Of a stretch of DNA of 64,000 nt, positions 1-64,000 are shown piece after piece. The stretch is from Stieleria maiorica. GTDB lineage: Bacteria; Planctomycetota; Planctomycetia; Pirellulales; Pirellulaceae. How positions within the stretch are numbered: position 1 is the stretch's first letter; every line of letters starts with the position of its first letter. The stretch is taken from positions 4,338,402 through 4,402,401 of the forward strand of contig NZ_CP036264.1 of assembly GCF_008035925.1 (NCBI RefSeq). The letters run 5' to 3'. A program made the translations under genes and the position numbers. The notes below the pieces were generated by a model. It was not told the origin of the DNA. It worked only from the letters and a program-made list of their open reading frames with translations, and searched no databases.

Positions 1-748
1 CGTTTTCGGCTTTGATGTTTTCACCGCGTGGCAAGAAGCTCAGGTCCGCGTCGGCGTAGCGTCCTTCGTGACGTTTGGCCGGCGTGAAATTGGCATGCAC
101 GGCCTTGTGTGACAGGTACAAGAAAAACGGTTGATCGCCGTCGCGGTTGTTCAGCCAGTCGACGGCATAGTCGGTCAGCTCGTCGGTGATGTAGCCTTTT
201 TGCTTGACGCGTTCCCCGTTGACGTTCAGCGTGTAGTTGGGGCCCGGCGGAAGGTAGTTGCCTTGGCCGCGAAAGCTGATCCAGTGGTCAAAGCCCGGCC
301 GCGGATCGTCATGGTGCCCACCCATGTGCCACTTGCCGATAAATGCCGTTTCGTATCCGGCACGCTGTAGATACTGTGGAAAGAACTTGGTTCCTTCGGG
401 CACCAACCGATTGTTGTCGATCACGCGATGCTTGTGCGTGTACAGGCCGGTCAGGATCGATGCGCGACTTGGCGAGCACAAGCTGGTGGTGACGAACGCG
501 TTCTTCAGGTGCGCGCCGTTGGCCGCCAACGAATCCAAATGGGGCGTTTCCAGGAACGGGTGCCCGGCAAATCCCATCGCGTCAAAACGGTGATCGTCGG
601 TCAAAATAAAGACGACGTTGCGGGGTTTAACGCCTTCGCGCGGCGGAGTCGGCGGCAGGTCAGCCGAGCGCGCGTCGGTGTGGACCAGAAAAAGAAGTGC
701 GACGGCGACGGCAAGGGGTCTTGCGAGAGAGCACGACTGGAAGATCAT
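1..748 (-). CDS. Sulfatase, arylsulfatase A-like (3' end cut by window edge)
   Basis: The first 249 residues of a secreted sulfatase are visible; the rest lies beyond the left edge. Residues 1-29 form a signal peptide ending around RSA. The core opens with the metal-binding pair DD at 51-52 (FILTDDHRFD). The sulfatase signature CSPSRASILTG starts at residue 91; its Cys would be oxidised to formylglycine by the anaerobic or aerobic maturation enzyme. A GKWHMGG motif, another conserved element of the family, follows near residue 138. The enzyme hydrolyses sulfate esters, probably of algal polysaccharides, in the periplasm or outside the cell. Planctomycetes carry many paralogues, so the specific substrate cannot be read from this fragment. 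Confidence 0.93.
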   Translation of the reverse strand, partial: MIFQSCSLARPLAVAVALLFLVHTDARSADLPPTPPREGVKPRNVVFILTDDHRFDAMGFAGHPFLETPHLDSLAANGAHLKNAFVTTSLCSPSRASILTGLYTHKHRVIDNNRLVPEGTKFFPQYLQRAGYETAFIGKWHMGGHHDDPRPGFDHWISFRGQGNYLPPGPNYTLNVNGERVKQKGYITDELTDYAVDWLNNRDGDQPFFLYLSHKAVHANFTPAKRHEGRYADADLSFLPRGENIKAEN

Positions 749-969
749 CGTGAGGGTAGGCTCCGAGCTTTCGGTGGGGAATCAGACAAACGGCAGACGC
801 CGTAGTCTAAACCGAAATCGGAGCGTTTGCGAACAGTCGCTCGGTAGCGGAACTCGCCAAGAGATTCGCCCGCGCGCTCCGTAGCGGAACTCGCGGAGAG
901 TTTCGCCCGGCGGGACTCCGCCGGGTGGGCGCGAAAGCCTTGGCGGCTTCCGCTACGTGTGGCTAAACG
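749..969. repeat. Intergenic inverted repeat (family D, single locus)
   Basis: This gap holds an imperfect inverted repeat. The left arm at 881-907 begins CGTAGCGGAA and ends TTTCGC; the right arm at 931-957 is its near reverse complement (GCGAAAG...TTCCGCTACG). A partial direct copy of the left arm lies at about 842-870. The whole can fold into a long hairpin between two genes that are both read on the minus strand. No coding sequence is seen here. Confidence 0.6.
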
Positions 970-2004
970 TTAACGCCCCGGCCGCGTCGCGATCCGTTGG
1001 CCTTTGGGACGCAGCACATACACCTTCGGGTCGTCGACCACAAACGTGGTGCTCCAGCGGTGTCCGTCATCGGCACTGCAGACGTTGTAGAAGAACGTGC
1101 GGAACCGCTCGGCTCGGTAGCCATACGGGAACTGGCTGGTGATGTAATCGTCCTCGGTCAAATCGTCCACGCCGGGTGACGCGTAGTAGTGCACCATGCC
1201 GTCGGGCGTGACACTCATGCCCATCGTCCACCAGCCGGTCGTGGTGATCTGGGGCCCACGGAAGTCACCCCCGCGTTGGTTGCCGCGGATTCGCAAGTAG
1301 GCGTAGTCGTGATCCTTTCGCGTCGTCGATTTGCTTTCGAATTCGACGAACATCCCCGGCCAGTAGACTTCGTTGCCCATCTCCTGGGTCGTGCGTTTAA
1401 AAATCCCCACGCCGACTTCCTTGTCGACCATCGCGGTCGTTTCCAGTGCCAGTCGGAATCCGAAGTGCGGGCCGCTGCGGTTTTCCCAGCTCTCCACCGG
1501 CGGCAAGTAAACGCGGGTGGTCACGCTGGGGACTTCCGAGATGTCTACGCGTCGTTTCAGTCGATATTGAACGTTAGCGACGAAGTCATCCTGGTGCATG
1601 GTCCCACTGGGACGTCCCGGCAACCCCGTGAATTTGCTCCGCATCAGCAGGGCGCCTGTGCTGCCGGGAATGCCGCCGGGCGGCGTGTCGACCCGCTGGA
1701 CGACATCGGGATGGCCGCGTTTGATGCCTTCGTACCAACGACCGTTGCTGCTGCGGCCCATCGGACCGCGCTGGTTCTCGTCAATGTCCTCGGTACTTTT
1801 AGGGTTCCGTGGGATATAGCTCCAGTTGGGGTCCTCGAAATCGTCCGACACGCCGACGATTTCGCTGCCCGTTCCGGGGACGACGGGACGCTGGGCGTTG
1901 ACTTCGTTTCCTGAGGTCGCCAAGGAGGCAATCAGGGTGGCGGCCAGTCCTCGGCCGCACCATTTCGAAGCCGCGGCAAAGGTTTCCATGAGCGAGTTTG
2001 TCAT
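970..2004 (-). CDS. Secreted protein of unknown function, beta-sandwich-like
   Basis: 344 residues. An N-terminal signal peptide spans about residues 1-37 with a likely cleavage after VNA. The mature part is rich in aromatic and Gly residues with alternating short strands, which suggests a jelly-roll or concanavalin-like fold (for example WENRSGPHFGFRLALETT and GWWTMGMSVTPDG). There is no catalytic motif I recognise. It is likely exported to the periplasm or cell surface. It sits downstream of, and on the same strand as, nothing obviously related; the sulfatase beyond it is read the same way. A carbohydrate-binding or polysaccharide lyase-like role is possible from the fold impression only. 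Confidence 0.75.
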   Translation of the reverse strand: MTNSLMETFAAASKWCGRGLAATLIASLATSGNEVNAQRPVVPGTGSEIVGVSDDFEDPNWSYIPRNPKSTEDIDENQRGPMGRSSNGRWYEGIKRGHPDVVQRVDTPPGGIPGSTGALLMRSKFTGLPGRPSGTMHQDDFVANVQYRLKRRVDISEVPSVTTRVYLPPVESWENRSGPHFGFRLALETTAMVDKEVGVGIFKRTTQEMGNEVYWPGMFVEFESKSTTRKDHDYAYLRIRGNQRGGDFRGPQITTTGWWTMGMSVTPDGMVHYYASPGVDDLTEDDYITSQFPYGYRAERFRTFFYNVCSADDGHRWSTTFVVDDPKVYVLRPKGQRIATRPGR

Positions 2005-2597
2005 CGCTTTTTCCGTTGGTTTGGATCAAATCGACAGCGTGAAACAACGGAGATCGGCCATCGCTGGGCAGATGGCAATGGTGGTGCACCCGCGCATGCG
2101 GTGTCGCAACGGCCCTCCCTTGTCAAGATTGATCGGCAACGGATTGCAAGATCTGTAACGGTTTTCCCGATTTCAGCGGTGACGCAGCTTCCAAACCCCG
2201 CGACGGCGCGGAAGGTTGCTTGGCGAATTGGGGTGGGCTAGGCTCTGTCTCATGGCGGAGATTCGGTGCCCCGCTTCGGTGCGAAATAAGGGAGGGTTTG
2301 GCGTGAGTGTTGGTGTTCAGGCTTTAGGGCAATACCACCTACTCTATGAGCCGACGACGCTAGCCGCGGGCCTTGGATTGCCTTGCGAGACTTGTAAGGC
2401 CCGAGGCTAGCGCCTACGGCTCAGTTTGTGATCGAATGTAAGGCCCGAGGCTAGCGCCTACGGCTCAGTTTGCGATCGAAAGTAGGTGGTATTGGGCTTT
2501 AGCCGCCACTTTCGCTGCGTCGCAGCGACCGGGAGTCGCCTAAAGGCGAGACACCAACGATTGCGGGATCCTCCACACCACGTTGCTTGAGAACTCT
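2005..2597. other. Long intergenic region between divergent genes
   Basis: Holds the divergent upstream regions of the minus-strand secreted protein and the plus-strand PSD1 protein. The only structure I can support is the family A repeat element at 2330-2494. The remainder shows no convincing coding sequence; the short open frames have no ribosome-binding site or recognisable product. Confidence 0.6.
2330..2494. repeat. Family A dispersed repeat element, copy 1
   Basis: A 165-bp element bounded by a perfect 14-bp terminal inverted repeat: CAATACCACCTACT at 2330-2343 and its reverse complement at 2481-2494. Inside are two direct 44-bp units starting at 2396 and 2440 (core AGGCCCGAGGCTAGCGCC, then CGGCTCAGTTTG) and one inverted copy of the core at about 2346-2374. 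Related elements lie at 52131-52325 and 57607-57720. Confidence 0.8.
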
Positions 2598-5500
2598 ATG
2601 CGTTTTGTCTTCATCTTGCTGTTGGCATGTTGCTCCACGTCCGTCGGTCTCGCGAAAACCATCACGGAAGCGGAACGCGAATTCTTTGAATCGAAGATCC
2701 GTCCGGTGTTGATTGAGCATTGTTACCAGTGCCATAACTCGACCGATTCGGCCGAAGGAGGATTGGTGGTCGATCATCGCGAGGCGCTGCTGCGTGGAGG
2801 CGACGGTGGCGCCGTGATCGTCGATGGCGATCCGGCGGCAAGCCGGCTGATCAAGGTATTGCGGCACGAGATCGATGGGTTGGAGATGCCCGAAGGCGGG
2901 CCCAAATTGGACGAGCAGGTCGTTCGTGATTTTGAGCGTTGGATCCGCATCGGCATGCCCGATCCACGCGACGAACCGCCATCCGGGGACGAACTTCGGG
3001 AATCGAACTCGTGGGCGCAAACGTTGCAGCGGCGACGCCAGTGGTGGAGTCTTCAGCCGATCATGCCGGTCGAGCCTCCCGACCGCGATGACTCCGCAAA
3101 CCCCGTCGATCGCTTCATCAACGCCGCCGTCGAATCCAATGGACTGGAAGCCTCACCCGCGGCCGACACCGCAACGTTGGTGCGACGATTGTCGTTCGCG
3201 ATTGTCGGATTGCCCCCGTCGCCCGACGACGCCAAATCCTGGACGCGCCGGATCGAGACCGCAACTGACCGAGACACGGTGGTTGGCGAATTGATCGACG
3301 AGTTGCTCGCCAGCCACCGGTTCGGCCAACGCTGGGCGAGGCATTGGATGGATTGGATTCGCTACGCCGAATCGCATGGCAGTGAAGGCGACCCGGGGAT
3401 CGAAAATGCGTGGCACTATCGCGACTACTTGATCCGCGCGCTCAACCAAGACGTTCCCTATGATCAACTGATCAAGGAGCACATCGCCGGCGACTTGTTG
3501 CCCGCGCCGAGAATCAACACCGAACTGGGGATCAACGAATCGGCGATCGGCACGGCACACTGGCGAATGGTGTTTCATGGCTTCGCACCGACCGACGCGT
3601 TGGATGAAAAGGTGCGGTTCATCGATGACGAAATCAATGTCTTTAGCAAGGCCTTCCTGGGGCTGACGGTCTCCTGCGCCCGCTGTCACGACCACAAGTT
3701 CGATGCCATCAGCCAGGCCGACTACTACGCACTGTTCGGTGTCCTGGCGTCCTGTCGGCCGGGACGTAACGTGGTCGATGTGCAGCCCAAGCAAGAACTT
3801 CACCGTGCGACACTTGCCGAATTGAAACTGCAGATCCGGGATGCGATCGCAAGTCAATGGTTGGACGATTGTCAGGAGGCGGCTGAGCGGTTCATCAAAT
3901 CCGAGACCAATGCCGGCAAGCCGTCCGGAATGGTCGAAGTGCTCGGCCAGCTTCGCAAATCGATCGCCGATGGAAGGTCCTTTCCGGACGCCTGGAAACA
4001 ACTCGTCGAGGAACAGTTGCATCGACGCGCGGCGGTGGAAGCATTCTTCGGCGATTCGGATTCGCTGCAGTGGGATTTGGCGGACGCGGATGCTGGAGGT
4101 CAGTGGCATTCCTACGGGATCGGGCTGGAAGGCCCATCGCTGGCCGGGCAGTTTTCCATCGCCGACGACGATCAGGGGATTTTGACCGGCATCTATCCAG
4201 CGGGTGTCTACACCCATGGACTTTCGACAAAGCATCCCGGGCGGCTGACATCACCCGACTTTGATTTGGCGGAAAACCAGGCTGTCGTCGCCGAAGTGAT
4301 CGGTGAAAACGATGCCAGTTTGCGGTACGTCGTCCAGGACTATCCTCGCAGCGGAACCGTCTACCCTGTGATGCGTCTCAATGGCGATTGGAGATTCCAG
4401 CGATACGATCTTTCGTACTGGAGCGGTGACTCGATTCATCTGGAACTGGCAACCGCGATGGACGCGCCGCTGTTGACGTCGGACAGACCCCGATCTTGGT
4501 TCGGCGTGCGAAGGATCGTCGTGGCGGACAAGGATCACCAGGTTCCCGAGTCCGCTGCCGAAGGGTTCTTGGCGGTCGCCGCGAATGCACAAGCCGACTT
4601 GCCCGAGAACTGGTCCGACGTGCAGACGCAGTTGCAATCGACGATCGAAGCGGCGGTCGCGGCGTGGCGGTCGGATTCGATGACCGATGAACAAGCCGTC
4701 TTGCTAGACGATTGCTTGAAGATTGGCGCGCTGCCGAACTCATTGCCGCAGCTTCCGGAACTCAGTGCGTTGGTCAGCCGTTACCGAAGCTTGGAAAACG
4801 AGATCCCGGTGCCGACGCGCGTCCCCGGGCTGGAAGAGTCCGTGGGAACCGATCAGCCGCTGATGGTCCGTGGCAGCCACAAGCATCTGGCCGATCCCGT
4901 GCCGCGACGGTTTCTCGAAGTGATCGATGACAGCCCCTATGATTCTCCGATCAGCGGACGAGCGGAATTGGCTGAGGATCTGTTGCGCGACGATAATCCG
5001 TTGACGAAACGCGTGATCGTCAATCGGATCTGGCATCATCTGTTCGGCCGCGGACTGGTGTCCACCCCGAACAATTTCGGACGCTTGGGAAATCCACCGT
5101 CCCATCCCGAATTGCTCGATTATCTGGCGACACGTTTCGCCCGCGAGGGATGGTCGATCAAGAACCTGATTCGGTTGATCGTGTCGTCGCAGTCATGGCA
5201 ACGTTCGTCCATGCCCTTGCCCGGTGTTCAAGAAGCGGATCCGGAGAACGTGTACTTGGCCCGGGCGAACGTGCGTCGGTTGGAAGCCGAATCGATCCGA
5301 GATTCGTTGCTCAGTGTGTCCGGCAACTTGGATGACCGACTGGGTGGTCCGCCGGTTCCAGCCTCATCACCGCGCCGCAGTGTCTATGTGCGTGTGATCC
5401 GCAACAACCTGGACCCGTTTCTGCGCGCGTTCGATTTTCCCGAGCCCTTCAGCAGCGTCGGCCGACGGGATGTCACGAACGTCCCCGCGCAATCGTTGGC

Positions 5501-6644
5501 GATCATGAACGATGCGCAAATCACTGGCATCGCCAACGATTGGACACGCCAAACATTGGCAGTACTGGAATCCGAGGGCGACCAGCGGGCGATCGAGCAG
5601 CTATTTCTACAGGCGTTCTCAAGACAGCCGACGGAACGCGAAATCGACCAAGCGCGAACGTTCATCGCGGAGATGCAGACGGAATTTGACCGGCGGGGTC
5701 GCGAAGGAGCGGAATTGGAATCACACATCAAGCGGCTCGAATCCTCCATCAATGCACGCTGGGACGTCGCGCGGGAAAGGCTGGGGGAAGACGCAGAATT
5801 GAACGGGGCATCGCCAACCACGGAACTTCCGGTGCCGATCGGGCATTGGGACTTTACCGAGGGACTGGAGGATCGGATGGGTCACGCGAACGTGACGCTC
5901 AAAGGCGGTGCGGTCCAGAATGAAAGCGGCCTAATGGTGCGCGACGGTGGCTACGCGGTGACGGCTCCCATCGACGTGCCGATTTCGCAAAAGACGATGG
6001 AAGTTTGGCTCAAACTGGCGAATCTTGAGCAACGTGCCGGCGGCGCGATCACGCTGCAGTCACCTGACGGAGTGCAATTTGACGCGATCGTGTTCGCCGA
6101 ACGTGATGCCGGTCAGTGGCTTGCCGGCAGCAATAACTTTCGACGGACCGAACCGTTCGGTGGTTCAAGGGAAACGTCGGCTGACCGTGAGGTGGTGCAC
6201 GTGGCAATCACCTATGATGCCCAGGGGACGATCACCGGTTACCGCAACGGTCAACCATACGGAAAATCGTATCGCAGCGACGGCCCGCTTGTCTTCGCCG
6301 CCGGGCGGTCGATCGTCGGTTTCGGAGTTCGTCACTTGCCGGCCGGCGGGAACCGCTTGCTTTCCGGGACGATTTTGGAGGCCAGGCTGTACGACCACGC
6401 GCTCTCGGCGGAACAGATCGCCGCATCAGCCGAGCACTCGGCGTCGTTCGTTTCCGAAGAATTGCTTCTGAAGCAACTGACCGAAGTCGAACGGACGGAG
6501 ATGCAACGGGACCGCGCGTCGTTGGCCGAATTGACCCGTCGACTGAAATCGATTCCACAGTCAAAATTTGACGCCGAGGGGCAGGCGTGGTCAGAGCTGG
6601 CCCGCGCGTTGTTATCGTTCAAGGAGTTTATTTATGTCCGATGA
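2598..6644 (+). CDS. PSD1-type cytochrome c / DUF1549 / DUF1553 protein with LamG-like domain
   Basis: 1348 residues, counted from the ATG at 2598, which is followed directly by a signal peptide ([12 protein letters not shown]); an upstream in-frame start at 2583 only adds five residues. Order of parts: planctomycete cytochrome c domain with CYQCH near residue 42; DUF1549 (about 180-400) with a second CARCH motif near 360; an inserted beta-rich segment (about 480-650); DUF1553 (about 780-1070); and a C-terminal LamG/concanavalin-like domain (about 1085-1290). The CxxCH motifs imply covalent haem c. Such proteins are typically paired with DUF1501 proteins, as here: the next start codon lies 11 nt inside this gene. 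The substrate is unknown; exported oxidative attack on polymers is inference. Confidence 0.92.
6621..6626 (+). promoter_or_regulatory. Ribosome-binding site deciding the DUF1501 start
   Basis: AAGGAG lies 7 nt before the ATG at 6634 and inside the end of the upstream PSD1 gene. It supports 6634 rather than the earlier in-frame start at 6568, and implies translational coupling of the pair. Confidence 0.8.
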
Positions 6645-8115
6645 TCATCGAACACGGTTTCCCGCGGGATCGAAGCGGTCACGCAGGTACTTTTTGGAAC
6701 GCTGCTCGAACGGGTTCGGTGCGGCGGCGCTGACTGCGATGATGCACGGCCAAGGGTTTGGCAACACGCCCGCGAGCAAGGCGGAACCTGCGTTGCCCGC
6801 CGGTGCGGCGATGCGGCGATTTCATCATGCCCCAAAAGTCAAGCATGTGATCTTTTGCTACATGTCTGGCGGCGTGTCCCATGTGGATTCGTTCGATCCG
6901 AAACCGAAGCTGGAACAACTGCACGGGCAACCGATGCCGGTGCAAGTGGAACGGACTCAGTTCAACCGCAACGGCAACGTGATGGCCAGCCCTTTCAAGT
7001 TCACGCCGCGGGGTGATTCGGGGATGCCGATTAGCGACCTGTTTCCCGAAATTGCTTCGGTCGCCGACGAGTTGGCCGTCGTGCGTTCGATGACCACGCC
7101 CGTCAATGAACACGCCCAAGGCAACTTCGTGATGCACTCGGGATTTCCGTTCATGGGGCATCCCAGCGCGGGCGCTTGGTGTTCCTATGGTTTAGGAAGC
7201 GAGAACGAGAATCTGCCAGGGTTTGTGGTGCTGCAAAGCGGCAGTGCGATCGTGCCCCACGGCGGCCTGAGTTTGTTCAGCAGCGGGTTTTTGCCCGCAC
7301 AACACCAGGGATCGATTCTGAAGGCCGACAAAGTTGAAGCGATCCGTAACATTCGCCCACGCGGACTGCAAGACGACCAGCAGCGGCGGATGGAGTTTGC
7401 CAAGTCGTTCGATGAACAATTCCTAAGCGATACCGGTGGGGACGCGCAGGTCGAAGCAGCGATCGAGAATTACGAAACGGCGTTCCGCATGCAGACATCG
7501 GTTCCAGAGCTTTGTGACATTTCTGGCGAGAGCGATTTGACTCGACGCCAATACGGGTTGGATTCCAGCGATCCAGAAAAGGCGGCGTATGCACGGCAGT
7601 GTTTGCTTGCGCGACGCTTGGTGGAACGCGGCGTCCGGTTCGTCGAACTGAGTTGCTTGACCAAGGGGATCGGCGCCGGCGGCGCGGCCAACCCCTGGGA
7701 CCAGCATGGAGATTTGGAGAAAGGTCACCGGGCGATGGGATTTCAAGTCGACCAACCGATCGCGGCCTTGATCAAGGACTTGCGGGCGCGCGGATTGCTG
7801 GAGGAAACGTTGATCGTTTGGGCGGGAGAGTTTGGACGGACGCCGTTTTCACAAGGAAGCAACGGACGCGATCACAACCCCCAAGGGTTTAGCGTCTGGT
7901 TGGCCGGCGGCGGGGTCAAGGGCGGGACGATCTATGGTGCGACCGATGAACTGGGCTATCACGCCGTCGAAAACGCTTGCACGGTCTATGACCTGTGGGC
8001 CACTGTGTTGCATCTATTGGGCGTCGACCACGAGAAACTGACCTATCGCTACAGCGGACGTGACATGCGGTTGACCGACGTTTTCGGCAACGTCCTCACC
8101 GATATCCTCAGCTAA
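6634..8115 (+). CDS. DUF1501 domain protein, Tat-exported
   Basis: 493 residues. The N-terminus carries a twin-arginine motif (SRRYFLE near residue 14) followed by a weakly hydrophobic stretch, so export in folded form by Tat is likely. The body matches the DUF1501 family, which is related to the alkaline phosphatase/sulfatase fold: [17 protein letters not shown] near residue 70 and [10 protein letters not shown] with [10 protein letters not shown] near residue 410 are typical blocks. The gene overlaps the end of the PSD1 gene by 11 nt, the usual planctomycete pairing, so the two probably act on the same exported substrate. No enzymatic reaction is established for the family. Confidence 0.93.
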
Positions 8116-8243
8116 AGCAATCGTACGACGTCCGTCCGAGGTCGTCGCACCGAGCCCCACGGACGACGCCCCGGAACGGTCCAGCGTACCGTGAAGAGAG
8201 ACCGACCTGCGCCGGGTGGTCCTTGAAAGAATCTCGCGCGAGA

Positions 8244-8978
8244 CTACTTCCCAAAGGTGCTTTGGATCAGCACCATCATTTCGCCCTGGTTATCGGTCGG
8301 ATCAAGGTCGAACATCTTTAAGAAGAACCGTCCTGAATTGTCCGCGACGAAATCGCCGCCGTTTTTGACGACGAAGGGCTTGGCCGTTTCCAGATCACCT
8401 GGCGTGGATGCGATGACCCCGATCAGTGTGCCCAGCTTGATGCGGGAATCACGCGGTTTCATCTTCTCGGGAATCTCCACTCCTTCTGGTCCGGTTTCCA
8501 GCACGACTTTCCAGGTGCCTTGGACTTCGACGTGCACCGGCATGCCCTTTTGCAGTTGAGCGCCGGAGTCCTGCCAGCCCGAATTCGCCTCGACGCGGAC
8601 CAGTTGACGATCCCGCATCGACTGCATCTGCAGCATGCGTTTCACGCCCGCTTCGGCTTCGGGGTACTTGGGGACAAGCCGCGACATCGCCTCAAAGACT
8701 TCACGAGCCTTGTCGTATTGCTTCTTGCGTTCGTATTCCCCGGCCAACTTTTCCGCTTTAACGATGAACTCCTTGTGCAGCGAGAGCAGTTCGGGATCGC
8801 TGGGGAGATCCGGCTGATTCTTCGCCGCATCTTTGACTGCCTGGTCCATCCGCCGCTGCAGTTGTTGTTGCTGCTGTTGAAAGCGTTTCAGGTTCGCATT
8901 TTGAGCGAAAACGGATTGCTGGAAATCAATCGCCAGGCAGGCGGCGAGGACGATAAACAGGAGAGGGATTCGAAGCAT
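8244..8978 (-). CDS. Small secreted protein with coiled coil and LecA (PA-IL)-like domain
   Basis: 244 residues from the ATG at 8978; this start is immediately followed by a signal peptide (MLRIPLLFIVLAACLA, cleavage near VFA). A Gln-rich coiled-coil segment (about 28-45) and a charged helical region with TPR-like character (about 60-120) precede a C-terminal beta domain. The last 100 residues (SGWQDSGAQLQKGM...GTLIGVI...SGRFFLKMFD...DNQGEMMVLI) follow the pattern of the galactophilic lectin LecA/PA-IL fold. A sugar-binding role is an inference from that resemblance. The gene is convergent with the DUF1501 gene. Confidence 0.8.
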   Translation of the reverse strand: MLRIPLLFIVLAACLAIDFQQSVFAQNANLKRFQQQQQQLQRRMDQAVKDAAKNQPDLPSDPELLSLHKEFIVKAEKLAGEYERKKQYDKAREVFEAMSRLVPKYPEAEAGVKRMLQMQSMRDRQLVRVEANSGWQDSGAQLQKGMPVHVEVQGTWKVVLETGPEGVEIPEKMKPRDSRIKLGTLIGVIASTPGDLETAKPFVVKNGGDFVADNSGRFFLKMFDLDPTDNQGEMMVLIQSTFGK

Positions 8979-9636
8979 GGTCTGAGAAGGCTTTCGTGAC
9001 GGCGTCTTGCGGGGGCATTCCAAGGGTAGCTTTAGAACGTGTAAACCGAGCATTTGTCATTCGAAAACCGGAAAACACCGCAAATTGTCGAACCGCAGTC
9101 TCAGCTGTTCCCCCAAGAAAGCGTCGCGCCTGGCCCTGGGGAGCAACGTTCGGCCGCCTGCGGCGGCGTGGAGAACAATTGAGACAATGGTTCTACACTG
9201 TCGAACCGCTGTCTCAGCTGTTCCCCCAAGGAAGCGTCGCGCCCGGCCCTGGGGAGCAACGCTCGGCCGCCTGCGGCGGCGTGGAGAACAATTGAGACAA
9301 TGGTTCCACACTGTCGAACCGCAGTCTCAGCTGTTCCCCCAAGAAAGCGTCGCGCCTGGCCCTGGGGAGCAACGCTCGGCCGCCTGCGGCGGCGTGGAGA
9401 ACAATTGAGACAATGGTTCTACACTGTAGGACCGCTGTCGGACGCGACCACCCGGAGAAGCGGGAAGTCGTTGCTAAGAATCGACAACATTTCCCGCAGG
9501 AACGCGGCGTTGATCGGGAATGCGACGCTGTCACCGGCGGCGGGGCGGGGGTGTCGCGGAGACGGTTGGGGGCGTATAACGTTCGCGTTTCTGATCTCGA
9601 TTTCCCCGATCTCCCCAGCGATACAAAAGTCCTCCG
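8979..9636. other. Intergenic region dominated by a tandem repeat
   Basis: A divergent gap between the lectin-like gene and the DUF1015 gene. Most of it is the 113-bp tandem array at 9086-9424; 9425-9636 should hold the promoter of the DUF1015 gene, but I see no clear promoter elements. Confidence 0.6.
9086..9424. repeat. 113-bp tandem repeat, three full units plus a partial fourth
   Basis: Unit starts (TGTCGAACCGC...) fall at 9086, 9199 and 9312, with a degenerate fourth at 9425, giving an exact period of 113 bp. Units differ at a few positions only. Each contains CAGCTGTTCCCCCAAG, a GGCCGCCTGCGGCGGC palindrome and a shared GAGAACAATTGAGACAATGG end. The period is not a multiple of three, so long open frames across it are artefacts. 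Confidence 0.9.
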
Positions 9637-10866
9637 ATGCCACGCGTTAAACCGTTTCGTGCCGTTCGCCCCACTGCGGAAAAGGCCGCTCAGGTCGCCA
9701 GCGTTCCCTACGATGTCGTCAATCGCGAGGAAGCGGCCTCGCTCGCCGAAGGCAACGCCGATTCGTTCTTGCACGTGGTCCGCCCCGATATCGACTTGCC
9801 GGCCGATACGGATCCCTATGCCGATGAGATCTACGCCAAGGCCGCCGAAAACCTGCAGCGGTTGGTCGGCGACGGAGTGCTGCAACAGGATGACGCGGAA
9901 GCCGTGTTTCTGTACCGCCAGATCATGAACGGCAAAAGCCAGGTCGGCGTCGTGTGCTGCTGTCACGTCGAGGACTATGAAAACAATCTGATCTTGAAGC
10001 ATGAGTTCACGCGACCGGCCAAGGAAGACGATCGGACGCGACACGTGATGACGTTGAACGCCCACGCCGGACCGGTCTTTTTGACCTATCGCGACAACCC
10101 CGATTTGAACGGGTTGGTCGCTGCCGCGATCCGCGAAACCCCGCTGTACGATTTCACCGCCAGTGACGGGGTGCAGCACACCGTGTGGAGGATCGAGAAA
10201 TCCGCCAGCTACGTCGCCGCGCTGACCGCCGTGCCGGAGTTCTACGTCGCCGACGGCCACCACCGCGCCGCGAGCGCCTGGCGCGCCGGAAAAGCTCGCC
10301 GCGAGGCCAACCCGGATCACAATGGGAACGAAGAGTACAACTGGTTCTTGACGGTGTTGTTTCCCGCGTCCCAGTTGAACATCTTGGCGTACAACCGAAT
10401 CATCAAGGACCTGAACGATCAGACGCCTGATCAGATTCGTGAGCGATTGGCAGCCGTCGGCAGCCTGGAAGAAACGACGCAGCCGGTGCCCGATCGCGCC
10501 GGGACGTTTTGCGTCTACCTGGACGGCAAATGGTGGCGATTGCGAGTCCCCGCCGATTCGATCGACCACCACGATGCGATCAACAGCTTGGATGTGGCGA
10601 TCTTGGAACAGCGCGTGATCCGCCCGATCTTTGGGATCGAAGATGTCCGCACCGATCCGCGAATCGATTTTGTCGGCGGGATCCGCGGGACGAAGGAGCT
10701 TGAAAAGCGGGTCGATTCGGGTGAGTGGGCATTCGCCGTTTCGATGTTCCCGACGTCGATCGAGCAATTGATGGCGGTCAGCGATGCCGGCGAAGTGATG
10801 CCGCCCAAGAGCACCTGGTTCGAGCCGAAGTTGCGGAGCGGATTGCTGACGCACCTGTTGGATTGA
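9637..10866 (+). CDS. DUF1015 family protein
   Basis: 409 residues, soluble, no signal peptide. The opening MPRVKPFRAVRP and the VASVPYDVVNREEA block are the standard N-terminus of DUF1015; DGHHRAASA near residue 206 and the ILAYNRIIKDL block near 248 are further family signatures. Length agrees with the family (about 400). Biochemical function is not established; the family often sits near serine or central metabolism genes in other bacteria. Here it stands alone, after the tandem repeat and before a clear terminator. The ATG at 9637 has only a weak upstream purine stretch. Confidence 0.92.
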   Translation: MPRVKPFRAVRPTAEKAAQVASVPYDVVNREEAASLAEGNADSFLHVVRPDIDLPADTDPYADEIYAKAAENLQRLVGDGVLQQDDAEAVFLYRQIMNGKSQVGVVCCCHVEDYENNLILKHEFTRPAKEDDRTRHVMTLNAHAGPVFLTYRDNPDLNGLVAAAIRETPLYDFTASDGVQHTVWRIEKSASYVAALTAVPEFYVADGHHRAASAWRAGKARREANPDHNGNEEYNWFLTVLFPASQLNILAYNRIIKDLNDQTPDQIRERLAAVGSLEETTQPVPDRAGTFCVYLDGKWWRLRVPADSIDHHDAINSLDVAILEQRVIRPIFGIEDVRTDPRIDFVGGIRGTKELEKRVDSGEWAFAVSMFPTSIEQLMAVSDAGEVMPPKSTWFEPKLRSGLLTHLLD

Positions 10867-10925
10867 CCGCTCTTGTGGTTCAGGGGGCTCGGCGGTTTGA
10901 GAGACGCTGAGCGACAGCCCATCGA

Positions 10926-10950
10926 CCCTCCCTTCCAGGGAGGGTTTTCT
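10926..10950 (+). terminator. Rho-independent terminator after the DUF1015 gene
   Basis: A perfect 7-bp stem CCCTCCC / GGGAGGG with loop TTCCA at 10926-10944 is followed by TTTTCT. It lies 60 nt after the stop codon of the plus-strand gene. Confidence 0.85.
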
Positions 10951-11079
10951 CTTCAATTGACGCCGATTGGGCGACCGCCCGGAAGGGCCGTCGTACGGTG
11001 GGCACGGTGAAGGCGTACGGCAGACGATCTAGCCGGAAAGCGCCACTTTATACAAGAAACATCGTGCAATCGCCGTGCG

Positions 11080-11148
11080 AACGTAGCTACGTTCGCCAGA
11101 AGGTGGATCTCCGGCGTCTTCCACGCTCTGGAGAGCGTAGCTACATCA
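11080..11148. repeat. Family B hairpin repeat, copy 1
   Basis: The left half ACGTAGCTACGTTCGCCAGA (from 11081) followed by AGGTGG, and the right half CCACGCTCTGGAGAGCG then TAGCTAC (to 11145), are reverse-complementary in outline and can form one long hairpin. Other copies are at 22195-22262, 28748-28811, 45517-45543 (half) and 50849-50913. It lies between two gene ends. Confidence 0.8.
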
Positions 11149-11163
11149 AGTGACGCTATCCAG

Positions 11164-12249
11164 CTAGAGTCCGATCATGGTGAGAAATTCGGACTCACTG
11201 ATGATTTGTAGCTCCTTTCGATCGGTCAGTTGGTCCACTTTCTGACGGTCGACCTCGGACGTGCCGATCACGACGCAGTTGGTCGATTCATCGACGTCGG
11301 CCTGGTGCACGCCGCCGCCGCGGCGCGTCAGGTCGATCGCTTGATCGTTGGTGATGACTCGCAGTTGCCCCACGATGACGATCTGTTTTCCACGCAGCGG
11401 TTGAATGAACTCCGCGCGGATCGACAACCGTTGCCAATCGATCTCGGAGGGTTGGGGATCCTGAGAAACGGTCGTGGAGGATCCGTACGCTGGCGGCGCT
11501 TCGCGAGTGATGGAGCCTTGCTTCGGTTCGCCGTAGGACCTTTCGTCAAAGGGATTGGCGGGCAGCGGCAGGGACAGGCCGCTGCCGCGACGAAGGGTGC
11601 GTTTGGGGAGCCCCTTGTCGGTTTTTCGTTTGGCGGTCGATTTCTTTGGGCGGCCTTTCTTGGCGGCGTGGCTGACGCCCCACTCGCCCGCTTTCCCTCG
11701 CACGATGCGGAGTTTGTCTTCCAGGTCTTCGATCGATTCGGCCGAGCGGGCGATGCCTGCGGCCAGCAGGACTTTGGCGCACGCGCGAGAATCCTCTAGC
11801 GCGTCATGGTGCTTGAACTGGACGCCCAGCCAGTCGGCGAGCGGTTTGAGTCCGAACCGTCGGCGGTCGGGCCAGGTTTGACGCGCGATCAGCCGGGTGC
11901 AGGAGAACCGCAACTCCGGGATCGCGCAGTGGTGTCGTTGCAAGCAACCGATCAAGACGCCGATGTCGAAGGGGGCGTTGTGGGCGATCAAGCAGTCGTC
12001 GCCGAAGAAATCCCTGATCTCGTCCCAGGCGTCGCCGAAGTGGGGTTCGTGTTGAACGTCGGCCGGCTTGATTCCGTGGATGCGGATATTGCCTGGGGAG
12101 AAGAAGAACGGGTCGGGACGAATCATCCACATCCGTTCGTCGGCGATTTGGCCGTCGCGAACGACCACGGCCGCGAGTTGACAGGCGCTGTCGCGTCGTC
12201 GGTTCGCGGTTTCAAAGTCGATTGCCGTAAAGTTTGCCAGGAACGCCAT
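11164..12249 (-). CDS. DEDDh 3'-5' exonuclease fused to a BRCT domain
   Basis: 361 residues. Residues 1-165 are an RNase T/DnaQ-type exonuclease: the DxE pair in AIDFETAN (D10, E12), a central LIAHNAPFDIG, and HDALEDSRA near 148 give the DEDDh catalytic set. A basic Lys/Arg-rich linker (about 195-270) follows. Residues about 280-361 resemble a BRCT domain (RGKQIVIVGQL...DSTNCVVIGTS pattern with DEST). The protein would trim 3' ends of DNA or RNA; the BRCT could recruit it to phosphorylated partners or DNA ends, as in NAD-dependent ligases. It is distinct from a replicative polymerase epsilon subunit because of the linker and BRCT. Confidence 0.88.
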   Translation of the reverse strand: MAFLANFTAIDFETANRRRDSACQLAAVVVRDGQIADERMWMIRPDPFFFSPGNIRIHGIKPADVQHEPHFGDAWDEIRDFFGDDCLIAHNAPFDIGVLIGCLQRHHCAIPELRFSCTRLIARQTWPDRRRFGLKPLADWLGVQFKHHDALEDSRACAKVLLAAGIARSAESIEDLEDKLRIVRGKAGEWGVSHAAKKGRPKKSTAKRKTDKGLPKRTLRRGSGLSLPLPANPFDERSYGEPKQGSITREAPPAYGSSTTVSQDPQPSEIDWQRLSIRAEFIQPLRGKQIVIVGQLRVITNDQAIDLTRRGGGVHQADVDESTNCVVIGTSEVDRQKVDQLTDRKELQIISESEFLTMIGL

Positions 12250-12455
12250 GGCGAAAGTTTACGGCCAGTGGGCGAGATTTCCCAGTGGCGCGCCGGGCGT
12301 CTACCGCAGCTTCATTTGCGCGCTTGGCGATATGTCCGGAGCGTCGCCGTGTTCTCCGAACTCGGCGTGCGCGAAAAAGCGAAGCTTTGCCCGCGCCGAC
12401 CTCGGAGAGGACGGCGACTGTCCGGCTTATTCGAAAACTGCGCCTCGACGGACGA

Positions 12456-12977
12456 CTAACCTGCCATTCGCGAGATGCGGTTGCCCGGTTGAGCGATTTC
12501 GCTGGCGGTGGGGTGGTAGCGATATTGCATCAGGTAGGCGTCTTCGACGGTATCGTCATAGAAGTCACGCAGGACACTGATCGCGCGGAAACCCAGGTTC
12601 TTGAAGAACAGCTGGGCGTCCAGATTCGTCTCACGAACTTCCAGCATGATGCGGTTGCGTCGTTCGTGTGACAGTTTGCCGAACAGCTTGCTGCACATCG
12701 AGTTGCCGACGCCGTTGCGGCGTTGGTCGGGATGGACGGCGAAGTTCAGGATGTGCAACCGGTTCTTGTGCAATTCGTAGATCATGAATCCCACGATCTC
12801 GTCATCTTTCTCGGCGACCATGCCGATGCAGTTGCGTTGACGCAAGCAGCGGATGAAGTCTTCTTCGGTCCAAGCGAATTCGAAACAGTTCTGCTCGATC
12901 GCGAGGACAGACGGCATGTCGCGGCGAATCATCCAGCGGATGTGCACGCAGACCGGAGTTTCTTTGGTTTGTTTCAC
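12456..12977 (-). CDS. rimI: Ribosomal protein alanine N-acetyltransferase
   Basis: 173 residues, a GNAT-fold acetyltransferase. The acetyl-CoA binding motif appears as HPDQRRNGVGNSM near residue 88, and LEVRETNLDAQLFFKNLGF near 115 is the typical RimI motif B block. RimI acetylates the N-terminal alanine of ribosomal protein S18. The start is a GTG at 12977 supported by AAAGGAG at 12985-12991. Length is close to the usual 150-160. Related GNATs with other protein targets cannot be fully excluded. Confidence 0.86.
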   Translation of the reverse strand: MKQTKETPVCVHIRWMIRRDMPSVLAIEQNCFEFAWTEEDFIRCLRQRNCIGMVAEKDDEIVGFMIYELHKNRLHILNFAVHPDQRRNGVGNSMCSKLFGKLSHERRNRIMLEVRETNLDAQLFFKNLGFRAISVLRDFYDDTVEDAYLMQYRYHPTASEIAQPGNRISRMAG

Positions 12978-13333
12978 TTCTGGGCTCCTTTCCAGCGAGA
13001 CGAAACCCGGCCACCTAATGCGGCCGGCAATCCGAAAAATGCGTCAACAAAACCAGCAAATCGTCCCGATCATCGCGTCGTTTGCCGTGTCCGGGGAAAA
13101 TAGCAAACGACCCGTTACGAACCAAGACAGATTGTGAAGTCTTTCCGATTGGCGCGCTTTTCGCTCTCACTGCATGTGTTTCAGGGCGCGTGTGCCCCGC
13201 CCCGACCGGATCCCGTGACGTACCGGATCAATCATCGAGGGCGCTGCGCTCTTCCCATGGATCTACCCAAATTCAAACGCGTCGGATGGGGGGATGCTAG
13301 CGAAAAAACAAGAAACCAGAGATTATTTTTCGC
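12978..13333. other. Intergenic gap between rimI and the DUF2088 gene
   Basis: No coding sequence is recognised. At its right end AGCGAAAAA (13299-13307) and TTTTTCGCT (13326-13334) are a 9-bp inverted repeat abutting the stop codon of the minus-strand DUF2088 gene; it may act as a weak terminator. Confidence 0.45.
12985..12991 (-). promoter_or_regulatory. Ribosome-binding site for the GTG start of rimI
   Basis: On the minus strand AAAGGAG lies 7 nt before the GTG at 12977. It decides in favour of this GTG over the internal ATG codons. Confidence 0.75.
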
Positions 13334-14602
13334 TCAACTCAACTCAGCTTGCCAAAGCCCTAAGGCCGGGTTCTGGATGAAGTAGAATTCGCTGCCGTCG
13401 ACGTCGGTGTGCCAGCCGTCGGTCAGCTTGCTGACGTCGTAGCGGTTCATCAACGCGTTGATGTCACCGGGCGTGTAGCCGACCGACGCGATCTCATCGG
13501 CCGATAACTTGCCGGCCCCGTAGACGACTTCGAAGCGGTTTTCGTGGGAGCCGTGCACCAGGTGGGCGGCGGCGGACGGGTTGGCGGCCAGGTCTTCGTT
13601 TTCGGCGACCAGCTGCACGATCTCGTTTTTGGTGCGGTAGCCGTACTTTCGGATCAGGCGATCGATTTCGCCGTCTTCGCCGAACTCTTCCACCGCCGGA
13701 CCGAGGATGGTCAGCCGTCCGCCCGTTGCGATCGCCAGCCGGGTTCGATAGATCGCCTTGTTGCCCAGCCAGGTGCTTTTGAATTCCGACGGATCCAGGT
13801 AGGCGACGACATGTTGCGGCGGCTTTTCCAGGTGCGTGATGTTGACCTTGTAGGCCAGTTCGGCGGCCTTGAAAAAGGTTTCGTGGTCGTCGCCGATGTA
13901 TAGCCCCCGCGTGTGAAGCGTTCCATCGGGCATTTGCTGGATCACGGTTAACGCATAGACGATGGGCATCCCTTTGCAGAATTCGTCTTGGGCATAATTC
14001 AGGATTTGTCGCAGCGGCGTGTCGGCCCGCCCCAAGGTCTGTTCGATGCCGTAGACGGCGCTCAAGTAGTGACTTTCGTTGATCCCTTCGACGCCGCCGG
14101 TCCCGACGAAGACGTTCTTGTTGTAGTTGGCCATCCCGATGACTTCGTGCGGGACGACTTGGCCGATGGAGAAGATCAGGTCGTGTCCGCCGTCGCGGAG
14201 CATCTTGTTGACTTGCGCTTTCCAGGGTTTGTTGTACAGCCCGCCGGTCACGTCGGAGACGAATGACGCCGGAACGGTTCCCAAGGTCACGACATCGTCT
14301 CGCCAGCGGTGGGGGCGAAACAGGTCCAACGGCACACCGGGGAACATGTGCGAAAGCTGTTCCGGTTTCATCGGGCTGTGGGTGCCCAGGGCGGGCATGA
14401 TGTCGGCGACGCGCTGGCCCAGCATTTCGTGGCACAGCGCGGTGATCTCGCCGGCGCGGCTGAACAGTCGCGTGTGGTCCGGGGGCAACAGCAACGCTTT
14501 GTTCGGCTGACCGATCTTGGCAAACGTTTCTTCGAGCGCCGCTCGCAAGTCGTCGGAGGTCAGCGATGTCGATTCGCTGCCGGTTTCAAAGTAGCTGGTC
14601 AT
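13334..14602 (-). CDS. DUF2088 (LarA-like) racemase/epimerase family protein
   Basis: 422 residues. The N-terminal half matches the lactate racemase catalytic domain family DUF2088: ALLLPPDHTRLFSRAGE near residue 34 and IMPALGTHSPM near 66. The middle has SIGQVVPHEVIGMANYNKN and VGTGGVEGINESH. The subgroup of this length is often labelled D-mannonate epimerase, so a sugar acid is a likelier substrate than lactate; that is inference. The GGxK...PG segment holding the cofactor lysine in true LarA is not obvious. The ATG at 14602 overlaps the dus stop codon in an ATGA, with AGGAAG upstream inside dus, so it is translationally coupled. No larB/C/E genes are seen nearby. Confidence 0.85.
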   Translation of the reverse strand: MTSYFETGSESTSLTSDDLRAALEETFAKIGQPNKALLLPPDHTRLFSRAGEITALCHEMLGQRVADIMPALGTHSPMKPEQLSHMFPGVPLDLFRPHRWRDDVVTLGTVPASFVSDVTGGLYNKPWKAQVNKMLRDGGHDLIFSIGQVVPHEVIGMANYNKNVFVGTGGVEGINESHYLSAVYGIEQTLGRADTPLRQILNYAQDEFCKGMPIVYALTVIQQMPDGTLHTRGLYIGDDHETFFKAAELAYKVNITHLEKPPQHVVAYLDPSEFKSTWLGNKAIYRTRLAIATGGRLTILGPAVEEFGEDGEIDRLIRKYGYRTKNEIVQLVAENEDLAANPSAAAHLVHGSHENRFEVVYGAGKLSADEIASVGYTPGDINALMNRYDVSKLTDGWHTDVDGSEFYFIQNPALGLWQAELS

Positions 14603-15750
14603 TTTTCTTCCTGGCTGCCGTGGCAATCACGGGGGATCATCCGCCCGGGGCCGTCGTTGCCGTAGTGGAGTTGAAGTGCGGCTTCGAAGTCGGCTCGCGT
14701 TTTCAGTTTAACGAGCGACAGACGAACCGTTTCGTACTGGGGATGGGACTGGCTGTATTTGATGGCGAATTTTCGCATCAACAAGGGGGCTCGGGCTTCG
14801 CCGTAGGTTTGTTCGCACAGCGCAAAGTGCTCGCGCATCACCGCGGCTTGTTGAAACAGCGTGGGCGGTTCGGGGAGCGGTTTTCCGGAGGCGAGTGCGC
14901 GGGCTTGCTGGAAGATCCAGGGGTTGCCGATCGCGCCGCGGGCGACGGTGACGCCGTCGATCCCCGTTTGATCGATCATCCGCAAGCAGTCCGCCGCCGA
15001 GAACAAATCGCCGCTGCCGAGAATCTGCATCGATCCTCCGACGTGGGATTTCACGTCGCGCAAGAATTCCCAACGACTGGGGCCGACGTAGCGTTGCACG
15101 ACCGTCCGGCCGTGCACGGTGGCGGCGGCCAGGCCGGCGTCGCGTGCGCCGTCTAAGATCTCGAAAAACGCGTCGCGGGATTCCGCCGAATCGTCGATGC
15201 CGCGGCGCATTTTGACGGTGACGGGAATCTGGGGGGGAACGATGTCGCGCGTCCGCTGCAGGATCTCGATCGCCACCTCGGGTTGGGAAAGATGGAACCC
15301 GCCACGGCATCGCCCCAAGACTTTCTTCACCGGGCAGCCGAAATTGACGTCGATGATGTCGAACCCGGCTTCGACCAACTTGAGTGCCCCGAGCGAAAAC
15401 TGCTCCGGTTCGGCCCCCATCAATTGGCCGCCGACGGGGTGTTCGTCCGGGTGGATGTCCAAAAAGTGCTTGGTCTTTTGGCGTTTTCCCAGTGCCAACA
15501 AAAACTGATCCAGCATCACTTCACAAACGCTGTAGCTGGCGCCATGTCGCCGCGCGATCACCCGCATGGGCAAATCGCTGTAGCCGCTCAAGGCCGCTTG
15601 GACGACCGGGAATCCGATCGCGACGTCGCCGATTTTCAATTCCCGGTACCGATTCGGGGATGCGGTCGCCGCCGCCCGATCGCCGGGAGCGACGTGTCGA
15701 TCGGTGGCATGAAGGGTGCCCCCATTCAATTCCCCAAGCGGACCGGTCAT
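14599..15750 (-). CDS. dus: tRNA-dihydrouridine synthase
   Basis: 383 residues. An FMN-dependent TIM-barrel enzyme reducing uridines in the tRNA D-loop. Visible motifs: SGYSDLPMR near residue 53, DVNFGCPVKKVLGR near 140 with the catalytic Cys, VTVKMRRGID near 190, VHGRTVVQRYVG near 222 and NPWIF near 290. The ATG at 15750 gives a normal family length; an in-frame start 47 codons earlier would add an unrelated basic leader and run into the divergent galM start region. It forms a two-gene operon with the DUF2088 gene through a 4-nt ATGA overlap. The exact Dus subtype is not assigned. Confidence 0.92.
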   Translation of the reverse strand: MTGPLGELNGGTLHATDRHVAPGDRAAATASPNRYRELKIGDVAIGFPVVQAALSGYSDLPMRVIARRHGASYSVCEVMLDQFLLALGKRQKTKHFLDIHPDEHPVGGQLMGAEPEQFSLGALKLVEAGFDIIDVNFGCPVKKVLGRCRGGFHLSQPEVAIEILQRTRDIVPPQIPVTVKMRRGIDDSAESRDAFFEILDGARDAGLAAATVHGRTVVQRYVGPSRWEFLRDVKSHVGGSMQILGSGDLFSAADCLRMIDQTGIDGVTVARGAIGNPWIFQQARALASGKPLPEPPTLFQQAAVMREHFALCEQTYGEARAPLLMRKFAIKYSQSHPQYETVRLSLVKLKTRADFEAALQLHYGNDGPGRMIPRDCHGSQEEK

Positions 15751-15810
15751 GATGTTGCGTTCTCTGATAACCTTGCTGACGAACTGTAATTCTACGATAG
15801 CCCAACGAAC

Positions 15811-16845
15811 ATGAAGATCGAAACCGCCTCTTTCGGAACCGCCGACGACCAGCCGATCACCCGTTACACGCTGGTTAATTCGAGCGGTCACAAAGTCAGC
15901 GTGATGAACTACGGCGCCACGCTGTTGGACGTCGAGGTTCCCGATCGCGATGGCACCTTGGCCAACGTCAATTTAAGTTTTGATAATCTGGATCGATACG
16001 TTGCCGGCCACCCGTATTTCGGCAGCAGCGTCGGTCGGTTCTGCAACCGGATCGGCAACGCGAAATTCACGATCGATGGCACTGAGTATGCTCTGGTCGT
16101 CAATCATGGAAAACACCAACTGCACGGTGGGAACAAGAATTTTTCCTACCAGGTCTGGTCCGCCGAAACGCTGGAGCAGGACGGATCGGTGGGGGTGCGA
16201 TTCCGTTTGACCAGCCCCGACGGGGACAACGGCTTTCCCGGGACCGTCGAAGCGATCGCCGAGTACAGCTGGAATGACGCCGATGAGCTGAAAATCGTCT
16301 ATTCCGCGACGACCGACCAAGCGACGCATGTCAATTTGACCAACCACAGCTACTGGAACCTGCGTGGGGCCGGATCCGGAACGGCCAAAGGCCACGTCGC
16401 GACCATCCAGGCCGATCAGTACTTGGACGTTGACGACGACTTGATTCCGACCGGCGAGTCCAACGACGTGGCCGAAACACCGCTGGATTTTCGGACCCCG
16501 ACCCCGCTGGGCGATCGCGTCGATCAGCTGCCGGCAACCAAGGGCTATGACCACTGCTACATCGTTCGCGGCGAGCCAGGTCAGCTACGCAAGGCGGCGC
16601 TGGTGGTCGATCCGGAATCGGGGCGAACGCTGGAGATCGAAACGACCCAGCCGGGCATCCAGCTGTACACCGCCAACCATCTCGGCGGCGGCCCCGAAAC
16701 CGGCGGCAACGGATCCCACGACGCATTCTGTTTGGAGACGCAGCATTATCCCGATGCCCCCAACAAGCCGAATTTCCCCAGCACCCTGCTGCGTCCGGGC
16801 GACTCGATGTCCGAAACCACGATCCACCGGTTCGGCGTGCAGTGA
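15811..16845 (+). CDS. galM: Aldose 1-epimerase (mutarotase)
   Basis: 344 residues, a full-length mutarotase interconverting alpha and beta anomers of hexoses. Conserved features: MNYGATLLDVEVPDR near residue 32, FGSSVGRFCNRIGNAKF near 67, NHGKHQLHGG near 95, the catalytic His in HVNLTNHSYWNLRG near 175, and the catalytic Glu in FCLETQHYPDAPNKPNFP near 308. There is no signal peptide, so it is cytoplasmic, unlike some planctomycete paralogues. It is divergent from dus with a 60-nt gap. Confidence 0.95.
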   Translation: MKIETASFGTADDQPITRYTLVNSSGHKVSVMNYGATLLDVEVPDRDGTLANVNLSFDNLDRYVAGHPYFGSSVGRFCNRIGNAKFTIDGTEYALVVNHGKHQLHGGNKNFSYQVWSAETLEQDGSVGVRFRLTSPDGDNGFPGTVEAIAEYSWNDADELKIVYSATTDQATHVNLTNHSYWNLRGAGSGTAKGHVATIQADQYLDVDDDLIPTGESNDVAETPLDFRTPTPLGDRVDQLPATKGYDHCYIVRGEPGQLRKAALVVDPESGRTLEIETTQPGIQLYTANHLGGGPETGGNGSHDAFCLETQHYPDAPNKPNFPSTLLRPGDSMSETTIHRFGVQ

Positions 16846-17166
16846 GAATGGTGGGGGACGCGGAATTCGCTGGCAGCTTGGCAGGAGGCCTCAACTGACA
16901 TCAGCCAGGTCCAGCAAGCGGTCCCGCTTCTTAGTCGCCTGCACAAATCTGGTAGGAAGATTTCGGGGGTAAGAAAATTATTGGTGCGCGCCCCCTTTCG
17001 ATTCTGCAAATCTTCCTACCTCCAAAATCTTCCTACCTCTCCACCCTGCCGCGACGTCCTTTCGATCCGGTGAGAATGAAGAAAAGGGATGGCAGAATGA
17101 TGAGCTGCACGTCGGCGGGGGCCGAACGGTTGGTCCGACGAGTCGGATATCCTAGTCCACCATGAA
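16846..17166. other. Intergenic region between convergent galM and DUF1080 genes
   Basis: Contains the family C repeat at 16951-17042 and, at 17086-17100, the associated block GGGATGGCAGAATGA, which recurs on the other strand at 46912-46926. No coding sequence is seen. Confidence 0.6.
16951..17042. repeat. Family C repeat, copy 1 (inverted pair)
   Basis: GGTAGGAAGATTT at 16951-16963 and its perfect reverse complement AAATCTTCCTACC at 17008-17020, followed by another AAAATCTTCCTACCTCT to 17040. The same core with the neighbouring GTAGGAAAATT block recurs at 46972-47000 and, inverted, at 59267-59296. Confidence 0.8.
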
Positions 17167-17853
17167 TTACAGCTCGCGGAGTTTGATGTTTCGGTAGTGG
17201 ACCTCCAGCGGCGGACCGCTGTGGACTTGCAGCGCGATCACTCCGTCGCGTTCGATGTCGGGGTCTTGTTCGGTGTAGTCGACGGTTTGGACGCCGTTCA
17301 AGAAGATCTGAATCCGGTCGCCGCGGGCGATGATTTTCAACGTGTTCCAATCGCCGCGTCGGACGGCTTTCATCGCGATCTCGGGGGATTCGGCCAAGAA
17401 CTTTCGCCGCCGCGATTCGTCGTACAACGCGCCCCAGCAGGTGCCGTTGGGCATGAATCCGATGTCGGCCTGGTAACCGATCACTTCGGTGTCATCGGGG
17501 ATCCGTTTGGTGCGGAACTGCACACCGGCGTTATTGCCTTGGCCGACCAGTTTTGCGTCGACGGTCAATTCAAAATCGCGATAGGTCTTGTTGGTGCACA
17601 GGAACTGGTTGGCGGGGATCTTTTCGCTCGCGCTTCCGGCGATGATCGCGCCGTCTTGGACGCGGAACCATTTTTCGTCACCGTTCCAGCCGTCGAGCGT
17701 TTTTCCGTCGAACAGCTGAACCTGGTCTCCGGTCGATGTGTCCGCGGCTGACGAGGAAGCTGGCAACAACAGAGCTGGCAAGAACAATGCAGTCGCCAGG
17801 ACGGTGGCACACGAGCATCCGCACAGGAACGTGGAACGCAGAACGCTGGGCAT
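17167..17853 (-). CDS. DUF1080 protein (3-keto-disaccharide hydrolase domain)
   Basis: 228 residues. A signal peptide covers about residues 1-37 (hydrophobic ATVLATALFLPALLLPA, cleavage near SSAA). The mature protein is a single DUF1080 domain of concanavalin-like beta-sandwich type: QLFDGKTLDGWNG near residue 45, GVQFRTKRIPD near 110, DWNTLKIIARGDRIQIFLNG near 172 and GVIALQVHSGPPLEVHYRNI at the end. The family is described as a 3-keto-glycoside hydrolase domain and is strongly expanded in planctomycetes. It is a likely periplasmic enzyme acting on oxidised sugars; the natural substrate is unknown. Confidence 0.92.
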   Translation of the reverse strand: MPSVLRSTFLCGCSCATVLATALFLPALLLPASSSAADTSTGDQVQLFDGKTLDGWNGDEKWFRVQDGAIIAGSASEKIPANQFLCTNKTYRDFELTVDAKLVGQGNNAGVQFRTKRIPDDTEVIGYQADIGFMPNGTCWGALYDESRRRKFLAESPEIAMKAVRRGDWNTLKIIARGDRIQIFLNGVQTVDYTEQDPDIERDGVIALQVHSGPPLEVHYRNIKLREL

Positions 17854-18003
17854 GGGAGAAATTCCGATGGCGGGGAACGCCGAAAGTCCGGCGGATTGTG
17901 AAACGGGCAGCGATCATGATAATAACGCTTTGCCCTTCCGTGCGAATCGATCGGTTCCGGTTTTTTCGTCTTCTAACATTCCCCCCCTTCAACGCCGTCA
18001 ACC

Positions 18004-19680
18004 ATGTCCCAGCTGAACAAATACTCCAGCAAGATCACGCAACCGAAAAGTCAGGGTGCCTCCCAAGCGATGCTTTACGCGACGGGAATGACCCGCGAGG
18101 ACATGGACAAGCCCCAAATCGGGATCGCGAGCGTTTGGTACGAAGGGAACAGCTGCAACATGCACCTGCTGGATTTGGCCGCCGAGGTCAAGCAGGGGGT
18201 TCAAGCGGCCGGGATGGTCGGAATGCGCTTCAACACCATCGGGGTCAGCGACGGGATCTCGATGGGCACCGACGGGATGAGTTATTCGTTGCAGAGCCGT
18301 GATCTGATCGCCGATTCGATCGAAACGATCATGGGCGCCCAGTGGTACGACGGATTGATCGCCTTGCCGGGGTGTGACAAGAACATGCCCGGATGTCTGA
18401 TCGCGATGGGGCGTTTGAATCGACCGGCGATCATGGTTTACGGCGGCACGATCAAACCAGGATTCCGCAACGGTGAAAAGCTGGACATCGTCAGCGCGTT
18501 CCAGTGTTACGGTCAATTCATCGCCGGCCAGATCAGCGACGATGAACGCCAAGAGATCGTCGAGAAGAGCTGTCCCGGTGCCGGCGCTTGCGGCGGCATG
18601 TACACGGCCAACACGATGGCCACGGCGATCGAAGCGTTGGGCATGTCGTTGCCCTATTCGGCCAGCACGCCGGCCGAAGACCCGCAAAAGAAAGACGAGT
18701 GCCGGTTGGCCGGTGAAGCGATCTTGGAATTATTGGAGAAGGACATCAAGCCGCGCGACATCATGACCCGCACCGCGTTCGAAAACGCGATGGTCACCGT
18801 GATGGCACTTGGCGGCAGCACCAACGCGGTGTTGCACTTGATCGCGATGGCACGCAGCGTCGGTGTGCCGCTTACGATCGATGATTTCCAGTCGGTCAGC
18901 GATCGGATTCCTTATCTGGCGGATCTAAAACCCAGTGGCCGGTTCGTCCAAGAGGACCTGCATTCGATCGGTGGTACGCCGGCGGTGATGAAGTACCTGT
19001 TGGAAAAGGGGCTGATGGATGGATCCTGTTTGACCGTGACCGGAAAGACGCTTGCCGAAAACGTGGAGTCGCTGCCGGGATTGAAAGAAGGTCAAAAGAT
19101 CGTCCGCACGGTGGAGAATCCGATCAAACCCAGCGGCCACATTCGAATTCTGAAAGGCAGTTTGGCGCCCGAGGGTGCGGTGGCCAAGATCACCGGCAAG
19201 GAAGGGTTGATATTCACCGGACCGGCGCGTTGCTTTGACAGCGAAGAAGCCATGCTGGCGGCGCTGGAGCAAAAGAAGATTCAAAAAGGCGACGTCGTGG
19301 TCATCCGCTACGAAGGCCCGCAAGGTGGTCCCGGGATGCCGGAGATGTTGACACCGACGAGCGCCATCATGGGTGCCGGATTGGGATCCGACGTCGCGAT
19401 GATCACCGACGGGCGATTCAGCGGCGGAAGCCACGGATTCATCGTCGGTCACGTCACCCCCGAAGCACAACTCGGCGGTCCGATCGGATTGCTCTGCGAC
19501 GGCGACTCGATCACGATCGATGCCGAAACCAACTCGTTGGACGTCGCGCTGACGGACGAAGAACTGGCGGAGCGAAAATCGGCATGGACCGCGCCGGCAC
19601 TGAAGGCCCAGCGCGGGACGCTGTACAAGTACATCAAGACGGTTAAATCGGCCAGCGAGGGTTGCGTGACTGACGAGTAG
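18004..19680 (+). CDS. ilvD: Dihydroxy-acid dehydratase
   Basis: 558 residues, the normal length of the enzyme that dehydrates 2,3-dihydroxyacids to 2-oxoacids in valine, leucine and isoleucine synthesis. Cluster-ligand and active-site blocks are visible: [10 protein letters not shown] near residue 122, [18 protein letters not shown] near 193, the [10 protein letters not shown] block near 271 and [16 protein letters not shown] near 463. It is cytoplasmic. The gene starts at ATG 18004 without a clear Shine-Dalgarno sequence and stands alone, divergent from the DUF1080 gene. An inverted repeat follows the stop codon. Confidence 0.97.
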
Positions 19681-19689
19681 GATGCGACG

Positions 19690-19720
19690 ATCAGAAAGCG
19701 TTACAATGCAGCTTTCTGAT
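19690..19720 (+). terminator. Possible terminator hairpin after ilvD
   Basis: ATCAGAAAGC (19690-19699) and GCTTTCTGAT (19711-19720) form a perfect 10-bp stem with an 11-nt loop, ten bases after the ilvD stop. It is followed by TCCCCCCCTT rather than a T-run, so the intrinsic termination efficiency is uncertain. Confidence 0.5.
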
Positions 19721-19751
19721 TCCCCCCCCTTCGATTCCCTCCTTGCTCTAA

Positions 19752-20747
19752 ATGCGAATTATGAAACTTCGTCTTTTCGCCGCGTTGCTTGTTGGACTGG
19801 CCACCCTTTCTGCCCGGGCGGACGATTCCGGGGCTGCCAAGTCGGTGGATGCCGAATCCCAATGGATCACGTCGATCGCGGCTGCCGGAGACGGGAGCTT
19901 TGTTGCCGGCACCGCAACCGGATTGCTGCTGCGTCCGGGCACCGTGTCACGATTCCAACCCGACGCGCCGGGCGACTTGGAGGAGCTTTACGAGCATCCC
20001 GCTGCAGTATGGTCCGTTATAACCACCTCGGACGGAAAGACGATCGCCAGCGCCGACTACAAGGGCAACCTGGTGCTCTATGACGTCGCGTCCAAGACGC
20101 CGAGGACCCACGAGGCGGCGTTTGAACGCTGGTGCCAAAAGATTGTCGTTTCGCCGGATGATCAGATGATTGTTGCCGGGAACGAATCCGGAAAACTGTT
20201 CGCCTGGAGCATCGCCGACGCCAAGGTGTCCAAAACGGTCGAACTTAGTCCTGCCTCAATTACCTCGCTCGCTTTCTCGCCTAACAAGACGCAATTGGCC
20301 GCCACCGATGGCGACGGCAAAGTGCACCTGTTGAAATGGCCCGAGCTGGAAAGCGTGGGCAGTGTCGCCGTCGGCGAGGAGACCGCTTGGTGCGTGGCGT
20401 ATGAAAGCGACTCGTCATTGATCGTCGGCTCGGCTGACCGAAACCTGTACCGCGTGGAAGCCAAGCCGGAAGCGAAACCGGAATCGATCGCCAAGGGAAC
20501 CGATTGGATCACGCGGATCGCGGTTTCCGACGCCGGGCAAATCGCGGCATCGGAAGTCAGTGGAAAGATCCATTTCGCTTCCGGCGGCAGCGTGTCGACG
20601 ATCGGTGCGGAAAGCGGCGTGTGGGCGTTGTGTTTTCGCGGACCGGGGCAATTGCTGGTGGGAACCCGCAAGAACGGTATCGTCACCGCCGGCCAACGCT
20701 GGGCTTGGAATCCGGCCGCGGCGAAACCGGCTGAGGCAAACGAATGA
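19752..20747 (+). CDS. Exported WD40/beta-propeller repeat protein
   Basis: 331 residues with an N-terminal signal peptide (KLRLFAALLVGLATLSARA). The mature part has repeated four-strand blades of WD40 type, for example VWSVITTSDGKTIASADYKG, KIVVSPDDQMIVAGNESG and SLAFSPNKTQLAATDGDG. It is probably a periplasmic protein-interaction propeller with no enzymatic residues. A second ATG at 19761 is an alternative start. Its stop codon overlaps the next start in an ATGA, tying it to the PSP1/RicT-like gene. Confidence 0.85.
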   Translation: MRIMKLRLFAALLVGLATLSARADDSGAAKSVDAESQWITSIAAAGDGSFVAGTATGLLLRPGTVSRFQPDAPGDLEELYEHPAAVWSVITTSDGKTIASADYKGNLVLYDVASKTPRTHEAAFERWCQKIVVSPDDQMIVAGNESGKLFAWSIADAKVSKTVELSPASITSLAFSPNKTQLAATDGDGKVHLLKWPELESVGSVAVGEETAWCVAYESDSSLIVGSADRNLYRVEAKPEAKPESIAKGTDWITRIAVSDAGQIAASEVSGKIHFASGGSVSTIGAESGVWALCFRGPGQLLVGTRKNGIVTAGQRWAWNPAAAKPAEANE

Positions 20748-21661
20748 CAAGTCCGGAGTCTCCGGAAAGTCGAGAGCAAACCGAACGAACGAAACCGAAA
20801 CAGCCGCTGGAATATGTTGCCCGGTTCGGTTCCATGCGAATCCTGGGCGTGCTCAGTGCACGTGAACGGTTTCGCTACAACGATCGGGTTGTGGCGCGGA
20901 CCGATCGTGGGACGGAAATCGCGACGGTGTTGTGCGAAGCGACGCCCAACGCGTTGGACGCGATGCAGGAGCCGACCGCGGGCAAAATCATCCGGCGGCT
21001 TTCCGCCGATGATTTGAACCAGTGGGAACACATCCAGGGGCAGACGCGGGATGATTTGACGATTTGCCAGCGCTGTGTCGATGCGCGGCGATTGAAAATG
21101 GATTTGGTCGACGTCGAACGCCTGTTGGGCGGAGAACGGGTCGTCGTCTATTACGTCGCCGAGGGGCGGGTCGATTTTCGGCAACTGGTCCGCGATCTGG
21201 CCGGAGAATTCCAGACGCGGATCGAAATGCGTCAAATCGGGGTCCGCGACGAAGCCAAGCTGCTGGCCGACTACGGTGACTGTGGCCAGCCATTGTGCTG
21301 TGCGACGTTTTTGAGCAAGATGCCGCCGGTGTCGATGAAGATGGCTAAACTACAGCGGTCAACCCTCGATCCGACCAAAATCTCGGGGCGGTGCGGGCGG
21401 CTGAAGTGTTGTTTACGCTATGAATTCGAGACCTATGAGCAGTTGGCTGCCGAATTGCCGCCGATCGGGTCGGAGATTTTGACCCGAGAAGGCAACGCGG
21501 CGGTCTTGGCTCACGACATTCTTTCGCAACAATTGATGGTGCGTACGGATGACAATCGGAGGATACTGTTGGGTGTCGACCAGGTCGTTCGCGTGACCAA
21601 GGCTCCGCCGCCGGCCAAAAACCGCCGCGGCGGACGCAAGGGTGGATCCAAAGACTCGTGA
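20744..21661 (+). CDS. PSP1 domain protein, RicT (YaaT)-like
   Basis: 305 residues, cytoplasmic. The PSP1 domain lies at about 85-180. The Cys pattern of the RicT family is present: ICQRC near 107, the pair in YGDCGQPLCCATFLSK near 180, and GRCGRLKCCLRYE near 215. In Bacillus RicT is part of the Y-complex with RicA and RicF, carrying Fe-S clusters and influencing RNA processing by RNase Y. Here no ricA or ricF is seen; the gene is coupled by an ATGA overlap to an exported WD40 protein. The tail is Lys/Arg/Gly-rich, which would suit RNA binding. Confidence 0.88.
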   Translation: MTSPESPESREQTERTKPKQPLEYVARFGSMRILGVLSARERFRYNDRVVARTDRGTEIATVLCEATPNALDAMQEPTAGKIIRRLSADDLNQWEHIQGQTRDDLTICQRCVDARRLKMDLVDVERLLGGERVVVYYVAEGRVDFRQLVRDLAGEFQTRIEMRQIGVRDEAKLLADYGDCGQPLCCATFLSKMPPVSMKMAKLQRSTLDPTKISGRCGRLKCCLRYEFETYEQLAAELPPIGSEILTREGNAAVLAHDILSQQLMVRTDDNRRILLGVDQVVRVTKAPPPAKNRRGGRKGGSKDS

Positions 21662-21737
21662 CAGACGGTCAAGGGTGATGATGAAGGGGTGATGATGTGA
21701 TGACAGAGCCAACAATCGAATCAAGATAGACCGTGAC

Positions 21738-22184
21738 ATGAGCAACGAATTGACGAACTCGCCCCTCCAAGCAATGCGGAAGTTGCTGAAGGAGGACTCG
21801 CGGTACAAATACGAAGCCTACCAGTTCATTCGTGAGGCGTTGCAGTTCGCCCACGAACATCTGCCCGAACTGACTCAGGCGACCGTTTCGGGAGACTCCC
21901 TCTCCAAAGGCCGTCCCAAGCACATCACCGGTCAGCAACTTTGCGAAGCCTGTCGTCGTTACGCCATCGACCAGTACGGTTACCTGGGCAGCATGGTCCT
22001 GGGATCGTGGGGGATCAAATCGACCAGCGACTTCGGCGAGATCGTTTACAATTTGATCCGCATCGAACAGATGCGCAAGAGTGAATCGGATCGTCGTGAA
22101 GACTTCGATGACGTGTACACGTTCGATGGCGCCTTCGAGCCCGAGTTCGCGCTGCCCAAAGTGGTCGACGATCTGGAGTGTTAG
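21738..22184 (+). CDS. Minf_1886 family protein
   Basis: 148 residues, soluble, no signal peptide. The pattern DSRYKYEAYQFIREAL near residue 19, HITGQQLCEACRRYAIDQYG near 60 and LGSWGIKSTSDFGEIVYNLI near 84 corresponds to the small Minf_1886 family, conserved across planctomycetes and verrucomicrobia and without known function. It follows the PSP1 gene by 76 nt on the same strand and may share its transcript. Confidence 0.88.
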   Translation: MSNELTNSPLQAMRKLLKEDSRYKYEAYQFIREALQFAHEHLPELTQATVSGDSLSKGRPKHITGQQLCEACRRYAIDQYGYLGSMVLGSWGIKSTSDFGEIVYNLIRIEQMRKSESDRREDFDDVYTFDGAFEPEFALPKVVDDLEC

Positions 22185-22194
22185 TCGCGCATCG

Positions 22195-22262
22195 TCGTAG
22201 CTACGCTCGCCAGAGCGTGGCACGAACCGGGGATCCACCTTCTGGCGAAGGTAGCGACGATT
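22195..22262. repeat. Family B hairpin repeat, copy 2
   Basis: GTAGCTACGCTCGCCAGAGC then GTGG from 22197, a short loop region, then CCACCTTCTGGCGAAGGTAG then CGACG ending at 22259. It lies directly after the Minf_1886 gene and before the methyltransferase gene. Confidence 0.85.
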
Positions 22263-22351
22263 GTCTCGTCCAGGCGAATCGTCGGTTTGGTTACCTCCTT
22301 TCTCCCCCGACGAAGTTTCCCAGAAGCTGCGTCTTTTCCTCCGCGCATTCT

Positions 22352-23239
22352 ATGAACTTCTCTCTTCCAGCCCTGTGCTCGCGCGTTTTGCCGACGTCTT
22401 ACGTTTCAGCATGTTCGCTTGTTCTGCTGGCGTTTGTCACCGGGGTGCTACTTCCGTCGACATGCCAAGCTCAAGACGCCGCGGGCCAACCGGCGGCTGA
22501 AACGAGCGCAGCGTCGGGCGAATCAGAGGCCCGGCAATCGGACACAAAACCCGAGGAGAAGGCACGGAAGAGCTATCTGGGTCGCGTCGTGGCGAAACCG
22601 ATGAGCCATCTGGGCGCGTCCTGGTTGGTGCGACCGGAACGGGATCAAGAGGAAAACGCGTCGGAGTCGTTTCAAAAACTGGATCTCAAACCCGGCATGG
22701 TGCTCTGTGACCTCGGTTGTGGCAACGGCTATTGGACGTTGCCGATGGCCAGGAAGGTCGGCGAAGAAGGCGCCGTCTATGCCGTCGACATCCAACCGGA
22801 GATGTTGCAAAAACTTCGCCAGCGGGCCGATCAGTTTGGTTTGAAAAACATTCGTCCCGTGCTGGGGACGATCGATAATCCCAAGTTGCCGGAAAACGAA
22901 ATCGACTTGCTGCTGATGGTCGACGTGTACCACGAGTTTTCGCATCCGCAATCGATGCTGTGGGAGATCCGCCGTTCGCTGACCCCGACCGGAGTGGTCG
23001 CACTGCTGGAGTACCGCAAGGAAGACCCGACCGTGCCGATCAAGTTGCTGCACAAGATGTCCAAACGCCAGATCATGAAGGAGTATCAGGCGAACGGTTT
23101 CAAGTTGGTGCGCGAGTACAACGAACTGCCGTGGCAACACCTGATGTTCTTCGCCCGCGACGACAGTCCCTTGGAAGCGATCGATCCCGAGCCGACCGAC
23201 CAGGTGCTCAAGCGAATCGGAACTGCAGCGGCGCAGTGA
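22352..23239 (+). CDS. Class I SAM-dependent methyltransferase-like protein with signal peptide
   Basis: 295 residues from the ATG at 22352. The first 45 residues form a long signal peptide or anchor (SACSLVLLAFVTGVLL, cleavage near CQA). A charged linker (about 48-75) precedes a Rossmann methyltransferase domain with motif I VLCDLGCGNGYWT near residue 123, VYAVDIQPEML near 146 and a post-motif LLLMVDVYHEF near 187. The fold would transfer a methyl group from S-adenosylmethionine. A signal peptide on a SAM-dependent enzyme is odd since SAM is cytoplasmic; the N-terminus may be a membrane anchor with the catalytic part inside. The start lies beyond the family B repeat, so longer upstream readings are rejected. 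Confidence 0.82.
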   Translation: MNFSLPALCSRVLPTSYVSACSLVLLAFVTGVLLPSTCQAQDAAGQPAAETSAASGESEARQSDTKPEEKARKSYLGRVVAKPMSHLGASWLVRPERDQEENASESFQKLDLKPGMVLCDLGCGNGYWTLPMARKVGEEGAVYAVDIQPEMLQKLRQRADQFGLKNIRPVLGTIDNPKLPENEIDLLLMVDVYHEFSHPQSMLWEIRRSLTPTGVVALLEYRKEDPTVPIKLLHKMSKRQIMKEYQANGFKLVREYNELPWQHLMFFARDDSPLEAIDPEPTDQVLKRIGTAAAQ

Positions 23240-23428
23240 AACGCACCTCGCCCCTTCTGGGCGGTCGATGGCGTTTCTCTTAGCACGACAGCCCTCTCTC
23301 TCGAGGTCGTCGCATCTTTTTGTATGACGGACCTTCTGGGCGAGCGTTGTCGGGGCGATTTCATGCGCACCAGGTTAAAAACGAAACGCTCGCTAGAAGC
23401 TTTGGTTATTTCACAATTTACAATGGCT

Positions 23429-23460
23429 CCCTTCTCCCCCGGCTTTGCGGGGGAGAAGGG
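23429..23460. repeat. GC-rich perfect hairpin
   Basis: CCCTTCTCCCCCG (23429-23441) pairs perfectly with CGGGGGAGAAGGG (23448-23460) around the loop GCTTTG. It is followed by CCGGGGATGAGGGGG. It lies between convergent genes, so it may terminate one or both, though no T-run follows. Confidence 0.75.
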
Positions 23461-23528
23461 CCGGGGATGAGGGGGCCAGCGGCCTGCCAAGAGCCACCGA
23501 ATTGAGGCGCAGGCGGCCCAGGTGTATA

Positions 23529-23609
23529 GCCCCTCTCCCCAAAACAGATCGCGGTCATCGTTACCGTGCAATCAGAAACTAATGCGCGATCTGTTTTAGG
23601 GAGAGGGGA
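23529..23609. repeat. Inverted repeat with 25-bp arms
   Basis: The left arm 23529-23553 (GCCCCTCTCCCCAAAACAGA then TCGCG) and the right arm 23585-23609 (CGCGATCTGTTTTAGGGAGA then GGGGA) are reverse complements except near the A/T-rich middle. The spacer is 31 bp. No open reading frame lies inside, so it is either a small hairpin element or a terminator pair. Confidence 0.75.
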
Positions 23610-23670
23610 GCCATGCCCTGGATTGCGAGCCGACTTGTGTCGACACCAATGCTTCTATCGTCAGGCGGAC

Positions 23671-24930
23671 CTACAACACGGTCGTCTTGATCGCCGATCC
23701 GTCGGGGCGGGTCAGTCGGAATTGGAATTGCCAGTCTTGGGCCCACGGTTGCGTTTGGGCGTTTTGCATGACTTTGATCAGCACCGTGTTTTCGCCCTCG
23801 ACCAATTCACAGTCGTCGACGTATTGGTCGATCCGTGTGCCCGAGTGGTAGACTTCGTTGCTGGAGACCAGTTTCCCGTTGATCCAGACCTTGTTGGCCG
23901 TGATGCAGCCGATGCGGGCTTGCGCGGCCAGTGGCGTGTCTGCGTTTTCGACGGTGAACGTTGCAAAAACGTAGGCCGCAGCATCCTTTTCGTTGGACAG
24001 TGGTCCGTTCAAATCGACCATGCCCAGTTTGTCGTCGCTTCGGATCTGTTGCCAGTTGGCGGTCTGTTGTTTCCCCGCTTCCGGTTTCGGATCTCCGGCG
24101 GTGTCCTTCGCGATCGGTGACCCGGATTCCAGGTAGCGGTTTTCGGGAACGTAGGCGGTGTCGAAGTGTTCGCTGTCGGTGTTGTCGAACGGGCCGATCA
24201 GCCACCAGCGACGCATCATTCCCAATTCCTCCGCCAAGTCGATGGAAACGTCCAAGTCCGCGAGCAGTTTCGCCGTCTGTTCAAGCTGTTTGGGACTACG
24301 GCCGTTGGCGATCACCTGGCGCAGGATCTTTTCGGCTTGATCCGGCTGGCTGGACACCAGTGCTGCCCCCTCGTCGATCATTGCGGCGATCTTGAGGAAT
24401 CGGACCGGAAGCGAGGGGTCGGTTTCGGCGTTTGCCAACAGTGTCGGTTTCAAATCACCGTCGTGTTGGACCAGCAGTTGATAGGCGACGTAGCGCGCGT
24501 CGGGATGTTTTTGAGTATCGGAAAAGAAATCCAGCAGCGCGTCTTTTTGAAACGGACCATTGTCGCTGACATCGGCCGCGATCGCTCGCAACCAATTGTT
24601 CCCGCGCCGCGTCGCGTTTTCAAACCCGTCCAGGACTTCGGTCACTTGTGAACTGGGCAGTGACTGAATCCGGGTGGCCGCGGCGGCGGCGTCTTGGTCC
24701 AAAGCGGCCGAACCATCGGTCCGTGCGATCGTCTGGAGCGCCTCGCGGACGCTCGGCTGGGCCGAAAACGCCGGGGCAGAAAATGTCGGCGTGGCGGAGA
24801 GTGTCGCCGCCAAGGCGATTGCGATTAGTCGCCGAGAACGTCGTCTGGCGGTGACGTCACGTGTGAAGCGTCGGCGGGTGGCAACGTGGCGGGCGAAAGC
24901 GAGGCGGGATGGGCGAGGCTGTCGGTTCAT
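23671..24930 (-). CDS. Secreted protein with C-terminal galactose-binding-like domain
   Basis: 419 residues. A very basic N-terminus (many Arg in the first 35 residues) precedes a hydrophobic signal sequence (RLIAIALAATLSATPTFSA). Residues about 60-230 are helical and repeat-like, similar to HEAT or TPR solenoids. From about 235, MRRWWLIGPFDNTDSEHFDT and later KVWINGKLVSSNEVYHSG and GENTVLIKVMQN match the jelly-roll pattern seen in galactose-binding-like domains of planctomycete exported proteins. Ligand and role are unknown. It is on the same strand as, and downstream of, the small helical protein at 25132-25425. Confidence 0.75.
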   Translation of the reverse strand: MNRQPRPSRLAFARHVATRRRFTRDVTARRRSRRLIAIALAATLSATPTFSAPAFSAQPSVREALQTIARTDGSAALDQDAAAAATRIQSLPSSQVTEVLDGFENATRRGNNWLRAIAADVSDNGPFQKDALLDFFSDTQKHPDARYVAYQLLVQHDGDLKPTLLANAETDPSLPVRFLKIAAMIDEGAALVSSQPDQAEKILRQVIANGRSPKQLEQTAKLLADLDVSIDLAEELGMMRRWWLIGPFDNTDSEHFDTAYVPENRYLESGSPIAKDTAGDPKPEAGKQQTANWQQIRSDDKLGMVDLNGPLSNEKDAAAYVFATFTVENADTPLAAQARIGCITANKVWINGKLVSSNEVYHSGTRIDQYVDDCELVEGENTVLIKVMQNAQTQPWAQDWQFQFRLTRPDGSAIKTTVL

Positions 24931-25131
24931 GTTCAGCGATCACGGGGTTCAGTTGGGCGGGCGAGATTCAACGCATGATAGCTGAATCGGACACCGCCCG
25001 CGGACCGGGTGAACGCGAACGTGGAAGCGCCGGGTAGGCGGTAGTGGACGACGCGAGGAGTCCTGGCAGCCGGCAATCCGAATGGACTCGTCGCCTCGTC
25101 AACTACCCGAAAACCAAGCTGCGGTGGAATA

Positions 25132-25425
25132 CTAGAGCAGGTCTTCTTTTTCCAAGATTTCTCGATATTGATCGCGTTCGCGGCGGGTGGCTTCCAGGTC
25201 AAACACCAGGTATTTCATGTCCAACCGCAATTGCGACAGGGCTTCTTGAACGAGGTTCAGGATGCGTCGCCGCCGGGTGCTGCAGTCGATCGCACGCGAG
25301 AGCGCCGGCGCGACGGTGTCACGGTAGCGTGCGGGCAGGGCGTCGATCGCTGCAGTCAGCTCACGCAATTCTTGGGGAACTTCGTCGCCAACTTGTTTGT
25401 TCGATCCGATCGTCGTCTTTTGCAT
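25132..25425 (-). CDS. Small helical protein of unknown function
   Basis: 97 residues from the ATG at 25425, which has CCGGAG about 8 nt upstream; an ATG 27 nt earlier and a longer reading to 25509 are possible. The sequence is highly helical and charged: VPQELRELTAAIDALPARYR, then ALSRAIDCSTRRRRILNLVQ, ending in a Glu/Arg-rich coiled coil. There is no membrane segment. It may be an adaptor or regulator but I do not recognise the family. It is followed 200 nt later by the secreted protein on the same strand. Confidence 0.65.
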   Translation of the reverse strand: MQKTTIGSNKQVGDEVPQELRELTAAIDALPARYRDTVAPALSRAIDCSTRRRRILNLVQEALSQLRLDMKYLVFDLEATRRERDQYREILEKEDLL

Positions 25426-25717
25426 GCGCCAGGGCTCCGGAGAGAGATACATTGAAAGGTTGCTTTGGTTGCCGTCCTTTGCACTCGCGGTGCCAGATCC
25501 TGCCGGCACGGCCGAGTTTTCTGCGTAAGCTGTTCTGCGTCAAAGGTTTAGGGTGATCGCAGTTTTCGTGATGTCAAAAGGAAACGGTGAAAAAAAACAA
25601 CACCATTTCGCCTTGGCTTGGCACCCTAAATCTTGATACACAAACGCCTTACGGAGTAAGCGACGGGTTGCGACGTGATGTGGAATTTTTTCGACATCGT
25701 CGCGTCAACCGCACACT

Positions 25718-28700
25718 TTGTTCAACGAGTTCACCGGTCGGCTATCGGATGGTTGCGTCCGAGAGCGATTTTCCCGTCGTCCTGCTGATTGTTTGGGCAA
25801 TGAAGATTTGGGTCAACAATTGAAGTTCAAATACCGACGCCCGCGATCGAAAGTGCTGTCAGTCGTTCGGGCTCGGCAAAGCTTGCCGTCGGCCGTCCGC
25901 GCTGGGGCGCCCTCACGGGCCCGAGTGGTGGGCATCGGTGTCGGAGCAAACTCGGAAAAAAACGACTCGCCGACCACTGCGGCGTTGTCCCGTCAAGGGA
26001 TCTCACCCGTCGGATTGGCGATCGCATGGTTCGTCTTGTTACTCGCTTCGGCGGGCAATCCGGTCCGCGCGGATCTGTTCGATTCACTCGATGCCTACCC
26101 ACCCCGCCTGCACCTGGACACTTCCGATTGTGATGCCCGGGTGATCGAGCACAAGAACATGGCCGACGGCGGTGTGGATGGCGGCGGTTGCGAGTCGATG
26201 ACGTTCCAAGCGGGCGTCGGCAGCGAAGCGATTTTGGTTTACCCGCTCGAACCGATTCACGCGATCAATGATCTGGTCGCCACATTGTCGATCATGAGTG
26301 CCCGCCATGGGGCCCGGGTCGGGCTTCGCGTCCGTTTCCCTTTCCTGCGTGACCCCCAAACGCGTCGCCCCCTGTCGGCGATCCTGTACGGCGCAACTTA
26401 TCAGCATCCGGGCAAGTTCCAATCGCTTGGGATCGGCAACATCGAACGTGAGTTGCGGATCAAGATTGCGAATCTGCGTGCGGTCCACGGGAGTGATGCG
26501 AATTTGGACAACGCCTACATCGATGCGATGGTGATCAACGCCTACAGTGGCCCGGGGACAACGACGTTGCGGATCGATCAAGTGTCCGTTCGTGGCATGA
26601 TTCCGGTGGGGGATCATGGGCGTGTCGATGTGGTGCCAACGCAAGCGGTGAAAGGCACGGCTGGTCCGAACGGCCGGGAGGTATCGATTCAATCGCAGCG
26701 GTTGTTAAAAATCCGGCGGCCGGTCTCCGATCAGGATCGCTCTGGTCCTGTGTTGGCCGAAGTGGCGTTTCCGCAAAACAATGTGATCCGGGTTTTGGAG
26801 CATCGCGGTGAACCGTTGACGTGGATCCGGTCGCTGGGATTTGATGCGGTTTTGTTGTCTCATCCACCGACCGCGGATCTGTTGCGCGACGCCATCCAAT
26901 CGCAAATGCTCGTCTACGCGCCTCCGCCGATCGCCCCCGACCCGGCGCTCGGTCCGCTATTGGACCCGGTGATGGCGTGGTATCTCGGCGGCGGGGTGGC
27001 GTTGGACAATTCGCGGGTTTCCCAAACGGATAAAACCGTGCGCCGATTACGGATGTTTCCCGCGGCGTGGCAGCGTCCGATCGTGATTTCACCGGTAGAA
27101 CGTTGGGCGAGTTATGGGGCGATTGCCGATGCGATTGTTTCCGATGCGGCGCTCCGCAGCCGGGGGCTGTCAGTGGCCGAACAAGCGTTGATCTTCCAGG
27201 ATCGACGCGCCCGCATCGGCTCGGGGACAGCGATGGCAATCGCGATCGAATCGTCACCGCCGAACAAGTTGGCGTTGATGAACCGGTCGATCAGTGCCGC
27301 GATCGGGGCACCGCCGGGGGGCAATTTCCGATGGCACTCGATGTTGACCCAAGTCGTCCAGTCGCTTGAGCAGACGCCCTGCGCGATCGTGTTCCGTTCG
27401 CAAGAGTCGCTCGCGTCGGGGACGATGTTCGCTCACCAGCGGTCGATGGCGCTCAGTTATATCAACCGGTTCGTGGCCATGTTGGGGCCGTGGATCGCAT
27501 CGAGCCGACCGGCCGCACCGTATCCGATCCGCGGTGCCGCCTATCGCTGCGGACGATTGGATGCCGCCGGAGATCAGTTTTTGTTGCTGACGTCCGACCA
27601 GACGACACGTGACCAAGTCCTTGCCGGTGACGGACGGGCCGTCGAGATTTTGTTGCCTCCCGAAATGGTTCATCGAACAGCGTGGCGGCTGACGAGTTTT
27701 TCTGCCGAGCGGATCGACATCGATTCGACGCCGACCGGGGCGCGGATCGAAATCGTGTCCCCGGATGTGGCGGAGGTCATCGTGGTCAGTGCTGATTCAT
27801 CGTTGGCCGCCCGATTGGACCAATCGGCGCGTCGTTTTGCGGTCCGCGCTGCGTCGGATCGCTGGCAATTGTGCGGCGACCAGGTCCGACAGGTTCGCCA
27901 GGACTGGGATCATGCCGTTAGCTCCGGAGCGACCCAGGCGATCATGCCGGTCGATCTGTTGACGGCGGCTCGGAGGACACTCGAGGACGCCGAAAGGGTG
28001 TACCGTGCCGGCGATGCGGAAGCCACCTTGCGACTGTCGCGGCGAGCCGACGCCTGGGCCGTGCGGTCGCGATTACAGCTCTCCCAGGCGCTCTTGTCCG
28101 ACACCGCGCGGGGCACGGCACCACGTTACATCAGTAGTCCGCCGATCGACGAAGGCCGTCCGACGCTGCAAACGGCATGGCAACCCCTGATGGGTGACGA
28201 AGGCTGGAGCGACAACCTGATCGCATCGGGCGGACTGGACCGCGCCGACGTGTTGTCGGCCGGCGGCTGGGCGTTCGGGCAACGAACCATGGTCCGGGCG
28301 GAGTCCAACGCCCGCTGGATTTCACGGGGATTCTTTAGCGGGAAAGGCGCGGTCGCTTTGTCCGCCGCCGCGACGACCGGCGAGTCACTCGGCGGCGGCT
28401 ATGAGGGCACGATCGCCATTCTGTCCAGCCCGACCGTCAGGATTCAGCCGACCCAAGCGGTTCGGGTGGATGCGATGATCCGCACGATCGGGTTCGGCGG
28501 TCCGCATCAAGGTGTTCTGGTCTATGACAGTTTAGGAGGCCAGGAAATGGGCGTTTTGGTTCGCGGTGCGACCGACTGGACCCCGGTGCGACTGTATCGG
28601 CAAAGCGTCGGCGAAACCGAGGTGCGGGTGATGTTTGAAGTGATCGGCGATGGGGAAGCCGTGGTCGACGAAGTCGCGGTTCGCGTTTGGGATCCGGAGC

Positions 28701-28738
28701 CGTTGCCGGAATTGCCGCTGCACTCGATCACTCCGTAG
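25718..28738 (+). CDS. Very large exported protein of unknown function
   Basis: 1006 residues as listed, but the start is unsure: no ATG occurs from 25718 until after the hydrophobic segment, and a TTG at 25820 or a GTG near 25925 are alternatives. A hydrophobic stretch (SPVGLAIAWFVLLLASAG, about residues 95-112) then PVRADL looks like a late signal peptide. The mature part has an N-terminal beta domain (to about 300), a central part with RSLGFDAVLLSHPPTADLLR near 369 that resembles a TIM-barrel strand-helix, and a C-terminal jelly-roll-like domain (about 840-1000). No catalytic motif is recognised. It is probably a cell envelope protein specific to planctomycetes. Confidence 0.78.
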   Translation: MFNEFTGRLSDGCVRERFSRRPADCLGNEDLGQQLKFKYRRPRSKVLSVVRARQSLPSAVRAGAPSRARVVGIGVGANSEKNDSPTTAALSRQGISPVGLAIAWFVLLLASAGNPVRADLFDSLDAYPPRLHLDTSDCDARVIEHKNMADGGVDGGGCESMTFQAGVGSEAILVYPLEPIHAINDLVATLSIMSARHGARVGLRVRFPFLRDPQTRRPLSAILYGATYQHPGKFQSLGIGNIERELRIKIANLRAVHGSDANLDNAYIDAMVINAYSGPGTTTLRIDQVSVRGMIPVGDHGRVDVVPTQAVKGTAGPNGREVSIQSQRLLKIRRPVSDQDRSGPVLAEVAFPQNNVIRVLEHRGEPLTWIRSLGFDAVLLSHPPTADLLRDAIQSQMLVYAPPPIAPDPALGPLLDPVMAWYLGGGVALDNSRVSQTDKTVRRLRMFPAAWQRPIVISPVERWASYGAIADAIVSDAALRSRGLSVAEQALIFQDRRARIGSGTAMAIAIESSPPNKLALMNRSISAAIGAPPGGNFRWHSMLTQVVQSLEQTPCAIVFRSQESLASGTMFAHQRSMALSYINRFVAMLGPWIASSRPAAPYPIRGAAYRCGRLDAAGDQFLLLTSDQTTRDQVLAGDGRAVEILLPPEMVHRTAWRLTSFSAERIDIDSTPTGARIEIVSPDVAEVIVVSADSSLAARLDQSARRFAVRAASDRWQLCGDQVRQVRQDWDHAVSSGATQAIMPVDLLTAARRTLEDAERVYRAGDAEATLRLSRRADAWAVRSRLQLSQALLSDTARGTAPRYISSPPIDEGRPTLQTAWQPLMGDEGWSDNLIASGGLDRADVLSAGGWAFGQRTMVRAESNARWISRGFFSGKGAVALSAAATTGESLGGGYEGTIAILSSPTVRIQPTQAVRVDAMIRTIGFGGPHQGVLVYDSLGGQEMGVLVRGATDWTPVRLYRQSVGETEVRVMFEVIGDGEAVVDEVAVRVWDPEPLPELPLHSITP

Positions 28739-28747
28739 CCAGATCAA

Positions 28748-28811
28748 CGTCGCTACCTACACCAGAAGGTGGCCCCGCGGCGTTTCCCACGCTCTGGCGA
28801 GCGTGGTCACA
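28748..28811. repeat. Family B hairpin repeat, copy 3
   Basis: CGTCGCTACCTACACCAGAA then GGTGG from 28748, and the complementary CCCACGCTCTGGCGAGCGTG then GTCAC to 28810. It is placed between the large exported protein and the TPR protein. Confidence 0.8.
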
Positions 28812-28909
28812 TCGAATTGATGCATTCCAGAATAGCAACACGACGTCTCGCTATCGTTTACCCTGTCACATCGACATCCCCGCACATATTCGCCTGTTCG
28901 CCATTCAGC

Positions 28910-29707
28910 ATGCCAACGACCATCAACGGAATCGGGACCCAGTACTACGGCCGAAAGAACCCACGTGTGTACGGCGGCATCTGTGATTCGTGCCAACGAC
29001 ATGTCACGCTGACCGATTACGAAACCGGCTACTTCTTCGTCGTGCTGTTCATTCCGGTCATCCCGCTGGGAAAGAAGCAGATCATCGGCGAGTGCTCGGT
29101 CTGTCGCCGACACCGGGTGATGCCGCTGAAAGAGTGGGAGCGGATTCGGGAGGAAAATCTGGAGTCGGGGCTGGCCAATCTGGCCGAGAACATGGACGAC
29201 CCGTCAAAAGCATTGGAATTGTTGCAAAGCATGACGGTTTTCAACCAGCTTGATGAAGCGATGGAGTTGGCCGCTGCGACGGCGAAGCAGCACGCCAATG
29301 ATTTCGACACCCTGGTCGACATCGGGTCCTGGTACGAACGCCAGGGCCACACAAAGCTGTCCGATCAATGCTTCGATCAAGCGATCCAACTCGATCCGCA
29401 GCATCCGACCAGCAAACGCATTCAGGGTGTCGACGCGCTGCAGTCGGGTAACCCCAACGAAGCCGCCAAGTTCTTTGAGCCGCTGCGCAAGTCCGCTGAT
29501 TTCTATGACCCGTCGTTATTCTACATGTTGGCCGGCGCTTACCAGGCAAAAGAAATGCACGAAGAGGCGATCATGGAGTTCAAGGATCTGTTGACGCGGA
29601 TCCCGGAATTCGGAAAGGACAAGGAGTTCCGTAAGGCGGTCAAGAAATCCGAGAAGGCGATGGGAAGTCCGACATCGATTCTGCCCAAGAAGGGAATCTT
29701 TGGGTAG
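28910..29707 (+). CDS. Zinc-ribbon and TPR protein
   Basis: 265 residues from the ATG at 28910; longer readings run through the family B repeat and are rejected. A four-Cys pair, GICDSC near residue 24 and GECSVC near 62, flanks a hydrophobic run (YFFVVLFIPVIPLG), so the N-terminus is a zinc-ribbon-like module around a possible membrane hairpin. Residues about 85-260 are TPR-like helices (FDTLVDIGSWYERQGHTKLS, DQAIQLDPQHPTSKR, AGAYQAKEMHEEAIMEFKDL). It is probably a scaffold protein at the membrane. The ankyrin gene follows with no gap. Confidence 0.82.
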   Translation: MPTTINGIGTQYYGRKNPRVYGGICDSCQRHVTLTDYETGYFFVVLFIPVIPLGKKQIIGECSVCRRHRVMPLKEWERIREENLESGLANLAENMDDPSKALELLQSMTVFNQLDEAMELAAATAKQHANDFDTLVDIGSWYERQGHTKLSDQCFDQAIQLDPQHPTSKRIQGVDALQSGNPNEAAKFFEPLRKSADFYDPSLFYMLAGAYQAKEMHEEAIMEFKDLLTRIPEFGKDKEFRKAVKKSEKAMGSPTSILPKKGIFG

Positions 29708-30349
29708 GTGGCTCAATCACGTAGCGTACCGATGAACGCTGGCTCACAGGATCTGAAGCGCGCCGCCTTCGACGGCGACCTTGACACGGTTCGCCGTCTG
29801 GTCGAATCCGGAGTGGACGTCAACGCGACTGAATCGCACGGCTCCGGCACGCTGCTGAACTTTCATCCGCACATCACCGAGTACCTGCTGGCCATGGGGG
29901 CCGACCCGAATCGCCAGGCCAACGAGCACGGGGCGTCGGTGTTGGCCGGACTCTGCTATGTCAACCAAGTCGAGTGCGCGCGGCTGCTGCTTCAACACGG
30001 TGCGGTCCCGGATCGCGGCCGTGACGAGACGCTGGAAACGCCGCTCCACCACGGGCTGGCCGGTGATGCGGGCGTCGAGCTGGTGGAGTTGCTGATACGG
30101 CACGGAGCCGATCTGAATGCGGTGACCAAGCCCGGGATCGTCAGTTGTAATTTCTATGGCCAGACACCGACACGCGGCGAAACACCGCTGCACCGTGCGG
30201 CCGCCTATGCGTCCATGGAAATCGTCCAGCGGCTGGTTGACGCCGGCGGTGATCGTGAAATTGCCGATTCCGACGGGTACTTGCCATACCATTGGGCAGG
30301 CTGGCACCGACGATCGAAAGAATTGGTTCTTCTGCTAAGGCCGTGGTAA
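29708..30349 (+). CDS. Ankyrin repeat protein
   Basis: 213 residues if read from the GTG that follows directly after the TPR gene stop; an ATG at 29732 gives 205 residues and is equally plausible. No signal peptide. Ankyrin repeats are visible as DLKRAAFDGDLDTVRRLVES, VECARLLLQHGAVPDRG, VELVELLIRHGADLNAV and TPLHRAAAYASMEIVQRLVD. A protein-protein interaction scaffold; the immediate linkage to the TPR gene suggests the two are co-translated partners. Confidence 0.87.
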   Translation: MAQSRSVPMNAGSQDLKRAAFDGDLDTVRRLVESGVDVNATESHGSGTLLNFHPHITEYLLAMGADPNRQANEHGASVLAGLCYVNQVECARLLLQHGAVPDRGRDETLETPLHHGLAGDAGVELVELLIRHGADLNAVTKPGIVSCNFYGQTPTRGETPLHRAAAYASMEIVQRLVDAGGDREIADSDGYLPYHWAGWHRRSKELVLLLRPW

Positions 30350-30755
30350 AAGGTTTCGTTTCGCGACTCGAGGTTCGACCGCCGACGCCGGCGCCCGTGG
30401 CTTTGTCGGAGAAGGGCGCCCGTGGCTTTGTCCGAGAAGGGCGCCCGTGGCTTTGTCCGAGAAGGGCGCCCGTGGCTTTGTCCGAGAAGGGCGCCCGTGG
30501 CTTTGTCCGAGAAGGGCGCCCGTGGCTTTGTCGGGGAAGGGCGACGTGGAGATCGTGGTGGGTCGCACGCGTTTTGGTACGGCGCGGCCGTGAGGCTCCG
30601 TGTCCGATGACGGGTGAAACGTTGGCGGCACGTGGGGCGTGCGGGGACGATCGCCCGAAAAAGGCTGTCGTCCGGGTGGGGGAACACCGGTGGGGAATCT
30701 GGTATATCCTGTGCCGCACCTCGATCCAAACGCCATACTCGCCCCACCGTTTCTG
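30350..30755. other. Intergenic region with minisatellite
   Basis: Between the ankyrin gene and the CSLREA pseudogene. It holds the six-unit 25-bp array at 30393-30542; the remaining 200 bases show no supported feature. Confidence 0.6.
30393..30542. repeat. 25-bp tandem repeat, six units
   Basis: Units of 25 bp (GCCCGTGGCTTTGTCCGAGA then AGGGC) begin at 30393 and repeat with exact period to 30542. The second to fifth units are identical; the first and last differ by one or two bases. Each unit starts GCCC and ends GGGC, so adjacent junctions form short GGGCGCCC palindromes. No spacers are present. The period is not a multiple of three. Confidence 0.95.
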
Positions 30756-31724
30756 ATGATTGCATCTCGCTTTCGACCGCGACTTGAACCACTTGAACTG
30801 CGGCGACTGCTTGCGACATTGGTCGTGACCAGTGCCGCGGACAATCTGGCGACCGATGGGTTGTTGACGCTTCGTGAGGCCGTGGCGGCTGCGAACAACA
30901 ACACCAGTGTTGACGGCAGCGTCGCCGGCGATCCGGGCAGCGACACGATCGAGTTTGCGCCCTCGTTAAGTGGAGTTGCGATCGATTTGGCACTGGGCGA
31001 AATCGAGATCAGCGAATCGATTTGTTTACGACGATCTGGACCTGATCGGCCCGGGGGCCGATAAATTGACGATCGATGGCGACAACCAAAATCGCCAGTT
31101 CGTTTTCCAGGCCAATGAAGACATCGGCCTGACGTTTTTGATTCAGGGGCTGAGGCTGACCGGCGGTAAGTCGCCTTCATCCGGCGGCGCGATTTACGCA
31201 TTGCGAAACCGCTTGGTGGTCAGGGATTGCCACTTCGAAGGGAATCAGTCGCCACAAGCAGCCGGTGCGATTTTTGCCAACAACATGACCGCCCACGTGC
31301 TTCACTCGTCGTTCGTGGACAACGAAGCAGCGGGGAATGGTGGTGCGATCGGCGGCTTCAATGCGTCACTGGAGTTGGTCGGGATCACCGCCAGCGGAGA
31401 TCAATCCGGGCAACACGGCGGCGCGGTGCACAGTCGGATCACCGATGGCAATGTCGTTCGGTTGACCACCATCGAAGGCTCAACATTTGTCGGCAACTTC
31501 GCTCCGATCGGCGCCGACTTTGTCATCCGCCCCAATGCCGGGCTCGATGGCAACGCCGAAACGGACGGATTTCCCCAATCGATGCCTTGATTGTGATCAA
31601 TTTCATCGCCCGCCAGTCGGGTGAAGGGGAAGGCGGTCAGGTGATCAGCGACTTTTTAAAGCCCGTTTCGCCGCAGACCGTAGACCGGGTGATCGAGGAT
31701 TGGACGCTTCCGCATTTGGGCTGA
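30756..31724 (+). pseudogene. Frameshifted CSLREA-type secreted protein with dockerin-like end
   Basis: The reading begins at ATG 30756 with RFRPRLEPLELRRLLA, the N-terminal export-type motif common in planctomycete surface proteins, then a CSLREA-like block (LTLREAVAAANNN). The frame is lost at about 31018-31045: the matching continuation (DDLDLIGPGADKLTIDGDNQ) is in another frame. That frame holds right-handed beta-helix-like repeats (SSGGAIYALRNRLVVRDC, AAGNGGAIGGF) and fails again near 31556. A third frame gives NGRISPIDALIVINF, the dockerin-like tail typical of these proteins, ending at 31724. The family is usually much longer, so an internal deletion is likely too. It is a decayed surface adhesin-type gene unless these are sequencing errors. 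Confidence 0.82.
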
Positions 31725-31803
31725 CAGCCCATCGCCGGTGCCGCGGGCTGCTATAATCGCGGACCCTGCCTTCGAATCCATCCCCCATTCCCTCCCGCTC
31801 GCC

Positions 31804-33090
31804 ATGGTCATGTCAAACCGAAGAACCCTGCTCAAAGCGGCCGGCATCGCCGCCGTTTCCCCTTTGGCGTTGGGCACCGCGATCCGCCCCCGCCCGGCCA
31901 GCGCGGCCGCCAGTGAACGGATTCGATTGGGAGTGATCGGGATCGGACCGCGATGCCGGTACGTACTAGGGGGCATGTTGAAACACGCCGATGTCGAGTG
32001 TGTCACGATCGCCGATGTCCAAGCGACCCGTCGTGAACAGGGAAAACAACTGGTCGACCAGCAGTACGGCAACACCAACTGTGAGACGGTGATCGACTTT
32101 CGACGCGTGTTAGACCGCAAGGACATCGACGCGGTTCTGATCGCCACGGGAGACCGCTGGCACGCAACCGCATCGATGCTGGCCGCCGAAGCGGGAAAGG
32201 ACGTCTACAGCGAAAAACCATGCGGCATCACGATCGATCTTTGTCGCCGGCTTTCCGAAACCATCGAAAGAACCGGACGCGTCTTTCAAGCCGGCACGCA
32301 ACGCCGCACGGTCGCTAATTTTGCCCAAGCCGTTCAGCTCGCCCACTCGGGGAAGCTCGGAAAACTTCAAACGCTGCACGCGACCGTTTACATTCCGGAG
32401 ATCAACACGACTTGGTTGCCGGGACAGCCGACGCCGGACCGCCAGGTGTGCGATTGGAACCTTTGGTTGGGGCCGGCCCCCTGGCGTCCCTTCCATCAAG
32501 ACTACGTCAACGGTCGCTGGCGCGGGTACGTCGATTTTGATTCCGGCGCGCGGTTGCTGGATTGGGGCGCCCACACGGTGGATTTGTGTCAGTGGGCCAA
32601 CCAAGCTGACGAGACGATGCCGGTCGAATACACGCCGGACGAAACCGGGATCACCGCCCAGTATGAGAGTGGTGTGAAATTGAGGATCCATTTCTTGGAA
32701 ACCCCCTTCGGCCAGCGGCCGGGTTGGGTCCAGTCGCTGGGGACCTGTCCGGTCCGTTTCGAAGGCACGCAAGGATCGGTCGAAGTCGGTGATAGCGGGG
32801 GCATCGTGATCAAACCCGAATCGATCGGCAGCGGATTGCCGGAGCTGCCGAAGAAAAAGTCGGGGTTGGACGTCGAAGCCCACTCGAGAAACTTTCTGGA
32901 CTGCATCAAGTCGCGCCAGTTGCCCAACGCGAATCATGTCGTCATGCGTCGATCGCACACCGCGTCACACGCCGCGGCGCTCTCGTGGTTGTTGCAGCGG
33001 ACTCTGCGGGTCGATCCGGCGACGGAAACATTCGTCGGTGATGACGAAGCGAACCGGCTGCGTTTTCGTCCCGAGCGGGACTGGGCGTGA
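31804..33090 (+). CDS. Gfo/Idh/MocA oxidoreductase, Tat-exported
   Basis: 428 residues from ATG 31804 (ATG 31810 is also possible). A Tat signal NRRTLLKAAGIAAVSPLAL opens the protein. The NAD(P)-binding Rossmann part follows with RLGVIGIGPRCRYV near residue 42, and the EKPCG motif near 138, which carries the conserved Lys of the family. The C-terminal half is the usual alpha/beta substrate domain (LLDWGAHTVDLCQWAN near 242). It probably oxidises or reduces a sugar or inositol derivative in the periplasm with a tightly bound cofactor. A paralogue lies at 49307-50815. Confidence 0.92.
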   Translation: MVMSNRRTLLKAAGIAAVSPLALGTAIRPRPASAAASERIRLGVIGIGPRCRYVLGGMLKHADVECVTIADVQATRREQGKQLVDQQYGNTNCETVIDFRRVLDRKDIDAVLIATGDRWHATASMLAAEAGKDVYSEKPCGITIDLCRRLSETIERTGRVFQAGTQRRTVANFAQAVQLAHSGKLGKLQTLHATVYIPEINTTWLPGQPTPDRQVCDWNLWLGPAPWRPFHQDYVNGRWRGYVDFDSGARLLDWGAHTVDLCQWANQADETMPVEYTPDETGITAQYESGVKLRIHFLETPFGQRPGWVQSLGTCPVRFEGTQGSVEVGDSGGIVIKPESIGSGLPELPKKKSGLDVEAHSRNFLDCIKSRQLPNANHVVMRRSHTASHAAALSWLLQRTLRVDPATETFVGDDEANRLRFRPERDWA

Positions 33091-33162
33091 TTCGGGACGC
33101 CGGTGCTCTCTTTGACAGGCTGGAAGCCTATCCCACTTTTTTGCGATTCATTCAGGTTTAAA

Positions 33163-34401
33163 ATGTTCTGCTCTCGATACTCGGTGTCCTGTCTCGCTGC
33201 CGTGTTTGTGCTCGCGTCCTGCCGTGCCGATGCCGGGGATTGGCTCGGTTTTCGGGGGGACGGCCGGTCGTTTGATCCCGAGGCCAAGACGCCCGCCGAG
33301 TTTGATTCTGAATCCGGTAAGAACATCGCCTGGCGGGTGGCAACGACGGGACGAGGGATCGGTGGTCCATTGGTGATCGGGGATCAAGTGATCGTGACCG
33401 GATGCGGCGGCGAAGACGAACGCGATTTGTATGTCGAATCGTATTCGGTCGCCGACGGAAAACGGTTGTGGTCGCGGCCGATGCGTGCCACCGGCCGGCC
33501 GTTCACCCACCCGACCAGCTCCAACGCGTCGCCGACGCCGGCCAGCGACGGCGAGCGGATCTTTGCGTTGTTCAGCAGCTGTGATCTGGTTTGCTATGAC
33601 CTCCAGGGGCATTTGATTTGGTACCGCGCCCTGGCGATCGATCATCCCAAAACCGGCAACGATATCAGCATGAGCAGCTCGCCGGTCGTCGTCGATGGCG
33701 TGGTGGTCGTGCAGCTCGAAAACCAAGGTGATTCCTTTGCCGCGGGGATCGACGCGAGCAGTGGCGAGATCCTGTGGACCAATGACCGCAGTGCGTCGTC
33801 CAACTGGTCGTCACCGCAACCGGTCGAGAGCGAAGACGGGATCTCGGCCGTCGCGATGCACAATGGGTCAGGGGTCGAGTTGGTCGATGCCAAGTCCGGT
33901 GAAGTGCTGAAGCGTTTTGACGTTTCCGGCGACGGGACTGCATCGAGCACGTTTGCATCGCCGTACATCATTGTGCCCGGGCAATCGACCACGGCGATCC
34001 GATTGAGTGCCGCGGAAGCCGAAGGGGATGACGCGGTTGCGACGATTCAGTGGCAGAGCAACAAGCTGCGTCCCCAGCGATGCAGCCCGGTGGCATCGAG
34101 TGACCGGATCTACATGGGGCGCGGAAGCACGTTGATGGCCGGATCGATCAGTGACGGATCGGTCTTGTGGACGGCCCGGCTGGGAAAGCTGAACAACGTG
34201 TGGGCGACACCGGTCTTGACCGCGACGGGACTGTACGTCGTCGGATCGGACGGCAAAGTCATCGTGGTTGAAGACCAGGGCGACAAGGGAGAAGTGATCG
34301 CCGAGTCGGACCTGGGCGAATCGGTCTTGGCCAGCCCCGCCGTCAGCGGCAATGCCCTGTATTTCCGCAGCGAGAATGGGCTGATCAAGGTCGCAGGCTA
34401 G
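33163..34401 (+). CDS. Exported PQQ-like beta-propeller protein
   Basis: 412 residues from ATG 33163, with a signal peptide (MFCSRYSVSCLAAVFVLASC, then RADAGDW). Repeated PQQ/BamB-like blades are seen: GRGIGGPLVIGDQVIVTGCG, SSPVVVDGVVVVQLENQG, SVLWTARLGKLNNVWATPVL and GLYVVGSDGKVIVVEDQG. A propeller of about seven blades is expected. Without quinoprotein catalytic residues that I can point to, it is better called PQQ-like than a dehydrogenase. It is convergent with the UvrC-like gene, the two stop codons sharing the bases CTAG. Confidence 0.88.
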   Translation: MFCSRYSVSCLAAVFVLASCRADAGDWLGFRGDGRSFDPEAKTPAEFDSESGKNIAWRVATTGRGIGGPLVIGDQVIVTGCGGEDERDLYVESYSVADGKRLWSRPMRATGRPFTHPTSSNASPTPASDGERIFALFSSCDLVCYDLQGHLIWYRALAIDHPKTGNDISMSSSPVVVDGVVVVQLENQGDSFAAGIDASSGEILWTNDRSASSNWSSPQPVESEDGISAVAMHNGSGVELVDAKSGEVLKRFDVSGDGTASSTFASPYIIVPGQSTTAIRLSAAEAEGDDAVATIQWQSNKLRPQRCSPVASSDRIYMGRGSTLMAGSISDGSVLWTARLGKLNNVWATPVLTATGLYVVGSDGKVIVVEDQGDKGEVIAESDLGESVLASPAVSGNALYFRSENGLIKVAG

Positions 34402-35582
34402 GCGGTCATCGATTTTCGATAGTACTTTCGTCCGGCTTGTTCGGGGGCGAAGGTGCGGTCGAGTTCCTGGGAGTGTTTTCGGAACCACGAGGCGACGGTG
34501 CCCAGCGTGTAGGGAAACGGGCCGTGGCCGCGGTCGGCGGCGCTCTCCAAAGTCGCTTTCCATCCGTTGATGGTCGGTTTCATCGCTTGATAGGCGTCTC
34601 GGCCGATCGGTGTGGCCGCCACCGCGCTGACTTCGCCGCAGTGGATCAGGTACCACAGATGGCAACCGTCATAGCCGGGTACCGCGTACACGAAGCTGTA
34701 CTTGCGCCGGGCGGTTGCCAGCATCGTCAGTTTGCGATGCACGTAGCGGAGCGATTTGAGCGTCTGTTGGACCCGGCCGGCGAGTTCGTACTGGCGATCG
34801 GCCGACGCGGTTTCCATGCGTTCTTGAAGCACCACGAGCGGTTCGTCGTTGAAGCCATCGAGGAAGCTCTCCGCCGCATTGACTTGCGCGGCATACTCGC
34901 CGCGTGTGCATGCGGCCGCGCACGGCCCCATGCAGGTGTTCAGCTCCAAACGCAGACAACCGGGGCGGTGATCGATGTCGAACAGGGACAGTTGTTCGGC
35001 AAACTGGAACGTTTGCTGTTGGCTGCAATCGCGCAGCCGAAAGACCTTGTTCAGTGCGTCGACGGCGTTTGCCATGCGTTTGGCACCAAAAAAGGGCCCC
35101 TGCAGTGAAATGTATTCCTTGGGGATCTTGGGGGAGAGAAAGAACTGCGGTGCGGGGCCGCGTCCCAGGCACAGGTAGACCGGGCGTTGGCGTTTGGGAA
35201 CGCCTTGCACGTTCCAGCGGGGCGTGAACTTGCGAATCAGTTGTTGCTCTCGCAAGAGCGCGGCAAACTCGCTCGGTTGCGTCTCCCACTGGATCGCGCG
35301 AGCGTTTTCGATGATGCGTCCGCCTTTTTCGTCTTCGTTGGCGGTGCTGAAATAGCTGAGCAGCCGATTGCGAAGTGATTTGCTTTTGCCGACGTAGATC
35401 AGTTCCCCGCGTCGATCGAGCATCCCGTAGACGCCAGGCACTCTGGGACAAGACTGGCTGATCTGACGTTTCAACGATGATTTGGACGTCCCGCCGACGG
35501 CTTCGATCGGGCGAGCGGTGCGGGGATTGAACGGATCGATCCCGAATCCGATTTCGTCGTGATTTGGTGCTAGCACGTCCAC
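34398..35582 (-). CDS. GIY-YIG nuclease of UvrC N-terminal type (short form)
   Basis: 394 residues from a GTG at 35582, which has AGGGAAGGG at 35589-35597; a TTG 46 codons upstream also lies in frame. The GIY-YIG domain is at about 48-130 (GVYGMLDRRGELIYVGKSKS, with Arg in RNRLL). Next comes a Cys cluster, GCLRLELNTCMGPCAAAC near 225, as in the Fe-S motif of UvrC, and a UVR-like helix pair near 270 (LQERMETASADRQYELAGRV). UvrC proteins are about 600 residues with a C-terminal RNase H-like nuclease and HhH; both are missing. It may make only the 3' incision, like Cho, or serve another repair role. Confidence 0.85.
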   Translation of the reverse strand: MDVLAPNHDEIGFGIDPFNPRTARPIEAVGGTSKSSLKRQISQSCPRVPGVYGMLDRRGELIYVGKSKSLRNRLLSYFSTANEDEKGGRIIENARAIQWETQPSEFAALLREQQLIRKFTPRWNVQGVPKRQRPVYLCLGRGPAPQFFLSPKIPKEYISLQGPFFGAKRMANAVDALNKVFRLRDCSQQQTFQFAEQLSLFDIDHRPGCLRLELNTCMGPCAAACTRGEYAAQVNAAESFLDGFNDEPLVVLQERMETASADRQYELAGRVQQTLKSLRYVHRKLTMLATARRKYSFVYAVPGYDGCHLWYLIHCGEVSAVAATPIGRDAYQAMKPTINGWKATLESAADRGHGPFPYTLGTVASWFRKHSQELDRTFAPEQAGRKYYRKSMTA

Positions 35583-35588
35583 CTGGCG

Positions 35589-35597
35589 CCCTTCCCT
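35589..35597 (-). promoter_or_regulatory. Ribosome-binding site deciding the GTG start of the UvrC-like gene
   Basis: On the minus strand AGGGAAGGG ends 6 nt before the GTG at 35582. It is the only good site near the 5' end of this open frame. Confidence 0.7.
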
Positions 35598-35716
35598 GAG
35601 ATTACTCACCGACCGTTCAAGCCGACAGTATGGCGGATCCGGGCGGGTTTTGGAAATCGCAGTTTTCTCGCGATTCTCGTTGCGTCGATCCAATCGCCGC
35701 AACGACGCAGCAGTGA

Positions 35717-38233
35717 TCAATCGGCCAATTCAGGCATTGGGGCGTTTTCAGCCGGCGTCACGCGCGGCTCCTCGGTGCTTTCGGCTTGCTGGATGAGTTC
35801 CGATTGGGTGGTGCGACACAGCTCCAACAACTCGTTGGTATCGTGCAGCAACGCGAGCCACGAGATCTCTTGTTCGCTGGCCCGCTCGCGAATTCGATCG
35901 GCCGCTTTGGCGATCGAGTCGATGTCGCAGCTGCGGGCGTACATTCCCAAACGGGCGGCCAGCGTTTGCATCCCCTCGGTGTCCTGGCTGTCGATCGCCG
36001 CGGCCAGACGTTCGACTTGGAATCCGATCTGGATCGCCGCTTCGCTGTTGGCGGTGGTGTCTTCTTCGGGTTTGCTGGTGATGACGCTGGCGAAATGCTC
36101 GACCAATTCCGGGTCGAACTGCGATCCGGCGTAGCGTCGCAATTCGTCGATCGCGACTTGATGCGAGCAACCCTCGCGGTAGACGCGGTCGGAAACCATG
36201 GAGTCATAGCTGTCACAGATCGACAGGATCCGGGCCCCGAGGGGGATTTCAGGCCCCACGGGAAGGTTTCGAAAGCGGCCCGAGCCGTCGAAATGTGCTT
36301 GTCGAAACTGAACGGTTTCGGTCAGTTCCTGACATTCGAATGCCGTCTCGATCAGTTCCACGCCGATGCGATCGTGCCACGCGATCAACTCCATTTCATC
36401 GGGGCTGAGCTTGCCGCGTTTGAGCAGGATTTCGTCTGAAACGCCGACCTTGCCGATGTCGTGAAGCAGCGCGGCGATTTCCAGAATGTATTGGCTGCCG
36501 GCGTCCATGTATTGTTTGGAGACCCGCGAACAGAGGTCGGCCACTCGCCGGCTGTGTTGCGCCGTGGCGGCGTCGCGATAGGACAGCGACGCGATCAATG
36601 CGGTCACCGCCTGATAAGGGATTTCGGCGCGTTCCCGCGATTCCGGTTCTCCGCCTTCCATTTGCGACAGTTCGGGACTGTAGGGAATCACACAGTTGCG
36701 TCCGCCGCGTTTGGCGGCGTACAAGCACACGTCCGCCTGGTTGATCAGCTCTTGCGGATCGGCTGCGTCGAAGCGAGTTTCGGAAACACCGACGCTGGCG
36801 GTCAATCGCAGTTGAGCCGGTTCGGTGAAGGTGATTTTTTCGATCGACGCTCGAGTTTGCTCGGCCAGATCGAGCGCGGTTTCGAAATCGATGCCGGGAA
36901 GCAGCACACAGAACTCTTCACCGCCATAGCGGCAAACCAATCCGTGCTCGCCGTGTTCCTCGCGCAGCACACGCGACACTTCGCGCAAGACATCGTCGCC
37001 GATGGCGTGCCCGTAGGTGTCGTTGACCCGCTTGAAGTGGTCATTGTCGAACATGATGCACGAGAGCGGCTTCTGTTCGGCGGCGGCGGTTTTCCAGAGG
37101 TGCCCGAATCGTTCGAAGAATGCGCGACGGTTCAGGCAACCGGTCAAGGCGTCGGTGGTGGCCAGGATCTCCAGCTCACGGTTTTTCTCTTCGATTTCAT
37201 CGCGACTTTCACGCAACATGCTCAGCATCGCTTCGAGCTGTTTGCGGTGTTCTTCGATGTGGGTGACGTCACGGAATGTCGCCAAGGCCCCGCGTCGGGA
37301 GCTGCCGCCGCCGATCGGGGCGGCGTTAACCGAAAAGATCCGCTCGTCGCCATCATGGACCTTCAGGTGCAAGATTTGCTCGGTGATCGTTGCGGATTCG
37401 TCGATCGCCGTCATCCAAGGGTAACTATCCTGGGAATCGCTGTTCTCAAACGTCCACGGCAATTCGTTGGCGCGAGAATTCACCAACAGCTCACTAGACA
37501 CGTCGACCGTCTCGGCGAACGCCCGGTTGGCCAACACGATTTTCGCCTTTTCGTCCAAGACCAACAGCCCTTCGGCAAGCGTGTCCAATGCCTGGCGGAC
37601 GCGTTCGGGCACGACCTGTGTGGTGCTGAATACCCGCATCACCTTGCCCACAAACAGGGTGTATCCGAACAAACCGGTGATGCAGTAAAACGCCAACAAA
37701 CGCATCAGCGGGTGTTCGGCGATGGCACCAAAGTTCGATCGGTCCGGGGCGCGAAAGCAAAACTCGACCGCGCCCCATTCACGTCGATTCAGCGTGATCG
37801 GCACGCTGATCGCGTCAATTCCCTCGCTGTCGGAGGAAACTTGCTGCCACAGATCGTCATGGTGCCCGGCATTGACTTTCAGATCGCCGTGTTTGCTGCG
37901 AACCCCGATCGAAAGCAGGTCGGCGTCTCGATCCACCAACGTCTCCGCCGTCGCGCGGAGGTCCACCCACTGCTGCTTCCGCACATGGGCCGCGGCGTTC
38001 ACCGCCACCGCTTCGCTAAGCCGGCGCCGTGAGTCGCTTTGGATTTGCGTCACGTCAGGCAATAGGCCGAACCAGTGACTAGCCAAAATCAGGCTAGCAC
38101 CGAGGCAGACCAACGCGATTGCGAGGCGAATCGACTGGAGATAAACCCTACCCAAGACGCAACTATTGAAAAAAAGCGAGTTCAAACAGTCAGCTCGGGG
38201 CGTCGCCACCCCGATCTTGGGCTGACCCGCCAT
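35717..38233 (-). CDS. Membrane GGDEF protein with PAS and degenerate HD-GYP domains
   Basis: 838 residues from ATG 38233; longer readings have no membrane or domain support. Order: transmembrane helix (about 33-55, VYLQSIRLAIALVCLGASLI), periplasmic sensor region, second membrane helix (about 190-215), PAS domain (about 235-350), GGDEF domain (active-site RYGGEEF near 435) and an HD-GYP-like domain (HSRRVADLC, LLHDIGKVG near 565). GGEEF is compatible with diguanylate cyclase activity; the usual RxxD inhibitory site before it is absent. In the HD-GYP part, HDIGK is intact but the HHxxxDGxGYP block reads RQAHFDGSGRF, so metal ligands are lost. A C-terminal helical bundle follows. It diverges from the TolC/M50 cluster. 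Confidence 0.88.
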   Translation of the reverse strand: MAGQPKIGVATPRADCLNSLFFNSCVLGRVYLQSIRLAIALVCLGASLILASHWFGLLPDVTQIQSDSRRRLSEAVAVNAAAHVRKQQWVDLRATAETLVDRDADLLSIGVRSKHGDLKVNAGHHDDLWQQVSSDSEGIDAISVPITLNRREWGAVEFCFRAPDRSNFGAIAEHPLMRLLAFYCITGLFGYTLFVGKVMRVFSTTQVVPERVRQALDTLAEGLLVLDEKAKIVLANRAFAETVDVSSELLVNSRANELPWTFENSDSQDSYPWMTAIDESATITEQILHLKVHDGDERIFSVNAAPIGGGSSRRGALATFRDVTHIEEHRKQLEAMLSMLRESRDEIEEKNRELEILATTDALTGCLNRRAFFERFGHLWKTAAAEQKPLSCIMFDNDHFKRVNDTYGHAIGDDVLREVSRVLREEHGEHGLVCRYGGEEFCVLLPGIDFETALDLAEQTRASIEKITFTEPAQLRLTASVGVSETRFDAADPQELINQADVCLYAAKRGGRNCVIPYSPELSQMEGGEPESRERAEIPYQAVTALIASLSYRDAATAQHSRRVADLCSRVSKQYMDAGSQYILEIAALLHDIGKVGVSDEILLKRGKLSPDEMELIAWHDRIGVELIETAFECQELTETVQFRQAHFDGSGRFRNLPVGPEIPLGARILSICDSYDSMVSDRVYREGCSHQVAIDELRRYAGSQFDPELVEHFASVITSKPEEDTTANSEAAIQIGFQVERLAAAIDSQDTEGMQTLAARLGMYARSCDIDSIAKAADRIRERASEQEISWLALLHDTNELLELCRTTQSELIQQAESTEEPRVTPAENAPMPELAD

Positions 38234-38611
38234 CGAGCCAACCCGGTATCGAGCCAAGTTTTGCTTCTCGCTATGCCCATTGCCCTGGCGAAACGCCACC
38301 AACCGACGCGCCGCGCGAAAAGAAATCAGGATCGCGCCGTGACGGGGAGTCGTATCGATTGTGACGGCTCCTGCCCGTTCGACGCGGTCCTGGTCAGGCC
38401 CGCTTTTGCTCCCCGCTGGGCAGTTGAGCTCGGCCGACTCCGGGGGGGCATCCTTTGCATGCAATTGGCAAGTGTTGACGATTGTTCGGCTTGTGCCCGC
38501 TTGGACTGGCGTCAGAACGCCATTTCTCGATGCCGGATCGATCCGAACGATCGTTGCGACCGATCCACCAATTTGCATGGACATGCAAGACGCATGGGTT
38601 GCGCTGCTGAG
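38234..38611. other. Shared divergent upstream region of the GGDEF gene and the TolC cluster
   Basis: An open frame runs through this stretch ahead of the TolC gene, but its sequence is low-complexity basic with no domain and no signal peptide at its start, so I treat it as non-coding. Both promoters should lie here; no operator or promoter could be identified with confidence. Confidence 0.5.
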
Positions 38612-40747
38612 ATGGACTTAAACGAGAATTTGATGCCACGGATGGGATTCGGTCCACCGACAATCGCTGTGTTCGTCATGGTGTTTACCATGACGGTAGC
38701 GCAGGGATTGTATGCCCAGCATCCGCCTGAAACGCAACGCTTGGGGATTCCCCAGCCATCCGCGTCGGCAACCATCGCCGCGACGCCCCCGGTCGGCAGC
38801 CTGCCGAAGCGATTGCCACCGGCGCCGATGGACTTGCTGGCTGCCCCTACGGTCAGCGGTGACACGGCTCCGATCCAATGGTGGACCGACCGGGTGACAC
38901 AGCAAGTGCTCGATCGCGACCGTTGGGTCCGATTCGACTTGGAAACGATCCTGTTGGACACGCTCGCACACAGCCCTCGCATCTTGAGTGTCGGCTACGA
39001 GGCCAGTTCGACGTTCCAGCGGATCGTTCAACAGGACGCAGCCTTCGATTCCACCATTCTGTTGGGCGGAAACCTTGGCGCGACAAACGATCCGGTCGGC
39101 AATACCCTGACGACCGGAGGGGCGGACCGCTTGCGCGAAAAGTCGCTGAACTTCAATGGCGGCGTTCGAAAGACCACACGGACCGGCACCGAGCTGGAAT
39201 TGTCCCAGGAAATCGGATTCCTGGATAGCAACAGCTCGTTCTTCGTCCCCCGCGATCAGGGCAACGCACGGTTGAGCCTGAGTTTGACCAAGCCACTGCT
39301 CTCGCGTGGAGGTCGCTACTACAACGAACGCCTGGTGACGCAGGCGAGAATCGAGAACCGGGTTGCCTGGCAGGACATGCGGGGAGCGGTCGAGCAACGC
39401 ATCGCGGATGTGATCGCCGCCTACTGGAAATTGTACGAAGCGCGGGCGATGCTGACCCAGCAACGTGAATTGTTAGCGCGCAGCCGTCATATCGAGCGGC
39501 TGCTGGTCAGCCGAAAGGACTTTGATGCCGCGTTGATCGAAATCACCAAGGCGAAACAGCGGGTCGCACGCCGTGCCGACCAGGTGATCGACTTGGAGGC
39601 GGGGCTGAAGAAGCAGCAGGCCCGGCTGGCCGCTTTGGTCGGCAGCGAAGCGATGATCGGCGCCGACAGCGATTTGGAATTGATCCCGATGGCGTCGCCG
39701 ATCATCGATCACACCCGCTGGACGTTACGCGATGCCGTCGCCCAGGCGCTGGAGAACCGCCCGGAAATCCGCGCCGCGACTCATGACGTCGAGCTTTCGG
39801 CATTGGAGTTGCGCGTCGCACGCGCGGAATTGGAACCACAGCTGAACTGGGTTTTCAATGGATACCTGGCGCAGCTGAACGGCGCCAGCAAGGTCGCGCG
39901 ATCCTTCGGCGAACAATTTGACAACGCCCCGGGCGTCTCCACCGGTCTGGAATTCGAACTACCGCGAGGACGACGTGCGTTTCGTGCCCAGCATCGCGAA
40001 GCGCTGTTGAGGGCGCGTCAGCGTTCGCAACGTCTGCGCGAAGTGATCCAGCAGACTCAATTCGACGTCGAAACCGCGCTGATCGACCTGGAGCGATTCG
40101 AACAGCAGCTGGTCAGCAAACGCAACGTGCTGTCGACCGCGGTGACCGAAGAGAACATCCTGACGGTTCAGTGGCGAATCATCGGTGGCGACGATTCACG
40201 CGTCGGCATCAAGCTGGAAAACCTGTTGGATGCACAACAGCGGCGCACCGATGCGGAGAAGGATTTGGTCAAGGTGCAGGCAGCCTACATGATCGGATTG
40301 GTCCAGTTGCAACGGGCGATGGGGACGCTGCTGATCAACGAGGGGATTCGCCCGGCACAATCGGCCTGCAGCGGCGAGATCGATTTTCTGCGCGACAACT
40401 TTCAGCCAGAAACGATCATCCTGTCACCGGAGCAGAGGTCTGCGGCCGGGACCGACGCGGTCCAAGCGGCTCCGACGGCCGGCGGCGATGTGCGGGCGCC
40501 TTTAGACAGCGATGCGGCCGGTCAGACGGCAGCCCCCGTTCCCGCCGACGAACCGCCACGTTCCAAGGTGGCCTTGCCGCGACGCATCGGTCGACCCGCG
40601 TTGAATGCTGCGGCGGCTCCCGCAATGCAGCCCGAGGAACAAACCACACCGCCGCCGTCCGAGCGGGCGGCGAATGCTCCGCCCAGTCCTGCGTTGCCTC
40701 AGGATAGCGCATCCTGGCGAACGCCCTCGGGAGGCTGGACGCGATAA
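38612..40747 (+). CDS. TolC-family outer-membrane efflux protein
   Basis: 711 residues from ATG 38612 (ATG 38633 or 38642 also fit). A signal peptide follows (PTIAVFVMVFTMTVAQGLYA). The OEP repeats run from about 90 to 560 with long amphipathic helices, for example AYWKLYEARAMLTQQRELLA and DAVAQALENRPEIRAATHDV, and the typical RAELEPQLNWVF and TGLEFELPRGRRAF blocks. The last 120 residues are Pro/Ala-rich and low complexity, an unusual tail. It should form the outer-membrane channel of an export system with the two HlyD-type proteins downstream. The next start is 87 nt away. Confidence 0.9.
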   Translation: MDLNENLMPRMGFGPPTIAVFVMVFTMTVAQGLYAQHPPETQRLGIPQPSASATIAATPPVGSLPKRLPPAPMDLLAAPTVSGDTAPIQWWTDRVTQQVLDRDRWVRFDLETILLDTLAHSPRILSVGYEASSTFQRIVQQDAAFDSTILLGGNLGATNDPVGNTLTTGGADRLREKSLNFNGGVRKTTRTGTELELSQEIGFLDSNSSFFVPRDQGNARLSLSLTKPLLSRGGRYYNERLVTQARIENRVAWQDMRGAVEQRIADVIAAYWKLYEARAMLTQQRELLARSRHIERLLVSRKDFDAALIEITKAKQRVARRADQVIDLEAGLKKQQARLAALVGSEAMIGADSDLELIPMASPIIDHTRWTLRDAVAQALENRPEIRAATHDVELSALELRVARAELEPQLNWVFNGYLAQLNGASKVARSFGEQFDNAPGVSTGLEFELPRGRRAFRAQHREALLRARQRSQRLREVIQQTQFDVETALIDLERFEQQLVSKRNVLSTAVTEENILTVQWRIIGGDDSRVGIKLENLLDAQQRRTDAEKDLVKVQAAYMIGLVQLQRAMGTLLINEGIRPAQSACSGEIDFLRDNFQPETIILSPEQRSAAGTDAVQAAPTAGGDVRAPLDSDAAGQTAAPVPADEPPRSKVALPRRIGRPALNAAAAPAMQPEEQTTPPPSERAANAPPSPALPQDSASWRTPSGGWTR

Positions 40748-40834
40748 CGAGGGACGTCGTCCGCACATGCCATTGCCTGTTGGTTGCCATCACCCATCCA
40801 CCATTCGACTCCACGATCGAATTTCAGAACCGTC

Positions 40835-41854
40835 ATGAAGATCACTCCATCCAAAAGCCAACCGAAGCGATCGAAAATGTCGTTGTTCGTTGCCGCGGCG
40901 TCGTTGGCGATGCTGGTCTGCGGGCTCGGCGCGGTCCCGGCGATCTTGCTCGCCCAGGATTCCGGGGCGTATTCCCGCACTTCGCGGCAAGGACCAGGCT
41001 ATCAGGGCGGTTCGATTACGATCGACTATGAAGGGTTCACGATTCCCAAGTTCGACATCCTGGTCGCAGCGACCGAAATCGGACGTTTGGACGCGGTGAA
41101 CGTCGAAGTCGGTGACCGGGTTTTAAAAGGTGATGTGGTTGCAAAACTGGAAGACGGATTACAAGCCGAAGCGGTGGCGACGGCTCGCTGGCGTGCCCAA
41201 ATGCATGGCGAAACCGATGCGGCCAAGGCGGAAACGACGTTGATGAAGTTGCGGCTGGAACAATTGCAATCGCTCGCCGACCAGGATGTCGCTCGCCCCG
41301 ACGAACTGAAACGGGCGTATGCAGACTGGGAGATCGCAAAGTCGCGCGAGCTGGGCGCGATGGAACAGGACCAACTCCGAAAACTAGAGCTTTCCCGGTA
41401 CGAGCTGCAACTGCAGCGGCGCAAGGTGCTCGCGCCCATGGATGGTGTGGTTGCGGAACTGTTTCACGCCCCCGGCGAATACATCACTCCCGCCGATCCA
41501 GCCGTCATTCGGTTGGTGGTGCTGGATGAACTCTACGGCGTGTTCAATGTGCCGGTGGAAGAAATCGGGATGGTTCATTTGGGCGACAAGGTCCAGGTGT
41601 TCATGACCAGTGCGGGGAAAAGTGTGCGTGGCGAAGTCGCATCGATTGCACCGGACATTGATGGTGAAAGCGGAACGATCAAGGTCAAAGTGCTGTTGGA
41701 CAACAAAGCGGGGGACCTTCGCAGCGGTGATCGCTGCCGAATGAAGCCCGCGGTGCCGCGGACGGCGCAGCATCACCATCTGCCGGCTCCCGTCACAAGA
41801 CGCATCGGCCCTGGAGCGATCGCCAAACAGAGTGAGGTGTCCGGGATCCGATGA
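40835..41854 (+). CDS. HlyD/RND-type periplasmic adaptor protein
   Basis: 339 residues from ATG 40835. A signal peptide or anchor (MSLFVAAASLAMLVCGLGAVPA) precedes the mature part. Lipoyl-like halves flank a coiled-coil hairpin: GRLDAVNVEVGDRVLKGDVV near residue 79 and KVLAPMDGVVAELFHAPGEY near 196, with the helical hairpin at about 110-190; a beta-barrel (GVFNVPVEEIGMVHLGDKVQ) follows. Such adaptors join an inner-membrane machine to TolC. The stop overlaps the next start in an ATGA, so the next protein is made with it. Confidence 0.9.
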   Translation: MKITPSKSQPKRSKMSLFVAAASLAMLVCGLGAVPAILLAQDSGAYSRTSRQGPGYQGGSITIDYEGFTIPKFDILVAATEIGRLDAVNVEVGDRVLKGDVVAKLEDGLQAEAVATARWRAQMHGETDAAKAETTLMKLRLEQLQSLADQDVARPDELKRAYADWEIAKSRELGAMEQDQLRKLELSRYELQLQRRKVLAPMDGVVAELFHAPGEYITPADPAVIRLVVLDELYGVFNVPVEEIGMVHLGDKVQVFMTSAGKSVRGEVASIAPDIDGESGTIKVKVLLDNKAGDLRSGDRCRMKPAVPRTAQHHHLPAPVTRRIGPGAIAKQSEVSGIR

Positions 41855-43272
41855 GCAGCACGCGTCCTTCGCTAACGACACCACAGGGGCGGTCGGCGGA
41901 ATCCGGAAGTGGATCGGCACGTCCGGCGGGCGACGTTGCGCGCCCAGACGCCGACGCCGCGCAGTTGACTGCGACAGCGGCAGCGACAGCGGAGTCGGCA
42001 AAACCACTCGCGCTGATTCAATGCGTGGCCGAAGCGAAGGATCAAACGGCGGCGATCATCGCGATGGTCAATTTTATCGCCAAGCAATTCCCGACCAGTC
42101 GCGTTCGCTGCGGACTGGGGACGACCCAGCTGCGGCGGTTTTACGAATGTCGGTTGGGCTGGCTGGGGCCGGCCAGTGAGCTGTTTCAAAATGCGGCAGA
42201 CGGTTGGAATGATGACGCGTCGTCGCTACCGACACGGCCCGACGTTCCCGCGATGGATCGAGCACAAAGCAACGCCGCACCGAGCGAGTTGTTGCGGTTG
42301 AACTTGGATGACGACGTCGGATTGGGACGCTGCGTGCTGTGGATCGATGGCGGCGAGTTGACGGCTGCGGATCGAACCTGGCTGCGTCGGGCATTGCCAA
42401 GTTTACGTGCGATCGTCTGGATGCGTGGGGGCGGAGTCACGACCCAGATGTGGCGATGGCTCTCACACAGCGGCATGATCGGGCGTATCTACATCGGGTT
42501 GGCTGCGTTGGCTGTGGTCTTGATGATGATTTGGCCGGTGTCCTACCGCGTTCGCTGCACCACGGTGGTGCGGCCGAAACATTCGCGGATCGTTTCGGCG
42601 CCGTTCGATGCGACGTTGCAGGCGGCGCATGTCCAGCCCGGCGATGCGGTCCAACGGGGTGACGTGTTGATTTCTCTGGACGGGCGGCCGTTGCGGTTGG
42701 AACTGGAGGCCATTGAAGCTCAAATCGGTCAGGTTTTGAAAGAGCGTGACGTGGCGATGGTCGGTGGCCGGGTCGCGGAATCACAACAAGCAAAATTGAA
42801 GATTCGTGAATTGAATCGGCAACGCGATCTGCTGATCAGTCGCCTGGACCGCTTGAATGTGACCAGTCCGATCGACGGCATCATCGTGTTGGGTGATCTT
42901 CATCGGTCCATCGGGGCGCCGTTGGAGACCGGGCAAGCGGTGTTGGAGATCGCACCGCTGGGTGAAATGGTGGTGGAGCTGGAGATTCCCGAATATGAAA
43001 TCGGATACGTTGCCGAGGGCATGCCGGCTCGCGTTCGGTTGACCGCGAACGAAGGTGGCGCGATCGAACAACCGATCGATACGGTGTACCCCAGCGCGGA
43101 ACTTCGTGACGATCAAAACGTGTTTATCGGTCACATCCATGTCGACAACCAAGACGGCACGCTTCGCCCTGGAATGCGAGGCGATGCGATCGCCTATGGC
43201 CCGGTGCGGCCGTGGCTGTGGTCGTTGATTCGTTCGGGATGGGAAAAGACGCTTTGGTGGGTCGGCTACTGA
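41851..43272 (+). CDS. Membrane-anchored HlyD-type protein with GAF-like N-terminal part
   Basis: 473 residues. Residues 1-50 are low complexity; residues about 52-115 look like a shortened GAF domain (ALIQCVAEAKDQTAAIIAM, SRVRCGLGTTQLRRFYECRL). A single membrane helix lies at 211-230 (GRIYIGLAALAVVLMMIWPV). After it come HlyD features: IVSAPFDATLQAAHVQPGDA near 244, a short coiled coil at about 290-330 and VTSPIDGIIVLGDLHRSIGA near 345. The topology puts the GAF-like part in the cytoplasm and the adaptor part in the periplasm. Starts inside the preceding gene (ATGA) and ends ten bases before the M50 gene start. Confidence 0.85.
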   Translation: MSSTRPSLTTPQGRSAESGSGSARPAGDVARPDADAAQLTATAAATAESAKPLALIQCVAEAKDQTAAIIAMVNFIAKQFPTSRVRCGLGTTQLRRFYECRLGWLGPASELFQNAADGWNDDASSLPTRPDVPAMDRAQSNAAPSELLRLNLDDDVGLGRCVLWIDGGELTAADRTWLRRALPSLRAIVWMRGGGVTTQMWRWLSHSGMIGRIYIGLAALAVVLMMIWPVSYRVRCTTVVRPKHSRIVSAPFDATLQAAHVQPGDAVQRGDVLISLDGRPLRLELEAIEAQIGQVLKERDVAMVGGRVAESQQAKLKIRELNRQRDLLISRLDRLNVTSPIDGIIVLGDLHRSIGAPLETGQAVLEIAPLGEMVVELEIPEYEIGYVAEGMPARVRLTANEGGAIEQPIDTVYPSAELRDDQNVFIGHIHVDNQDGTLRPGMRGDAIAYGPVRPWLWSLIRSGWEKTLWWVGY

Positions 43273-43278
43273 GGTGAG
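43271..43278 (+). promoter_or_regulatory. Ribosome-binding site deciding the M50 start
   Basis: GAGGTGAG lies 4 nt before ATG 43283 and overlaps the stop codon of the previous gene. It favours ATG 43283 over the GTG at 43274, which sits inside this site. Confidence 0.6.
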
Positions 43279-43282
43279 CGCC

Positions 43283-45505
43283 ATGGATGATCACACCACC
43301 CACTCCAGCCCGGAAACCGATGCGGCGGATCCATTGACGGTGATCGTCCAGGTCGATCCGGCGGTGGAGTTCTCGTCACGCGGAAACCAGTCACAGACGG
43401 TCTATGTCGGAAAGGATCGCCGAACGGGCAAGTATTATCGGTTTGGCGCCCGCGAGTATCACGCCGTCAGCTTGATGGACGGACGGCGAACCCTGGGAGA
43501 GATCCATCGCCAGCTGCAACAGGATGGGTTGTCGTGGACGGAAGTCGACGTGATCGCCTTTGTCAAAGAATTGGTCCAGCACCGGTTGGCGGTCGTCCTG
43601 CCGATCGAAAAGGAGGTTTCGCGGCCGGTTGAGACGGCGGATCATGACGCAGCGAGTGCGGATGCGAGTGCGACGGCAGGTGCGAACGCGACCCAACCGT
43701 CAACCGACCGCCGGAAACGATGGGCTGGGATGGCGCTGCGTGGGTTGGGGGGACTGCTGACACAGCGATTTCCGCTGGCCGACGGCGACCGCGTCGCTGC
43801 GAAACTGTTGCCGGCGTTCGGGGGCTTGTTCAGCGCCGCCGCGATGGCGGTTTGGACGGTGTTGGTGGTGGCGGGTGTCGGTGTGGTTTGGTCCAACGCC
43901 GATGCGTTTTCCACCGAAGTGCGACGGGTGTTTGACCAACAACTGTGGTTGGTTCTGGCGCTCTTGTGGTGCGTGTTGAAGATCGTTCACGAGTGCGGAC
44001 ACGCGGTGTGCGCGAAACGACACGGGGTGCGCGTCGGTCGCATGGGAATCATGTTTTTCCTGTTCGCCCCCCTGGCTTATGTCGACGTGACCGATGCCTG
44101 GAAACTGGTGCGTCGGCGGGATCGCGTTCAAATCGCGCTGGCCGGCGTGTACGTGGAATTGGCGATCGGAGCCGTTGCCGCGCTGATCTGGTGGATCAGT
44201 CCCGTCGGATTTGCCAAGCACCTTGCGGCCCAAGTCTTTCTGGTCGCCGGCCCGGCGACGCTGTTGGTCAATGCGAACCCGTTATTGCGGTTGGACGGGT
44301 ACTATGTATTGAGTGATCTGCTTGAGATCCCGAATCTACGCGCCCATGGTCGCAAGCGATTGGGGGCGATGATCGAATGCCTGTTGTTTCGGATCCGGAT
44401 GCCGGAAAGTCCGCTGGTCGGGTGGCGTCGAGATTTTGCGGCGTTTCATGCACTCTGCTCGGTCGTCTTTCAAATCGTGTGGATGTCAGGGTTGGTGTTC
44501 GCGGTTGCAACATGGGCCAAGGGGCTGGGCATCCTGATCGCGATCATTGCCGCAACGATGTGGGGCGTGTTGCCGCTGTTGCGATGGATGGTCAAGATGT
44601 GGACGCTGGCGCCGCGAGAGGGATGGACGTTGAACTTCTATCAACGGCGGTTGATCGGCATTTGCACGTTCATTGCGCTGATCATTCAATTTGCCACCGT
44701 GCACAGTTCGCCGCTGGCTCGTCGCGTACCGGTCGTGGTGCAGTTTCAAAACGAACAGATCGCGCGGGCTCCGGTCGACGCCTTTGTCGCATCGGTGTTC
44801 GTCCAATGCGGTGACCGCGTTCAGCGGGGCACGTTGTTGATGGAACTGGAACAGCCCGAACTTGTGCTCCGACGTGACCAGTTGATCGATCAACGGGACG
44901 TCGAATCGGCCAAGGCGGTGCAACACCGCCAGCGAGGCGAGTTGGCACTTTCCAAGGTCGCACAACAGAACGCCGAAAGTTTGGATCGTCGATTGGCCGA
45001 GATCGACGAGCAGATCGACACGATGCGAATTCTGGCGACGCGTGACGGCAAGATCACGACGCCGGCGACCGACCACTTGCTGGGACGATATGTGAAACAA
45101 GGCGAAGAGTTGTTGCGTGTCTCGGATCCTCAAGAAAAGGAAATCATGGCGATCGTTGCCGAAGACAACCTGGAAGCCTATAAGAAGGCTGCCGCGGACC
45201 GACAGGTCGCTTCGGTCCGGCTGCGAGGCGGGGTGACCCTCGACGCCCCGCTGCGGGATCTCCAGCCGTCCGCCAGCCGCAGATTGCCGCACCCGGCGTT
45301 GGCTGCGACGGCCGGTGGCCCGTTGGCGGTCCAAATGTTGCAGCCGTCGGAAGACTACGAGCTGGTGCACCCACAATTGCGGTCCGTTCTGCCGCTCAAC
45401 CCGCTGACCAGCCTGTCGGTGCAGGCGGGGCAGATCGGACGTTTGACAATCCCGGATGATCGTAGCCTCGTGTCGCGACTCTGGGATCACCTGCAGTCTC
45501 GGTAA
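43283..45505 (+). CDS. PqqD-like / M50 metalloprotease / HlyD fusion membrane protein
   Basis: 740 residues. N-terminal domain (about 15-105) follows the PqqD pattern: YVGKDRRTGKYYRFGAREYH, LMDGRRTLGEIHRQLQQDG. Then a polytopic membrane region (about 175-475) carries the site-2 protease signatures: HExxH as HECGH at 236-240 and the distal Asp in NPLLRLDGYY at residue 338, so the zinc site looks intact. The last 250 residues have a HlyD-like biotinyl-lipoyl and coiled-coil arrangement (ASVFVQCGDRVQRGTLLMEL near 510). It may process or move a peptide across the inner membrane and dock to the adaptor and TolC encoded upstream. Similar M50-HlyD proteins are known in planctomycetes without assigned function. 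Confidence 0.88.
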   Translation: MDDHTTHSSPETDAADPLTVIVQVDPAVEFSSRGNQSQTVYVGKDRRTGKYYRFGAREYHAVSLMDGRRTLGEIHRQLQQDGLSWTEVDVIAFVKELVQHRLAVVLPIEKEVSRPVETADHDAASADASATAGANATQPSTDRRKRWAGMALRGLGGLLTQRFPLADGDRVAAKLLPAFGGLFSAAAMAVWTVLVVAGVGVVWSNADAFSTEVRRVFDQQLWLVLALLWCVLKIVHECGHAVCAKRHGVRVGRMGIMFFLFAPLAYVDVTDAWKLVRRRDRVQIALAGVYVELAIGAVAALIWWISPVGFAKHLAAQVFLVAGPATLLVNANPLLRLDGYYVLSDLLEIPNLRAHGRKRLGAMIECLLFRIRMPESPLVGWRRDFAAFHALCSVVFQIVWMSGLVFAVATWAKGLGILIAIIAATMWGVLPLLRWMVKMWTLAPREGWTLNFYQRRLIGICTFIALIIQFATVHSSPLARRVPVVVQFQNEQIARAPVDAFVASVFVQCGDRVQRGTLLMELEQPELVLRRDQLIDQRDVESAKAVQHRQRGELALSKVAQQNAESLDRRLAEIDEQIDTMRILATRDGKITTPATDHLLGRYVKQGEELLRVSDPQEKEIMAIVAEDNLEAYKKAAADRQVASVRLRGGVTLDAPLRDLQPSASRRLPHPALAATAGGPLAVQMLQPSEDYELVHPQLRSVLPLNPLTSLSVQAGQIGRLTIPDDRSLVSRLWDHLQSR

Positions 45506-45726
45506 GCGCTGGTCCAACGTAGCTACCTTCGCCAGAACGTGGTTCACAAGTGTTGGATACTAGCCCGCAGCGCTGGCAAGGGCTGATGCAGGCCCACTCG
45601 CTTGCGCTTCGCGCCAGTAATCAACAGACCGCTAGCGGACGTGGCGACAACCTGTGAAATCGGGTCTCAGCGACGCGAACAACGCCTTTGACGTGTGGAT
45701 CGATAAATGGACCGGTAACCGAAAAG
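45506..45726. other. Gap with half a family B repeat
   Basis: Only the left half of a family B repeat is present at 45517-45543 (ACGTAGCTACCTTCGCCAGA then ACGTGG). The rest shows nothing I can support. Confidence 0.55.
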
Positions 45727-46830
45727 ATGCGAAACACCGCTCGGGCAAGTTATTTTTTTGTCCTCGAACCCGAATCCGCCGGCAGTCAAGACGCTGATCC
45801 ACCACCCGGTACAGCTGGAGGCAATCCTGGCCGCAAGATAGCGACGCCCCCCGAGATGCCCGGTCTGATCGATTGGATCGGGAAGCTGGCGAGGTTCCTC
45901 GCACGAATCGGTGTGATCGCAGTGTTGCTCGGTACATCGGCGACCCTGCCGGCACGCTGGTTTTGGTTTTCGGATCTGTTGGCGAGCCTGCGGATCCAGC
46001 AATTGATCGCTGCGGGGATCACGGTGCTGTTCTGCTTGTTGGTCAAACAGTTCCGATTGGCCTTGATCGGATCGATCTGTATTTCGGTGCACTTGGTGCC
46101 CATGATGCCGGAACTGGTTCCGGCCGCGGTCTCCGGTCCAGCGGGAAACGCACCGCTCCGGTTGATGACGATGAACGTGTTGACACGTAACCAGGATTAT
46201 CAGCGCGTGGTCGATGAAATCCGGCAAGTCGATCCGGATCTGGTCGCCGTTCTGGAGTTGAGCAGCGGGTTGAACGGCTATCTTTCAAACGGACTGGCAG
46301 ACGTGTATCCGCACGCCGTTTCGAGCCCAGAAGACACGGGGAATTTCGGAATCGGTGTGTTTAGCAAGCGTCCATTCGACGAAGCTCGGATGTTTCAGTT
46401 GAACGAAAACATCACGTCAATCGAAGTGGTCTGTGATGGGAATCTGATCGTGGCGACCCATCCCTTGCCGCCGATGGGCAGCCGTGGGTTTCGCTCCCGC
46501 AATGAACACCTGACTCTGCTCGCAGAACGAATGGTTCGACACCGACACGATTTTCCAGAGCGATCCGTTGCGGTGTTGGGGGATTTTAATGTGACTCCTT
46601 GGTCGCCGCATTTCAGACGGTTCCAACGCGAATCAGGGCTAATCCGTGCCAAGTTGGGGATTGCTGTGATGCCGACGTGGTATGCGCGCGATTCCAGTTT
46701 TCCGTTCGGACTGGTGCTGGATCACATCTTCATCAGCGATTCGCTTCGGTGTGTCGACTACCGTGTCGGGCGGGACGTCGGTTCGGATCACCGCAGCGTC
46801 AGCGTCGCGTTGACGCACACGAAGTCTTGA
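45727..46830 (+). CDS. Endonuclease/exonuclease/phosphatase-fold membrane protein
   Basis: 367 residues from ATG 45727; ATG 45856 is an alternative that starts just before the membrane part. Three membrane segments lie at about 55-150 (GVIAVLLGTSATLPARWFWF, LIAAGITVLFCLLV, LALIGSICISVHLVPMMPEL). The catalytic domain then shows the fold's signatures: RLMTMNVLTRNQ, DPDLVAVLEL, VLGDFNVTPWSP, LDHIFIS and GSDHRSVSV. It resembles YafD-type exported phosphodiesterases or phosphatases, so a periplasmic hydrolase acting on nucleic acid, phospholipid or inositol phosphate is possible. It follows the M50 gene but is separated by 221 nt and a repeat, so operon membership is unsure. Confidence 0.85.
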   Translation: MRNTARASYFFVLEPESAGSQDADPPPGTAGGNPGRKIATPPEMPGLIDWIGKLARFLARIGVIAVLLGTSATLPARWFWFSDLLASLRIQQLIAAGITVLFCLLVKQFRLALIGSICISVHLVPMMPELVPAAVSGPAGNAPLRLMTMNVLTRNQDYQRVVDEIRQVDPDLVAVLELSSGLNGYLSNGLADVYPHAVSSPEDTGNFGIGVFSKRPFDEARMFQLNENITSIEVVCDGNLIVATHPLPPMGSRGFRSRNEHLTLLAERMVRHRHDFPERSVAVLGDFNVTPWSPHFRRFQRESGLIRAKLGIAVMPTWYARDSSFPFGLVLDHIFISDSLRCVDYRVGRDVGSDHRSVSVALTHTKS

Positions 46831-47024
46831 CGTGGGGACGATCCCTACCCTCCCTACCCTGAAAGAGGTCGTGCGGCAGTCTGGGGGCGATCACCATCAT
46901 TCTGCCCCGAATCATTCTGCCATCCCTGTGCGAATACTCGCCTGGACAGCACGTCTTGGCCGGGTGGGAGCGGTAGGAAGATTTTTGGGGTAGGAAAATT
47001 TGCTGCACCGAGTGGATGGTGCAT
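46831..47024. repeat. Family C repeat, copy 2, with associated block
   Basis: GGTAGGAAGATTTTTGGGGT then AGGAAAATT lies at 46972-47000. The associated block TCATTCTGCCATCCC is at 46912-46926, with an extra TCATTCTGCC at 46897-46906. The order and spacing differ from copy 1, but the same two blocks are present. Confidence 0.75.
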
Positions 47025-48149
47025 TTATGGTCGTCGTTGCACCACATCGCGTAACGTTTGTTCGTATCGATCGACCATGTTCTCCCAGCCGAATTGATTA
47101 ACGATTTCGATGCCTGCCTGGCCGAGGGATTCGCGTCGGGCGGCGTCTTGGATCAATCGTGTGATCCCGTCGCTGAGTCCTTTGACGGACGACTGGACCA
47201 ACCAGCCGTTGCGTCCGTGGTCGATGATTACGCGTGGGCCGCTTTCACAATCGACGCTCAACGAAGGAACGCCCAGCGACATCGCTTCCAATAAAGCCGA
47301 CGGGAATCCTTCGTATCGACTGGGCAAACAGAACATGGTTGCACGGGAGAGTGGTTCGTCGAGCGGGCGGACCCAGCCCGGTAATTCAAAGCGATCGGCA
47401 ATTCCCAGCCGCTTCGCTTGGGCGATCAATGCATCGCGCATCGTCCCATCGCCATAGATCACCAGCCGCCAATCCGAATCGTCGCCCGTTGCCCGCGCGA
47501 ACGCTTCCAACAACCGATCAAATCCCTTTTCTGCTTCCAACCGGCCGACACCGGCGATCAGCTTTTCGGCGCACGCTTGATCGCGATCCGAGGTCCGCTG
47601 CGGCCGGTTAACCGCGGACGGGATCACCACGACGGATTTCGCAAACGGCCGCAGATAGTCGGCCGAGGTTTCGGTCAACGCCACGACGGACGCGGCGCGG
47701 CGGTAGACGTGTTTTCGGACGGTATTCCACAACGGTCCCAGTGATTGTCGCCCCGGATCGCTGCGCTCGCAGACCACCACCGGACGACTCGATGTGCCGG
47801 TCGCCAACAAGACATCGATGTTGGTGCGATCACAAAATGACAGGATCACATCAGGCGAGATTTGATCCGCCGCGTCGCGAATCGCCCGCAGTCGCGCGCG
47901 GACTTGACGAACTTTCGCCGACCAACCTTGGGCATCGGACGTAAGGTCAAGCGGAACGCGGGCGACGCCGGAGTCAACTGCGTGTCGGTCGGACTGTGCA
48001 TCGTCAAGTGTAACCAACGTGACAGCGTGACCACGCAGCGCCAGCCGTGACGCCAGACCGGCCATCACGCGTTCGGCGCCACCGCCGTTCAACGAGTGTA
48101 TGAAACAGGCGATCGAAAGTCGCTTCGCTCCCACCTCATCACGCGACAT
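47025..48149 (-). CDS. Glycosyltransferase family 4
   Basis: 374 residues, GT-B fold, no signal peptide. N-terminal acceptor domain starts FIHSLNGGGAERVMAGLAS, the usual GT4 glycine-rich loop. Donor site features in the C-terminal half: GVGRLEAEKGFDRLLEAFA near residue 200, the PSRYEGFPSALLEAMSLGVP motif with catalytic-type EGFP near 283, and DHGRNGWLV near 320. It transfers a sugar from a nucleotide sugar to a lipid or polysaccharide in envelope glycan synthesis. The secreted protein gene at 48152 ends 2 nt before this start, so they are co-transcribed. Confidence 0.93.
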   Translation of the reverse strand: MSRDEVGAKRLSIACFIHSLNGGGAERVMAGLASRLALRGHAVTLVTLDDAQSDRHAVDSGVARVPLDLTSDAQGWSAKVRQVRARLRAIRDAADQISPDVILSFCDRTNIDVLLATGTSSRPVVVCERSDPGRQSLGPLWNTVRKHVYRRAASVVALTETSADYLRPFAKSVVVIPSAVNRPQRTSDRDQACAEKLIAGVGRLEAEKGFDRLLEAFARATGDDSDWRLVIYGDGTMRDALIAQAKRLGIADRFELPGWVRPLDEPLSRATMFCLPSRYEGFPSALLEAMSLGVPSLSVDCESGPRVIIDHGRNGWLVQSSVKGLSDGITRLIQDAARRESLGQAGIEIVNQFGWENMVDRYEQTLRDVVQRRP

Positions 48150-48151
48150 GC

Positions 48152-49081
48152 CTAAAGGTCTTCGACTTCCCCGCTGGGTGCGGGCAAGATTTCTTGCTGA
48201 ATCGGCGGGGGGATCGGAAGCTTTGGATCGGCTTCGGCTGCCGCAGCGGGTTTTTCAGGAGAAGATCCCGCAGGCGGATCTTGGGCAGCTTGAGGCGAGT
48301 CATTGGCGTCTTCGATCCAGGCGCCCAGCAGTTGGAACGTTTGACGGAAGCCGTCGATCCGTGTCATCACCACCAGATCGGGATTCATCGTCACGCCTTG
48401 GAATCGCGTGTACAACTCTTGGATCGAAGGTGAAAGCTGTCCCGAATCGGCAGCGGCCACGATGCGATCGGGTTGCAGGTATTCCAACCACACGTCGCCG
48501 TCGTCGGGGCGTCGTGCCAACGCTTGGTAGAGACGCTTGGCAGCATCGCGAAGTGCCGGAAGCGAAAAATCGACCGGTGGCGTCAGATCGGGGATTCCTC
48601 CACCGCTGCCGGATCGGTACAGCCCTTCGGATCGGTAGCTCTCGTAGCGACCCATGGTGTCATCGGCGGGAGTCATGCCGCGATAGGGCGGCACGGTCGA
48701 CAGCGGCGCCGAGTAACCGAATTCGTATGAAGAACCGTATCGCGGTCGATACGCTTCATAGCGGTAGTGATAATCCAAGTAAGGTGATGCAACGACGGGG
48801 CCGGTGCCCAGATTCAGCGAGAAAAATGGAGTCTGCACGCGCACGCTGCTGGGCGGACCGACGAGGACCGGTGCGGTCGACCATGCACCGCGATAGTACG
48901 GCCCCGCCAACGGAGGCGCAACGATGACGGGGCCGCGGAATCCGCGATAGCCCCGATAAAACTGCGCACCGGCACGGTCGTTGACCGTCAAAACGGACAG
49001 CAAGGCCGCGACGGCCAGGATCACCGGTCGCAGAGGAAACGGCAGAACGGCAGTCGGTGTTCGTTGGGTGATGTCAATCAT
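48152..49081 (-). CDS. Secreted protein of unknown function, Tyr/Pro-rich
   Basis: 309 residues. A signal peptide (PVILAVAALLSVLTVNDRAG, cleavage near GAQ) precedes a Tyr/Arg/Gly/Pro-rich stretch (FYRGYRGFRGPVIVAPPLAG) with low complexity. A more ordered helical part spans about 175-270 (ALRDAAKRLYQALARRPDDG), ending in an acidic Pro-rich tail. No catalytic motif. It is the first gene of a short operon with the GT4 glycosyltransferase, so an envelope role is possible. Confidence 0.72.
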   Translation of the reverse strand: MIDITQRTPTAVLPFPLRPVILAVAALLSVLTVNDRAGAQFYRGYRGFRGPVIVAPPLAGPYYRGAWSTAPVLVGPPSSVRVQTPFFSLNLGTGPVVASPYLDYHYRYEAYRPRYGSSYEFGYSAPLSTVPPYRGMTPADDTMGRYESYRSEGLYRSGSGGGIPDLTPPVDFSLPALRDAAKRLYQALARRPDDGDVWLEYLQPDRIVAAADSGQLSPSIQELYTRFQGVTMNPDLVVMTRIDGFRQTFQLLGAWIEDANDSPQAAQDPPAGSSPEKPAAAAEADPKLPIPPPIQQEILPAPSGEVEDL

Positions 49082-49306
49082 CTCGGGAGAATCCCAGTCG
49101 AGAAAGGGTTCACGGCGTGATCGGCAGACAGCATCGCCGGCATTTCGGCTGCACTCGCAGCGTGCCGTCGCCGATCTATCCAGTCTACCTCCGAATTTGT
49201 GCCTCTAAACCCACATAAGCACCCTCGGATGCTGTTAATATGGCGTCCGGCCGCTTCTGCGTCCGTGCCCGCCCCCGCCCCCCCCACCTGAGAGCGAGAA
49301 GACCAA

Positions 49307-50815
49307 ATGGCCAAGACCGATTCGAATCCCACCCAGAATTCCCGCCGCAGCTTTCTGAAACAGACCGGTTCGGCCGTGGCTGGCGGCAGTTTCCTAGCCG
49401 GCAGCAGTTTTCTGATCACCGGAACCAAAGCGAGCGGGGCGATCGACGGCGCCAACGACCGCGTCCGGATTGCCGTCGCGGGACTCAATGGCCGCGGGCA
49501 AGCCCACATCGCCGGTTGGGCCAAAGCACCCAATGTCGAACTGGCCTACGTCGCCGATCCGGCGGGCAAGGTGCTTGCCAAACGGATGGACAGTTTGGCC
49601 AGCCGGGCCGAGGGAAAACTGACCACACGTGGAATCGGCGATATCCGCCAGGCGCTCGATGATCCCACGGTCGATGCGATTTCGATCGCGACGCCCAACC
49701 ACTGGCACTCGCTGATGACGATCTGGGGTGCCCAGGCCGGAAAACACGTGTACGTGGAAAAACCGATGAGCCACGACATCGCCGAAGGACGCGTCGTCGT
49801 CGAGGCTCAGAAGAAGTACGGCGTGGTGATCCAACACGGCACGCAACGACGAAGTAACGCCGGCGTCGCGGGGCTGCACGAAGCGTTGAAATCCGGAAAG
49901 CTGCCGCGGCTGAAAATCGCCTACGGCTACTGCTGCAAACCACGCAACGGAATCGGTCACGAACCGATCAGCGATCCGCCGGCCGACCTGAACTGGGAAC
50001 ACTGGAAAGGCCCCGCGGTGATTGACCAGTATCACGCCAACTATGTGCCCTACGATTGGCACTGGTTCTGGGAGACCGGCAACGGCGACTTGAACAACCA
50101 AGGGACGCACCAGTTGGACGTCGCACGCTGGGCCATCGACGACGACCAGACGCACCCCACGCGCACGATGGCCATCGGCAGCCGATTCCAGTGGGACGAC
50201 CAGGGCGTCACGCCGAACACGATGTTCGCGATGGCGGAGTACCCCAACGGGCAGATGGTGTTCTTCAACGTTCGCAACGTCAATTACGAAGGTTACGAGC
50301 GTCAAGTCTTCAACGAGTACTACCTGGAGGACGGAAGCATCATCACCGGCGAAGGCAATTACAAGATCCTGCGACCGGGGGCTTCCAAGGCAGAGCCGTT
50401 GAAGTTGGACCAGGGACACGTGACGCCGGGCGGAAACTGGAACGCGTTCATCGCCGCCGTGCGTGCCGGTGATCCATCCATGGCCAACGGAAACGTGATG
50501 GACGCCCACTACGGATGCGTCCTCGGCCACATCATGAACAACTCCTACCGTTTGGGCACGGAAGTCCCGTTCAGCGAAACGGCCAGCGATTTCGGCGGCA
50601 ACGAAGATGCGATCGAGCACTTCGGACGATTGCACAACGTGATGTCCGAGGGGGTCGGGATTTCCGGCAGCGACGCGAAATACCAGCTCGGCCCGATGTT
50701 GACCTTCAACGCCGACACGGAACGATTCGAAGGCGAGCGTGCCGACGAAGCCAATGGGTTGGTCAAAGACGCCAACAATCCGGGTTACGAAGTGCCGTCG
50801 GTCGACGCGGTTTAA
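49307..50815 (+). CDS. Gfo/Idh/MocA oxidoreductase, Tat-exported
   Basis: 502 residues. Tat signal SRRSFLKQTGSAVAGGSFLA at the N-terminus, then a Rossmann domain beginning VRIAVAGLNGRGQAHIAGWA near residue 50. The EKPMSHD block near 149 carries the conserved family Lys, and HGTQRRSNAG follows. The C-terminal half includes NLNNQGTHQLDVARWA-like sequence near 265. An exported sugar or sugar-acid oxidoreductase with bound NAD(P) is likely. It stands alone, with GAGAAG upstream of the ATG. Confidence 0.92.
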   Translation: MAKTDSNPTQNSRRSFLKQTGSAVAGGSFLAGSSFLITGTKASGAIDGANDRVRIAVAGLNGRGQAHIAGWAKAPNVELAYVADPAGKVLAKRMDSLASRAEGKLTTRGIGDIRQALDDPTVDAISIATPNHWHSLMTIWGAQAGKHVYVEKPMSHDIAEGRVVVEAQKKYGVVIQHGTQRRSNAGVAGLHEALKSGKLPRLKIAYGYCCKPRNGIGHEPISDPPADLNWEHWKGPAVIDQYHANYVPYDWHWFWETGNGDLNNQGTHQLDVARWAIDDDQTHPTRTMAIGSRFQWDDQGVTPNTMFAMAEYPNGQMVFFNVRNVNYEGYERQVFNEYYLEDGSIITGEGNYKILRPGASKAEPLKLDQGHVTPGGNWNAFIAAVRAGDPSMANGNVMDAHYGCVLGHIMNNSYRLGTEVPFSETASDFGGNEDAIEHFGRLHNVMSEGVGISGSDAKYQLGPMLTFNADTERFEGERADEANGLVKDANNPGYEVPSVDAV

Positions 50816-50848
50816 GACGATCGCGGCACGCGTTTGAGATCTACCTTG

Positions 50849-50913
50849 ACGTAGCTACGCTCGCCAGAGCGTGATGCAGTCGTGCGGACCACCTTCTGGC
50901 GAAGGTAGCGACG
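50849..50913. repeat. Family B hairpin repeat, copy 5
   Basis: ACGTAGCTACGCTCGCCAGA then GCGTG from 50850, followed by CCACCTTCTGGCGAAGGTAG then CGACG to 50913. Both halves are present. It lies between the convergent oxidoreductase and queE genes. Confidence 0.85.
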
Positions 50914-50942
50914 TTTCGGCGACGATCAATGAAAATCTCGCC

Positions 50943-51692
50943 TCAAGTCCCGCGGCGATTTCCGAACCAGCGGATTTGCATGCGGTCGCAATACTGATAA
51001 CCGGCCGCCTCGGTGAGCGGACGCAGCCACTCGATCGCCGCGTCCATCTGTGCGTTGGTCACCCCTTGCGGCATGAGGAAGACGTCATCGTTGGTGACGC
51101 CCAGTGAGTCGACGACCTGTCGGATTTCATCAAATTGTGATCGATCGCCGACGACAAATTTGACCTGATGTGCCAGCGCGGCGTCGATCAGGGTGCGCAT
51201 CGTCTCGATCGGCATCCTCCGCTGCTCGTGAAGCCCACTCCAGCGCGGGTGCTGCCCCGGATCCGGCGTGCTGTCGGCCAGTTTGGGGCTCAGCGAAAGC
51301 AGGTCGCAGGGGATCGGTTTGTCGATCGTCCCGGCGGTTTCGATCGTCAAATGAAATCCGGAATCCATCAGCGATCGAGAAAGTTCGGTGACCGCCGGTG
51401 ACAGCAGGGGTTCGCCTCCGGTCAACACGACGTGCTCCACTCCGCTTTGCCGAGCGGCGTCGAGCAGCGATTCGATCGTCTGGCGGTCTCCCGAGGGGTT
51501 CCAAGACGCATAGGGCGTGTCGCAGAACCAGCAACGCAGATTGCAGCCGCTGGTGCGAATGAAAAAACTGTCCGTCCCCGTTAACCGGCCTTCGCCCTGA
51601 CGGCTGGTGAAGGTTTCACTGACCAGCAGTTGGGCGTGGTCCGGTCCCCTGGTGGATTCGGCCGTTGCGTGCGAAAATTGTGGTTTACCCAA
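50943..51692 (-). CDS. queE: 7-carboxy-7-deazaguanine synthase
   Basis: 249 residues. A radical SAM enzyme that contracts 6-carboxytetrahydropterin to 7-carboxy-7-deazaguanine in queuosine synthesis. The 4Fe-4S ligands are in SGCNLRCWFCDTPY (C50, C54, C57), preceded by the family motif FTSRQGEGRLTGTDSFF; VLTGGEPLLSP near 89 and the DLLSLSPKLADS block follow. The start is a TTG at 51692 by default, because no ATG or GTG lies before the motif region; the true start could be further in. It is head-to-head with queF, the two starts being 14 nt apart. Confidence 0.93.
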   Translation of the reverse strand: MGKPQFSHATAESTRGPDHAQLLVSETFTSRQGEGRLTGTDSFFIRTSGCNLRCWFCDTPYASWNPSGDRQTIESLLDAARQSGVEHVVLTGGEPLLSPAVTELSRSLMDSGFHLTIETAGTIDKPIPCDLLSLSPKLADSTPDPGQHPRWSGLHEQRRMPIETMRTLIDAALAHQVKFVVGDRSQFDEIRQVVDSLGVTNDDVFLMPQGVTNAQMDAAIEWLRPLTEAAGYQYCDRMQIRWFGNRRGT

Positions 51693-51697
51693 GGGAG
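51691..51697 (+). promoter_or_regulatory. Ribosome-binding site for the TTG start of queF
   Basis: AAGGGAG lies 9 nt before the TTG at 51707, deciding that start over an earlier in-frame TTG at 51665. The site overlaps the 5' end of the divergent queE reading frame. Confidence 0.65.
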
Positions 51698-51706
51698 AAA
51701 TTAGCG

Positions 51707-52075
51707 TTGAGTGAATCAGAGAAATTTAGCGACATCTTGGAGGTGTTTGAAAACCCCAATACGTCGCGAGACTTTAAGATCGTGCACCATTGCCCGGAAT
51801 TCACGTCGGTGTGTCCCAAAACCGGCCAGCCGGATTACGGGAAAATCATTTTCACCTACGTTCCGGACAAATTGTGCGTGGAACTGAAGAGTTTGAAAAT
51901 GTACCTGCAGCGATTTCGCAACGAAGGCATGTTTTACGAAGCCGTGACGAACCGCATCATGGATGACTTCTTGGCGGTTGTACAGCCAAAAAGTGCGACC
52001 GTAGAGAGCCAGTGGACGCCCCGCGGGGGCTTGCACAGCACTATCATTGTCGAGTATCCGACGCCCCAGGCGTAG
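51707..52075 (+). CDS. queF: NADPH-dependent 7-cyano-7-deazaguanine reductase (preQ0 reductase)
   Basis: 122 residues, the short (YkvM-type) form of the enzyme that reduces preQ0 to preQ1. The catalytic Cys is C36 in EFTSVCPKTGQPDYG with the partner Asp in the same block; ELKSLKMYLQRFRNEGMFYE near residue 59 is the family's substrate-binding motif. The start is a TTG supported by AAGGGAG. Together with queE it marks the queuosine pathway; queC, queD and tgt are not in this window. Confidence 0.93.
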   Translation: MSESEKFSDILEVFENPNTSRDFKIVHHCPEFTSVCPKTGQPDYGKIIFTYVPDKLCVELKSLKMYLQRFRNEGMFYEAVTNRIMDDFLAVVQPKSATVESQWTPRGGLHSTIIVEYPTPQA

Positions 52076-52410
52076 CCTGGTCAATGGCCTGTTGATTCAA
52101 TCAGCCGTATAACGCGAGCCCAAAGCCTTTCGATCGCAAACTGAGCCGCCGGCGCTAGCCTCGGGCCTACTGTCGATCACAAACTGAGCCGCCGGCGCTA
52201 GCCTCAGGCCTACTGTCGATCACAAACTGAGCCGCCGGCGCTAGCCTCGGGCCTTTACAAGTCTCGAAGGGAAATCCAAGGCCCGCGGCTAGCGCCGTCG
52301 GCTCATAGAGTAGATGGCATTAGGCTCGCGCCAGACGCCTGATCCCATCTGCACTCCGATGAAATCGAGCGACCAACACAACATTCCCCCAACCCCAGGT
52401 TTTTGATTTG
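52076..52410. other. Intergenic region filled by family A repeats
   Basis: Apart from the repeat array at 52131-52325, the only other content is about 50 bases on each side, with no supported feature. Confidence 0.6.
52131..52325. repeat. Family A dispersed repeat element, copy 2
   Basis: Three direct 43-bp units begin at 52131, 52174 and 52217 (CGATCACAAACTGAGCCGCC then GGCGCTAGCCTCGGGCC). An inverted core follows at 52277-52305 (AAGGCCCGCGGCTAGCGCCG then TCGGCTCAT). The link between them reads like the reverse complement of the link in copy 1 (ACTTGTA and CGAGA blocks), so copy 2 is the same element in opposite orientation with one extra unit. Confidence 0.85.
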
Positions 52411-53412
52411 ATGACTGATTCCACCCCCGTCCTTCTGAGTGGTTTTGCGGACGAAGCCGCCAACGAAAAACTTGCGGTCCAGCAGTATTCCGCGTTTGCC
52501 GCCCTGGGGTTGCGATACTATTCGATCCGTTTCGTTGATGCCGGCGAAGGCATCAAGAACGTGATGGCACTGAGCGATGCCGAGATCAACCATCTGGTCA
52601 AGATGCAATCCGATTACGGGTTGAAGGTCAGCAGCATCGGGTCGCCGATCGGCAAGGTAAAACTGTTGGATGTCGACGACGGTACGGCAAACAAGTACAT
52701 CCCGTTTGAAAAGTACCTGGCCGAAGACGTCCAAACGGCCTGCGATCGCGCCGAAGCCTTCGGTGCAAAATTGATTCGCGGTTTCGCATTTTATCATCCC
52801 AAAGGCACGGCGCCGGAGGACCATGTCGATCAGGTTGCCGACCAACTGGGACAGATCGCCGAGGCGTGCGACAAACGCGGGCTGACGTTCGGTTTGGAGG
52901 TCGAGGCCAATTTGGTCGGCCAGACGGGAACGTTGCTGCAAGCCATCGCTGCCAAGGTCAATCATCCGGCGATGCTGACCATTTTTGACGGTGCCAACAT
53001 CGTCACGCAAGGATTCTCTGCCGATGAAACCTATGCCCAGTACCTGGCGATGAAGGACAGCATGGGCTGGATGCACATCAAGGATTATCACGATCCGTCG
53101 CCCTCGGGCCGAATCGAACACGTCGACGAGGCCAGCTTGGACAACTTCGTTCCCGCCGACCGCGGAGACAGCGGACATGAAGCGATCTTCCGCGATCTGA
53201 AGGAATTCTTACCCGAGCTTCACCAACGGGCGCTCAAACGCGGAGCCGACGGCGTCTTCCTGGACCTGGAACCGCACGTCAAGGGCGGCGGCCAGTTCGG
53301 TGGGTTCAGCGGTCCGGACGGATTCGGAGTCGCCTTGCGGGGACTTTGCCGCGTGCTCGATTACGTTGACATCCCCTACCAGCTCCGCGGCTTCGCCGAC
53401 ATCAAGGGCTAG
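52411..53412 (+). CDS. TIM-barrel sugar phosphate isomerase/epimerase
   Basis: 333 residues, no signal peptide. AP endonuclease 2/xylose isomerase-like barrel: LLSGFADEAANEKLAVQQ at the start, VSSIGSPIGKV near residue 72, RGFAFYHPKG near 125, LTFGLEVEANLVG near 163 with the metal-ligand Glu, TIFDGANIV near 193, and WMHIKDYHDP near 222. A divalent-metal dependent sugar isomerase or epimerase in the cytoplasm is expected; the substrate is not indicated by neighbours. An upstream TTG (52408) adds one residue only. Confidence 0.88.
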   Translation: MTDSTPVLLSGFADEAANEKLAVQQYSAFAALGLRYYSIRFVDAGEGIKNVMALSDAEINHLVKMQSDYGLKVSSIGSPIGKVKLLDVDDGTANKYIPFEKYLAEDVQTACDRAEAFGAKLIRGFAFYHPKGTAPEDHVDQVADQLGQIAEACDKRGLTFGLEVEANLVGQTGTLLQAIAAKVNHPAMLTIFDGANIVTQGFSADETYAQYLAMKDSMGWMHIKDYHDPSPSGRIEHVDEASLDNFVPADRGDSGHEAIFRDLKEFLPELHQRALKRGADGVFLDLEPHVKGGGQFGGFSGPDGFGVALRGLCRVLDYVDIPYQLRGFADIKG

Positions 53413-53653
53413 TCGCGGTCATCCGCCAGTAGGCAGCGTCCAGCTTTAGGCAGGTACGATGGCCCTTCCGGGCCGTCGTCGGTGGGCCGTTGCGCGGCAA
53501 CCCTGCTGGACGATACCTCTTCAAGCGGATTTGATTGGAAGACGAGGGCGCAGCGCCAGCGGCTGTTGATTGACGAGCCCGCGGCGCCAGCAAGGAGGCT
53601 GCTCACTCGCATGCAATTCGGGCTGGTATCGATTGAAGGTGGCGCTGCGTCCT

Positions 53654-54895
53654 TCATTCCGGCTGGCGAATCGGATTCCAGTCGCGGTTGGCCCCGGAGC
53701 CCGGCAAGGTTGCCACACGTGGTGCAGCGGATTGCGTCTGGGAGGAACTGTTGCGATGGCCCGATCCGATGTAGGGATTGGAACGGACCGGGGGCGTCGC
53801 GAACGGTTGCGGCGGGTCCTGCGGGATCGGCCGCAGCTGCACGGGAATGTCAACCGCCGCGTCGCTGGCATCGCGCGGCGACACTTCAACGGTGCCCAAG
53901 TCGTCGATGCCGCGGAAATGTGCTGCGGGTGGTAGCCGCTGCTCATAGGCGGGGTCGTTCAATAGATCCGGCTCGCCAGATTGTTCGCTTGCCGCTTCGG
54001 TATTTAGTGTCGGGGGGGACAAGTCCAGCAACGTCGTCTCATCGCTCGGCGAGGCGACGACCTCGGGTTGGAAAGTGCGTTGCGGGGCCTTAGGACCAGG
54101 CGCCGCGCTCGCGGCTGGGCTGTCAACCTGAAGTTGCCGGTCGGCGGCTTCAGCTGGATCGGTTAACGGGTCGGGCCCAGCCATCCAATCTGGCGGCAGT
54201 GCCATCGATTCATCCGACTCGTTTGACAGAGTTACCGCAGGGCCGGGTTGGATTTGTTGGATGTTCGACAACGGGGCATCGGCGACCGCTGAAGATGGTT
54301 CCGGCGGCGCGTTCGGCGGCGAATTCGTCTCTGGGCCAGCGAGTGCGTTTGGCGCGTCAACGATCTCGTCCGCGTAATCACAGCCGGAAACATCGCAGGC
54401 CGCATCGTCGCAGGTTGTACGAGTGCGGTTGGGGGAATGGCAGGGGGCGACGCCTGCGGAGTAGACCGCCGGTCCGGACACCGGTGGCAGCTTCGGCAGA
54501 CCGGTCAGCAGGTGCGGGAGTCCGTGACGGACTTGGGGCAACGCGGTGCCGGCGGGATAAATCTGTCCGCATCCGTCGGCGCATCTCTTGTGGCCGAATT
54601 GGTCGGGGAATCCGTGCGGCGGCAAATCCGCACCGGGCCGGCAACCTCCGTCGCGGCAGACGTGGTATCCGTCTCCCCAGCCGACGCCCAGCAAACGGCC
54701 GACGCGCTGCAGCGTCGCCGGGTGGTCGGCCCGGGCGTCGGGGATCGAGTGGATTCCGGCGGCCGACGTCAATGCCGCCAGGGCGAGCGTTGCAGAGGTT
54801 GCCAGACGTTTGGTCGTGCTCCGACGTCCTCGGGGGATCGCACGCGGCTGTGGTCGCTTTTGTTGTGATTTGCCTGGCATGTTCCGACTCGTCAT
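53654..54895 (-). CDS. Secreted Cys- and Pro-rich protein of unknown function
   Basis: 413 residues from ATG 54895 (ATG 54910 or 54880 also possible). A basic N-terminus and a hydrophobic stretch (TKRLATSATLALAALTSAAG) form a signal peptide. The first mature part has Cys/Gly-rich motifs, GWGDGYHVCRDGGCRPGADL and HKRCADGCGQIYPAG, typical of planctomycete surface proteins. The remaining 250 residues are Pro/Ala/Ser-rich and low complexity. No enzymatic motif. It is probably a cell-surface or envelope protein. Confidence 0.72.
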   Translation of the reverse strand: MTSRNMPGKSQQKRPQPRAIPRGRRSTTKRLATSATLALAALTSAAGIHSIPDARADHPATLQRVGRLLGVGWGDGYHVCRDGGCRPGADLPPHGFPDQFGHKRCADGCGQIYPAGTALPQVRHGLPHLLTGLPKLPPVSGPAVYSAGVAPCHSPNRTRTTCDDAACDVSGCDYADEIVDAPNALAGPETNSPPNAPPEPSSAVADAPLSNIQQIQPGPAVTLSNESDESMALPPDWMAGPDPLTDPAEAADRQLQVDSPAASAAPGPKAPQRTFQPEVVASPSDETTLLDLSPPTLNTEAASEQSGEPDLLNDPAYEQRLPPAAHFRGIDDLGTVEVSPRDASDAAVDIPVQLRPIPQDPPQPFATPPVRSNPYIGSGHRNSSSQTQSAAPRVATLPGSGANRDWNPIRQPE

Positions 54896-55201
54896 CCGTG
54901 ACAGGGCCAATTAATTCAGGATCGCATTGTTACCAGGATTAATCGGCATATCCGATGCGATTCCTGGTCGCCGAGCGTGCCGGGGGGGCCAAAACGCGCT
55001 GGTGCCGATCGGTCTGATCGGGTTGTGTTGGCTGCGTAGAGTTTTCTGGCCGAGGCGATGTCGCTGTCGTTTTTCCCTCGGACCCAATCACCCATGTTTC
55101 CCCGTCACGGCGGCCAATTCGAGCTAGCGTTGAAAAGTTTGTTCCCAGAACTCAAGCATTCCAACGTCAGCAGCCGCCTTCGGCGGGCCGGAAATCCAAC
55201 C
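54896..55201. other. Intergenic region between divergent genes
   Basis: About 300 bases between the Cys-rich secreted protein (minus strand) and the membrane coiled-coil protein. I see no coding sequence, repeat family or clear promoter. Confidence 0.5.
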
Positions 55202-55690
55202 ATGTCGCAACGCAACCGATTTCTGATCGATCCCAAGGTTCAATGGTCCATCATCCGCCGCATGTCGATGCATTGGTCATTGACGATTTTGGCCCTGTTG
55301 GCGATCGGGATCGGTGTGCAGATGATTTACGCTCCGGGAAACCAGACCTTCAGTCAGGCGATCTCGCGGTCGTTCGGCGCCCAAGCGCCGTTGTTGTGCA
55401 TCATGCTGATGCTGTACCCGGTGTACGTTTGGGACATTGTGAAATTGACCCATCGCTTTGCCGGTCCGATGCTGCGTTTGCGCGGCATTTTGAACGAGCT
55501 GGCCGACGGCGGTCGGGCGATGAAGTTGCGGTTCCGCCCCAACGACTTCTGGCAGGAAACGGCGACCGACTTCAATCGGTTTTATGAAGAACACCTCCGA
55601 CTGAAAAGCCGCTGCGAGGAATTGGAAAACGAGCTCAAGGCGTTGACCGAAGCCGGGAAAAAGCTCGAGTCGGCCAAATTGTCGACCTGA
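55202..55690 (+). CDS. Small membrane protein with HAMP-like region and coiled coil
   Basis: 162 residues from ATG 55202; a longer in-frame reading adds a low-quality leader. Two membrane helices lie at about 25-45 (WSLTILALLAIGIGVQMIYA) and 65-88 (APLLCIMLMLYPVYVWDIV). The segment after them (GPMLRLRGILNELADGGRAM then KLRFRPNDFW) follows the HAMP pattern of receptors, and the C-terminus is a coiled coil. No kinase or methyl-accepting domain is attached. It may be a membrane adaptor or a stripped-down receptor. Confidence 0.75.
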   Translation: MSQRNRFLIDPKVQWSIIRRMSMHWSLTILALLAIGIGVQMIYAPGNQTFSQAISRSFGAQAPLLCIMLMLYPVYVWDIVKLTHRFAGPMLRLRGILNELADGGRAMKLRFRPNDFWQETATDFNRFYEEHLRLKSRCEELENELKALTEAGKKLESAKLST

Positions 55691-55782
55691 TCGGCCGATT
55701 CTTTCCAAGCTCATCTACGCATCGATTGGCCGGCACGGCATAATGAAAGGGTCTTACCTAAACCCCGCACGAGCCTACGCCG

Positions 55783-57561
55783 ATGTTTCGATCGTCTTCC
55801 AAGCACTTTCCGCTGCTCGCCCTGCTGTGCCTGAGCGTCTCGCTCTTGCTCGCCCCCGCCCCCGCATTCGCTCAGGAAACGCCTGCGGATCCGCCGCCGG
55901 TCGGTGAAGAGAACGCGGCGTCCGATTCGGCTGACGAGACGGCCGCAGAAACGACCGCCGGAGTCGATGCCGGACAGGACGAATTGGACGAGGCGGCCAT
56001 CCTGCGATTTGACGCCAAGAGCCCCCGCGAATTGGAGGCCGTCGAACGGCTGTTGCAAACCGCCATCAAGAAGGGTCTCTCTGGCGAAAATGCCTCGTTC
56101 GCAAAAAAAATGCTGGGGTCGGTGCTCCTCCAAAAGAGCCAGCAGCTGATCGCGGCGATGGGGCAAACCGCGGGAAATCGGAACCGTGCGATGCAGCTGC
56201 GCGACGAGGCGTTGCAGACATTGGATGAGGCGATCAAGAACGACCCCGAACTGGTCGAAGCCTATTTGTTGGTCGCCCGATTGAACATGTTGCCCGGTGG
56301 GGACAAGGACGCGATCACCGAAGCGACTTCCAACGCCATCGACCTGCTGGCCGACAATCCGGTCGAACGGAGCGCGGCGTACGTGTTGCGGGCATTGACC
56401 TGGGGCCCGGGAAACGAAGACAAACGGTTGGAAGACCTGAATTCCGCCTTGAAGGACGACCCCAAGAACCGCGAGGCGTTGCAGGCCCGTGCGGCGATTC
56501 GGTTGCAGAACCAAGACGTCGCCGGCGCGATCGAAGACATGGAGCGAGTCTTGGCCGAAGACCCGACCAATTTGCAAGTCGCTCAAACCGTCGTGCAAAA
56601 ACTGGCCGACCTCGACCGAATCGACGATGCCCTGAAATTGCTCAGCAAAGCGCTCGAAGCCAAACCCAGCGAAGGACTGTACCGCATGCGGGCGATCCTG
56701 TACCGCATGCAGCTGAAAGAGGAGGACGCGCTGGCGGATCTGAACAAAGCGCTCGCGATGCAGCCCCAGGATCCGATCTCATTGTTGCAACGGGCTGAGA
56801 TTTCGGTGGGGCGCAAGAATCTGCAAGCCGCCAAAGATGACCTGCGGGCCGCCGAACGCATCGCCCCAGGAGTCGCTGCGGCCGAACAGGCGATCTTTGT
56901 CCGCTGTTTGATCGCGATCGAAGAAGGTCGGATGGCCGACGCGATCAACGAAATGAAAACGTTGATCGATCGCGACCCGACCAACGACGGCCGCAAATTG
57001 CAACTCGCCAACTTGTACCTGCAAGACGATCGCCCACGCCAGGCGATCGAAGTGCTGTCTTCGATCTTAGACCGCGATCCGACCAACGTTTCGGTCCTGC
57101 GTTCGCGGGCCGACGCCTACCTGTCCGTCGGTGATCACGACAAAGCGATCGACGACTACGAACGCGCCATCAAGGTCGCCGACGACGATTCGACCAACTT
57201 TGACCTGTCGGGTATTCTGAACAACTTGGCCTGGGTCCTGGCCACCAGCCCCCAAGACAATGTCCGCGATGGTGCCCGTTCGGTTGAACTGGGAGAACGT
57301 GCCGTTGAACTGACTGATGGCAAAGAACCCCACATCCTGAGCACGCTCGCCGCCGGATACGCCGAACTGGGCGACTTCGAAAAAGCGATCCAGTGGAGCA
57401 GCAAGGCGGTCGAAGTCGGCAAGGAACAGGAGCACGAACAGCTGGAACAGCTTGAGCAAGAGCTGGAGCAGTACCGCGCGGGTAAACCGTGGCGCGAGAA
57501 GCAGGAGACCGAAGAAAACGCCGTGCCGATCCTGTCGCCGGAAGATCTGATCGACACCTGA
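55783..57561 (+). CDS. Exported TPR repeat protein
   Basis: 592 residues. A signal peptide (LLALLCLSVSLLLAPAPAFA) precedes an acidic Ala-rich linker (about 28-60). Many TPR motifs follow, e.g. ALQTLDEAIKNDPELVEAYL, RLEDLNSALKDDPKNREALQ, ALADLNKALAMQPQDPISLL and RPRQAIEVLSSILDRDPTNV, with the last at about 550. A long coiled-coil tail (EQEHEQLEQLEQELEQYRAG) ends the protein. It is probably a periplasmic scaffold. Upstream TATA-like or RBS elements are not clear. Confidence 0.88.
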   Translation: MFRSSSKHFPLLALLCLSVSLLLAPAPAFAQETPADPPPVGEENAASDSADETAAETTAGVDAGQDELDEAAILRFDAKSPRELEAVERLLQTAIKKGLSGENASFAKKMLGSVLLQKSQQLIAAMGQTAGNRNRAMQLRDEALQTLDEAIKNDPELVEAYLLVARLNMLPGGDKDAITEATSNAIDLLADNPVERSAAYVLRALTWGPGNEDKRLEDLNSALKDDPKNREALQARAAIRLQNQDVAGAIEDMERVLAEDPTNLQVAQTVVQKLADLDRIDDALKLLSKALEAKPSEGLYRMRAILYRMQLKEEDALADLNKALAMQPQDPISLLQRAEISVGRKNLQAAKDDLRAAERIAPGVAAAEQAIFVRCLIAIEEGRMADAINEMKTLIDRDPTNDGRKLQLANLYLQDDRPRQAIEVLSSILDRDPTNVSVLRSRADAYLSVGDHDKAIDDYERAIKVADDDSTNFDLSGILNNLAWVLATSPQDNVRDGARSVELGERAVELTDGKEPHILSTLAAGYAELGDFEKAIQWSSKAVEVGKEQEHEQLEQLEQELEQYRAGKPWREKQETEENAVPILSPEDLIDT

Positions 57562-57606
57562 GACGCTGCTCGTTCGGAAAGGCGACGTTGGTGTCTGGGC
57601 TTGTGC

Positions 57607-57720
57607 CCAATGCCACTTGATTTATGAGCCGACGGCGCTAGCCGCGGGCCTTGGATGGCCATTCGTGACTCGAAGGCCCGAGGCTAGCGCCTACGGCTGA
57701 GTTTGTGATCGAACGTTGCA
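57607..57720. repeat. Family A dispersed repeat element, copy 3
   Basis: A shorter copy: one forward core (ATGAGCCGACGGCGCTAGCC then GCGGGCC) from about 57624 and one inverted core (AAGGCCCGAGGCTAGCGCCT then ACGGCT) from about 57673, with GAGTTTGTGATCGAACGTTG after it. The link GACTCG matches the CGAGA link region of the other copies. It lies between two convergent genes. Confidence 0.8.
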
Positions 57721-57735
57721 CAGGCACAGCCGGCC

Positions 57736-59091
57736 CTATCCCAGGCACTTGCTGATCTGACGGACGGCTTGGCGCAGGCGGTGTTCGTTTTCCACCAGCG
57801 ACATCCGCAGGTAACCTTCGCCGGCGGCGCCGAACCCGCTGCCGGGGCTGACCGCGACGTTGCCTTCTTCCAGCAATTTCATCGCGAAATCCATCGTGCT
57901 CATCGAACTTCGCCACGGCTCGGGGACTTCCGCCCAGACGAACATGCCGGCCTTGGGCGGCTGGACATTCCATCCCAACCGACGCAAGCCGTTGACCAGC
58001 ACGTCGCGGCGTCGTTGGTAGATTTCGGACTGCTTTTCCACGTTGGCTTCGGTTTCTCGCAGCGCCACGATCGCAGCGATCTGAATCGCCTGGAACATGC
58101 CGTAATCGTAGTAGCCCTTGATCGTCCCCAGGCCGCGGACCATGTCGGCGTTGCCGGCACAGAATCCGACCCGCCAGCCGGCCATGTTGTATCCCTTGCT
58201 CATCGTGGTGAATTCGACCCCGACGTCCTTGGAACCGGGAGCGGCCAAGTAGCTGGGCGGGACGTAGCCGTCAAAGGCGACATCGGCGTAGGCGAAATCG
58301 TGGATGACCATGAAGCCGTACTTCTTGGCCAGCCGGACGACTTCGATGAAAAAGTCGGGCTCGATCACCGCCGAGCTGGGGTTGTGCGGATAATTGACGA
58401 TCAGAATCTTTGGCGACGGCATCATGTTTTCGCAGGTGTACGCCACATTCCGCAAAAATTTGTCCGGGTCGGCGACGTCCAACGCCACGACGTTGCCCGA
58501 TGCCAGGATCACGCCGTACATGTGAACCGGAAAATAGGGCGAGGGAATCATCGCGGTGTCGCCGGGGCCCATCAGCGCCAGGCACATGTGCGAGAAACCT
58601 TCTTTGCTGCCCAGGCAGGAGATGATTTCGGTTTCCGGGTCCAGCCGGACGCCGTACTTGCGATAGTATTTTCCGGCCACTTCGCGGCGCAAGTTGGCGA
58701 TGCCGTTGGACTTGCTGTAGCCGTGGTTGCCGGGGTCGGAGGAGGCGTCGTGGAGTTTCTGGATCACGACCGGGTCCGGCGGATCCGACGGGTTCCCCAT
58801 CCCCAGGTCGATCACGTCATCGCCCGCGCGGCGCTTCTGGTACAGCGAGTTGTTGATCCGCCCGAACATGTAGGGGGGTAAGCGGTCGACCCGCGAGGCG
58901 AATTTAACCTCGAACGGCTCCGGGACCGGATCGGTGGTGGGAGCGTCGATCGCCGGCGCATCGATATTCGGCGAATCGTCCTGTGACGCGGCAAATTCAG
59001 CCTCGTTGGCGACTGCCTTTGCTTCTGCCGCAGATTGTTCTGCAGGGTTTCCGGGAAGCTTCGAATCATCAAGACTGGCTGTGTCACTCAT
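57736..59091 (-). CDS. Class I/II aminotransferase (AlaC/DapL-like)
   Basis: 451 residues from ATG 59091; a TTG three codons earlier is in frame. The first 65 residues are acidic and low complexity, an unusual extension. The PLP-binding core shows [15 protein letters not shown] near residue 97, the [17 protein letters not shown] block, [12 protein letters not shown] near 182, [12 protein letters not shown] near 229, and the cofactor Lys in [16 protein letters not shown] near 288. Substrate could be alanine/pyruvate or LL-diaminopimelate; the sequence does not decide. It lies opposite to, and 0.4 kb from, the lut operon. Confidence 0.9.
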
Positions 59092-59515
59092 TTTGGCCAA
59101 ACCATTTCGCGCCGGGGGAGAAACTAACGACTACGCCCATTGTCGATCAGAAACGGGTTTCATCCCAGGGGTTCACCCGAATTGTTCCCAGAGAACGCGG
59201 GAATCAGGAGACGAAGACTTCGGGGGTATGAAAAGGATGAAACGCACCATCCGCGCGATTTCGCCAGTTTTCCTACCCCAAAAATCTTCCTACCTCTCCT
59301 CCTGCCACGGCGTCACGTCACGTCGAAGGATGTTCTGAAGAGGGAGGAGAAAGACGCAGACGGATTCGGATCGAAGCGGTGAGCTATGCTGAACAAACCG
59401 TCGGCTTTTCGTTACTATACTGTCCCCGCCGGCCGCCCCAGTCCCTCTTGTGGTGCAGCCCTCGTCGCGATCCCGAGTCAATCTTCCCGCTTCCCCATCC
59501 TGACCGACCCGACCT
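59092..59515. other. Divergent region between the aminotransferase and lutA
   Basis: Contains the family C repeat, copy 3 at 59267-59296. The rest should hold the two promoters, but none can be identified by eye; no coding sequence is seen. Confidence 0.55.
59267..59296. repeat. Family C repeat, copy 3
   Basis: TTTTCCTACCCCAAAAATCT then TCCTACCT: the reverse complement of the block at 46972-47000, followed by CTCCTCCTGCCACGGCGTC, which resembles the flank of copy 1 (CTCCACCCTGCCGCGACGTC). Confidence 0.8.
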
Positions 59516-60271
<756 letters not shown>

Positions 60272-60324
60272 CGATCCACCACGCATCGCTTCCGACCTAT
60301 CCACCCCAGCAATCTTTCCGTCTC

Positions 60325-61704
60325 ATGCTTCCGATCGTCCAGCACCCGGCCGCCGCCAAGGAATTCGTCAACGACCCGAATCGGTCGCGTTGGCACGACC
60401 AAGCCCTGTGGTTCGTTCGCAGCAAACGCGACAAACAAGCCGGCTCCCTTCCCGAATGGGAGTACCTGCGTGAAACCGCGTCGGGAATCAAAACGCACAC
60501 GATCGCCAACATGGCGCATTACCTGCAGGAGTTCGAACGCAACGCGACCGCGCGCGGGGCGGTCGTTCACTGGGCCCGCGACGCCGAGCACCACAACGAG
60601 ATTGTGCTGCGAATTCTGCGTGACCACAAAACCAAACGGATCGTCAAAAGCAAGTCGATGTTGACCGAAGAGTGCGGTCTGAATCACTACCTGGAGGACA
60701 ACGGGATCGACGTCGTCGACACCGACTTGGGCGAACGGATCGTTCAGCTGCGAAATGAACCGCCCAGCCACATCGTGTTGCCGGCGATTCACATCAAAAA
60801 GGAAGAAGTCGGCGAGACCTTTCACAGGCACCTGGGAACCGACGAAGGCGCGTCGGACCCCAAGTACCTGACCGAAGCGGCGCGGGGACATTTGCGCGAC
60901 AAGTTTCTGGCCGGGGAAATCGGGATCACCGGAGTCAACTTTGCCATCGCTGAAACCGGCGGACTGGTCGTTTGTACCAACGAAGGCAACGCGGACCTGG
61001 GCACCTCGTTACCACGCGTCCACATCGCCTGCATGGGGATCGAAAAACTTTTGCCGCGACAACGTGACCTGGGCGTGTTCACCCGGCTGTTGGCCCGATC
61101 GGCGACCGGGCAGCCGATCACCACTTACACGTCGCACTTCATCGGACCCCGCGACGAAAACAGCGAACTGCACATCGTCTTGGTCGACAACGGTCGAACC
61201 CGATTACGTGAAAGCGAAACCTTTCGCGCGGCGATGCACTGTATCCGTTGCGGCGCATGCATGAACACGTGCCCGGTGTATCGACGCAGCGGCGGGCACA
61301 GCTATCGCGCCACCGTTCCCGGACCGATCGGAAGCGTGTTGTCGCCGACACGCGATCAGAATTCCTACAAGAGTTTGCCGTACGCCTGCAGCCTGTGTGG
61401 GTCGTGCAGCGACGTTTGTCCGGTCAAGATTCCGCTGCATCATCAATTGCTCGCCTGGCGCGGTGAATTGGTCGGCAAGAAACTGTTGCCGGCGTCCAAA
61501 CGCTGGGCGATGACGATGGCGTCGTATCTGTTTCGATCTCCCCGTCTGTTTCGGCTGGTCGGGAAAGTCGGACGGTTCGCGCTGCGGATCCTGCCCCACT
61601 GGGCGACCCACCATCGCTTCAACGCTTGGACCATCGCCCGCGAGCTTCCCGATCCTCCCAATGAGAGCTTTCGCGAATGGCACCGCCGCCACCGAACGAA
61701 ATGA
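60325..61704 (+). CDS. lutB: L-lactate oxidation iron-sulfur protein LutB
   Basis: 459 residues. The N-terminal LUD domain (about 60-290) contains the MLTEECGLNHYLED segment near residue 112 and ITGVNFAIAETGGLVVCTNE near 200. Two 4Fe-4S ligand sets follow: CIRCGACMNTCPVYRRSGGH near 308 and CSLCGSCSDVCPVKIPLH near 356. It is the ferredoxin-like subunit of LutABC. Its stop overlaps the lutC start in an ATGA (61701-61704). Confidence 0.95.
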   Translation: MLPIVQHPAAAKEFVNDPNRSRWHDQALWFVRSKRDKQAGSLPEWEYLRETASGIKTHTIANMAHYLQEFERNATARGAVVHWARDAEHHNEIVLRILRDHKTKRIVKSKSMLTEECGLNHYLEDNGIDVVDTDLGERIVQLRNEPPSHIVLPAIHIKKEEVGETFHRHLGTDEGASDPKYLTEAARGHLRDKFLAGEIGITGVNFAIAETGGLVVCTNEGNADLGTSLPRVHIACMGIEKLLPRQRDLGVFTRLLARSATGQPITTYTSHFIGPRDENSELHIVLVDNGRTRLRESETFRAAMHCIRCGACMNTCPVYRRSGGHSYRATVPGPIGSVLSPTRDQNSYKSLPYACSLCGSCSDVCPVKIPLHHQLLAWRGELVGKKLLPASKRWAMTMASYLFRSPRLFRLVGKVGRFALRILPHWATHHRFNAWTIARELPDPPNESFREWHRRHRTK

Positions 61705-62336
61705 CCATGGAATCCACGAAATCAACTCAGGCCGACACCTCCGCGCGCCAAGCGATTCTGGATCGCATTCGAACGAAACGTGTCGACGTCCCACCATTGC
61801 CGGACATCGATCCCGATCGTGTGATCCAGTTCGATCAACCGATCGACAAGTTCGTCGAAATGTTGGCGATGGTCGGCGGCCAGGCACACCTGGTCGACTC
61901 ACATGCGGACATCCGCGGCATGTTGGACGAGATCGACGTTTTCAATAATGCGACGCGGATCGTCTCACTCGCCCCCGACGCCGTCGCCGGAACCATCGAT
62001 GCGTCGCAAATCGCGGACCCGCACGATCTGGCGACGCTCGATTGGACGATCGCCCGCGGCGAGTTCATGATCGCCGAAAACGGATCCATCTGGGTCGATG
62101 GTGACACGCTGCCGCACCGCGTGCTGCTGTTCATCGCCCAATACCTGGCGATCGTCGTGCCTCGTTCGCAGATCGTTTCCAACATGCACCAGGCCTACGA
62201 GCGGATCGAAGGTTTCGGGGCACGTTTCGGCGTCTTCGTGTCCGGCCCCAGCAAGACGGCCGACATCGAACAATCGTTGGTGCTCGGGGCCCACGGTTGC
62301 CGCAAGCTTCAGGTGTTCATCGTCGGTGACATGTAG
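61701..62336 (+). CDS. lutC: L-lactate oxidation subunit LutC
   Basis: 211 residues; the LUD-domain subunit of LutABC (YkgG-like). The start ATG overlaps the lutB stop by 4 nt, which decides it against an upstream in-frame ATG at 61677. The family blocks WTIARGEFMIAENGSIWVDG near residue 115, AQYLAIVVPRSQIVSNMHQA near 146 and FVSGPSKTADIEQSLVLGAH near 180 are clear. The alpha/beta hydrolase gene begins 24 nt later and may be in the same transcript. Confidence 0.94.
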   Translation: MTMESTKSTQADTSARQAILDRIRTKRVDVPPLPDIDPDRVIQFDQPIDKFVEMLAMVGGQAHLVDSHADIRGMLDEIDVFNNATRIVSLAPDAVAGTIDASQIADPHDLATLDWTIARGEFMIAENGSIWVDGDTLPHRVLLFIAQYLAIVVPRSQIVSNMHQAYERIEGFGARFGVFVSGPSKTADIEQSLVLGAHGCRKLQVFIVGDM

Positions 62337-62346
62337 AAGGATCGAG

Positions 62347-62353
62347 AAAGGAG
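62347..62353 (+). promoter_or_regulatory. Ribosome-binding site of the alpha/beta hydrolase gene
   Basis: AAAGGAG lies 7 nt before the ATG at 62361, a strong site immediately after lutC. Confidence 0.7.
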
Positions 62354-62360
62354 ACACGAC

Positions 62361-63221
62361 ATGATGACCCTTCGCACCGCGATCGTCGCCGTTGCACTGG
62401 TCCTGGGCCCGTGCGTTGCGTCACCGGGTGTCGCATCAGCGGCGGACTATCCGGGAACGAAGTCTGATTTTCATTCGTTCGATCGCTATGATTTCCAGTG
62501 GCAGGGTCATGCGTGCCGCATCGTGGCACCGCGAACTGCAGCGGCGGGCAATCCTTGGATCTGGCGAGCACGGTTTTTCGGCCACGAACCACAATTGGAC
62601 GTCGAATTGCTGGGGCGTGGTTTTCACGTCGCCTACATCGACGTGGCGGGCTTGTATGGTGCGCCTCAGGCCGTCCAGATTTGGAACGACTTTTATGGCC
62701 ATGTGACGTCGACCTTTCACTTTCACCCCGAACCGGTGTTGGAAGGGATGAGTCGCGGCGGGTTGATCGTTTTCAATTGGGCCAAGGCGAATCCGAATCG
62801 AGTGCGGTGCATTTACGCCGACGCACCGGTATGCGACATCAAAAGCTGGCCGGGTGGCAAAGGTTCTGGGAAAGGCAGTCCGGGCGATTGGAAGCGATGT
62901 TTAGAAGCGTATGGATTGAGCGAAGCCGAAGCGCTCGACTCGCAGCCCCCCAAGTCGCGCTGCAACCCCATTGATGCTCTGGAACCTCTGGCTGCAGCCG
63001 GTGTTCCAATTCTGTGCGTCGTCGGCGATGCCGACGATGTGGTGCCGGTCGACGAGAACACGGCGATCTTGGAACAGCGATACCGTGAACTCGGTGGGCC
63101 GATCGAGGTGATCCATAAACCCGGCGTCGGACACCACCCGCACAGCTTGAAAGACCCGGCGCCGATCGTCGATTTTATGATTCGCAGTGGAGCGATCAGG
63201 GAAGATGACCATGCAGATTGA
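62361..63221 (+). CDS. Secreted alpha/beta hydrolase
   Basis: 286 residues. Signal peptide MMTLRTAIVAVALVLGPCVA, cleavage near ASA. The nucleophile elbow is GMSRGG near residue 133, the acid is in VVGDADDVVP near 225, and the His in GVGHHPHSL near 259, so the triad looks complete. Family members act as esterases or peptidases; the cleaved group is unknown. It overlaps the next gene by 11 nt and follows lutC closely, so it may share the lut transcript. Confidence 0.88.
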   Translation: MMTLRTAIVAVALVLGPCVASPGVASAADYPGTKSDFHSFDRYDFQWQGHACRIVAPRTAAAGNPWIWRARFFGHEPQLDVELLGRGFHVAYIDVAGLYGAPQAVQIWNDFYGHVTSTFHFHPEPVLEGMSRGGLIVFNWAKANPNRVRCIYADAPVCDIKSWPGGKGSGKGSPGDWKRCLEAYGLSEAEALDSQPPKSRCNPIDALEPLAAAGVPILCVVGDADDVVPVDENTAILEQRYRELGGPIEVIHKPGVGHHPHSLKDPAPIVDFMIRSGAIREDDHAD

Positions 63222-63834
63222 ATTCGTTTACTTTGATCTCGGCAACGTTTTGGTTTCGTTCGATCCCGAGATCGCCTGTCGAAACTTTGCCGAGTTGGCT
63301 GGAGTGTCCGCCGACAGGGCACGCGAAGTCATCTATGAAAGTGGATTGCAGGATCGATACGAGAGCGGTGAAATCACCAGCCGTTCGTTTACCCAGACGT
63401 TGCGGGAGGTGTTGCAATTAGACGCCGATCGATTGCCGCAGGATCAAGTCCTGGACGCGATCAGCGACATGTTCACACCCATCGATTCGATGGTTCCCGT
63501 CGTGGAGTTTGCCCGACGCAGTGCCGGTCGCGTCGGCGTGCTGTCCAACACTTGTCCGGCGCATTGGCGCTGGGTGCGAAAACAGCCCTGGCCGGTGTCG
63601 CAGATCGATTACGACGTTCGGATCTTGAGCTGTGAAGTGATGTCGATGAAGCCGGACGGGAAGATATACGAGGCCGCCGAAAAAGCCGCGCGGGTGCGCC
63701 CCGACAGAATCCTGTTCATCGACGACAAACCGGAAAATGTGGAAGCGGCCGCCCAGCGCGGCTGGCGGGCCGAACAATGCCTCGGCGGCGAACAGGCCAA
63801 AGCGGTCATCGAGGGATTTTTGGGCGGGAAGTAG
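63211..63834 (+). CDS. HAD-superfamily (HAD-IA) phosphatase
   Basis: 207 residues from ATG 63211, which has AGGGAAG at 63198-63204; an ATG at 63205 is too close to that site. Motif I FDLGNVLVSFD with the nucleophile Asp near residue 8, motif II VLSNTCPAHW near 110, motif III Lys in MSMKPDGKIY near 143 and motif IV LFIDDKPENV near 165 are intact. It resembles YihX-type glucose-1-phosphatase-like enzymes, so a sugar-phosphate substrate is plausible. Starts inside the hydrolase gene. Confidence 0.9.
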   Translation: MQIEFVYFDLGNVLVSFDPEIACRNFAELAGVSADRAREVIYESGLQDRYESGEITSRSFTQTLREVLQLDADRLPQDQVLDAISDMFTPIDSMVPVVEFARRSAGRVGVLSNTCPAHWRWVRKQPWPVSQIDYDVRILSCEVMSMKPDGKIYEAAEKAARVRPDRILFIDDKPENVEAAAQRGWRAEQCLGGEQAKAVIEGFLGGK

Positions 63835-64000
63835 GACTTCCAGCGAGCCGTTCAACTTCAAAAAGCATTTACGAATTGCAACGACGATTTGACCGTGCTG
63901 AATCCACGACTGGACGACGAACGCTAAAGTGCTCTCGCCCTGGCCGCTAGCCAGGTCTCCGAATTGGAAGCCACGCGTCAATGCCGCACTCTCGAAAAAG

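Follow-up and report, generated by a model that had tools for sequence, protein, structure and literature searches.

In the type I secretion of giant adhesins such as SiiE and LapA, a giant repeat-rich cargo is served by a TolC-type channel and an HlyD-type adaptor, and c-di-GMP controls giant adhesins such as LapA. In the PEP-CTERM/exosortase and GlyGly-CTERM/rhombosortase systems, a shared C-terminal hydrophobic tag follows one intramembrane protease. The gene cluster described here lies in a 64-kb stretch of DNA analysed as a whole (the window; 4.34-4.40 Mb in a single-contig genome of 9.9 Mb) and resembles both. It encodes a TolC-type channel and HlyD-type adaptors, it is associated with giant repeat-rich proteins whose shared hydrophobic C-terminal tag tracks one intramembrane protease, and a neighbouring GGDEF gene recalls the c-di-GMP control of LapA. 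It differs from type I secretion in that no ABC transporter was found, a membrane protease is fused to an adaptor, and the C-terminal module is hydrophobic, mostly with GY-x2-W-x2-RGG. It differs from the sorting systems in that the protease is of the M50 family, the tag sequence is another, and cleavage is presumed only.

The closest described locus is a module reported by Kamneva et al. (2015; PMC4452313), comprising M50, HlyD, GAF/HlyD and sometimes OEP genes around a secondary SecA_DEAD gene. The accessible part of that paper notes the absence of an ABC transporter from SecA-bearing loci and proposes a secretion role with SecA as the ATPase and the M50 protein as the pore. An M50 pore in the absence of an ABC transporter was therefore already in print for sister loci when the initial annotation of the present cluster suggested, from the lack of a known pump, that its M50 protein may be the energising or processing core. 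The cluster is a SecA-less relative of this module. In both, an M50 protein with HlyD domains adjoins two HlyD proteins, one of them (GAF-)HlyD; a channel gene accompanies them in some loci of that module, and an ABC transporter is absent from the loci as described in that part of the paper. The present type differs in having no SecA_DEAD gene at the locus (in none of 16 window-type stretches, some of them truncated by contig ends) and an M50 protein of one separate clade (window-type or 'type I' M50s; 100/100 support in the tree). The DUF4347/LEPR-XLL cargo, the C-terminal module and the RRE-like domain discussed below are not named in the accessible part of PMC4452313.

DUF4347 and LEPR-XLL are mentioned in the literature, DUF4347 for example in PMC8262886, and the giant genes of Planctomycetes are treated in PMC11573180. 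Among open-access full texts (without supplements), no paper was found on the export of planctomycete proteins of thousands of residues, and nothing was found on a site-2 protease together with HlyD. Relative to the literature found, the candidate cargo, its tag, the matching of tag to machine and the predicted RRE-like domain appear to be new.

Gene content and order of the cluster

Four adjacent plus-strand open reading frames had been annotated, and Pfam and NCBIfam searches with the coordinates placed all four in the order claimed. These genes and their two neighbours are as follows (window coordinates).

35717..38584, minus strand: PAS-GGDEF-HD protein, divergent to the channel gene; similarity cluster in 13 of 16 window-type stretches
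38612..40747, plus strand: TolC-type outer-membrane channel (OMF), 711 aa from ATG; OEP PF02321, E 1.1e-19
40784..41854, plus strand: periplasmic adaptor (HlyD/RND_mfp); TIGR01730, 111.3 bits, cut-off 94.9
41851..43272, plus strand: membrane-anchored HlyD-like adaptor; HlyD_3, E 2.3e-17
43274..45505, plus strand: M50/HlyD fusion; Peptidase_M50, E 5.8e-9, 36.1 bits, cut-off 27.2; HlyD_D23, E 1.8e-8
45688..46830, plus strand: Exo_endo_phos protein with approximately three hydrophobic segments; similarity cluster in 12 of 16 window-type stretches

The channel protein has an N-terminus that is signal-peptide-like by eye (..LYAQ). A Pro/Ala-rich C-terminal tail of ~130 residues extends past its OEP match (window 40350-40747). 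The periplasmic adaptor is 356 aa long from TTG 40784, and an alternative start at ATG 40835 yields an N-terminus that is signal-peptide-like by eye. The anchored adaptor has one hydrophobic segment near residues 208-228 and HlyD at its C-terminus. Its N-terminal domain aligns with the region that is GAF-like in relatives; the GAF match as such is weak, with PF01590 matching 1 of 22 aligned anchored adaptors (E 0.0028) and not the window protein. Genes 1 and 2 are separated by 36 bases (from TTG 40784) or 87 (from ATG 40835). The tight spacing reported for the last three genes was confirmed: the last four bases of gene 2 are also the first of gene 3 (41851-41854), and gene 4 starts one (GTG 43274) or ten (ATG 43283) bases past the stop at 43272.

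The four-gene order was kept in the window and in all 15 relatives' stretches (13 congeners, G024 and G026; genomes are numbered G and loci L). It was also present in two of three further distant loci (L170 and L171), the third, L172, having HlyD and M50 only. The divergent PAS-GGDEF-HD protein, whose architecture was tested by Pfam in four members of its similarity cluster, is a probable c-di-GMP regulator by association only. Members of this similarity cluster (GGDEF, HD or kinase genes) also lie next to eight other M50 loci, of which six were tested. The Exo_endo_phos protein is perhaps just a neighbour.

Within the 64-kb window, no ABC motif was found by regex scan, no RND or MFS transporter was seen by hydropathy, and no second ORF of at least 150 aa had four or more hydrophobic segments by crude hydropathy. 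The claim that the M50 protein is the only polytopic one was thus borne out in the window by a simple hydropathy scan. Related loci (the best 80 of 548, from named genomes, some cut by contig ends) were examined for a consistently paired ABC, RND or MFS gene, and none emerged: by regex and hydropathy, 3 of these 80 had an ABC motif, 2 an RND-like ORF and 9 a 12-TM-like ORF. Of the same 80 loci, 74 contained a GAF-HlyD-type gene, 61 an HlyD gene, 36 SecA_DEAD, 27 a channel, 16 DUF4347 and 18 a further ORF of at least 1500 aa. Outside the cluster, genes of an ABC-type ATPase family are present in 7 of 16 window-type stretches; in five of these seven the ATPase is accompanied by two permeases on the opposite strand. 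One such set, L050, was examined and is importer-type (ABC_tran plus two BPD_transp_1).

The M50 fusion protein

The M50 protein consists of an RRE/PqqD-like domain (residues 23-111), a polytopic M50 core and a C-terminal adaptor domain (478-737). The core contains the HExxH and NP-x4-DG regions, as for M50 (site-2) proteases, with H239, E240, H243 and D341 as catalytic residues. These four were invariant in 30 of 30 aligned M50 proteins, and P336 and G342 were conserved in 90% or more. The Pfam M50 model matched all 30 at E 0.01 or better, HlyD_3 was found in 29 of the 30 as the fused adaptor, and a profile match was obtained between the M50 protein and the MJ0392 S2P (E 0.0034).

The predicted fold of the N-terminal domain resembles leader-peptide-binding RRE domains in a comparison that included complexes, and on this modelling the domain is assigned to the RRE/PqqD fold. 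The corresponding sequence models match weakly (PF05402 in 2 of 30; TIGR03859 at E 0.012 and 15.5 bits, cut-off 46, for the window protein).

Of the two roles offered by the initial annotation, processing is the favoured one on sequence and model, because the HExxH residues and the aspartate of NP-x4-DG are invariant and an RRE-like domain is carried. Nothing indicates an energising role, and the recurrent ATPase of related loci is the SecA_DEAD protein. The first reading of the cluster, no known pump and an M50 protein at its core, was right in direction and is partly supported.

Giant proteins and the distribution of their tags

M50-HlyD loci often neighbour genes for giant proteins that combine a LEPR-XLL-like N-terminal motif and DUF4347 with a hydrophobic module conserved at the C-terminus. 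The LEPR-like pattern was broadened following a first look; the first pattern was found in 7 of 38 ORFs of at least 1000 aa and in 2 of 769 ORFs of 300-999 aa. Class A giants, where covered whole, are ~2,400-8,500 aa long with repeats of the cadherin/LamG/beta-helix kind, and their C-terminal hydrophobic module ends in DPxxxLxxYR plus a short tail. The longest DUF4347 open frame listed is 11968 aa (G007:C75, near 74114). The structure predicted for the DUF4347 of the giants has a fold of the caspase/CHAT type in which a His and a Cys are invariant, and its nearest match is the type VI effector Tce1. DUF4347 could be self-processing; unlike the CHAT/caspase-type clan CD peptidases, whose fold it is predicted to share, it is here a putative cargo domain.

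Three class A giants lie in tandem in the window genome (genome coordinates).

~668300-677845: class A giant, 3181 aa
678072-685898: class A giant, 2608 aa
685947-695057: class A giant, 3036 aa

These are unlinked to the cluster, being 3.6 Mb away. In two relatives, class A giants sit divergently beside the window-type channel gene: G024 (8492 aa) and G026 (7096 aa, then 5473 aa). From these sequences we infer that the class A giants would be the cargo of the cluster in the window genome. A second SecA-less four-gene locus, L042, is present in the same genome at ~1.535-1.545 Mb; its M50 protein (type II) is ~30% identical, and a class B DUF4347 giant of 3372 aa is divergent to its channel gene. 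The class B variant (DPLLVL) was found within ~24 kb of a type II M50 gene in the window genome (L042) and in G001, G005, G006, G009, G010, G012 and G013.

All 16 genomes with a window-type locus contained DUF4347, as did 12 of 214 genomes sampled from the phylum. Ten of these 12 had an M50-HlyD gene at E 1e-60, compared with 55 of the 202 DUF4347-free sampled genomes; the M50 cut-offs here and below (1e-60; 470 bits) are our own choice. In eight of the ten genomes with both, the two genes lie within 15 kb of each other, and in G101 and G233 they are farther apart. The C-terminal module (profile A3) was detected in 27 of 60 relatives, 24 of which fall among the 25 with an M50 gene at E 1e-60, a count that is partly circular because 13 of these genomes supplied the giants from which A3 was made. 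In the 214 sampled genomes, A3 was found in four, which are those with an M50 score of 770 bits or more (next score, 708).

The class A tag was present in 16 of 16 window-type-M50 genomes (31 ends) vs 0 of 11 other tag-bearing genomes; since the signature was chosen from ends already inspected, this comparison is descriptive and fresh genomes constitute the test. It covered 75 ends, apart from those of G017 and G023, two in G036 and one partial end in G001 (the tags of G017, G023 and G036 being weak). A looser label A also marks ends in G021, G032, G201 and G259. Fifteen fresh genomes were hand-picked from those behind the 80 loci, some of them near the first set (G274 to G026) or each other and so not fully independent. 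An M50 protein was considered window-type at 39% identity and 470 bits or more, which applied to 9 of the 15 genomes, three having been expected beforehand. Class A was found in 8 of these 9 vs 0 of the 6 others (p 0.0014; 30 ends), with four of 34 matches left out for want of a locus (one each in G271, G272, G277 and G281; G277 and G281 were counted negative). A stricter first pass with an extra anchor gave 7 of 9, because the G273 ends missed that anchor. In the ninth genome, G275, a giant lies on the contig of the window-type M50 gene and has an end without YR. As a control, among 3229 ORFs longer than 150 aa, 1 carried the class A signature in its final 75 residues. Tag and protease are thus co-distributed, with G023, G029, G030 and G036 as exceptions and, for the class A variant, G275.

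A candidate export route and its alternatives

On balance, the cluster probably encodes a machine dedicated to taking giant surface proteins across the envelope, with recognition by the RRE-like domain, processing by the M50 protease and an ATPase acting in trans. In such a machine, the RRE-like domain of the M50 protein would bind a short motif of the cargo, N- or C-terminal. The intramembrane metalloprotease would process the cargo, most simply within the C-terminal module, and a conduit outward would be built from the TolC channel, the HlyD and anchored adaptors and the adaptor domain of the M50 protein itself. The energy would come from an ATPase outside the cluster, probably in trans, such as a SecA paralogue; the motor may be a secondary SecA. 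Recognition, cleavage, export, its direction and its energy source are predictions from sequence and models. From a formerly orphan gene cluster, this reading derives a testable pair of machine and cargo, with likely cargo genes, an end tag and the residues expected to matter all named.

More tentatively, and with rather more doubt than belief, an RRE-M50-adaptor route distinct from type I secretion is suggested, which would read a linear tag, pull or gate the giant at the inner membrane, cut its C-terminal membrane module and hand the protein over to a TolC conduit, all with no ABC, RND or MFS pump, and whose tag variants would match parallel machines in one cell. If true, several such machines would work side by side in a cell, each specific for one variant of the tag, and giant-protein export would have co-opted a peptide-binding domain familiar from the biosynthesis of RiPPs.

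A tripartite export system as proposed for the Kamneva module, with the M50 protein as channel, a secondary SecA as motor in trans and protease activity secondary, is rather unlikely here. It accords with the recurrence of SecA_DEAD at 36 of the 80 related loci (the best of 548). G011 has both versions, and its second locus, L168 (giant - channel - SecA - HlyD - GAF-HlyD - M50, partial), has the window-type layout of G024 and G026 plus SecA. The SecA_DEAD genes of the window genome lie at 0.50, 1.36 and 2.08 Mb. That at ~0.50 Mb (L044:7944-10289, minus strand) is an orphan secondary gene with GEGKT and DEAD intact. No M50 gene immediately adjoins this gene, the nearest being a distant paralogue at 14 kb. 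In the syntenic G001 locus (L077), HlyD, GAF-HlyD and M50 genes adjoin SecA; in the window genome, these three may accordingly have been lost while SecA was retained. Three or more SecA_DEAD matches were obtained in 23 of 25 M50-positive vs 9 of 35 M50-negative relatives, which is a correlation only; of the remaining M50-positive relatives, G008 has two matches, both of the secondary kind. Against this proposal, SecA is absent from all 16 window-type stretches, G017 has an M50 locus and only two SecA_DEAD matches, the conserved catalytic residues speak for proteolysis, and conduction of protein by the M50 protein is hypothetical.

Two-step secretion is improbable to a similar degree: the giants would cross the inner membrane by Sec, through an unrecognised signal or canonical SecA, and the cluster would carry out only the step from periplasm to outside, with the M50 protease releasing them. 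A hydrophobic C-terminal module suits a membrane-held intermediate, and no inner-membrane translocase was seen in the cluster, yet by eye no Sec signal or hydrophobic signal peptide is apparent at the giants' N-termini.

Small-molecule or peptide efflux, or RiPP maturation, in which the M50 protein would mature a small peptide for export by adaptors, channel and an unlinked pump, is unlikely. RRE domains bind RiPP leaders, and the top NCBIfam match of the M50 protein is the daptide M50 protease (NF041824, 152.3 bits, cut-off 300), followed by YydH/LiaK (NF058609, 37.3 bits, cut-off 225). These proteases of RiPP clusters share the M50 core, and the daptide model aligns from residue 48, within the RRE-like domain; the window protein differs in falling below both cut-offs and in its added adaptor domain. 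Against peptide maturation, the co-distribution is with giants, and the presence of three adaptor-type proteins suits a conduit of large size.

The M50 protein is very unlikely to be a regulatory site-2 protease of the anti-sigma type that belongs to an efflux operon by chance: M50 family members commonly act in signalling and a GGDEF/HD gene adjoins the cluster, but the protease is fused to an adaptor domain and its order with channel and adaptor genes is conserved.

Elsewhere in the window genome, L045:2-7030 (minus strand, ~7.78 Mb) encodes a protein of 2343 aa or more near a more distant M50-HlyD paralogue; the start of this protein is LEPR-like (LETRRVLN). DUF4347 was not obvious within the 400 residues inspected, and the pairing of giants with M50 proteins may extend to other M50 subfamilies.
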